Assembly: GCA_003222205.1 (NCBI GenBank)
Contig: QHVC01000108.1
Span: 1-37,382, forward strand
From: Gemmatimonadota bacterium
Lineage (GTDB): Bacteria > Gemmatimonadota > Gemmatimonadetes > Gemmatimonadales > GWC2-71-9
Direction: 5' to 3'
DNA: 37,382 bases
Position 1 is the first letter of the stretch; each line of letters opens with the position of its first letter. Below are positions 1 to 37,382 of the stretch, one piece after another. The position numbers were made by a program, and so were the translations under genes. The notes under the pieces are model-generated. The model was given only the letters and a program-made list of their open reading frames with translations, did no database searches and was not told the DNA's origin.

Positions 1-1
1 C

Positions 2-283
2 GTCGCCATCAACCGCTACGGCATGCGCCTGCCGATGAAGGCGTTCTTCGGCGTCACCGGAGCGCTGCTCTACTACATGGCGTTCGTGTTCGCGGGGCAG
101 GGGGTCAAGGACCTGCAGGAAGCGGGACTCGTGGGACTCACGGTGCTGGAAGGTTGGCCGCGCTGGCCGCAGCTGGGCATCTACCCGACGGTGCAGTCGC
201 TGGCGCTGCAGGGCGTGCTGGTCGTGCTACTGGTGTTCGGGCTGGCGTGGTCGCGGTTGCGGCGCTCCCCCCCTCGCGCCTAG
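2..283 (+). CDS. FTR1-family iron permease, C-terminal part (5' end outside window)
   Basis: This is the end of an open frame that enters from the left edge. FTR1/EfeU proteins are membrane permeases that import iron. The visible 93 residues hold two hydrophobic segments: one with the pattern FxFAGQGVKDLQEAG, which matches the C-terminal part of EfeU/FTR1 proteins, and a final one (LQGVLVVLLVFGLAW) followed by a basic tail. The REXXE iron-binding motifs of the family would lie upstream of the window, so function is inferred from the C-terminal match only. The last 57 bases overlap the convergent lgt gene, so no terminator fits between them. Confidence 0.8.
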   Translation, partial: VAINRYGMRLPMKAFFGVTGALLYYMAFVFAGQGVKDLQEAGLVGLTVLEGWPRWPQLGIYPTVQSLALQGVLVVLLVFGLAWSRLRRSPPRA

Positions 284-1090
284 CGCCTCGGCGCGCACCG
301 GCACCGGCTCCGGCGTCGCCCATACTCTGACCAGGGAGAGTCCCACCAGGACGAGCGCCACGCTCGTCGCCTGCGCGACGGTGAACGCGCCGAGTACGCG
401 GTCGTCCTTGGCGCGGATGAACTCGACGAGGAACCGCTCGAGCGCGGCGCACACCAGATATACCGCGAACAACCATCCGGTGGCGTGGCGGTGGTCGCGG
501 TGCCGCCACAGCCAGGCGAACACCAGCAACATCACCGCGGTCTCGTAGATCTCTGTGGGGTGCACGGCGACGACGGCGGCCGGATCCGCGCCCGCCGGGA
601 ACGTCACGTGCAGCTGCGACAGGTTGGCGACCGTGGTCGCGGGGAGGCCCTGGGGGAACTTCATCCCCCAGGGGAGCGTGGTGGGGATGCCGTAGTCGTC
701 CTGCACGAGGAAGCACCCGACCCGCCCCAGCGCGTACCCGAGCGCGAGCGCCGGCGCGCACACCTCCGCCGTCAGACGCAGCGGCACCCGCCGCCGCACG
801 CCGGCGAGGATCACTCCCGCCGCTCCGCCCAGGAACCCGCCATACCAGACGAAGCCGCCGCGCTCGAACGGTGAGGCCCCCGTGAGCGCCACGTACCAGA
901 GCTTGGCGCCGATCAATCCGCCCACGACGGCGCCGATGACGATGTCCGCCGCGTACTCTTCGTTCAGCGCGCGACGGCGCAGCTCCATCTGGATCGCCCA
1001 GCCGCTCATCAGGAACGCCACCATCATCATCAGGCCAAAGCCGGTGACGGCGATGGGGCCGAGGTGCAGGGTGAACGGATAAACGGTCAT
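227..1090 (-). CDS. lgt: Prolipoprotein diacylglyceryl transferase, variant active-site form
   Basis: Lgt moves diacylglycerol from phosphatidylglycerol to the lipobox cysteine of prelipoproteins in the inner membrane. The 287-residue protein has about seven hydrophobic segments, the family signature region as GRVGCFLVQDDYG, a VHPTEIYE motif, and an ERFLVEFIR motif matching the conserved arginine near the C terminus. The signature differs from the E. coli form GRIGNFINGELWG: Asn is Cys and Glu is Asp, and the HGG motif of the third loop is YGG. Related variants annotated as Lgt exist, so I keep the name. ATG overlaps the tsaD stop as ATGA. The start lies 3 bases from a GGGATGC heptamer array. 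The tail beyond about residue 260 is Pro/Arg rich. Confidence 0.85.
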   Translation of the reverse strand: MTVYPFTLHLGPIAVTGFGLMMMVAFLMSGWAIQMELRRRALNEEYAADIVIGAVVGGLIGAKLWYVALTGASPFERGGFVWYGGFLGGAAGVILAGVRRRVPLRLTAEVCAPALALGYALGRVGCFLVQDDYGIPTTLPWGMKFPQGLPATTVANLSQLHVTFPAGADPAAVVAVHPTEIYETAVMLLVFAWLWRHRDHRHATGWLFAVYLVCAALERFLVEFIRAKDDRVLGAFTVAQATSVALVLVGLSLVRVWATPEPVPVRAEALGARGGAPQPRPRQPEHQ

Positions 1091-2163
1091 GAGGGATGGG
1101 GGATGCGGGATGCGGGATGCGTGGTTGCCGGTTCGAGACCCGACAGGGGCAAGTCCGCCCGGGCGTCGAGTGTCCAGTCGCTCGCTTCACCCTGCGCCAG
1201 CCGCCACCAGCCGGCGCGCGCGATCATCGCCGCGTTGTCCGCGTTGAGCCGCGGGCTCGCGACGGCGACCCGCGCCCGATTCGGGAGATTCGCGAGCCGC
1301 CGCGCGGCGAGAGCGGCGAGCGCGCGGCTGCAGGCGACGCCGCCGCCCAGGACGGCGACCCGTCGCCCCGTGGCCTCCACGGCGCGCTCCAGCTTCGTCA
1401 CCAGCACGTCGAGCACGGCGTCCTGGAAGCCCCGCGCGAGCGCCGCGCGGTCGGCCGCAAGGTCCGTGCTGGCGCGCACGGCGTGCAACACGGCGGTCTT
1501 GAGTCCCGAGAAGGAGAACTCCAGCCCCTCGTCGATCATGGGGCGGGGGAACGTGAAGCGCGCCGGGTCGCCCCCCCCCTCGGCCGCGAGCCGCTCGATC
1601 GCCGGGCCGCCGGGGTACCCGAGCCCCAGCAGCGTGGCGACCTTGTCGAACGCCTCGCCCGCCGCGTCGTCGCGCGTCTGCCCCAGCAGGCGGTAGCGCC
1701 CCCACGCGGGCACGTCGAGCAAGAGCGTATGGCCGCCCGAGACGAGCAGGGCGACAAACGGCGGGGCGAGCTCCGCATCCTCCACCGCCGGCGCGAACAG
1801 GTGCCCCTCGAGGTGATTCACGCCGATGAGACGCCGGCCGCCGGCGTACGCCAGCGCCTTCGCGTACACGACGCCCACCAGCAGCGCCCCGACGAGTCCG
1901 GGTCCCTGCGTGACGGCGACGGCGTCCACCGCGCTCCACGACACGCCCGCTGCGGCGAGCGCGCGCTCGACGACCGCCGGCAGGGCGGCGAGGTGGGCGC
2001 GGCTGGCGAGCTCGGGAACGACGCCGCCGAACACCTGATGGATGTCCTGCGACAGGATGATCAGGCTGGCGAGCTCGGGCGCGCCGCTCCAGCCGCCGCC
2101 CACGAGGACGGCGGCCGAAGTCTCATCGCACGATGTCTCGATGCCGAGCAGGACCTCAGCCAC
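1087..2163 (-). CDS. tsaD: tRNA N6-threonylcarbamoyladenosine synthase subunit TsaD
   Basis: TsaD transfers the threonylcarbamoyl group to A37 of ANN-decoding tRNAs, working with TsaB, TsaC and TsaE in the cytoplasm. At 358 residues the length is normal. The start GIETSCDETS, the metal-binding NHLEGHLFAP (two histidines), SGGHTLLL, the FDKVATLLGLGYPGGP block and the late NADNAAMIA motif are all present. The last ten or so residues ([10 protein letters not shown]) are not family sequence: they are encoded by the heptamer array at 1093-1120, so the repeat supplies the C terminus and stop context. The stop overlaps the lgt start, and the tsaD start overlaps the ybbR end by 8 bases. Confidence 0.97.
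   Translation of the reverse strand: MAEVLLGIETSCDETSAAVLVGGGWSGAPELASLIILSQDIHQVFGGVVPELASRAHLAALPAVVERALAAAGVSWSAVDAVAVTQGPGLVGALLVGVVYAKALAYAGGRRLIGVNHLEGHLFAPAVEDAELAPPFVALLVSGGHTLLLDVPAWGRYRLLGQTRDDAAGEAFDKVATLLGLGYPGGPAIERLAAEGGGDPARFTFPRPMIDEGLEFSFSGLKTAVLHAVRASTDLAADRAALARGFQDAVLDVLVTKLERAVEATGRRVAVLGGGVACSRALAALAARRLANLPNRARVAVASPRLNADNAAMIARAGWWRLAQGEASDWTLDARADLPLSGLEPATTHPASRIPHPS
1093..1120 (+). repeat. Tandem heptamer array, GGGATGC family, four units
   Basis: Four head-to-tail 7-bp units: GGGATGG, then GGGATGC three times. The array lies inside the 3' end of tsaD and is read there as HPASRIPHP. The same unit recurs at 5706-5733, 5941-5968 and 28520-28540. Confidence 0.9.
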
Positions 2164-3088
2164 GGCCGGTCTTCTTGCGCAGGGCGACCGAGTCGGGAAT
2201 GGCCCGGGCGGTGATGCCGCGTGGCGCGATGACCGTGAGCCGGGCGTAGGCGCCGGCGGCGCCGATCCGGCCCGGCAGGTGCACGATGACTTTGAGGCTG
2301 TCGCGGGTGAGGCGCTGCACGACAGCGTCGGCGCCGCGCACGACGACCGACACGCGGGCCGGCGTCACGACGAAGCTCGTCAGCGCGCCGGCGCCGCTCT
2401 CGACCGGGATGCCCGCGAACGAGCGCTCGTGGATGACGCTGAGATCCCCCGAGACGGTGACCTCTTTGGGCGCGATACGGACGACGCCGAGCGGCGCGGT
2501 GTCGATAGGGAGGCTGCGGGTGAACGGTCCCGTGACGTTGGCGATCTCGGTGGGGACGGTCGTGACCGACTCGATCGCGGCGAGGGCGCGGTCCGAGCCC
2601 ACGATGCGCGCCATGCTGGGCGTGATGGCGAGCCCGCCCTGCAGCTGGTAGCCCGATTCCGCGACGATCCGCACCAGCGGCACGATGCGCACGTCCTTGC
2701 CGGCGACGGAATCGAGCCGGATCGCGATGTCTCGGGGGGAGATCTCGTTGACCTGCACGTCGGCGCCCTTGGGGATGTCGATGTCGCTGGCCTTGAGGCT
2801 CAGGGTCCAGACCGACGCCGTGAGCGTGTCGGGCACCCGCAGGGTGATCGGCCGCAGGGACCGCAGCCGCAGCATCTCGCTGCCGCGGCCGCTGAGCAGC
2901 ACCGAGACGGTGGGTGGGGCGGCGAGCAGGGCGCGTCCCGGCGGCGGGAGCACGACGATCTTCAGGCTGAACGTCTGTGTCACCGGCTGCTGCGCGGCCA
3001 CCGCGACGTACAGCATCAGCGCGAGCGCCAGGGCGGCCAGCTTGATCGCCCAGTTGCGCGTGATGAGGCGCGTCAGGCTACCGCTCAT
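2156..3088 (-). CDS. YbbR-domain protein (CdaR-like)
   Basis: The 310-residue protein opens with RNWAIKLAALALALMLYVAV, the membrane anchor typical of YbbR/CdaR proteins, followed by beta-rich extracytoplasmic repeats. In Firmicutes CdaR regulates the diadenylate cyclase CdaA from an adjacent gene; no cyclase gene is visible here, so that role cannot be assigned. Recurring features are PxxVxVxxxG-type strands (for example TPARVSVVVRGAD near residue 250). It overlaps tlpA by 11 bases and tsaD by 8, so it is clearly co-translated with them. Membrane location is inferred from the N-terminal helix. Confidence 0.8.
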   Translation of the reverse strand: MSGSLTRLITRNWAIKLAALALALMLYVAVAAQQPVTQTFSLKIVVLPPPGRALLAAPPTVSVLLSGRGSEMLRLRSLRPITLRVPDTLTASVWTLSLKASDIDIPKGADVQVNEISPRDIAIRLDSVAGKDVRIVPLVRIVAESGYQLQGGLAITPSMARIVGSDRALAAIESVTTVPTEIANVTGPFTRSLPIDTAPLGVVRIAPKEVTVSGDLSVIHERSFAGIPVESGAGALTSFVVTPARVSVVVRGADAVVQRLTRDSLKVIVHLPGRIGAAGAYARLTVIAPRGITARAIPDSVALRKKTGRG

Positions 3089-3614
3089 CGACCAGCCGCC
3101 GCACCAGGTATTCGTTCACCGGACCGTCCCACTCGGCGGGCCCGATCACCTTCTTCACGATGACGCCGTCACGATCGATCACGAAGCTCTCCGGGACGCC
3201 GGTCGTCTGATAGCGCTGGCGGATGTCGCCGGCCTGGTTGTGCAGCACGTCGAACGACAGCCCCAACTCGCGCACGAACGCGTCGACCACCGTGGAATCG
3301 TCCTGATCCACGCTCACGGCAACGACCCGAAAGTCGGTGCCGGCGAGTTTCTTCGCCAGCCGCTCCAGCGCCGGCATCTCCACGCGGCAGGGCGCGCACC
3401 ACGTGGCCCAGATGTTGATGAGGATGGGCCGCCCGCGGTAGTTCGCGAGCGAGGCGGGACGCCCGGTGCGCAGATCGATCGCGGTGAACGCCGGGGCTTT
3501 CGAGCCCACGCCGAGCAGGGCCATCTGCGGCCGCAGCTTGATGATCAGGACGACGGCAAAGATGGCCGTCGTCACCATCCCCGTCACCAGCGCCCACTGT
3601 CGCGGAGTCTTCAC
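3078..3614 (-). CDS. TlpA/ResA-type thiol-disulfide oxidoreductase
   Basis: A membrane-anchored thioredoxin-fold protein of 178 residues. An N-terminal helix (about residues 8-26) precedes the fold. The redox motif is WCAPC in the context WATWCAPCRVEMP, and the cis-proline loop reads TGVPESFVIDRDG, both typical of TlpA/ResA proteins that reduce disulfides outside the membrane, often for cytochrome c maturation. The partner is not identified. I chose the GTG start at 3614 because it sits directly before the hydrophobic helix and overlaps the rpe stop as GTGA; the longer upstream frame is only the shadow of rpe. Confidence 0.9.
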   Translation of the reverse strand: MKTPRQWALVTGMVTTAIFAVVLIIKLRPQMALLGVGSKAPAFTAIDLRTGRPASLANYRGRPILINIWATWCAPCRVEMPALERLAKKLAGTDFRVVAVSVDQDDSTVVDAFVRELGLSFDVLHNQAGDIRQRYQTTGVPESFVIDRDGVIVKKVIGPAEWDGPVNEYLVRRLVDER

Positions 3615-4282
3615 ACGGCCACCAGGCAGCGCCGCCGCAGCTCGGCCACCTCGCGGCCGGGGTCCGCGCTCCCGAACACCGCGATGCCGGCGACGAACGT
3701 GTCGGCGCCCGCGACGTGCGCTTCGGCGATCGTCTCCGTCGTGATCCCGCCGTCGACTTCGAGGAACGCCCGCGAGCCCTGCGCCGTGAGCAACGCGCGG
3801 GCGCGCCGGATCTTGTCGGTCGAGCCGGGGAGATAGCTCTGCCCACCGTAGCCCGGGTTCACCGTCATGATGAGCAGCAGGTCGACGTCGTCGAGGACGT
3901 CCTCGACGAGGGCGAGCGGCGAGGCCGGGTTCAAAGCGAGGCCGGCCAGCATGTCGCGCTTCTTCACCGTGTCGAGGTGGCGTTGCACGTGGATCGTCGC
4001 CTCGGGGTGGAAGGTGAGCACCGAGGCGCCGGCGTCCGCCATCGCGGCGATGTAGTGCTCGGGCTCCTCGACCATCAGGTGCACGTCGATCGGCTTGTCG
4101 GTGAGCTGGCGGAGCGCCGCCACCATGTTCGCGCCGAATGTCAGGTTCGGGACGAAGCGGCCGTCCATGACATCCACGTGCAGCCAGTCGGCGCCGCCGG
4201 CCAGCACCAGGCGCACCTGCTCGGCGAGCCGGGTCAGGTCGGCGGCGAGAACGCTGGGCGCGATGCGGATGCCGTTCGTCAT
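3611..4282 (-). CDS. rpe: Ribulose-phosphate 3-epimerase
   Basis: Rpe interconverts ribulose 5-phosphate and xylulose 5-phosphate in the pentose phosphate pathway. The 223-residue TIM barrel has the family blocks IAPSVLAADL, HVDVMDGRFVPNLTFG (metal-binding His and catalytic Asp), HLMVEEPE, MTVNPGYGGQSY and EVDGGIT (second catalytic Asp). Length is standard. The ATG at 4282 overlaps the stop of the PASTA gene as ATGA, which fixes the start. The rsmB-PASTA-rpe order suggests one transcript. Confidence 0.98.
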   Translation of the reverse strand: MTNGIRIAPSVLAADLTRLAEQVRLVLAGGADWLHVDVMDGRFVPNLTFGANMVAALRQLTDKPIDVHLMVEEPEHYIAAMADAGASVLTFHPEATIHVQRHLDTVKKRDMLAGLALNPASPLALVEDVLDDVDLLLIMTVNPGYGGQSYLPGSTDKIRRARALLTAQGSRAFLEVDGGITTETIAEAHVAGADTFVAGIAVFGSADPGREVAELRRRCLVAV

Positions 4283-5058
4283 TGCGGGCTCCGGGCGACA
4301 ACGATGTCCACAGCGGTTCCGGGCGGGGCGAGCGTGCCTGCGGCGGGCCGTTGCGCGACCACCGTCCCGGGACTCGCGTCGGACGTACGCCGCCGCGTCA
4401 CGCTGCCCAGCTGCAAGCCCTCGACCTCGAGCCTCGTGCGCGCGTCGGCCTGGCTCATGTTCAGCAGGTCCGGCACCGTGATCGTCGCCTCCCCGCGGCT
4501 GATCACCAGCGCCACGCCGGCGCCGGGCGCCAATGGCTCGCCGGCGGGCGGCCGCGTCAGTCCCACGACGCCCGGCGGGACCCGCGGCACCTGGATCGAC
4601 TCGACCTGCGCGACGCTCAGCCCCGCGGCGGTAATCAGGCGCCGCGCCACGGACCCGTCCAGCCCCGTCACGTCGGGTACCGGAATCTTGGGCGGCCCGG
4701 CGCTCGACACCAGGGTCACCCGCCCGTCCGCGACGGCGCTGACCCCGGGCGGTGGATCCTGCCAGATGATCGTGCCCTGGGGAGCGGTGGGGTGGGGCTC
4801 GGTCCCGCCGTCCACGACCTGAAGCCCGGCGTCGCGGATCTCCCGTGACGCGTCCTGCAACGTGAGCCCCAGCACGCGCGGCACCGTCTGCCGGGCGTGC
4901 AGGATCGGGGTCGGGAAGACGAAAAAGAAGGCCGTGAGGTAGCCGAGCAGCACCAGCCCCAGGACCAGCATCGCCCAACGGGTCGCCGAGCGGCGCTCCA
5001 ACCCAAAGGTCGGCAAGCGCCATTCGCGCAGGGGCGGGAAGCGGCGGCGGAACTGCAT
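4279..5058 (-). CDS. Membrane-anchored protein with three PASTA domains
   Basis: The 259-residue protein has a basic N terminus, one transmembrane helix at about 28-50, and three PASTA repeats at about 58-119, 126-188 and 194-256, each with the VPDVTGL-type opening and a final VxLVxS strand. PASTA domains bind peptidoglycan fragments and usually sit on Ser/Thr kinases or penicillin-binding proteins; here no kinase or transpeptidase domain is attached, so it is probably a cell-wall sensing or scaffolding protein. The ATG shares one base with the rsmB stop (TGATG). A longer reading in this frame runs through rsmB and is a shadow. Confidence 0.88.
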   Translation of the reverse strand: MQFRRRFPPLREWRLPTFGLERRSATRWAMLVLGLVLLGYLTAFFFVFPTPILHARQTVPRVLGLTLQDASREIRDAGLQVVDGGTEPHPTAPQGTIIWQDPPPGVSAVADGRVTLVSSAGPPKIPVPDVTGLDGSVARRLITAAGLSVAQVESIQVPRVPPGVVGLTRPPAGEPLAPGAGVALVISRGEATITVPDLLNMSQADARTRLEVEGLQLGSVTRRRTSDASPGTVVAQRPAAGTLAPPGTAVDIVVARSPQ

Positions 5059-6371
5059 CAGTGCTTCCGCACCAGCCGGGCGGCGTACGCGCCGTCCATG
5101 CCATGACGCTGCGGCAGGGACTGGAAGTCTCCCGCGGGGGTGAGCAGCTCCGGGGCCACGGCCGCTGCGGTCGCGCGCGTGAACTCCGCGTGGTCTGTCA
5201 GGAACGCATTCACGACGTCCGTGTTCTCCTCCGGTTCGAGCGAGCAGGTCGCATAGACGAGCAGTCCTCCCGGGCGCACCAACCGGACCGCCGCCTCGAG
5301 CAAGGCCCGCTGCCGCACGGCCGCACGGGCGATGGCGCGCGCGGTCACGCGCCAGCGCGCGTCGGGGTGCCGCGCCATCGTGCCGGTGGCGGTGCAGGGA
5401 GCGTCCACCAGCACGGCGTCCCACGCGGCCCCCGCGAACGGGGCAGCCAGAAGATCGGCACCCAGCACGCGGATCGCCACTCCGGCGCGGCGGGTGGTGT
5501 CGGCGAGGCGAGCGAGCCGGTCCCGCCGAGCGTCTCCGGCGACCACCCGTGCCCCCAGCCGCTCCAGCGTCACGGCTTTGCCGCCGGGCGCCGCGCAGGC
5601 GTCGTACACCCGGGCGCCCGCGGGGATCGCCGCGAACCGACACACCAGCGCGTGGGCGGGGTCCTGGACGAGAAACCCGCCCTCGGTAAACCCGGGGAGC
5701 TTCGCGGGATGGGGGATGCGGGATGCTGGATGGGTAACGACGAGCCCGACGGCGTACGGTGCCGGCCGGGTCTCGAGTCCCGCTTCTTGGAGCCGAGTTG
5801 CCAGCGTTTCTGTGTCCCAACGAGCAGGTTGAAGCACAAGCCGCGACTTCGTGTCGTTCCACGCGAGCAGTCGTTGAGCTTCCTCGGCACCGAAGCTTCC
5901 CCGCCAGCGTTGCACCAGCCAGTCGGGGTGGGAGGGGGACGCATCCCCCATCCCCCATCCCGCATCCCGTGACAGGCGTCGAAGAAACTGATTGACGTAC
6001 CGCGCCGCGGCCTCCCCCGTCGTCTCCCGCGCCAGCTCCACGCTGGTCGAGACCGCCGCGTGCGCCGGAACGCGATTGAGCGCGCGCAGCTGGTAGGCGC
6101 CGAGGCGCAGCACGTCGTGCAGGCGGGGGTCGACGCGCGCGAGGTGCAGTGCGTCGTCGAGCTCGGTCTGACGCCGCAGCACGCCGGCCGACAGCTCGTA
6201 CGCGAGTCGCCGGTCGCGCTCGGCGAGGGCGGCGAGGTGGCGATCGCGGGCGTCGTTGAGGGTGGCTCCGGCCCGGACCGCCCGGAGGATCTCCAGAGCC
6301 GCGCGGCGCGCGGCGGTCGCGCCCTTAATCCAGCAACCCTTCGAGCGGAGAGGACGGCACGGCGACTTCAC
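5058..6371 (-). CDS. rsmB: 16S rRNA (cytosine-967-C5)-methyltransferase RsmB
   Basis: RsmB methylates C967 of 16S rRNA. An N-terminal NusB-like RNA-binding domain is followed by a SAM methyltransferase with [15 protein letters not shown] (SAM motif), [15 protein letters not shown] (first conserved Cys) and [12 protein letters not shown] (catalytic Cys). Two GGGATGC heptamer arrays lie inside the coding sequence and add residues reading HPASRIPHP and [11 protein letters not shown]. The start is uncertain: no ATG, GTG or TTG lies close before the NusB domain. I chose GTG at 6371, which overlaps thiG by 47 bases; an ATG at 6392 or a rare ATT at 6329 directly after the thiG stop are the alternatives. 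Confidence 0.93.
5706..5733 (+). repeat. Tandem heptamer array, GGGATGC family, inside rsmB
   Basis: Units GGGATGG, GGGATGC, GGGATGC, TGGATGG. On the coding strand it is read HPASRIPHP, the same frame as in tsaD. It is the left half of an inverted pair with 5941-5968. Confidence 0.9.
5941..5968 (-). repeat. Tandem heptamer array, GGGATGC family, inverted copy inside rsmB
   Basis: Units GCATCCC, CCATCCC, CCATCCC, GCATCCC on the + strand, which is the reverse orientation of the array 207 bases to the left. It encodes the DAGWGMGDA stretch of RsmB. Confidence 0.9.
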
Positions 6372-7122
6372 GTTTGGGCATGCGGCCGGCAAGGAACGCC
6401 AGGCGGCCCGCCTCGACGGCGAGGCGCATCGCCCGGGCCATCGCCACCGGGTCCTGCGCGGCGGCGATCGCCGTGTTCATCAGGATGCCGTCCACGCCCT
6501 GCTCCATGGTGAGGCACGCGTCGGACGCGGTGCCGACGCCGGCGTCGACGACGACCGGCACCTTGAGGCGGCGCTTGATCGTTCGCACGGTGACGGGGTT
6601 GAGCAGGCCGAGACCGCTGCCGATGGGCGACGCCAGCGGCATCACCGCCGCGCAGCCGGCGTCTTCGAGCCGCAGGGCGGTGATCAGGTCCTCGTTCGAG
6701 TAGGCGAGGACTTGAAAGCCTTCCTTCACCAGGACGCGCGCGGCCTCCAGCAGGCCCTGGACGTCGGGCAGCAGGGTCTCCTGGTCGCCGATCACCTCGA
6801 GCTTCACGAATTCGTTGAAGCCGGCCTCGCGCGCCAGCCGCGCGTAGCGGATCGCGTCCTCGGCCGTGTAGCAGCCGGCGGTGTTGGCGAGCAGGAAGAA
6901 GCGCTTGGGGTCGAGGTGGTGGAGGATGCTGTCGTCCCGCGACCGATCGAGGTTCACGCGCCGCACGGCGACGGTGACGATCTCGGCGCCCGATGCGGCG
7001 ATCGCGCGCGTCATCGTTTCGTTGTCGGGATACTTCCCGGTGCCGACCATGAGGCGCGACTGGAACGCGCGCCCGCCGACGGTGAAGGGAGTGTCCTGGA
7101 GTGTCGCGATCGCGGTGGTCAT
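6325..7122 (-). CDS. thiG: Thiazole synthase ThiG
   Basis: ThiG builds the thiazole phosphate of thiamine from deoxyxylulose phosphate, dehydroglycine and the sulfur carried by ThiS thiocarboxylate. The 265-residue barrel has [37 protein letters not shown], the [10 protein letters not shown] block with the Schiff-base lysine, [13 protein letters not shown] and [12 protein letters not shown]. The ATG at 7122 shares its first base with the thiS stop (TGATG), in line with ThiS and ThiG acting as a complex. Confidence 0.98.
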
Positions 7123-7322
7123 CACCCACCTCCCACGAAATGCACCAGCTCGATAGCGTCCCCGGCCGCGACCGGCGTCTCCCCGAGCGCCGGGCGGCGT
7201 ACGATGCGGCGGTTGTGCTCGACGACGACCGTGCGGGGGTCGAGCGCGAGCTCCGCGAGCAGCTCGAGCAGCGTGACGCCGGGCCGTACGGTCTTGGGCG
7301 ATCCGTTCACGACGACTTCCAT
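7122..7322 (-). CDS. thiS: Sulfur carrier protein ThiS
   Basis: A 66-residue ubiquitin-like protein that carries sulfur as a C-terminal thiocarboxylate for ThiG. It starts [12 protein letters not shown], has the [12 protein letters not shown] strand typical of ThiS, and ends in the required glycines (HFVGGG) at the very C terminus. The ATG at 7322 lies within the last codons of the tenI-like gene (16-base overlap). No adenylating enzyme ThiF is visible in this window. Confidence 0.96.
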
Positions 7323-7927
7323 AACGCCTCCAGCATTTGCCTGGCCGCCGCGGCGGGCTCGGTCGCATCCCACAGGGCCCGGATCGCGGCCGCGCCGTGC
7401 GCGCCGGCCTCCCGGACCTCGGGCGCGTTCCGCGCCGTCACCCCGCCGATCGCGATCACCGGCAGCCCCAGCGTCACGACCTCCCGCAGCCCTTCCAATC
7501 CCAGCGGCGCGCGGCCAGGGTGCGTGGCGGTCGGGAATACTGGGCCTACCAGAAGATAATCGGCTCCCCCAGCCTGGGCGGCCTCGGCCTCCGCCAGACC
7601 GTGCACCGACGCGCCGATCCACCAGGTCGGCTCCAGCCGCCGCGCCGCTTCGGGCGAGAGACCACGGTCGGTGAGCTGCACGCCCGCGGCGCCGACGGCG
7701 AGGGCGATGTCGAGGCGGTCATTAACAAACAGACGCTGAGGCGCATAGAGGCCAAGGCGCGCGGCGAGCTCGTGGTGCTCCAGCCCTGACAAGGAATGGC
7801 CGCGGGCGTGGAAGGCGAGGTCGGCGCCGCCGCCGGTCGCCAGCTCGCGGGCGAGGTCGTCCAAGTCCGCGCGGCGGGCGATGCGCTCATCGGTGACGGC
7901 GTGGAGGCGCGGGAGGGGCGGTCTCAC
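7307..7927 (-). CDS. tenI: TenI-type thiazole tautomerase (ThiE superfamily)
   Basis: The 206-residue barrel belongs to the ThiE/TenI superfamily. It begins [10 protein letters not shown] and keeps the [11 protein letters not shown] phosphate loop and VIAIGGVT. It lacks the QLREK substrate motif of thiamine phosphate synthase (the position reads AFHARG) and has IGASVH, which matches the conserved histidine of TenI, the enzyme that aromatises the ThiG product. I therefore prefer TenI to ThiE; automatic annotation would probably say thiamine phosphate synthase. The GTG start at 7927 overlaps the fmt stop as GTGA. Position next to thiS-thiG supports the thiazole role. Confidence 0.8.
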
Positions 7928-8847
7928 ACGAACTGCTGGCCGACGGCCACGCCGCGGCCGCGGATCCACTCCGCCGCGGTCATGCGCGACTTGCCCGTCG
8001 GTTGGACCTCCTCCACGACGACCGCTCCTGCCCCCGCCGCCACGACGAACTGGTCGTCTGTTCTCAGGACGGTGCCGGGCGTGCCGCTGCCTTCGCCGAC
8101 GTGAGCGTGGAACAGCTTGATCTCCTGGCCATCGAGCGTCGTCCACGCTCCCGGCTTGGGATCGAGGCCGAGCGTGGCGCGCATGACGGCGTCGGGGCCG
8201 GCGTCCCAGCGGATCCGCGCCGTCTCGCGCGTGATCTTGGGGGCGTATGTGGCCCGCGTCTCTTCCTGCGGCACCGGGCGCAGCATGTCCTGCTCCATCA
8301 GCGCGAGGGCCTCGACGAGCGCCTGCGCGCCCATCTCGGCGAGGTGCACGGACAGCTCTCCCCGGGTGACATCGTTGGGGATGCGATGCGGCAACTGGAG
8401 CAGGATCGGCCCGCTGTCGAGACCCGCGGTCATCTGCATGATGGTGACGCCGGTGTTCTCGAGCCCGCGCAGGATCGCCCATTCGACCGGAGCCGCGCCG
8501 CGCAGCTCGGGGAGCAACGAGGGGTGGACGTTGACCATGCCGCGCTTGGGGATCGCGAGCAGCTCCGGTTTGAGCAAATGCCCGTACGCGACGACGACGC
8601 CGACGTCGGGCGCGAGGCGGCGGATCTCCTCGAGAAACTCCGGCGTCGACGGGCGTTCCGGCTGGAGCACGGGGACGTCCTCCTCCAGCGCGGCGGCTTT
8701 CACGGGCGACGGCACGAGCGTGGAGCGGGAGCGGCCCTGCGGCTTGTCGGGGCGGGTGACCACGGCGGCGACGTCGAAGCCCTCGCCGAGGAGGGCCTCG
8801 AGCGACGGGACGGCAAACTCGGGAGTGCCGAAGAAGACCACGCGCAC
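7924..8847 (-). CDS. fmt: Methionyl-tRNA formyltransferase
   Basis: Fmt formylates initiator Met-tRNA with 10-formyltetrahydrofolate. The 307-residue protein has RVVFFGTPEFAVPSLEALL at the start, PDVGVVVAYGHLLKPELL, the VNVHPSLLPELRGAAP block with the catalytic Asn and His, TGVTIMQMTAGLDSGPIL, and the C-terminal OB-like domain. The start codon is GTG at 8847, directly abutting the def stop with no spacer. Pairing with deformylase is the classic arrangement. Confidence 0.98.
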   Translation of the reverse strand: MRVVFFGTPEFAVPSLEALLGEGFDVAAVVTRPDKPQGRSRSTLVPSPVKAAALEEDVPVLQPERPSTPEFLEEIRRLAPDVGVVVAYGHLLKPELLAIPKRGMVNVHPSLLPELRGAAPVEWAILRGLENTGVTIMQMTAGLDSGPILLQLPHRIPNDVTRGELSVHLAEMGAQALVEALALMEQDMLRPVPQEETRATYAPKITRETARIRWDAGPDAVMRATLGLDPKPGAWTTLDGQEIKLFHAHVGEGSGTPGTVLRTDDQFVVAAGAGAVVVEEVQPTGKSRMTAAEWIRGRGVAVGQQFV

Positions 8848-9392
8848 TTACAGCTCGCCGGCCGGCTCGGGCGTGACCTCTTTGAGGAACCCCTTCTTTC
8901 CCTTGCGCGCCTTCTTCCATTTGGCCACCAGGAGGCTGCGCTTCACGGCGCTCAGGTGGTCGAGGAAGAGGACGCCGTCGAGGTGGTCGATCTCGTGCTG
9001 GACGGCGCGGGCCTTGTAGCCGCCCACTTCGGCGCGGCAGGGACGGCCGTCGCGGTCGAGCGCCTCGACCACCACGCGCTGCGCTCGTTCGACGTCGCCG
9101 AAGATCTCCGGGATCGAGAGGCACCCTTCCTCGGCGATCTCGATCTCCGGGCTGCGCTCGACGATCACGGGGTTGATGAGCACCAGCGGGGGCGGGTGCT
9201 CCTCGCCCACGTCCACGACCGCGACGCGCTGCGCGACGCCGACCTGGTTGGCGGCGAGCCCCACGCCCTTGGCGGCGCGCATCGTTTCGAACAGGTCGTC
9301 CACGAGCCGCCGCACGGCGTCGTCCACGCGGGCCACGGGCGCCGCGCGCTGGCGCAGCACCGGCGAGCCGAGCAGGTGGAGGCTGCGGACGG

Positions 9393-9396
<4 letters not shown>
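8848..9396 (-). CDS. def: Peptide deformylase
   Basis: Def removes the formyl group from nascent proteins. The 182-residue metalloenzyme has all three motifs: GVGLAANQVG, EEGCLSIP (metal Cys) and QHEIDHLDG (HExxH metal ligands). The C-terminal tail after the catalytic domain is basic (KWKKARKGKKG), a common ribosome-contact feature of the family. The GTG start at 9396 overlaps the yajC stop as GTGA. Confidence 0.98.
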
Positions 9397-10999
<1,603 letters not shown>

Positions 11000-11001
<2 letters not shown>

Positions 11002-12043
11002 AGATGACCAGCATCGCGTCGCCATAACTATAGAACCGGTAGCGCTCCCTGACGGCCTCCTCGTATGCCCGCATCACCGCCTCGAACCCGCCGAACGCGC
11101 ACACCAGCATCAGCAGCGTGGACCGCGGCAGGTGGAAGTTCGTCAGCAGCCGGTCCACCGCGCGGCAGCGGTACGGAGGATAGATGAAGAGGCGCGTCTC
11201 GCCAGACCCCGGGCGCAGCCGGCCCGTCTGGTCCGCCACCGTCTCCAGGGTCCGGACGACGGTCGTCCCCACGGCCCACACCGCGCCCCCCGCCGCCCGG
11301 CGCGCGTTGATGAGGTCCGCGGCCGCCTCGGTGACCTGGTAGGCCTCCGGGTGCATGGGGTGGCTGGCCAGCTCCTCCACCTCCACCGGCTTGAACGTCC
11401 CCGGCCCGATATGCAGATCCAAGGTGGCGACGGCCGTCCCTTTCCTCTTTATGTCCGCGACCAGCTGCGCCGTGAAGTGCAGCCCCGCCGTCGGAGCGGC
11501 GACGCTGCCGTCGTGGGCGGCGTAGACGGTCTGGTAGCGCTCCCGGTCGGCGGGGGTCGGGAGCCGATGGATGTAGGGCGGCAGCGGCACTTCCCCGTAG
11601 CGGGCGAGCGTGCCACGGGCGTCCAGGGTGCCGACGAAGCGGATGCGCCGCAGTCCCCCGCCCAACATCTCCACGATCTCCACGGCGCTGTCGTCGCCGA
11701 AAACGACCCGCCGACCCGGCTTGAGCTTGCCGCCCGGGTGGCCCATGGCGAGCCAGGTGCCGTCCGCGAGCTCGCGCACCAGGAGCAACTCGGCCCTGCC
11801 TCCACGTTGCACGTTGCCCGTCTCCCGTTGCCCGTGGAGGCGAGCCGGAATCACTCGCGACGTATTGAGCACTAACACATCAGCGGGCTGAATCAGCTCG
11901 GTGAGGTCCGTGAACCGCCGGTGCGTGACCGCCCCTGACGCGCCCTCGAGCACCAGCAGGCGGCTGGCGCCGCGGTCGGCGAGCGGCTCCTGGGCGATCA
12001 GGGAGGGGGGAAGATCGTAATCGAAATCCGAGGCCTTGTGCAT
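11000..12043 (-). CDS. queA: S-adenosylmethionine:tRNA ribosyltransferase-isomerase QueA
   Basis: QueA adds the epoxycyclopentane ring of epoxyqueuosine to preQ1-modified tRNA, the step after Tgt. The 347-residue protein starts ASDFDYDLPPSLIAQEP, and has VLVLNTSRVIPARLHG, AAPTAGLHFT, HIGPGTFKPV and TNFHLPRSTLLMLV. A short stretch (ETGNVQRGG, about residues 68-81) comes from a heptamer element at 11799-11840. The gene is bracketed by two arrays of the GAACGCG family, one reaching its stop codon and the other starting 2 bases before its ATG, so no ribosome-binding site is visible. Confidence 0.97.
11799..11840. repeat. Heptamer element with inverted arms inside queA
   Basis: Arms CCTCCACG and CGTGGAGG (8 bases, perfect) enclose heptamers CGTTGCA/CGTTGCC/CGTCTCC/CGTTGCC. 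The 42 bases equal 14 codons, so the queA frame is unbroken. The complementary unit GGGCAAC also occurs at 23497-23517. Confidence 0.85.
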
Positions 12044-12045
12044 GA

Positions 12046-12124
12046 GAACGCGGAAGTGGGAACGCGGAACGCGGAACGGCGGCGGGGAGTCTGGTCCGCG
12101 TTCCCACTTCCGCGTTCCGCGTTT
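12046..12124. repeat. Heptamer array, GAACGCG family, between queA and ruvB
   Basis: Left half GAACGCG, GAAGTGG, GAACGCG, GAACGCG, GAACGGC. Right half in opposite orientation CGCGTTC, CCACTTC, CGCGTTC, CGCGTTT, running into the ruvB stop. The halves share a 23-base perfect inverted repeat that also occurs in the left half of the array at 10922-11001. The array occupies the whole queA-ruvB gap. Confidence 0.93.
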
Positions 12125-13154
12125 AGAGCATCGAGGGCTGATCCCCGGTGTTCACCGAGGTCGGCGGGGGATACCCAAAGTGGCGATACGCGCCGGGCGT
12201 CGCGCAGCGGCCCCGCGGCGTGCGCGCGAGGAAGCCCTGCTGCATCAGGAACGGCTCGTACACCTCCTCGAGCGTGCCCGGGTCCTCGCCCACGGCGGCG
12301 GCGATCGTCTGGATGCCGACGGGGCCGCCCTCGAACTGCTCGATGATGGTGCGCAGGATGCGCGCGTCCATGTCGTCCAGCCCGAACTCGTCTACGTCGA
12401 GGCGCTTCAGGGCTTCGAGCGCGACCGCGGCCGTGATCTTGCCGCCGGCGCGCACCTGGGCGTAGTCGCGCACGCGCTTCAAGAGCCGGTTCGCGACCCT
12501 CGGCGTGCCGCGGCTGCGCCGCGCGATCTCGGCGACGCCCGCGGCGTCCGCCTGGACGCCGAGAATTCCCGCCGACCGGGTGATGATCTGGGCGAGATCG
12601 TCGGGCGGATAGTAGGAGAGCCGCTCGACCAGGCCGAAGCGCGCGCGCATCGGCGGCGTGAGCAGGCCGAACCGCGTGGTCGCGCCGATCAGCGTGAAAC
12701 GCTCCAGCCGCATCGGGAGCGTCTGCGCGTGCGGCCCGTCGGCGATGCGCACGTCCACCCGGAACTCCTCCATCGCGGGGTAGAGAAATTCCTCCAGCGC
12801 GGGGCGCAGGCGGTGGATCTCGTCGATGAAGAGGATGTCGCCGGGCTTCAGGGTGGTGAGCATGCCGACGAGGTCGCCGGGACGCTCCAGCACGGGGCCC
12901 GACGTGACGCGGATGTCGACCCCCAGCTCGCGCGCCATCAGCATCGCCAGCGTCGTCTTGCCGAGGCCGGGCGGGCCGAAGAACAGCGCGTGGTCCAGGG
13001 GCTCCTGGCGCTGCTTCGCGGCGTCGATCGCGATCTGCAGCGATTCCTTCACCTTCGCCTGGCCGACGAACTCGTCGAGCCGCGACGGGCGCAGCGCCGC
13101 GTCGCTGACGCGCTCCTCGGGGAGCACCTCGGGGGTGGTGATCTCGGAGCGCAT
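12123..13154 (-). CDS. ruvB: Holliday junction branch migration ATPase RuvB
   Basis: RuvB is the hexameric motor that moves Holliday junctions with RuvA. The 343-residue protein has [11 protein letters not shown], Walker [12 protein letters not shown], Walker [10 protein letters not shown], sensor GATTRFG and a C-terminal winged-helix domain ending near [13 protein letters not shown]. The ATG at 13154 gives [11 protein letters not shown]; the longer frame upstream is a shadow of the zinc-ribbon gene, which stops 5 bases before it. Confidence 0.98.
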
Positions 13155-13159
13155 GACCG

Positions 13160-13333
13160 CTACGTGGGGCTCGCCCGCCAGCGCACCGGCCGCGACTCGG
13201 CTTCGATCTGGTGGCGCGTATGGCAGGTGTAACACTCGTCCTCGGCGCGCGTCGCCGCGACGGGGACGAGCCGCCGGTTGGTCGACCCGCAGCGCGTGCA
13301 GATCCACTCCGCCGTCGTCATCGGGGTCGTCAT
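13160..13333 (-). CDS. Small zinc-ribbon protein in the ruv operon
   Basis: A 57-residue open frame between ruvA and ruvB. It reads [19 protein letters not shown] at the start and has two CxxC pairs, CTRC near residue 12 and CYTC near residue 34, 19 residues apart, the layout of a zinc ribbon; a His-rich stretch (CHTRHQ) follows the second pair. Its ATG overlaps the ruvA stop as ATGA and its TAG is 5 bases before ruvB, so it is very probably translated. I do not recognise the family. It might bind nucleic acid or RuvAB, but only position suggests this. Confidence 0.75.
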
Positions 13334-13932
13334 CTCTCGGTCAGGAGTTGCAACGCCCGCCGCACCAGCGCCTCGGCATCGAGGACCTTGGCGCCGTCGC
13401 CGGCGAGCGCCCGGCGCAGCGCCTTGTCGGCTTCGGCCGTGGAGTAGCCCAGCTGCTCGAGCGCGCGCAGCGCGCCCGCGGCGGGTCCGCCGGTCGCCGC
13501 CGCTCCCGGCTCGGACTCGCCCACAAACTCGCCGACCTTGTCCGCCAGTTCAAGCGCCAGCCGCTCGGCGGTCTTGCGGCCGATGCCGGACACCGAGCTC
13601 AGCGTCGCGATGTCCCGCCCCTTGATGGCCCGGGCGGCTCGGGGCCCTCCCAGCGCCGAGAGCACCGCGATCGCCAGCTTGGGGCCGACGCCGCTGACGC
13701 CGAGCAATCGCTGGAAGAAGCGCCGCTCGGCGCCCTCGAGAAAGCCGAACAGCGACCAGCCGTCTTCCCGGACGACGAGCTCGGTCACGAGGGTGACCGT
13801 CTCGCCCGCGGCGGGGAGCCGCTCCATCACCCCCAGCGGCACGACGACCTCGTAGGCGACGCCGCCGGCCGTCTCGATCACCACGCGGTCGCCGCTCTTG
13901 GTGGCGAGCCGCCCCACGACGCTGGCGATCAC
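13330..13932 (-). CDS. ruvA: Holliday junction DNA-binding protein RuvA
   Basis: RuvA holds the four-way junction for RuvB. The 200-residue protein has domain I (IASVVGRL, then [16 protein letters not shown]), the two helix-hairpin-helix motifs [17 protein letters not shown] and [18 protein letters not shown], a Gly/Ala-rich linker at about 140-155, and the C-terminal RuvB-binding domain ([16 protein letters not shown]). The GTG start at 13932 overlaps the ruvC stop as GTGA. Confidence 0.97.
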
Positions 13933-14405
13933 GCGCGGATGATGCAGGTCAGGGCCACGGCGACGCCGTCCGCCGCGTCGGCGGGGCGCGGCGCCGCTCG
14001 GAGGCGCAGCAACCGCGCCACCATGGCGCCCACCTGCGCCTTGGCTGCCCCCCCGGCGCCCACCACGGTCTTCTTCACCGTCGCCGGCGGATACTGCGCG
14101 ATCGCGAGGCCCCATTCCGCTGCGGCCAGCAGGATGACGCCGCGGGCGTGCCCCAACACCAGCGTCGTGCGCACGTTCTTGTGGTAGAACGCGTCCTCGA
14201 GCGCCAGGTGGGTGGGGCGGTGCTTGCGGATCAGATCGGCGATGCCGTCGTGCAGCTCGTGGAGGCGGTGGGGGAGGGGGCTGCCCTTGGCGAAGCGGAT
14301 CACGCCGCATTCGACGAGGCGCCCGAATCCCGGCGCGCCGTTGCCGGTCTCGACGACACCGAACCCCGTGACGGTCGTGCCCGGGTCGATGCCCAGGACC
14401 TTCAC
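13929..14405 (-). CDS. ruvC: Holliday junction resolvase RuvC
   Basis: RuvC cuts the junction symmetrically. The 158-residue RNase H-fold protein has the first catalytic Asp in VLGIDPGTTVTGFG, the Glu in HLALEDAFYHKN, and the last acidic pair in ADAADGVAVAL. Start codon is GTG at 14405, one base after the yebC stop. The RuvC-RuvA-(zinc ribbon)-RuvB order makes a full resolvasome operon. Confidence 0.97.
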   Translation of the reverse strand: MKVLGIDPGTTVTGFGVVETGNGAPGFGRLVECGVIRFAKGSPLPHRLHELHDGIADLIRKHRPTHLALEDAFYHKNVRTTLVLGHARGVILLAAAEWGLAIAQYPPATVKKTVVGAGGAAKAQVGAMVARLLRLRAAPRPADAADGVAVALTCIIRA

Positions 14406-14406
14406 G

Positions 14407-15156
14407 TCACCCGGTCACCGCGGCCAGGGCTTCCGCGTCGATGTCGAAGTTCGAGAATACGCGCGCGACGTCGTCCATTTCCTCGAGCGCTTCGATGAGC
14501 TGCAGCAGCCGCTTGGCGTCCCCGCCCTGCACCTTCACCGTGCTCTTGGGGATCATCGCCGCCTCGGCGCTCTGCACTGGGATCCGCTTGGCGGTCAGCT
14601 GATCGTGCACCGCGTGCAGGCGGTTGACGGGCGTCGTGATCAGGAACACGTCGCCGTCGCGGGTCAAGTCGTCGGCGCCGGCGTCGAGCGCCGCCTCGAG
14701 GGCCTGGTCTTCCGTGGTCTTCGTCGCGTCCACGGCGATCTGTCCCTTGCGCTCGAACATCCACGCCACCGAGTTCCCCGCGCCGAGGTTGCCGCCGTGG
14801 CGGGTGAACACGTGCCGGATGTCGGCGACGGTGCGGTTGGGGTTGTCGGTCGTCGCCTCGATGAGGATCGCCGCGCCCCCCGGACCGTAGCCCTCGTACG
14901 TGACTTCCTGGTAGACGACCCCCTCGAGCTCCCCGGTGCCCTTCTTGATGGCGCGCTCGATATTGTCCTGCGGCATGTTCTCGGCTTTGGCGGCGTCGAT
15001 GGCGGTGCGGAGGCGGGGATTGCCGGCGGGGTCGCCACCGCCCTGCTTGGCGGCGATGGTGATCTCGCGGATCACCTTGGTGAAGGCGGCGCCGCGCTTC
15101 TGGTCCGCGACGGCCTTCTTGCGCTTGATCTGTTTCCACTTGCTATGGCCGGCCAC
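14407..15156 (-). CDS. yebC: YebC/TACO1-family protein
   Basis: A 249-residue YebC-family protein, starting MAGHSKWKQIKRKKAVAD, with FTKVIREITIAAKQGGGDP, the ENMPQDNIERAIKKGTG block and the acidic YEGYGPGGAAILIEA segment. Relatives have been described as transcription regulators and, more recently, as ribosome-associated factors helping proline-rich translation. Placement directly before ruvC is a common bacterial order. The start is GTG at 15156. A -10-like TAACTT lies 7 bases before it. Confidence 0.96.
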   Translation of the reverse strand: MAGHSKWKQIKRKKAVADQKRGAAFTKVIREITIAAKQGGGDPAGNPRLRTAIDAAKAENMPQDNIERAIKKGTGELEGVVYQEVTYEGYGPGGAAILIEATTDNPNRTVADIRHVFTRHGGNLGAGNSVAWMFERKGQIAVDATKTTEDQALEAALDAGADDLTRDGDVFLITTPVNRLHAVHDQLTAKRIPVQSAEAAMIPKSTVKVQGGDAKRLLQLIEALEEMDDVARVFSNFDIDAEALAAVTG

Positions 15157-15172
15157 GCCTTGGAAGTTAGGC

Positions 15173-15202
15173 TTGACCCCTCAGCCACGCCACCGCTAAC
15201 GT
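15173..15202 (+). promoter_or_regulatory. Sigma70-like promoter of the lipoprotein gene
   Basis: TTGACC at 15173-15178, an 18-base spacer, and TAACGT at 15197-15202. Only 9 bases separate the -10 box from the ATG at 15212, so the transcript would start at or next to the start codon. Prediction by eye only. Confidence 0.45.
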
Positions 15203-15211
15203 TCCCGGCCC

Positions 15212-15613
15212 ATGCGGACGACGCTCTTCCTCGCGCTCCTCGGCGCCGTGGCGCTCGTTGCTTGCGAGAAGCGCGACCAGGCCAATCCCCGACCGACTGT
15301 CTCCCGGGCGCTCCGCGGCGTGCTGGTGTATCCGCTCTCGACCGAAGTGAGCATCGCGGCAGGCACCGACGCTGGCCAGGCGACCTTGACCACGCCCGAA
15401 TCGCTGACCACCGTGGCCGCCTGGTTCCGCCAGGCGCTGAAGCTGAACGGCTGGACACTGCAGAGCGACCTGACGGGACGGGACGGCACGGTCACGCTGT
15501 ATGCCGAGCAGGCCAAGCGGCCGCTGTGGATCACGCTGAAAGCGAACGTGGGCGGGCCGGGAACGACGTACACCGTTATCGGGGGGATCGTCGGGGGAGA
15601 TACGGTGAAATAG
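15212..15613 (+). CDS. Small predicted lipoprotein, function unknown
   Basis: A 133-residue protein with a lipoprotein signal peptide: MRTTLFLALLGAVALVAC, where LVAC is a good lipobox. The mature part has about 115 residues, including TVAAWFRQALKLNGWTLQSD and a strand-rich end, and no motif I recognise. It stands alone on the + strand between two divergent and convergent minus-strand operons. Its stop is one base before the octamer array that separates it from the DnaB-like gene. Confidence 0.7.
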   Translation: MRTTLFLALLGAVALVACEKRDQANPRPTVSRALRGVLVYPLSTEVSIAAGTDAGQATLTTPESLTTVAAWFRQALKLNGWTLQSDLTGRDGTVTLYAEQAKRPLWITLKANVGGPGTTYTVIGGIVGGDTVK

Positions 15614-15614
15614 C

Positions 15615-15638
15615 GTCCGACTGTCCGACGGTCCGACT
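15615..15638. repeat. Octamer array filling a convergent gap
   Basis: Three 8-bp units GTCCGACT, GTCCGACG, GTCCGACT, the same family as in tgt. The array takes up all but one base of the gap between the lipoprotein stop and the DnaB-like stop. No T-run follows, so it is not a classical terminator. Confidence 0.9.
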
Positions 15639-16511
15639 CTAGCGGTCCGGGTCCAGCATGTCCTCGAAGCGCATCCACCTTCTGTAGAAGTAGAGATCCA
15701 CGAAGCCGGTGGGGCCGTTGCGGTTCTTCGCGACCAGCAACTCCGTCGCACCTTCCACGCCACCGCCCGGGCGGTACATCTCTTCCCGGAAAATCGCCAG
15801 CACCACGTCGGCGTGCTGCTTGATGGCGCCGAGGTGGCCGAAGTCGTCCAGGGTGGGGCGCGGGTTCTCGCGCTCGGCGTGGAATTTGGGCAGCTGCGCG
15901 ACGACGAGCAGCGCGACCTGCCGCTCCAGCGCCACCGCCTTCAACCGCCGCAGCACCTGCGCCAGCTCCTCGTCCTGGGGGCCCCGGGCCCCGCTCGCGG
16001 GGGCGGGCACGAGCTGCAGGTAATCGACGAGGACGAGCGCCAGGTCACGCAGCGGGGCCAGCCGCTCGAACGCCGTCTCGAGGTCGGGAGCGGCGAGCGG
16101 CAGGATGGTGAGCGGGAGTCCGCGCAGCCGCACGGCCGCCGCGCCGATGCCGGCGCGCATCTGGTCGTTCATCTTCGCCGCGCGCAGCTCGTCCACCGCC
16201 ACGCGCCCTTCGATCGCCAGGGCGCGCTCCATCAACCGCTCCTCCTCCATCTCCCCCGACAGCAGCGCCACCGGCAACTCCTGCTGGGCCACGCGGAGCG
16301 CGATCCCCAGCGCCAGCGCCGATTTCCCGGCGCCGACGTCGCCGCCCAGCATGATGAGATCGCGGCGCCGCAGGCCGCCGCCGAGCAGCTTGTCGACGGA
16401 CGGGAATCCCGTCGGCACCGTGTCGCCGCCCAGGTCGCCCGGGCGCTGGCGGTCCACCCGGTGCACCAGGGCCTCGAGCGAGGGGCGTTTTTCGAAGCGG
16501 CGGGGGCTCAT
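15639..16511 (-). CDS. DnaB-type helicase C-terminal domain protein lacking the N-terminal domain
   Basis: The 290-residue protein is a RecA-fold ATPase of the DnaB family: TGFPSVDKLLGGGLRRRDLIMLGG, Walker A GGDVGAGKSAL (near residue 56), the ALLSGEMEEERLMER block, Walker B LVLVDYLQLV, and the tail LLVAKNRNGPTGFVDLYF. The helical N-terminal domain that replicative DnaB uses to form its ring and bind primase (normally about 150 residues) is absent; only about 30 residues precede the RecA domain. It is probably not the replicative helicase itself. Close spacing (7 bases) links it to the unknown gene upstream. Confidence 0.85.
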   Translation of the reverse strand: MSPRRFEKRPSLEALVHRVDRQRPGDLGGDTVPTGFPSVDKLLGGGLRRRDLIMLGGDVGAGKSALALGIALRVAQQELPVALLSGEMEEERLMERALAIEGRVAVDELRAAKMNDQMRAGIGAAAVRLRGLPLTILPLAAPDLETAFERLAPLRDLALVLVDYLQLVPAPASGARGPQDEELAQVLRRLKAVALERQVALLVVAQLPKFHAERENPRPTLDDFGHLGAIKQHADVVLAIFREEMYRPGGGVEGATELLVAKNRNGPTGFVDLYFYRRWMRFEDMLDPDR

Positions 16512-16518
16512 ACCGCCA

Positions 16519-16893
16519 CTAATGTAATGCGGCCGCTCGCACCGCCAGGCTCAGGGCCTCCGCGGCGTCGGCGCCGAGCACTTCCCGCGCCGGCGCTAGG
16601 AGCTGGCGCAGCACGCCGGCCGCCGCCTCCGGAGTCGCTACCTCGAGGTGTTGCCGCGCCGCGACCAGCGCCCGCTTGAGCGGTGCCGGCAGCGCGAGAC
16701 TTCCCAGACGCAGCTCGATCGCCTGCAACCGGCGGCGGTGGTTCTTGGGGCTCACGTGGTTCGGCCCGAACAGCGCTTCGGCCGCGCGGACCACGAGCCA
16801 CAGGGCGTACAGCCCGTCGCGCTTCGGACCGCGCCCGGCCTCCGCCAGCAGCGCGACGAGCCGCTGTTCGCAGTCCGTCGTCACCGGCATCAC
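16519..16893 (-). CDS. Uncharacterised helical protein
   Basis: A 124-residue protein, Ala/Leu/Arg rich and predicted by eye to be all helical, without membrane segments or signal peptide. A mid-protein stretch (FGPNHVSPKNHRRRLQAIE) is less biased and could be a functional region. I do not recognise the family. It precedes the DnaB-like ATPase by 7 bases on the same strand. GTG (16893) and ATG (16890) are adjacent possible starts. Confidence 0.6.
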   Translation of the reverse strand: MMPVTTDCEQRLVALLAEAGRGPKRDGLYALWLVVRAAEALFGPNHVSPKNHRRRLQAIELRLGSLALPAPLKRALVAARQHLEVATPEAAAGVLRQLLAPAREVLGADAAEALSLAVRAAALH

Positions 16894-16900
16894 GCGACCG

Positions 16901-16960
16901 ATCCCGTTCCAACGCGTGGCCGTCTCAAGGTCGGCTCGCGGGGGAGGGTTGGAACGGGAT
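16901..16960. repeat. 13-base inverted repeat at the end of the GT9 gene
   Basis: ATCCCGTTCCAAC at 16901-16913 and its exact reverse complement at 16948-16960, 34 bases apart. It spans the last codons of the GT9 gene and the gap to the next gene on the minus strand. There is no U-run, so it could be a Rho-type pause structure, an mRNA stabiliser or a small repeat. Confidence 0.7.
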
Positions 16961-17941
16961 GACCGGTGCGACCGCCGTCATCACGTCCGCTGGTGAGATG
17001 TCGACGAGGCAGCGGTGGTGTCCCATCGGGCAGCGCGCCGAGCCCATGGCGGAGCAGGGGCGGCAATCGAGCGCGCGCTGCAGCACGGTGGCGCGCGCGC
17101 TGTACGGGAAGAACCCGAACTGCTCGACCGTCGGGCCGAACAGGGCGACGACCGGCGTCCCCACGCCCGTGGCCATGTGCATCACCCCCGTGTCGTTCGA
17201 CACGAGCACGCGCGCGCGCGCCAGCAAGGCCCCCGTTTCCTGGAGCGAGAACTCGCCCGCGGCGGTCACCGCCTGCCCGGCGAGCTCGCCGCCGAGGCCG
17301 CGGTCGTCCGGGCCGCCGAGCACCACCGCCGTCATTCCCGTCGCGCGCAGTCGCGCGGCCAACTGCTCCCAGTGAGCCAGGGGCCAGCGCTTCGTGGCGT
17401 GGGCGGCGCCGGGCGCGAGCGCGACGAGTGGGGCGTCGGCCGCGCCGCGGGCGGCGAGCCATTGCGCGACGCGCGCCCGCGCGGGCGCGCCGAGCGCGAA
17501 CTCCGGCGGGTCCCCGTCGGGCTGCACGTCGAGGTGGCGGGCCGCGGCGAAGTAGCGCTCGGGAACCGGAACGTGCCGGCCGTAGATGTCGAGCTTGGTG
17601 GCGATCAGCGCGGCGCGCGCGAGCTTGCGCTTGCGGTAGCCCGCCCAGCGGCAGCGCACGAGCAGGCGCAGCGCCCGGCTGCGCAGGCTGCCGTGCAGGT
17701 CGAGGCCGTGCGTCGGGCCGAGCGCGGCGAGCCGCGCCGCGAAGTGGCGCACCGGCTCGCTCGGCTCCAAGGTGACGACGTCCGAGAGGTGCGGGTTGTC
17801 GGCGACGAGCGGGGCCATCGCCCGTTTGGTGACGAACACGAGGCGCGCCCCGGGGTGCCGTCGGCGCAACGCGCGCAGCAGCGGCGTGGTGAGCAGCACG
17901 TCCCCGATGGAGCTGAACCGGACGAGCAAAATGGACAGCAC
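16925..17941 (-). CDS. Glycosyltransferase family 9 (heptosyltransferase-like)
   Basis: A 338-residue GT9 enzyme, the family that adds heptose to the LPS inner core from ADP-heptose. It has the opening ILLVRFSSIGDVLLTTPLLRAL, the sugar-nucleotide site APGAAHATKRWPLAHW, and the family motif SNDTGVMHMATGVGTPVVALFGPT. A cysteine cluster CRPCSAMGSARCPMGHHRC near residue 295 recalls the form seen in other heptosyltransferases. Start is GTG at 17941, with a -10-like TACATT 6 bases upstream. The acceptor sugar cannot be read from sequence. Confidence 0.92.
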   Translation of the reverse strand: MLSILLVRFSSIGDVLLTTPLLRALRRRHPGARLVFVTKRAMAPLVADNPHLSDVVTLEPSEPVRHFAARLAALGPTHGLDLHGSLRSRALRLLVRCRWAGYRKRKLARAALIATKLDIYGRHVPVPERYFAAARHLDVQPDGDPPEFALGAPARARVAQWLAARGAADAPLVALAPGAAHATKRWPLAHWEQLAARLRATGMTAVVLGGPDDRGLGGELAGQAVTAAGEFSLQETGALLARARVLVSNDTGVMHMATGVGTPVVALFGPTVEQFGFFPYSARATVLQRALDCRPCSAMGSARCPMGHHRCLVDISPADVMTAVAPVIPFQPSPASRP

Positions 17942-17961
17942 GCGGCCAATGTACCCGCGCG

Positions 17962-17990
17962 TTGCCCGCCCTCGCCAGCCGGACTAGCTT
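17962..17990 (+). promoter_or_regulatory. Sigma70-like promoter of the PorX-like gene
   Basis: TTGCCC at 17962-17967, 17-base spacer, TAGCTT at 17985-17990, then 8 bases to the ATG. This predicts a leaderless or nearly leaderless message. Confidence 0.45.
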
Positions 17991-17998
17991 TCGCCGCG

Positions 17999-19588
17999 AT
18001 GCCCCCCTCCGCCCCCTCTCGCCCGAAGAACATCCTCTGGGTCGACGACGAGGTGGAGGGCCTCGCCGCGCACCGCCAATTCCTCGAGCAGCAGGGGTTC
18101 ACCGTCGAGCAGGCCGCGCACGGCGACGATGCGCTCGCCTTGCTGCGCCGCCAGCCGTACAGCCTCGTGCTCCTCGACGAACAGATGCCCGGCAAGCGCG
18201 GGCTGGAGCTCCTGCCGGAGATTCGCGCCATCGATCCGGCGATGCCGGTCGTCATGGTGACGCAGAGCGAGGAAGAGTCGCTGCTGCGCGAAGCGATCGG
18301 CATTCAGGTCGACGACTACCTCGTCAAGCCGGTGCACCCGCGCCAGATCCTCTCCGTCATCACGCGGCTGCTCGAGGGGGATCGCATCCGCCAGCAGCGG
18401 TTGGCGCGCGACTTCGTCACGCGCTTCCGCGAGCTCGAGGCGCGCCGCGGCACGACGCTGGCCTGGCGCGAATGGATCGAGCTGGTGGTGGAGCTCACGC
18501 GCTGGGAAGTGCGGCTCTCCGAAGCGCAGGAGCCCGGCCTGCTTGAGGCGCTGCGCGACCTCCAGGTCAGCCTGCGCAAGGATTTCGCCGACTTCTTCCG
18601 CCGCCACTACCCGCGCTGGCTCGCCAACCCCGAGGGCGATCGCCCGCCGCTCTCGGTGGACGTGGGCGCCGAGTTCCTCGTCCCCGTGCTCAAGGCGAAG
18701 GGCAAGGTCCTGTTCCTCATCATCGACTGCCTGCGGCTCGACCAGTGGGAGGCGTTGAAGGAACTGGTGACGCCGCTGTTCGACATCGAAGAGTCGTACT
18801 ACTACGGCATCGTGCCCACCGCGACGCCGTTCGCGCGCAACGCGATCTTCAGCGGCATGTTCCCGATGGAGATCGCCGCCCGCCACCCGGAATGGTGGGG
18901 CCAGCCCTCGGACGAAGAGAGCCTGAACGCCCACGAGCCGGAGCTGCTGAGCGAGCAGTTGGCGGACCTCCTGGGCAAGCCGGTCCCCGTGCGCTACGAG
19001 AAGCTGTTCACCTCGAACGACGGCCCCGAGCTGCTGCGCAAGCTTCCCGCGCATCTCGCCCAGGACGGCGTGACGGCGCTGGTGTTCAACTTCATCGACC
19101 AGCTCACGCACGGCCGCTCGGAGAGCGCGATCCTCTACGAGGTGGCGCGCGACGCGGACGCGCTGCGCGGCCTGACGCGCACCTGGTTCGAGCGCTCGCC
19201 CGTCCGGGCGGCGCTCGCCGAGGCGGAGCGGCGCGGCGTCCCCGTGCTGCTCACCACCGACCACGGCTCGATCCACTGCGAAACGCCGGCCACCGTGTTC
19301 GCCAAGCGCGACGCCACGCAGAACCTGCGCTACAAGTTCGGCGAGGACCTCCGCGCCGAAGACCCCGAAGCCGCGATCACGGTGGAGGACTTGAAGGCGT
19401 GGGGCCTCCCGGCCCTCGGCCTCGGCGTGCGCATGCTGCTCGCGACCACCGACCGCTTCTTCGTCTATCCCACCAAGCTGCGCGAGTACCAGGCGCGCTA
19501 TCGCGGCTCCTTCCTGCACGGCGGGGTGACGCCCGAAGAGGTGATCCTCCCGGTCGCGCTGCTCACCCCGCGCGGGGGAGCCCGCTGA
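17999..19588 (+). CDS. PorX-like response regulator: receiver domain plus PglZ domain
   Basis: The 529-residue protein joins a receiver (residues 10-125: acidic pair D16/D17, phospho-acceptor D60 in LLDEQMPG, T88, K110) to a helical linker and a PglZ/alkaline-phosphatase-like domain (from about 225: LIIDCLRLDQW, PTATPFARNAIFSG, TTDHGSIH at 419-426, FLHGGVTPEEVILP at 506). This is the architecture of PorX, which controls type IX secretion in Bacteroidetes and whose P. gingivalis member is a zinc phosphodiesterase acting on oligonucleotides. No PorY sensor kinase or secretion gene is in the window. The next gene starts directly after the stop. Start chosen for the receiver N terminus; the longer upstream frame is a shadow. 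Confidence 0.93.
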   Translation: MPPSAPSRPKNILWVDDEVEGLAAHRQFLEQQGFTVEQAAHGDDALALLRRQPYSLVLLDEQMPGKRGLELLPEIRAIDPAMPVVMVTQSEEESLLREAIGIQVDDYLVKPVHPRQILSVITRLLEGDRIRQQRLARDFVTRFRELEARRGTTLAWREWIELVVELTRWEVRLSEAQEPGLLEALRDLQVSLRKDFADFFRRHYPRWLANPEGDRPPLSVDVGAEFLVPVLKAKGKVLFLIIDCLRLDQWEALKELVTPLFDIEESYYYGIVPTATPFARNAIFSGMFPMEIAARHPEWWGQPSDEESLNAHEPELLSEQLADLLGKPVPVRYEKLFTSNDGPELLRKLPAHLAQDGVTALVFNFIDQLTHGRSESAILYEVARDADALRGLTRTWFERSPVRAALAEAERRGVPVLLTTDHGSIHCETPATVFAKRDATQNLRYKFGEDLRAEDPEAAITVEDLKAWGLPALGLGVRMLLATTDRFFVYPTKLREYQARYRGSFLHGGVTPEEVILPVALLTPRGGAR

Positions 19589-21391
19589 ATGGTGCGCGGC
19601 GCGCGGCTCGTCGCGCTGCTCCGCCCTTACACCTCGCTGTTCGCCGCCACCGTCGCCGCCACGGTGGTGTCGTCGGTGCTCGACGGCTTCACCTTCGTGC
19701 TGCTCATCCCGTTCCTGCGGTCGCTGTTCGGCGAGGCCGCCCTGCCGGCCCAGGGCGGCTCGCACGTCGAGGCGGTGCTCGACCGCATCGCGGGACCGTT
19801 CCTGCACGCCGGCGCCGCGGAGACCGCGCTGCGCAACGTCGTCATCGTGCTGCTCGTCGCGCTGGTCCTCAAGAACGTGACCGCTTTCGCCTCCTCGTAC
19901 TGGAGCACGGTGATCCAGGAAAGCGTGGTGCGCGACCTGCGCGTGCGCCTGTTCCGCCACCTGCAAACGCTGCCGCTCGGCTACTTCCAGCGCACCAAGG
20001 CGGGCCAGACGGTCTCCCGCTTGATCAACGACACCGACCAGGTGAAGACGGCGGTGACCGCGGCCCTCGCGTCGCTGCTCCAGAACGCCGTGGTGATCGT
20101 CGTGTACGTGGTCATCCTGTTCGGGCTGTCGGCGCGGCTGACGCTGCTGGCCCTGGCGTTCGCGCCCGTGCTGTTGTTCATCGTGCGGCCAATGATCAGC
20201 CGCCTGCGGCGGCGTTCGCGCGAGCTGGTCGCCGAGCGCGGCGAGCTCACGAGCCACGTGAGCGAGATGGTGGCCTCGGTGAAGCTGATCCGCGCCTACG
20301 TCGCCGAAGCGTTCGAGCTGGAGCGCTTCAAGCGCCTCGCCGAGCGCTACCGCAAGCGCGTGCTGCGCGCGCAGCGCTTCTCGAGCCTCACCAGCCCGGT
20401 CACCGAGGTGTTCGGCGGCGTCATGATCGTGATGATCCTCTGGGTCGGCACGCGCCTGGCGCTCGGCGATCCCGCGGCGCTGCGGCCCGAGATGCTGATC
20501 ACCTTCCTCGCCGTCGCGTTGCGTCTGATGTCACCGGTCAAGTCGGTGTCGAACTACCCGGCCGTGATGGCGGGCGCGGCGGCGTCGGCGGAGCGGGTCT
20601 TCGAGGTGCTCGACCTGCCCGCGGACGAGGGCGACCGGCCCGGCGAGACCACGGCGGTGTTCCGCGAGCGGTTCGAGTACCGCCACGTGTCGTTCGCCTA
20701 CGGCGAGGAAGCCGAGGTGCTGCGCGACGTGAGTCTCGCGGTGCGGCGCGGGCAGGTGGTCGCGATCGTAGGCCCGAGCGGGGCGGGGAAGACGACCCTC
20801 GTGGACCTGCTGCCGCGCTTCTACGAGCCGACGTCGGGCGAGATCCTCCTGGACGACGTGCCGATCACGCGGTACACGCGGCGCTCGCTGCGCGCGCTGA
20901 TGGGCATCGTGTCGCAGGAGACGGTGCTCCTCAACGACACCGTCTTCGCCAACGTCGCCTATGGGCGCAGCGACTTCACCCTCGCGCAGGTGCGCGCCGC
21001 CGCGCGGGCCGCGAACGCCGACGACTTCATCGCGCGGCTCCCCCAGGGCTACGACACCGTCCTCGGCGAGCGCGGCACGCGGCTCTCCGGCGGCCAGCGC
21101 CAGCGCATCGCGATCGCGCGCGCCGTGCTGCGCGACCCGCCGATCCTCATCCTCGACGAGGCCACCAGCCAGCTCGACACCGAATCGGAACGGCTCGTTC
21201 AGGACGCGATCGACCGCCTCATGCAGCACCGCACGGTGCTCGTGATCGCGCACCGGCTCGCGACCGTGCAGCACGCCGATCTGATCGTGGTGCTCGAGGA
21301 CGGGTGCCTCGTGCAGCGTGGCACCCACCCCGAGCTGCTCGCCGCCGACGGCCTGTACCGCCGGCTCTACAACCTGCAGTTCCGGACCTGA
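19589..21391 (+). CDS. MsbA-like ABC exporter (fused permease and ATPase)
   Basis: A 600-residue half transporter: six membrane helices in the first 320 residues, then an ATPase domain with Walker [10 protein letters not shown], the signature LSGGQ, Walker [13 protein letters not shown] and the switch histidine in VIAHRLATV. The membrane part resembles the MsbA lipid A flippase and related lipid-linked glycan exporters. The ATG follows the PorX-like stop with no gap, and GT genes come next, so export of a lipid-linked saccharide or lipid A core is the likely job. Multidrug export cannot be excluded. Confidence 0.92.
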
Positions 21392-21397
21392 AGGGCG

Positions 21398-22261
21398 ATG
21401 CTCTCCGGCTTCACCATCGTCCGCAACGCGATTACGCTGGACTTCCCGATCGTCCCGGCGATTCGCTCGGTGCTCGAGGTGTGCGACGAGGTCGTCGTCA
21501 ACGTGGGTCGCTCGGACGACGGGACGCGCGACGTCGTCGCCGCGATCGCCGACCCGCGCGTCAGGATCCTCGACAGCGAGTGGGACTTCACGAAGAAAAA
21601 CGAAATGCTCTCGATCGAGACGCTCAAGGCCATGCACGCCTGCCAGGGGGACTGGGGCATCTACATCCAGGCCGACGAAGTGCTGCATGAGACGGGCGCC
21701 AGGCTCCTGAAGGAAAGAGTCGGCGAGTGGGATCGCGACGAGCGCGTCGAGGGGCTGCTCGTCGACTACCGGCACTTCTACGCCGGGTTCGAGCTCGTCG
21801 CGACCAGCCGCCGCTGGTATCGGCGCGAGGTGCGGGCCATCCGCCTGCGGCGCGACATCCGTCCCTACCAGGGCGCGCAGGGGTTCCGCGTCGGCCCTGG
21901 GTACCGGAAGATCCGCGCGCGACCCACCGGCGCCGAGATGTTCCACTACGGATGGGCCCGGCCCGCGCGCGCGATCCGCGAGAAATACGAGCTCTCCAAG
22001 ACCATCTACCCCTGGAGTCGCGAGCGCTCGGCGCGCGAGCAGGCCAAGGGCTACCTGGACTGGATCCCGCTGCTCAAGCCGTTCACGGGCACGCATCCGC
22101 GCGTCGCCGCGGCGTGGATCGCCGAGCGGCGCCACGATCCGGAGCGGCGTCTCGGACCCCGGCACTTCAAGCTCGAGCACCTCCGTTTCTATCTGTCGGA
22201 GGGCATCGAGCGGCTCACCGGCGCTCGCGTGTTCGAGTTCCGCAACTACGTGCTCGTGTGA
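21398..22261 (+). CDS. Glycosyltransferase family 2-like protein
   Basis: A 287-residue protein with a GT-A fold start, GFTIVRNAITLDFPI, then VVVNVGRSDDGTRDVV (nucleotide-binding Asp) and YIQADEVLHE at the place of the DxD-like metal site. A C-terminal section with MFHYGWARPARAIREKYELSK is typical of this GT2 subgroup. Sugar and acceptor are unknown. It starts 6 bases after the ABC exporter stop. Confidence 0.85.
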   Translation: MLSGFTIVRNAITLDFPIVPAIRSVLEVCDEVVVNVGRSDDGTRDVVAAIADPRVRILDSEWDFTKKNEMLSIETLKAMHACQGDWGIYIQADEVLHETGARLLKERVGEWDRDERVEGLLVDYRHFYAGFELVATSRRWYRREVRAIRLRRDIRPYQGAQGFRVGPGYRKIRARPTGAEMFHYGWARPARAIREKYELSKTIYPWSRERSAREQAKGYLDWIPLLKPFTGTHPRVAAAWIAERRHDPERRLGPRHFKLEHLRFYLSEGIERLTGARVFEFRNYVLV

Positions 22262-22262
22262 C

Positions 22263-23759
22263 ATGACGCTGCCCCGGCCGCGCGCCGTGTGGATCGCGCT
22301 GGGCACGCTCACCGCCGCCCAGGTCGGCATCGGCACGTGGCGCGCGGGTGTGATGCTGCGCGAGGGCCTGGCGGCGGGCGAGCAGCCGTTCGTCCTGGCG
22401 GGTGTGGCCGGGGAGCTGGCACTGAGCGTGGCGATCGCCGCGCTCGCCTGGTGGTGGCTGCCCGTCAGCGGCCGAGGCCGGTCGCTGGTCGCGTGGGCAG
22501 TGCGATTCGTGCTGCTGGCGTGGACGCTGGCGCTGGCTCATTATGCGTTCGCGCTGACGACGGGGAGCCTCCGGCCGATCGTGACGCCCATCGCGATCGC
22601 TCTGCTCGCAGCGTTGGGCGCTTGGGTACGGCGCTGGTCACAGCCCACGCCACCGGCTGCCGCATGCCCGGCACCCGACACCGGACACCCGGCTTTATTG
22701 CTCGCCGCGGCGTTCTGGGTCTTCCAGCTCACGCACCTCGTGTTCCCCTATCACTTCACCGACGCGCAGGACATCTGGGCGTGCCGGGCCTTCAAGTTCG
22801 CCGAGCACGGGGCGCTGACCGGCGTATTCGACTGCCTCGATCCCGCCCGGCCGCCCCTGTACTCGGTCATGCTGTGGCTCGGCGCGGGCGATCCCACGTT
22901 CCAGGGGCGGCTGCTGCCGACCCTCATGGTAGGAGCGTTCGGGTTCCTCTTCTATCATCTGTTGCGCCGCGTCGCGCCGCGCCTCGCGCCCTGGGGGGTG
23001 CTGTGGCTGTTCGTCACCGACCACGTGATGAAGGGGGCGGTCTCGTTCTACGCGGGCGTCCCGGTGATGATCGCGGCGACGGTGGCGATTGCCCTGGCCG
23101 TGGACGACGGGGCGCTCGCGCCGCGGCGTCTCGCGATCATCGGCGCGGTGATCGCCGGCGCGGCCGTGGCGTTGATCCGACGCGACGGGCTGCCGGAGTT
23201 CGCGGTGGCGGGCGCCGTCGTCATGATGCGCACGCGCGCGTGGCGGGAGCCGCGGCTCTGGGCGGCGGCCGCCGGCGCGGCGGTCGGGTACCTGAGCTGG
23301 ACGCTGCGGCCCGCCGTGCTGCACGCGCCGCCGCTGTTCGCGCCGACGCTCGACCCGCAGGCCCCCTGGACGCTCGCCGCGGCGGCGCACGCGATGGGCC
23401 GGCTCTTGTACGGCGCGCAGGGGCAGGTGTTCAGCCACTACGGCTACGGCGTGTTCGCCTGGGGCTGGATCGTGGTAGCGGTGTGGGCCGCGCGCCGGGC
23501 AACGGGCAACGTGCCACTGGCGACTCTGATGGGCCTCGCCGGGTTGGCCGCCTGGCTCGCGACCCTGGCGTTGTACGCGATCCTCACCTTCACCGGCCAC
23601 CCGCAGATGAGCACCCTGTTCATCATCCGCACCGGCTTCGGCCGTCACCTCGTCCACTTCTATCCGCTGTGCCTCTTGCACGCGGTGAGCCTGGGGGAGC
23701 GCCTCCTCAGCGCTGGGCCCACGGCGTCGCCCGGCCCGCCGGGAGCTCACCCGTCTTGA
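22263..23759 (+). CDS. Multi-pass membrane protein, GT-C glycosyltransferase-like
   Basis: A 498-residue protein with about ten or more hydrophobic segments. The loop after an early membrane segment reads YHFTDAQDIWACRAFKFAEHG, resembling the acidic first loop of lipid-phosphate-sugar-dependent GT-C enzymes such as PMT/ArnT types; the assignment is by resemblance. Two short repeat arrays fall inside it: 22667-22694 (residues about 135-145, PAPDTGHP) and 23497-23517 (ATGNV). Its last 53 bases overlap the convergent GT4 gene. One base separates it from the GT2 gene. Confidence 0.75.
   Translation: MTLPRPRAVWIALGTLTAAQVGIGTWRAGVMLREGLAAGEQPFVLAGVAGELALSVAIAALAWWWLPVSGRGRSLVAWAVRFVLLAWTLALAHYAFALTTGSLRPIVTPIAIALLAALGAWVRRWSQPTPPAAACPAPDTGHPALLLAAAFWVFQLTHLVFPYHFTDAQDIWACRAFKFAEHGALTGVFDCLDPARPPLYSVMLWLGAGDPTFQGRLLPTLMVGAFGFLFYHLLRRVAPRLAPWGVLWLFVTDHVMKGAVSFYAGVPVMIAATVAIALAVDDGALAPRRLAIIGAVIAGAAVALIRRDGLPEFAVAGAVVMMRTRAWREPRLWAAAAGAAVGYLSWTLRPAVLHAPPLFAPTLDPQAPWTLAAAAHAMGRLLYGAQGQVFSHYGYGVFAWGWIVVAVWAARRATGNVPLATLMGLAGLAAWLATLALYAILTFTGHPQMSTLFIIRTGFGRHLVHFYPLCLLHAVSLGERLLSAGPTASPGPPGAHPS
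22667..22694 (+). repeat. Heptamer array CCCGGCA family, inside the GT-C-like gene
   Basis: Units CCCGGCA, CCCGACA, CCGGACA, CCCGGCT in tandem. The encoded residues (PAPDTGHPA) lie in a hydrophilic loop between membrane segments. Confidence 0.8.
23497..23517 (+). repeat. Heptamer array GGGCAAC family, inside the GT-C-like gene
   Basis: Units GGGCAAC, GGGCAAC, GTGCCAC. The same unit in reverse orientation builds the element in queA. Exactly seven codons long. Confidence 0.7.
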
Positions 23760-24651
23760 GCAGGTGCTCGTACACGCTGACGTACCCCTCCGCCTGCGTC
23801 ACGTGGGTGAACCAGCGCTCGGCGTGCGCGCGGCACGCGTGCGGCGCGCGCGTGTCGATGGTGCGCGAGGCCTCGATCAGCTCGTCGAGCGTGTCGCCGA
23901 GCGCGCCGACCTCCTCGGTCAGCACTTCGGGGAGCGCTCCGCGCCTTGTCGCGACCACCGGCGTTCCCGAGAACAGAGCTTCGATGGTCGTCAGACCGAA
24001 CGGCTCATCCCACAGCGCTGGCATCCACAGACAGCGGGCGCCGGCCAGCAGCTCGGCTTTTTCGTTGCCGTCGACTTCCCCGACAAATTTGATCCGGCGC
24101 GAAAACGTGGGGCGCCAGCCGCCCGCGAGCACCAGGCGCCGGCCGGTGCGTTTCGCCGCTTCGATGGCCCAGTGGTACCCCTTGGCGCTGTGCAGCCGGC
24201 CGATGAAGAAGTCGTACTCGTCTTTCCGCTCGCGGAACACGAACTCCCGCGGATCCAGCCCTGCGTACACGAACGCCCGCTGGCCGAAGCGCGCGGCGTG
24301 ATTTTTGGAGAGAAAGACCGTGTGGGGCGGGACGGCCTCGGGGGCCTTGAGATTGCCGTAGAGCGTTTGGAGAAACGGCACGCCGATGGGGAGCTGGCGG
24401 ACGGGGAAGTGCGCGTGCAGGATGTCGGCGCCGGCGGGCAGTAGCGCGGCGACATCGAGCGCGGGATCGCGCAGCCGCTTGGGGAGGAGCTCGACGACCG
24501 TCGCTTCGCGGAGCTTCGTGCCCTGGGGCGCGATCAGCGTGACGCGGTGCCCCAGTGCTGCGAGCCCCCGCACCAGCGCCACGACGATCCGCTCGGTGCC
24601 GCCGTAGCCCTGGACCGGAAGGCGGTGGACTGAGACGACGGCGATGTGCAT
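23707..24651 (-). CDS. Glycosyltransferase family 4
   Basis: A 314-residue GT-B enzyme. The acceptor half begins IAVVSVHRLPVQGYGGTERIV; the donor half has FIGRLHSAKGYHWAIEAAKR and the GT4 EX7E-type motif EPFGLTTIEALFSGTPVVAT. It is shorter than most GT4 enzymes (about 360-400), missing part of the linker but keeping both motifs. It is the only minus-strand gene in the glycan cluster, overlapping the GT-C-like gene at its 3' end and diverging from the methyltransferase. TATGTT lies 9 bases before the ATG. Confidence 0.9.
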   Translation of the reverse strand: MHIAVVSVHRLPVQGYGGTERIVVALVRGLAALGHRVTLIAPQGTKLREATVVELLPKRLRDPALDVAALLPAGADILHAHFPVRQLPIGVPFLQTLYGNLKAPEAVPPHTVFLSKNHAARFGQRAFVYAGLDPREFVFRERKDEYDFFIGRLHSAKGYHWAIEAAKRTGRRLVLAGGWRPTFSRRIKFVGEVDGNEKAELLAGARCLWMPALWDEPFGLTTIEALFSGTPVVATRRGALPEVLTEEVGALGDTLDELIEASRTIDTRAPHACRAHAERWFTHVTQAEGYVSVYEHLLKTGELPAGRATPWAQR

Positions 24652-24716
24652 GGGCGCTAGAACATAACTAGTACGACGAGCGGTATCCCCGCTAGAGAGG
24701 CGACAGCTTCCGGATC

Positions 24717-25490
24717 ATGGATTGCAAGCTCTGCGGAACTCGTAACCTGCCGCTCTTCTACACGCAGGGAGACCGACGGCAGTATCACTTCTTTCGGTGT
24801 CCTCGCTGTCGCCTCGTGGTCTACGACGCCAGCGCCGGGGTAAGCCAGGAAAAATACGTGCTGCACGCGGTAGATCCCGAGGCCGACACGCGGCAGAACC
24901 GGGGTCACCGCCAGACCTACGCGTTCATCCGGCGCCACGCGCGCCCCCCCGGCAGGATGCTCGACTTGGGCTGCGGCGACGGCACGGTGCTGTGGTTGGC
25001 GCGCGCGGACGGGTGGGAGGTCGAGGGGGTGGAGCTGTTTCCAGAGCACGCGGCCATGGTGCAACGCACCCACGGATTTCCCGTCACGGCGTCCGACATC
25101 GCCGCTTACTACGGCACCCCGGGCGGGTGGGACGTCGTGGTCCTGACCCACGTCCTCGAGCACTTGCCCGACCCCGTCGGCGCGCTGGTCAAGATCCGTG
25201 GACTGCTCAAACCGGGGGGCGTGGGCGTGTTGGAGTTTCCCAACATTGACGCGCTCGACGCCCGCGTGCGACGCTTTCTCGATCGGACGGGGATGCATCG
25301 CCATCGCTACGCGCCGACGTACAAACCTGGGCACGTGCAGGAGTTCTGCCGCGCTTCGTTCGCCTTCGCGTGCGCCCGCGCCGGCCTCGAGCTCCTGGTT
25401 TGGGAAACGTATGCGGTGAACCCCCTGAAATACGCCTTGTATCGCAGATGGTGGATCGGCAACAAGGCACGCGTCCTGGTGCGCTCATGA
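24717..25490 (+). CDS. Class I SAM methyltransferase with N-terminal zinc ribbon
   Basis: A 257-residue protein. An N-terminal CKLC...CPRC pair forms a probable zinc ribbon (residues 3-31). The methyltransferase core has MLDLGCGDGTVLWLA (SAM site), an acidic VEGVELF strand and VLTHVLEHLPDPVGAL. This layout is common in glycan clusters, where such enzymes methylate sugars, but the substrate is unknown. A GAGAGG sequence about 17 bases before the ATG is a distant ribosome-site candidate. The stop overlaps the next gene as ATGA. Confidence 0.88.
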   Translation: MDCKLCGTRNLPLFYTQGDRRQYHFFRCPRCRLVVYDASAGVSQEKYVLHAVDPEADTRQNRGHRQTYAFIRRHARPPGRMLDLGCGDGTVLWLARADGWEVEGVELFPEHAAMVQRTHGFPVTASDIAAYYGTPGGWDVVVLTHVLEHLPDPVGALVKIRGLLKPGGVGVLEFPNIDALDARVRRFLDRTGMHRHRYAPTYKPGHVQEFCRASFAFACARAGLELLVWETYAVNPLKYALYRRWWIGNKARVLVRS

Positions 25491-26575
25491 CTCACGCCCC
25501 GCTCACCATCCTGCAGGTGACCTACCAGGGCGACGGTGCGGGATCGACGCAATCCATCTTCAACTTGAGCCAGCACCTCGCGGCGCGCGGCCACCGTGTG
25601 CTTGTAGGCTGCCGCGCGGAGTCGCTGCTGGCCCGGCTCGCTGTGGGCGGGGGCCTCGAGGTCGTGCCGCTCGACTTCCGGCGGCTCGGCGCGCTCGCGA
25701 CGAGTCTCGCGGACGTCGTCGCGCGCCGGCGGGTCGACGTGGTGAACAGTCACGCGACGCGCGATCGGCGGGCGCTCACGTGGCTGCGCTGGCGCGGGCG
25801 GCTGCCTATAGGCTTCGTCGTCACCCGGCGCACGATGCCGCTCACCTCGCCGGTCGAGCTCGTCGTGGTCGGCGCCACGGCGGACCGCACCATCGCCGTG
25901 AGTGCGGCGGTCGCGCGCGCCTTGCGTCGCCGCCTCCACCCGGGCCGGCGGCTGGTCGTCGTCCCCAACGGCATCGATCTCAGGCGGGTGGACGCGCGGG
26001 TCACGGCCGGCGCGCTCGCGGCGGCGCGCGCCCGCCTCGGCGACCTCGGCGACCGGCCGGTTGGCGTCGTCGTGTCGCGCCGCAAGGACCAGGACGTGCT
26101 GCTGCGCGCGCTGCCGTTGGTCGAGCGCCCCGTCGCCATCGCCTGTGTCGGCCTCGAGCCCGATGCCGACCTGGTCGCGCTCGCGCGCGCCGTCCCCGAG
26201 CGCCACCGCGTCGCGTTGGTGCCGTTCGTCGAGCAACCGCTGCCCTTCTATCACCTCGCGGCGTTCGCGGCGCTGCCGTCGCGGATCGAGGGGTTCTCCC
26301 AGGGACTCCTCGAGGCGATGGCGCTCGGGCTCCCCGTGGTGGCGTCGGCCGCGGGCGGCAACCCGGATCTGATCACGGACGGGGAGACGGGCCTTCTCGT
26401 CCCGCCGCGCACCCCGGCCGCCTGGGCCCGCGCGGTGGACCGCCTCGCGGCCGACCGTGACTTCGCCGCGCGCCTGGCCCGCGCGGGGCGGGAGCTGGTG
26501 CGGCGCGCCTTCACGCTGGAGCGGACCGCCGAGCGGACGGAGGCGGTCTACCGGGACGCCGTGGCGCGCCGTTAG
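25487..26575 (+). CDS. Glycosyltransferase family 4
   Basis: A 362-residue GT-B enzyme with ILQVTYQGDGAGSTQSIFNLSQHLAARGH at the acceptor side (a glycine-rich loop in place of the usual GGxE) and the donor-side motif IEGFSQGLLEAMALGLPVVASAAGG. The ATG at 25487 overlaps the methyltransferase stop, which fixes the start; an upstream in-frame ATG at 25370 lies inside that gene and is unlikely. Sugar specificity is not readable. Confidence 0.9.
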   Translation: MTHAPLTILQVTYQGDGAGSTQSIFNLSQHLAARGHRVLVGCRAESLLARLAVGGGLEVVPLDFRRLGALATSLADVVARRRVDVVNSHATRDRRALTWLRWRGRLPIGFVVTRRTMPLTSPVELVVVGATADRTIAVSAAVARALRRRLHPGRRLVVVPNGIDLRRVDARVTAGALAAARARLGDLGDRPVGVVVSRRKDQDVLLRALPLVERPVAIACVGLEPDADLVALARAVPERHRVALVPFVEQPLPFYHLAAFAALPSRIEGFSQGLLEAMALGLPVVASAAGGNPDLITDGETGLLVPPRTPAAWARAVDRLAADRDFAARLARAGRELVRRAFTLERTAERTEAVYRDAVARR

Positions 26576-26588
26576 CATTCCTCCAGTC

Positions 26589-27347
26589 ATGCCGACCCGT
26601 TCCCCGGTCACGGTGGTCATCCCGACGCTCAATGAAGCGGCGCAGATCGGTGAATGCGTGCGGCACCTCGCGTGGGCGGGCGAGGTGATCGTGGCGGACG
26701 GCCGGTCCCGCGACGGCACGGGGGACGCGGCGCGCGCCGCGGGCGCCAAGGTGGTCGTCACCGACGCCCCGACCATTGCCGGTCAGCGCAACGCCGCGAT
26801 CGCGCAAGCGGCCCACGAATGGGTGTTCGCGCTGGATGCGGACGAGCGCATCGGCCCGGCGTTAGCCGCAGAGCTGGCGGCGGTGGTCGCCGCGCCGCGG
26901 CACGAGGCCTACGCGGTCCACCGCCGCAACGTTTACCTGGGGCGAGTGATGCGTCACGCCGGATGGGGCAACAACTGGACGGTGCGGCTGTTCCACCGCG
27001 ACCGCCGCTTCATCGAGCGGCGCGTGCACGAAGGCCTCGAGGCGGTGAGCGACGTGGGCCGCCTCGGGGCGGCGATGGACCACACGCCCTACCGCGACCT
27101 CGCCCACCACTGGCAGAAACTCACGGTGTATGCCGGCTGGGGCGCCCAGGATCTCGCCGAGAACGGCCGCCGGGCGGGCCTCGGCGACCTGCTGCTGCGG
27201 CCACCCTTCACGTTCTTCCGGTCCTACGTGCTGCAGCGGGGATTCCTGGAGGGCTGGCGCGGCGCGGTGCTGTCGGGCTTCGCCGCCATCAGCGTGTTCC
27301 TCAAGTACGCCCGCCTCTGGGAGCTCAGGACCCGCCGCGATGCCTAA
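26589..27347 (+). CDS. WaaE/KdtX-like family 2 glycosyltransferase
   Basis: A 252-residue GT2 enzyme close in motif to LPS core beta-glucosyltransferases of the WaaE/KdtX type: VTVVIPTLNEAAQIGECV, IVADGRSRDGTGDAARAAGAKV, GQRNAAIAQAAHEWVFALDADERIG (DxD region) and FHRDRRFIERRVHEGLE. The C-terminal part LRPPFTFFRSYVLQRGFLEGWRG is a known mark of this group. Together with the GT9 enzyme it points to LPS core synthesis. Its stop overlaps the next GT4 gene by 8 bases. Confidence 0.9.
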   Translation: MPTRSPVTVVIPTLNEAAQIGECVRHLAWAGEVIVADGRSRDGTGDAARAAGAKVVVTDAPTIAGQRNAAIAQAAHEWVFALDADERIGPALAAELAAVVAAPRHEAYAVHRRNVYLGRVMRHAGWGNNWTVRLFHRDRRFIERRVHEGLEAVSDVGRLGAAMDHTPYRDLAHHWQKLTVYAGWGAQDLAENGRRAGLGDLLLRPPFTFFRSYVLQRGFLEGWRGAVLSGFAAISVFLKYARLWELRTRRDA

Positions 27348-28515
27348 GACGTTCTTGCTGACCGACGAATTCCCGCCGGTGCAAACCGGGATCGCCCGCC
27401 TGATGGGGGAGATCGCGCGGCGCTACCCGAAAGGCGAGCTGCTGGTCTCCACGGGACAGCACCGCGACGCCTCGGAAACGGACGGCGCATACGCCACCGC
27501 CACGCTCGACCGGCTGCCGCTCTCGACGCGCGCGTTGCGCAACATCATCGGCCTGATGCTGTGGTCGCGGCGGGTCGCGAGTCTCGCCCGCCAGCACAAG
27601 CCGCGGTTCGCCTGGTGCGACTCGATCCGGCCCGCGGGCTACCCCGCCAAGTGGACGCACGAGCGCGTCGGCACGAAGTACGGCGTCCTCGTGCATGGCG
27701 GTGACCTCCTCAAGGAGCTGCACGGCGTCCATCACTCGCGGCGCGCGCGGCGCACGGCGCTGGCGCTGCTCGGCTCCGCGGTCTCCGTCGTCGCGAACAG
27801 CCAGTGGACGCGCGAGCAGGCGCAGAAGGTGCTGCGCGAGCTCGGCCTCGATCCGCTGGCGGAGCACGTGAAGGTGGTGCCGCTGGGGACCGACCCCGAG
27901 CAGTTCAAGCCCGGCCTCGACACCCGCGACGTGCGCGCCCGCTACCGCCTGAACGGCGACCTGTGGGCGGTGACGGTGGCGCGGCTCGAGCCCTACAAAG
28001 GCGTGGACACGGCGCTCCGCGCCGTCGCCGCCGCGCGCAACGGTGGTCGCGACCTGCACTACCTCGTGATCGGAGAAGGGAAGAAAGGAAAGGAGTACAA
28101 GAAACTCGCCCGGGAGCTCGGCATCGGCGATGCGGTCCGCTTCACCGGCAACGTGCCGGACCGGGACCTGCCCGCGCTCTACAACACCGCGCAGGTGTAC
28201 CTCGGCGTCTCGCGCCGCGCCGACGCCACGCGCGTCGAAGGCTTCGGCGTAGCGCTCGCCGAGGCGAGCGCCTGCGGCCTCCCGGTGATCGCCGGCCAGA
28301 GCGGCGGGCTCGCCGAGGCGGTCAAGGACGGCGACACCGGCTTCGTCGTGGAGCCGACCGACGTCGAGGCCGTGACCGTCGCCCTGCAGCGCCTCCTCGC
28401 CGATCAGCTGCTCGCCCGCCGCGTCGGCCAGGCGGCCCGCAAGTCGGTCGAGAGCTACTACAACTGGGATCGGGTGATTCGCGACCTGCGGGAAATAGAA
28501 TCTCAAATCGCCTGA
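27340..28515 (+). CDS. Glycosyltransferase family 4, first of two paralogs
   Basis: A 391-residue GT-B enzyme: TFLLTDEFPPVQTGIARLMGEIARRYP at the start, VARLEPYKGVDTALRAVAA, VIGEGKKGKEYKKLA, and the GT4 motif EGFGVALAEASACGLPVIAGQSGG. It is clearly paralogous to the next gene: both have the FPP..GIARxMGExARRYP start, the WxxAxxxPxGYPA segment, VVPLGTxPExFxPGLD and the ending SYYNWDRV / TYYNWDRV. The ATG lies 8 bases inside the preceding gene. Confidence 0.93.
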   Translation: MPKTFLLTDEFPPVQTGIARLMGEIARRYPKGELLVSTGQHRDASETDGAYATATLDRLPLSTRALRNIIGLMLWSRRVASLARQHKPRFAWCDSIRPAGYPAKWTHERVGTKYGVLVHGGDLLKELHGVHHSRRARRTALALLGSAVSVVANSQWTREQAQKVLRELGLDPLAEHVKVVPLGTDPEQFKPGLDTRDVRARYRLNGDLWAVTVARLEPYKGVDTALRAVAAARNGGRDLHYLVIGEGKKGKEYKKLARELGIGDAVRFTGNVPDRDLPALYNTAQVYLGVSRRADATRVEGFGVALAEASACGLPVIAGQSGGLAEAVKDGDTGFVVEPTDVEAVTVALQRLLADQLLARRVGQAARKSVESYYNWDRVIRDLREIESQIA

Positions 28516-28519
28516 TCAC

Positions 28520-28540
28520 GCATCCCGCATCCCCCATCCC
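28520..28540 (-). repeat. Heptamer array, GGGATGC family, between two GT4 paralogs
   Basis: Units GCATCCC, GCATCCC, CCATCCC on the + strand. It fills most of the 27-base gap, ending 2 bases before the TTG start of the next gene. Confidence 0.88.
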
Positions 28541-28542
28541 GT

Positions 28543-29736
28543 TTGAACCGAACCCTCCTTCTGGCTTTCAACTTCCCCCCCCTGGGCGGCGGCATCGCCC
28601 GTATGATGGGCGAGCTCGCGCGGCGCTACCCGCCGCAGTCGCTGGTCGTCTCCACGGGGCGCGCCCCGGACAGCGCCGCGAGCGACGCCCGCTACCCCCA
28701 GCCGGTGGATCGCGCCGGCATCCGCGCGACGCGCCTGCGCACCCTGAACGGGCTGGCGTTGTGGACGTGGCGCGCGGGTCAGCTCGCGCGCGAGTTCTCG
28801 CCGCGCTTCACGTGGTGCGCCGAGCTCAAGCCCGCCGGCTATCCGGCGCGCTGGCTGGCGTGGCGCCGTGGCATCCCCTACGGCGTAGTAGTCCACGGCA
28901 CGGAGCTGCTGCTGCTCGACGCCAAGATCCGCCGTAGCCGCTTCAAACGCTGGACGGGCGGCGCGCTGCTCGGGGGCGCCGCGGTCGTCGTCGCCAACAG
29001 CCGCTGGACGGGCGAGTTGGCGCGCTCCGTCTACGACCGCCTCGGCCGGCCCGACCTCGCGCGACGCGTCGAGGTCGTCCCGCTGGGGACCAGCCCCGAG
29101 CGCTTCCGGCCGGGCCTCGATCCCGGTCCTGCGCGCGCGGCGTACGGACTCGATGGCGGCCCGTGGCTGCTCACCGTCGCGCGGCTCGAGTGGCACAAGG
29201 GGATCGACACCGTCATCCGGGCGCTGCCCGCCGTCCGGGCGCGGCACCCGGACGTCCGCTACGCGGTGGCGGGGGTGGGTCCGCGGCGGCCCGAGCTGGA
29301 GCAGCTGGCCCGAGACGTGGGCGTCGCCGCCGCGGTGCGGTTCCTGGGGCCGGTGCCCGAGGACCAGCTGCCGGGGCTCTACAACGCGGCGAGCCTGTAT
29401 GTCGGGGCATCGCGGCGCTACGACCTGCTCGCCGAAGGGTTCGGGATCGCGCTCGTCGAGGCGTCGGCATCGGGGCTCGCGGTCGTCGGCGGCGACTCGG
29501 CCGGCGTCGCGGACGCGGTGCGCGACGGGGAGACGGGGATGCTGGTGGATCCGGAGGACGCGGCCGCGGTCGCGGCGGGGATCGTGCGGCTGCTCGGCGA
29601 CGACCAGCTGCGCGCGCGCCTCGGCGCGGCGGGGCGGCGCGCGGTCGAAACCTACTACAACTGGGACCGCGTGGCGCGCGACTTCATCCGGATCGACGCA
29701 GCGGTTCGACGGCCGGCGCCGCTGGCCGCGCGCTGA
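28543..29736 (+). CDS. Glycosyltransferase family 4, second of two paralogs
   Basis: A 397-residue GT-B enzyme with LLLAFNFPPLGGGIARMMGELARRYP, VARLEWHKGIDTVIRAL and EGFGIALVEASASGLAVVGGDSAG. A tandem duplicate of the gene before it by shared blocks and length. The start is uncertain: TTG at 28543 gives NRTLLLAFNFPP, the expected first strand, but the upstream bases are heptamer repeat with no ribosome site. The last 53 bases overlap the convergent patatin-ferredoxin gene. Confidence 0.9.
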   Translation: MNRTLLLAFNFPPLGGGIARMMGELARRYPPQSLVVSTGRAPDSAASDARYPQPVDRAGIRATRLRTLNGLALWTWRAGQLAREFSPRFTWCAELKPAGYPARWLAWRRGIPYGVVVHGTELLLLDAKIRRSRFKRWTGGALLGGAAVVVANSRWTGELARSVYDRLGRPDLARRVEVVPLGTSPERFRPGLDPGPARAAYGLDGGPWLLTVARLEWHKGIDTVIRALPAVRARHPDVRYAVAGVGPRRPELEQLARDVGVAAAVRFLGPVPEDQLPGLYNAASLYVGASRRYDLLAEGFGIALVEASASGLAVVGGDSAGVADAVRDGETGMLVDPEDAAAVAAGIVRLLGDDQLRARLGAAGRRAVETYYNWDRVARDFIRIDAAVRRPAPLAAR

Positions 29737-30769
29737 TCGCGTACGTCGGGCAGTTGCGGATGAACACGCCGCCGGTCGGACCCCATTCCTGGTCCGGCGT
29801 CGTCACCACGGCCTTCCCCTGCGCGTCCAGCACGAACATCCCCGGCGGGCCGAACACCAAACACGCGCCGCACCCGATGCAACGATCGCGCTCGACGCGC
29901 ACCACGACGCGCCGCCGCGGGAACACGCCCTCGTCCCCGGCTGCGGGCCACTCGGCCTCACGCTCCAGGGCCGCCTTCGTCGAGCGATAACCCTCCTCCA
30001 CCATTTCCCGCAGGTGGTCGAACGAGAACATGGAGATGTGCTCGACGCGCGGGTGCAGGTAGTAGACCGGCGGCAGGGTCCACGTGCGCAGCCGCACCTC
30101 GAGCTGCGTCTGCATCGCCAGCTCGGTGGCGCGCGCGAACACCGCCGCGAACCCGTCGTCCTGCGTGTCGGCGCGCAGCGCGCTGGACGCCGAAACGTCC
30201 ACGGCGAGGATCAACTCGGTGTCCAGGGCCCGGGCCGCGCCGAAGGGGAGGTTGTCCACCGTCGCGCCGTCGATGTAAAAGCGGCCGCGGATCTCGTGGG
30301 GTGGGAGGTAGCCCGGTAGCGCGCACGATGCCATCACGGCGTCGGCGACCTGCACCTCGTCCACGCCGGGCAGGCCCCAGAACACCTGCATCCCCGAGTT
30401 GATGTCCACGGTGTTCACCACGGTAGGCAGCATCAGGTCCTGGAAGGTGCCGTCGCCCACCAGGCTCTGGATCAGCGCCGCCAGCGGCTCGCGCCGGAAC
30501 AGGGCGGGGGAGCGCATCCGCTTGAACGCCATGTCGGCGTGGGCGACCACGAAGACGTCCTTGCGCCGCAGACTCACGGCGCGGTCGCGCAGCTCGGGGA
30601 TGCTGCGGCCGGCCGCCCACGCCGCGCCCACCAGCGCGCCCACGCTCGACGCCACGATCTGGGCCGGTCGCAGGCCGCGCTCCAGCAGCGCCTGCAGCAC
30701 GCCGATGTGCGCGAGGCCCTTCATCCCGCCGCCGCCCAGGACGAGCGTGTATCGGGTGCCCGGTTTCAT
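29684..30769 (-). CDS. Patatin-like phospholipase fused to a [4Fe-4S] ferredoxin domain
   Basis: A 361-residue protein. Residues about 5-200 form a patatin fold: oxyanion loop GGGGMKGLAHIG, nucleophile serine in VASSVGALVGAAW (the usual GxSxG reads ASSVG), and the catalytic Asp in FYIDGATVDNLPF. The C-terminal 75 residues carry a ferredoxin-like domain: CIGCGAC, then GMFVLDAQGKAVV and a last NCPTYAIS, four cysteines in the pattern of a single [4Fe-4S] cluster. No membrane segment is obvious. The ATG at 30769 is preceded by GTG; an extended frame to 30820 is possible but would use up the divergent gap. Confidence 0.88.
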   Translation of the reverse strand: MKPGTRYTLVLGGGGMKGLAHIGVLQALLERGLRPAQIVASSVGALVGAAWAAGRSIPELRDRAVSLRRKDVFVVAHADMAFKRMRSPALFRREPLAALIQSLVGDGTFQDLMLPTVVNTVDINSGMQVFWGLPGVDEVQVADAVMASCALPGYLPPHEIRGRFYIDGATVDNLPFGAARALDTELILAVDVSASSALRADTQDDGFAAVFARATELAMQTQLEVRLRTWTLPPVYYLHPRVEHISMFSFDHLREMVEEGYRSTKAALEREAEWPAAGDEGVFPRRRVVVRVERDRCIGCGACLVFGPPGMFVLDAQGKAVVTTPDQEWGPTGGVFIRNCPTYAISARPAAPAVEPLRRSG

Positions 30770-30782
30770 CACACGAGAGCGC

Positions 30783-30812
30783 TTGCCCGGAAGGTGAGTC
30801 CCCGGGTAACGT
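30783..30812 (+). promoter_or_regulatory. Sigma70-like promoter of the DppC-type permease gene
   Basis: TTGCCC at 30783-30788, 18-base spacer, TAACGT at 30807-30812, then 13 bases to the ATG. The -10 box repeats exactly the hexamer found before the lipoprotein gene. The leader would be only about six bases, too short for a ribosome-binding site. Confidence 0.45.
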
Positions 30813-30825
30813 AGTCGCATCCCCT

Positions 30826-31659
30826 ATGCATGCGCCACTGTTCTGGCGACGCCTCGCGCGCGACCGCTGGGCGATGGTCGGCCTGATCCTCGTGATCGCC
30901 CTGGTCGCCCTCGCCGCCGCCGCGCCGTGGCTGGCGCGCGGCGATCCGCTGCGCGGCGCGCTCGCTGACAGCGTGCACCCGCCGTCGCGCGCGTTCCTGT
31001 TCGGGACCGACGTGCAAGGGCGGGACGTGTTTGCGCGGGTACTGTTCGGCGCGCGGCTCTCCCTCTCGGTCGGCCTCGTCAGTCAGACGATCGCCTGCGC
31101 TCTGGGCCTGGCGCTGGGGCTTGTCGCCGGCTACGCCGGCCGCTGGGTGGACGCTGGCGTAATGCGCCTCGCGGACGTCACCCTCGCCTTCCCGTCGCTG
31201 CTGCTCCTGATCGCCATCGCCGCCGCCGTTCGTCCCTCGCTGCCGCTCGTCTTCGTGGTGATCGGCGTCGTCGGCTGGGCGGGGATGGCGCGGCTGGTCC
31301 GCGGCCAGGTGCTCGTGGTGCGCGCTCTCGAGTACGTGCAGGCGGCCCGCGCGCTCGGCGCCTCCGACGCGCGCATCATCGCCCGCCACCTCCTGCCGAA
31401 TGTCCTGGCGCCCGTCGTCGTGGCCGCGACGCTGGGCATCGGCGGCGCGATCATGGCGGAAGCGGCGCTGTCGTTCGTGGGGCTCGGGGCGCAGCCCCCG
31501 ACGCCCTCGTGGGGCGCGATGGTCGCTGACGGCCGCGATCTGCTGCGCGTGGCGCCGTGGGTCTCGCTGTTCCCCGGCGTGGCGATCGGGCTCACGGTGC
31601 TCGGCGTCAACCTCCTCGGGGACGGCCTTCGCGACGCCCTCGACGTGCGCGCGCGATGA
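30826..31659 (+). CDS. DppC/OppC-type ABC transporter permease
   Basis: A 277-residue inner-membrane permease of the peptide/nickel family. An N-terminal helix precedes FLFGTDVQGRDVFARVLFGARLSL, the mark of DppC-type subunits, and the EAA loop reads EYVQAARALGASDARIIARHLLPNV. About six membrane segments. The family normally works with a second permease, two ATPases and a binding protein; none is adjacent here, so its partners must lie elsewhere. Its stop overlaps the aminotransferase start as ATGA. Confidence 0.92.
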   Translation: MHAPLFWRRLARDRWAMVGLILVIALVALAAAAPWLARGDPLRGALADSVHPPSRAFLFGTDVQGRDVFARVLFGARLSLSVGLVSQTIACALGLALGLVAGYAGRWVDAGVMRLADVTLAFPSLLLLIAIAAAVRPSLPLVFVVIGVVGWAGMARLVRGQVLVVRALEYVQAARALGASDARIIARHLLPNVLAPVVVAATLGIGGAIMAEAALSFVGLGAQPPTPSWGAMVADGRDLLRVAPWVSLFPGVAIGLTVLGVNLLGDGLRDALDVRAR

Positions 31660-32843
31660 CCGACGTCCTGACCCACCCCGCCAAGGTCCGCGCCCTGCGC
31701 GAGGAGCTGAAGAGCCTGCGCGCCACGGAGTTCCCCTGGACCGCCGAGACCATCTACCTCAACAACGCCTCCATCGGCCCGATCCCCGAGCGCACGCGCC
31801 GCGCGCTCGACGAGTTCAACGCCAAGCGCACCGCGCCCCACCTGCTCCCCGACCGCGAGATCTTCGCGGGGCTCGCGGCGACGCGCGAAGTGCTGGCGCG
31901 GTTCATCGGCGCCGAGCCGTCGGAGATCGCGCTTGCCACCAACACGAGCTTCGGGCTCTCCATGGCGGCGCGCGCGTTGCCGCTCCAGCCCGGGGACATC
32001 GTCCTGCTCTCCGACAAGGAATTCCCGGCGAACGTGTACCCCTGGCTGCTGCTCGAGCGCCGGGGCATCACCGTGGAGCGCGCGCCCGTCGGCCCGCAGG
32101 GCTGGCCCGACGAGGACCGCCTGTGCGAGCGGCTCCGCGACCCGCGCGTGCGCGTGCTCGCCGTGTCGTTCGTCCAGTTCGCGAACGGCTACCGCGCCGA
32201 CCTGAAGCGCCTCGGCGCGGCCTGCCGCGTGCACGGCGCGTATCTCGTGGTGGACGGCATTCAGGGGATCGGCAACTCGGTCCTGGACGTGCGGGAGACG
32301 CCGGTGGACATCCTGGCGTGCGGCGGCCAGAAGTGGCTGCTGTCGCCGTGGGGGTCGGGGTTCGTCTACGTCCGCAAGGAGCTGATCGGGACGCTCGAGC
32401 CCGCCGTCACCGGCTGGATGGCGTTCGAAGGCACCGACGACTTCACCCGGCTCACCGAGTACAACCCGTCGTTCCGCGGGGACGCGCGCCGCTTCGAAAT
32501 GATCACGCTCCCCTACCAGGATTTCCACGGCATGCTGCATTCGCTGAACCTGCTGCTCGACATCGGCACCAAGAGCATCGCCGATGTGACGCGCTCCTTG
32601 CACGAGCCGCTGCTGCGCTGGGCGGACGACCGGGGGGTGCGCGTCGTGTCGCCGCGCGAGGAGCGCCATCGCTCGGCGATTCTCTGCATCGCGCCGCCCA
32701 AGCCGGTGGAGGCGTACCACGCCGTCAAACGCGCGCACGTCGTGTGCAGCCTGCGCGAGGGCGCGATCCGCCTGTCGCCCCACTGGTACAACACGGTGGA
32801 AGAGATGGAGAAGGTGGCGGACGTGTTAGACGGTTTGTCTTAG
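31656..32843 (+). CDS. Class V aminotransferase-fold PLP enzyme
   Basis: A 395-residue PLP enzyme of the isopenicillin-N-epimerase / cysteine-desulfurase-like class V group. The N-terminal TIYLNNASIGPIPERTRRAL is the usual opening; LVVDGIQGIGNSVLDV holds the PLP-contact Asp, and GGQKWLLSPWGSGF the Schiff-base lysine. There is no obvious desulfurase cysteine loop. The overlap with a peptide-type permease suggests, but does not show, that an imported amino compound is the substrate. Confidence 0.88.
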   Translation: MTDVLTHPAKVRALREELKSLRATEFPWTAETIYLNNASIGPIPERTRRALDEFNAKRTAPHLLPDREIFAGLAATREVLARFIGAEPSEIALATNTSFGLSMAARALPLQPGDIVLLSDKEFPANVYPWLLLERRGITVERAPVGPQGWPDEDRLCERLRDPRVRVLAVSFVQFANGYRADLKRLGAACRVHGAYLVVDGIQGIGNSVLDVRETPVDILACGGQKWLLSPWGSGFVYVRKELIGTLEPAVTGWMAFEGTDDFTRLTEYNPSFRGDARRFEMITLPYQDFHGMLHSLNLLLDIGTKSIADVTRSLHEPLLRWADDRGVRVVSPREERHRSAILCIAPPKPVEAYHAVKRAHVVCSLREGAIRLSPHWYNTVEEMEKVADVLDGLS

Positions 32844-32867
32844 CGGGATGGACCCGATCCGGGTGGG
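32844..32867. terminator. Short hairpin between convergent genes, possible terminator
   Basis: ACCCG (32852-32856), loop ATC, CGGGT (32860-32864). The stem is short and there is no T-run, so this is a weak candidate for a two-way terminator between the aminotransferase and tyrS. Confidence 0.25.
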
Positions 32868-34127
32868 TCACGAGCGACGCAGCAGCGCGTACTCCTTCTT
32901 CCCCTTGCGAAGCAGCAGGTGACCGTCGGCGAGCCAGTCGCTCGGGTCGATGCGTTTGTCGACTGCTGTGATTCGCTGCTGATTCACGTAGACGCCGCCC
33001 TGATCGATCGCCCGGCGGGCCTCGCCCTTCGACGTCGCCAGCCCGGCGTGCACCACTGCGTCGATGAGCGTGAGCGCGTCGTTGTTGGAGACGCTGGCAG
33101 TAGGGATCTCCTGCGCGAGTGTGGCAAAGACGCTGCCACTGGCATTCCGCGGATCGAAATCGCCGAACAGAATCTCCGATGCGACCATCGCGTTGCGCGC
33201 GGCTTCTCCGTGCACCCGCTCGGTCACGTCCCGGGCGAGCTCGCGCTGGGCGGTCCGGGCTCCCGGATTCTTCTTCTGCTCGGACAGGAGCTGCTTGATC
33301 TCCTCCCGCGGCTTGAGCGTGAATAGCTTCAGGTAGCTCTCGACGTCTCGGTCATCCACGTTCACCCAGAACTGATAGAACCTGTACGGCGACGTGAGCG
33401 CGGGATCGAGGTAGATCGCGGCGCCGGCGTCCGACTTGCCGAACTTGGCGCCGGCCGCCGTCGTCACCAGCGGCGCGACGAGGCCGTGCGCCTCGCCGTT
33501 CTCGAGGCGGCGGATCAGGTCGACCCCTGCCGTGATGTTCCCCCACTGGTCGCTGCCGCCCACCTGGAGGGTGCACCGCTCCTTGCGATACAGGTGCAGG
33601 TAGTCGTACGCCTGGAGCAACATGTAGCTGAACTCGGTGTATGACAGGCCGCCTTCGAGGCGCGCCTGCACCGACTCTTTCTGCAGCATCACGTTGACGG
33701 TGAAGTGCTTGCCGATGTCGCGCAGGAAATCCACCAGCTTCTGCGGCACCAGCCACTTCGCGTTGTCGACGAGCAGGGCCGCCGCGGGCCCAGGGTCGAA
33801 GTCGAGGAACTGCGCCATCTGATCGCGCATGCGTTGCACGTGCTCGGTGATCTGCTGCGGCGTGAGCAGCGGGCGCTCGGCGCGCTTCCCCGACGGGTCG
33901 CCGATCAGGCCGGTGCCGCCGCCCATGACCGCGATGGGCCGGTGACCGGCGCGCTGCAGCTGCAGCAGCAGCATGATGGGCATCAAGTTGCCGAGCTGCA
34001 GGCTGGGCGCGGTCGGGTCGAACCCGCAGTACGCGCTCACCGGCCCCTTGGCGAGGTGCGCTTTGAGGCCGGGCGTGGCGTGATGCACGAAGCCCCGCCA
34101 CTCCAATTCGGCGAAGAGGTCGGTCAT
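32868..34127 (-). CDS. tyrS: Tyrosyl-tRNA synthetase with an altered HIGH motif
   Basis: A 419-residue class I synthetase. The Rossmann domain has YCGFDPTAPS, the ALVGG-type MGGGTGLIGDPSGK, YTEFSYMLLQAYDYLHL and QVGGSDQWGNITAG; KMSKS appears as KFGKS. The C-terminal S4 domain (ATSKGEARRAIDQGGVYVNQ) binds tRNA. The HIGH motif reads QLGN: the first His is Gln (CAG, read directly) and the last is Asn. Asn at the last place is known in Bacillus enzymes; Gln at the first is unusual. A strong promoter lies 8 bases before the ATG. Confidence 0.97.
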   Translation of the reverse strand: MTDLFAELEWRGFVHHATPGLKAHLAKGPVSAYCGFDPTAPSLQLGNLMPIMLLLQLQRAGHRPIAVMGGGTGLIGDPSGKRAERPLLTPQQITEHVQRMRDQMAQFLDFDPGPAAALLVDNAKWLVPQKLVDFLRDIGKHFTVNVMLQKESVQARLEGGLSYTEFSYMLLQAYDYLHLYRKERCTLQVGGSDQWGNITAGVDLIRRLENGEAHGLVAPLVTTAAGAKFGKSDAGAAIYLDPALTSPYRFYQFWVNVDDRDVESYLKLFTLKPREEIKQLLSEQKKNPGARTAQRELARDVTERVHGEAARNAMVASEILFGDFDPRNASGSVFATLAQEIPTASVSNNDALTLIDAVVHAGLATSKGEARRAIDQGGVYVNQQRITAVDKRIDPSDWLADGHLLLRKGKKEYALLRRS

Positions 34128-34135
34128 GGCAGCGA

Positions 34136-34164
34136 ATCGTACGAAGGGCCCCGAACGCTGGCAA
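34136..34164 (-). promoter_or_regulatory. Sigma70-like promoter of tyrS
   Basis: On the minus strand TTGCCA (34159-34164), 17-base spacer, TACGAT (34136-34141), then 8 bases to the tyrS ATG. A transcript from here would begin at or next to the start codon. No tyrosine T-box leader is possible in so short a space. Confidence 0.5.
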
Positions 34165-34198
34165 GCGCGGGGACCCGTGACTAGGTTGTAAACGACTG

Positions 34199-36343
34199 AT
34201 GGCCACCATCTCCACGCCGCTCCCCGGTCGGCTCGATACCCGGTGGCGCCGCTGGTTCACGCGCCGCCGCATCGCCGTCGCCGCGCTGCTCGGCGGCGCG
34301 TACGGGTTCGGGCTCGCCTACGGCTCGTGGACGCGCGTCTGCGCCGCCGAGCGCTGCCCCAGCATCTCGCGTCTCGCCCCGGGGCAGGAAGGCCCCGCGC
34401 AGACGTCGAAGGTGTATGCCGCCGACGGCCGGCTCATCGCCGAGCTCGGCGCGGAGCGCCGCACGGTGCTCACGCTGTCGCAGATCCCCCTGCACGTGCG
34501 CCAGGCGTTCATCGCGACCGAGGACAAGCGCTTCTACGCGCACCACGGCATCGACTACTGGCGCATCCTGGGCGCGCTGAAGGCGAACATCGTGACGCTG
34601 GGCTATAGCCAGGGCTTTTCGACGATCACGATGCAGCTCGCCCGCAACATCTTCCCCGACGAGATCCGGCGCGAGAAGACCTTGACGCGCAAGCTCAAGG
34701 AAGCGCGCGTCGCCCTGGAGATCGAACGCAACTTCCCCAAGGACACGATCCTCCAGATGTACTTGAACCAGATCGACCTCGGGGCGGGGGCGCACGGCGT
34801 CGAGTCCGCGGCGATGATCTACTTCGGGAAATCGGCGCGCGACCTGAACCTCGCCGAAGCGGCGACCCTCGCCGCGATTCCCAAGGCCCCGACCGCGTAC
34901 AATCCACGGCTGCACCCGCAGAACACCGTGCGGCGGCGCAACGTCGTGCTCAACCTGATGCGCGACCAGGGCTACATCACGCCGGAAGAGTGCGAGCTCT
35001 GGAAGGCCTATCCGCTGGTGCTGACGACCAACCGCACCAACTACGGGGACGTCGCGCCGTACTTCGTCGAGATGATCCGCCAGGACCTGAACCAGCGCTT
35101 CGGCCGCGACCTCTACAGCAAGGGCCTGCAGATCTACACGACGCTGGACCTCGACATGCAGGAAGCGGCGGAGCGGGCGCTCTCGAACCAGCTCGACGCG
35201 ATCGAAGCGGGGGTGTACGGGAAGCTCCAGGGACACACCACCTACCGCGAGTACATCGAGTCAAACCGGGCGGGGGAAGAAGATCACGGGCCGTTCACCC
35301 CGTACCTGCAGGGCGCGCTGCTCGCGATCGACGCGAAAACCGGGGCGATCCTCGCCATGATCGGCGGCCGCGACTTCGCCGATTCCAAGTTCAACCGCAT
35401 CACCCAGGCCACGCGCCAGCCGGGCTCGACCTTCAAGCCGTTCGTCTACTCCGCGGCGGTGCGCGCCGGCCACTCCGTTACCGAGCTGCTCGACGACACA
35501 CCCTTGAACCCGCCGGTGCTGCAGCTCGACAGCACGCTGTGGCAGCCCAAGGACTACGACGACTCCACACTCGGAATGATCCCGATGCGCAAGTCGTTGT
35601 ACCTGTCGCGCAACCTCTCGACCATCAAGCTTGGCATGGCGCTCGGCGAGCAGACGGTGATCGGCGAAGTGCGTCGCTACGGGATTACCACGCCGCTACC
35701 GCCGTACCCGTCGATCCACATCGGGGCGCGGGCCGTGTACCCGCTTGAGATCATCGCCGCCTACTCCGCGTTTGCGGGCCTCGGCACCCGCGTCGTGCCC
35801 TACGCCATCCAGCGCGTGGAAGACCGCCAGGGCACGATCCTCTACCAGAGCGCGCCGCGCAAAGAACAGGTGATGGACGCCGAGCACACCTGGCTGATGG
35901 TGGATATGATGAAAGACGTGGTGCGGCGCGGCACCGCGTACAGCGCCGTTTGGGGCGCGGGGTTCACGATTCCCGCGGCCGGCAAGACCGGCACCACCGA
36001 CGACTACACTGACGCCTGGTACATCGGCTTCACGCCGGAGATCGTGGCGGGCGCCTGGGTCGGCTACGACGCCCCGCAGCGCATTATGAACAACGCGGGC
36101 GGCGGGCGGCTGGTCGCGCCGGCCTGGACGTCGTTCATGCGCGACGTCTACGAGCGCCGGCCCGCGCCGGCGGACTGGCTGCGACCCGACTCGCTGATCT
36201 CCCGCGAGGTCGACTGGAGCACCGGGTACCTGTTCACGCCGTTCTGCCCGCAGTCCGACTACCACGTGGACTGGTTCTACCCGGGCACGGAGCCGACCAA
36301 GCTCTGCCCGATTCACAGCGGGCTGGGCCCGATCTCGCCCTAG
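34199..36343 (+). CDS. Class A penicillin-binding protein (PBP1A-like)
   Basis: A 714-residue bifunctional peptidoglycan synthase. A membrane anchor at about 24-42 is followed by a GT51 transglycosylase (ATEDKRFYAHHG with catalytic Glu 108, STITMQLARNIF) and a transpeptidase with serine 410 in GSTFKPF, SRN at 470-472 and KTGTT at 596-600. After the KTG strand a short C-terminal tail with two cysteines (FTPFCPQ and KLCPIHSG) replaces the longer extensions of many class A PBPs. The promoter is not clear in the 71-base divergent gap. It probably also overlaps no partner; the amidohydrolase begins 11 bases later. Confidence 0.96.
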   Translation: MATISTPLPGRLDTRWRRWFTRRRIAVAALLGGAYGFGLAYGSWTRVCAAERCPSISRLAPGQEGPAQTSKVYAADGRLIAELGAERRTVLTLSQIPLHVRQAFIATEDKRFYAHHGIDYWRILGALKANIVTLGYSQGFSTITMQLARNIFPDEIRREKTLTRKLKEARVALEIERNFPKDTILQMYLNQIDLGAGAHGVESAAMIYFGKSARDLNLAEAATLAAIPKAPTAYNPRLHPQNTVRRRNVVLNLMRDQGYITPEECELWKAYPLVLTTNRTNYGDVAPYFVEMIRQDLNQRFGRDLYSKGLQIYTTLDLDMQEAAERALSNQLDAIEAGVYGKLQGHTTYREYIESNRAGEEDHGPFTPYLQGALLAIDAKTGAILAMIGGRDFADSKFNRITQATRQPGSTFKPFVYSAAVRAGHSVTELLDDTPLNPPVLQLDSTLWQPKDYDDSTLGMIPMRKSLYLSRNLSTIKLGMALGEQTVIGEVRRYGITTPLPPYPSIHIGARAVYPLEIIAAYSAFAGLGTRVVPYAIQRVEDRQGTILYQSAPRKEQVMDAEHTWLMVDMMKDVVRRGTAYSAVWGAGFTIPAAGKTGTTDDYTDAWYIGFTPEIVAGAWVGYDAPQRIMNNAGGGRLVAPAWTSFMRDVYERRPAPADWLRPDSLISREVDWSTGYLFTPFCPQSDYHVDWFYPGTEPTKLCPIHSGLGPISP

Positions 36344-36354
36344 CACCCCCCCCC

Positions 36355-37382
36355 GTGCTGCGTCTCCGCGCCGGACAGCTCTTCCCCGTGACGGCGCCAC
36401 CCATTGCGGATGGCGCCGTTTTGGTTGGGGACGATGGACGCATTGCGGCGATCGGCCCACATCCCCACGTCCCCACGCCTTCCGGTGTTGAGTCGTTGGA
36501 GTTCATGGACGGCGTATTGGTGCCGGGGTTGGTCAACGTCCACACGCATCTCGAGCTCACGCACCTCGCCGGAAGCAACGGCGAGACCGCGTTCCCGGCG
36601 TGGATCCGGCGCGTCCGCGAGCTCAAGGACGCCACGACCCCGGACCAATTCCGCGCCGCCGCCGAGCAGGGGCTGCGGGATTGCTGGGCGCGGGGCGTCA
36701 CCTGCGTGGCCGACACCGGCAGCACGGGGGCGGCCGCCGCGGTGATCGCCGGGCTCGGCGGGCGCGGCATCGTCTACCAGGAGGTGTTCGGCCCGGACCC
36801 GGCGACGGTCTCGGAAAGCCTCGAGGAGCTGAAGCTGGCCCTACAGCCACTACGCCTCTATGCCTCTACGCGCCTACGCGTCGGGGTTTCCCCGCATGCC
36901 CTGTACTCCGTGAGCGCGCCGCTGTACCGCGCCGTCACCGAGCTGGCGCGCCACGAGGGGCTGCTCCTCGCCGTGCATCTTGCGGAATCGCCGGAGGAGA
37001 CGCAGCTGGTCCGCGACGGCGCCGGTCCGTTCGCGGACGCGCTGCGCGCCCGCGGGATCACGATCGAGGTACGACGCTGTTCGCCGGTGCAATTCCTCCG
37101 GCAACTGGCCGTCCTGCAACCGGGAACACTTTGCATCCATTGTGTCCAGGTCGACGACGCCGACATCGAGGCGCTCCGGGACGCGCGCGTCGCCATCGCC
37201 CATTGTCCGCTTTCGAACCGGGCCCACCGCCACGGCGCGGCGCCGCTCGCCGCGTTTCGCGCGGCGGGCATCCCGGTCGGCCTCGGGACCGATTCGGTGG
37301 TGAGCGTCGGGACGCTCGATCTGTGGGCGGAGGCCGCGGCGGCGGGGCTGACCGGGGACGCTGCGCTGCGGCAGCTGACTAT
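36355..37382 (+). CDS. Amidohydrolase of the ATZ/TRZ deaminase type (3' end outside window)
   Basis: The visible 342 residues form a metal-dependent deaminase: VPGLVNVHTHLELTHL (metal histidines), VHLAESPEE (metal His), CIHCVQVDD, AHCPLSNRAHRHG and VGLGTDSVVS (metal Asp). The HTHLE form resembles aminodeoxyfutalosine deaminase of the futalosine menaquinone route, but other purine-type substrates are possible. Two octamer arrays lie inside it (36456-36479 and 36846-36877). The proposed GTG start at 36355 directly follows a run of nine C with no ribosome-binding site. The frame is open to the last base. Confidence 0.85.
   Translation, partial: MLRLRAGQLFPVTAPPIADGAVLVGDDGRIAAIGPHPHVPTPSGVESLEFMDGVLVPGLVNVHTHLELTHLAGSNGETAFPAWIRRVRELKDATTPDQFRAAAEQGLRDCWARGVTCVADTGSTGAAAAVIAGLGGRGIVYQEVFGPDPATVSESLEELKLALQPLRLYASTRLRVGVSPHALYSVSAPLYRAVTELARHEGLLLAVHLAESPEETQLVRDGAGPFADALRARGITIEVRRCSPVQFLRQLAVLQPGTLCIHCVQVDDADIEALRDARVAIAHCPLSNRAHRHGAAPLAAFRAAGIPVGLGTDSVVSVGTLDLWAEAAAAGLTGDAALRQLT
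36456..36479 (+). repeat. Octamer array CCCACGTC family, inside the amidohydrolase
   Basis: Units CCCACATC, CCCACGTC, CCCACGCC. Eight codons long, encoding PHPHVPTP in the N-terminal beta domain. Confidence 0.75.
36846..36877 (+). repeat. Octamer array GCCTCTAC family, inside the amidohydrolase
   Basis: Units GCCACTAC, GCCTCTAT, GCCTCTAC, GCGCCTAC. Encodes the PLRLYASTRLR stretch just before the VGVSPHALYS strand, a position where family members usually have a shorter loop. Confidence 0.8.

Follow-up and report, generated by a model that had tools for sequence, protein, structure and literature searches.

A patatin-type hydrolase and a ferredoxin domain joined in one reading frame in Gemmatimonadota, with a second version in Planctomycetota

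The window analyzed here is the whole stretch of 37,382 nucleotides read from contig QHVC01000108.1 of a Gemmatimonadota bacterium. On its minus strand, translation gives an uninterrupted frame of 361 codons, from an ATG at 30769 to a stop codon ending at 29684 (29684–30769, stop codon included), while the plus strand of the same segment contains an internal stop. The encoded protein of 361 amino acids is a patatin–ferredoxin fusion, and the frame is kept as a single one in relatives. As the preliminary description had it, one frame holds the hydrolase core of a patatin together with a ferredoxin that has all four cysteines, and both domains score above the Pfam cut-offs. Translation from an ATG farther upstream, at 30820, would yield 378 amino acids; the start at 30769 is the likelier one because the stretch preceding it shows poor conservation in the alignment of relatives. 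The 3′ end of the gene overlaps (29684–29736) that of a convergent glycosyltransferase gene on the plus strand (28543–29736), and the same arrangement occurs in several relatives.

The patatin domain covers residues 9–179 (30233–30745, minus strand; PF01734, E 2.8e-34, 119.4 bits vs. a cut-off of 27.7). It contains the oxyanion loop GGGGMKG, Ser42 within ASSVG (residues 40–44), and Asp167 within DGA. The closest solved sequence for the N-terminal part is the patatin PlpD (5fqu, E 5.9e-22), and PlpD is also the top fold for the patatin part of the AlphaFold2 model in Foldseek (5fya, E 1.8e-21). Conservation was followed in an alignment of 63 rows, made of the 62 distinct full-length fused frames among the loci fetched (one the window's own copy and 61 others, from Gemmatimonadota) and of the window itself. 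Although the least similar pair is only 36% identical, Ser42, Gly44, Asp167, Cys297, Cys300, Cys303, Cys340, and Pro341 are present in 63 of 63 rows, and with them the catalytic dyad Ser42/Asp167. From these invariant residues, the protein is predicted to be a patatin-type lipid acyl hydrolase. The elbows around Ser42 are GSSVG (25 rows), GTSIG (19), GSSIG (9), GSSMG (4), ASSVG (2), and, once each, GTSVG, GTSMG, GCSIG, and GASIG. The two ASSVG rows are the window protein and its own second copy (L001); the window protein thus has AxSxG, and each of the 61 further distinct members has GxSxG. The departure from GxSxG pointed out earlier is thus present in the window but is not a trait of the family; it comes down to one G-to-A residue change private to the window protein.

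The single-cluster ferredoxin domain occupies about residues 290–350 (29720–29902, minus strand), with the ligand motif C297-x2-C300-x2-C303 ... C340-P341. PF13459 (Fer4_15) matches residues 290–328 (E 1.7e-6, 29.0 bits vs. a cut-off of 22.4), and it matches the homologue in the genome G018 at 33 bits. The closest solved sequences for the C-terminal part are the single-cluster ferredoxins 1rof/1vjw and 1dwl; in Foldseek, that part resembles ferredoxin I of D. africanus (1fxr), with a TM-score on the target of 0.76 but a weak E of 0.019. The AlphaFold2 model was built on an alignment of 15 rows (mean pLDDT 82.2, pTM 0.82), and over residues 281–350 the values are 79–95 per ten-residue block. 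The invariant residues lead one to expect a [4Fe-4S] cluster bound by this domain. Across 381 pairs from the window's family, the ferredoxin part has a median dN/dS (Nei–Gojobori) of 0.157 and the patatin part one of 0.26; the pairs are non-independent, and dS is rough owing to the G+C bias. Purifying selection is stronger on the ferredoxin part than on the patatin part.

A scan of contigs of public genomes yielded 43 loci, of which 28, all from Gemmatimonadota, align with the window over the entire fusion with the four cysteines invariant. Left out of that alignment were three loci at contig ends (L027, L033, and L037) and two with interrupted frames (L032, which contains N, and L034); the further 10 (L035, L036, and L038–L045) are patatins whose match breaks off short of the ferredoxin or where the contig ends. 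That an assembly error or a frameshift joins two adjacent genes, the refutation foreseen in the preliminary description and looked for here, is hardly credible: breaks do occur in such assemblies (L032 and L034 among the 43 loci, and L078), but dozens of species have the gene in the same joined form, and such an origin is ruled out by the 61 further distinct proteins, which come from many assemblies, including the one-contig genomes G018, G038, and G128, and have an uninterrupted full-length frame. The fusion copy L078 (G132:C6:153160–154172) belongs to a genome that is 97% complete; its frame is broken, through either a sequencing error or decay of the gene.

In the search of Gemmatimonadota genomes, 332 of 395 had some match. 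Among the matches listed, 146 of 150 cover both domains, and all of these come from three families within the window's order, f1, f2, and f3; the partial ones are in G364, G367, G213, and G194. A further search covered 43 genomes; there, the strong matches from families f4–f9 of the same class end near residue 281 and thus comprise a patatin without the ferredoxin. Patatin matches alone are also given by certain genera of the window's own family, g4, g5, and g6 among them. A scan for the motif in 20 long loci found the complete CxxCxxC...CP only in fused genes, and no separate ferredoxin gene beside the patatin-only relatives, except for one chance match on the opposite strand of L141. The single ferredoxins of the sister genomes lie elsewhere: no patatin match was seen in the six stretches that carry them (L145–L150), and both of those translated (L145 and L146) are without the second cysteine. 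Outside the phylum, no double-domain match was among those listed for 100 genomes of Synergistota; none of 100 matching plasmid records covered 80% of the query, and viral contigs contained one relative, a patatin only.

In Planctomycetota, 133 of 294 genomes match, and ten patatins with a C-terminal ferredoxin occur (L176–L184 and L186). Nine of them were aligned (the protein of L178 was left out), and their ferredoxin part has seven invariant cysteines in a pattern of the two-cluster type, CxxCxxCxxxC ... CxxxxxCxxxCP. Pfam Fer4 is found in two stretches in both of the Planctomycetota fusions scanned.

In a tree of the patatin domain with 66 rows, obtained after the removal of thirteen rows, three clades are seen: the Gemmatimonadota fusions (99/94), the Planctomycetota fusions (100/100), and the Planctomycetota patatins without ferredoxin (99/94). 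Constraining all the fusions to one clade is rejected (p-AU 0.011). The Gemmatimonadota fusions were already one clade, with weaker support (91/71), in an earlier tree of 64 rows; from that set and from one other, L078 was excluded and the loci L046–L074 were mostly thinned out (9 of 29 kept). Two fusions, or one fusion followed by a loss and a changed ferredoxin, would both fit. A shared mechanism is not guaranteed across the phyla, because there are four cysteines in one and seven in the other and because a single clade of fusions is rejected.

Several known systems share parts with the fusion. The patatins of the PlpD/RssA type (PF01734; 5fqu, 5fya) have the same fold, Ser–Asp dyad, and oxyanion loop but, unlike the fusion, no ferredoxin, and the RssA equivalog NF007623 scores below its cut-off (85.5 bits vs. 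272). PlpD is a secreted passenger of type Vd; the fusion protein is probably cytosolic. The single-cluster bacterial ferredoxins (PF13459/PF13370; 1vjw/1rof, 1dwl, and 1fxr) have the same CxxCxxC...CP ligands and fold, but are free carriers, whereas here the ferredoxin is the C-terminal domain of a lipid hydrolase. The patatin phospholipases of CBASS (CapV and CapE) have the hydrolase domain in common with the fusion; their extra part is nucleotide-sensing, whereas that of the fusion is a ferredoxin. The model for the cGAMP-activated CBASS phospholipase (NF041079, CBASS_lipase) likewise stays below its cut-off (52.9 bits vs. 200), and no cyclase is present among the neighbors scanned. In the non-subscription literature searched, no description of a patatin–ferredoxin fusion was found; domain databases may hold an automatic annotation of this architecture.

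Electron transfer or redox control in the fusion protein is plausible, and the Planctomycetota version speaks indirectly in favor of it. Of the functions considered, we tentatively prefer that of a lipid acyl hydrolase that is active and carries its own single-[4Fe-4S] electron-transfer domain, serving a separate redox partner. The patatin part, through the Ser42/Asp167 dyad, would free an acyl chain from a lipid, and the C-terminal ferredoxin would exchange electrons, in either direction, with a separate redox enzyme, which would either act on the freed acyl product or work at the same place on the membrane; as a result, lipid cleavage and a redox step would be physically coupled. We infer the binding of the cluster, the hydrolase activity, the flow of electrons through the cluster, and the existence of a partner in Gemmatimonadota. 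Electron transfer is favored by the seven-cysteine pattern of the two-cluster type in Planctomycetota, which would be less likely at a sensor site or a purely structural one. That the join is kept intact within one order, and that another phylum has a version of its own, suggests a cooperation of electron transfer with lipid breakdown there. For patatin lipases, the usual means of regulation are partner proteins, nucleotides, or localization; a conserved Fe–S domain in the chain of a lipase would let lipid breakdown directly answer to, or feed, the electron flow of the cell.

The gene neighborhoods bear on the nature of the partner. In the window's family, a widely kept order comprises genes for PBP1, TyrRS, a class-V aminotransferase, an OppC-type permease, the fusion, and glycosyltransferases; no obvious redox partner is among these neighbors (glycosyltransferases, the peptide-ABC permease, the class-V aminotransferase, TyrRS, and the penicillin-binding protein). 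In family f2, a gene for aconitase, a 4Fe–4S enzyme, adjoins the fused gene or is near it in 15 of the 22 loci viewed, several of them with a flank of only about 1.7 kb. In two loci of that family (L125 and L127), an OmpR-type response regulator is divergent from the fused gene, with a histidine kinase also in L125. In families f4, f5, and f6, the SUF operon divergently adjoins the patatin-only gene in 15 of the 19 strong loci (L079–L097, with no SUF neighborhood displayed in L079, L082, which is at a contig edge, L093, and L094) and also in L035 and L040; where the stretch is long enough, SufC, SufB, SufD, Rieske, SufS, and NifU are encoded there. A further divergent patatin without ferredoxin adjoins SUF genes in L130 (95–7049). 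The SUF and aconitase neighbors suggest that expression or function is linked to the Fe–S status in Gemmatimonadota.

These neighbors are what the main alternative draws on, in which the hydrolase would be switched on or off by the [4Fe-4S] cluster, through its presence or its state (redox, oxygen, iron, or Fe–S supply), with the turnover of membrane lipids tied to oxidative stress or to Fe–S status. We hold this to be a serious possibility, if a lesser one: three sister families have the related patatin beside the SUF operon, and f2 has aconitase, with the regulator and the kinase in some loci, but the 66-row tree places the SUF-linked patatins elsewhere. Since a well-supported branch separates them from the fused clade, they may not be direct orthologues, and direct descent of the fusion from SUF-linked patatins, considered as an origin, is weakened by the same tree. 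Furthermore, in G018 the suf genes are about 490 kb away from the fused gene, and the link with aconitase is limited to one family and may amount to inherited gene order. The Planctomycetota form, for its part, has a two-cluster ferredoxin, which to our knowledge is not typical of a sensor.

It is improbable that the cluster has no redox role and stabilizes the C-terminal domain, a dimer interface, or docking to the membrane. Invariant cysteines are compatible with a structural cluster too, as is the confident AlphaFold2 model of both domains together (pTM 0.82, mean pLDDT 82); the domain is, however, a full ferredoxin with the fold of an electron carrier, and two different types of ferredoxin are joined to related patatins.

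For the preferred reading, an electron-transfer domain with a separate partner, a candidate partner, and with it the main support for electron transfer, comes from associations in Planctomycetota. Genes of the aldehyde:ferredoxin-oxidoreductase (AFOR) type are present in nine of the ten genomes with the Planctomycetota fusion vs. none of the six nearest patatin-only genomes, and also in 12 of 33 further Planctomycetota that lack the fusion. In one class of that phylum (154 genomes), the fusion family occurs in 102 genomes (a few partial, at contig ends) and an AFOR-like protein in 70, both counted at an E-value limit of 1e-40, at which weaker copies may be missed. The AFOR-like gene is found in 62 of the 102 genomes with the fusion vs. 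8 of the 52 without (Fisher p 5.8e-8, ignoring shared ancestry). In 36 of these 62, both genes are on one contig, within 20 kb in 34 and within 5 kb in 18. Genes of the β-oxidation type (enoyl-CoA hydratase/3-hydroxyacyl-CoA dehydrogenase and thiolase) are near several of the Planctomycetota fusion loci. These associations would agree with a more specific proposal, which we regard as rather doubtful: the fusion would have been built by two phyla (independently, or a single time followed by a loss and a change of ferredoxin), and in Planctomycetota the hydrolase, the AFOR-like protein, and the β-oxidation-type enzymes would form one lipid-catabolic redox unit. The hydrolase would free an acyl or alkyl chain, and the AFOR-like protein would interconvert aldehyde and acid, with electrons passing via the ferredoxin of the hydrolase. 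Such an enzyme, if the proposal is true, would represent a new class of redox-coupled lipase. Such a partner is not transferable to Gemmatimonadota, because none of 11 genomes of that phylum has an AFOR-type gene.

Some of the AFOR-like proteins of Planctomycetota are divergent (L179, 2712–4850 on the minus strand, L178, and L180); in the consensus of the three-row alignment, they end in IAGG, a tail that looks of the MoaD/ThiS type. In the window itself, two long open frames on the plus strand (8002–9717 and 22263–23759) have a coding-like composition and match no Pfam model at E 0.001. Also on the plus strand, 17015–19588 encodes a PorX-like protein, with a response regulator receiver and a PglZ domain, followed by an ABC exporter; in several relatives, the two are again located near the fusion.
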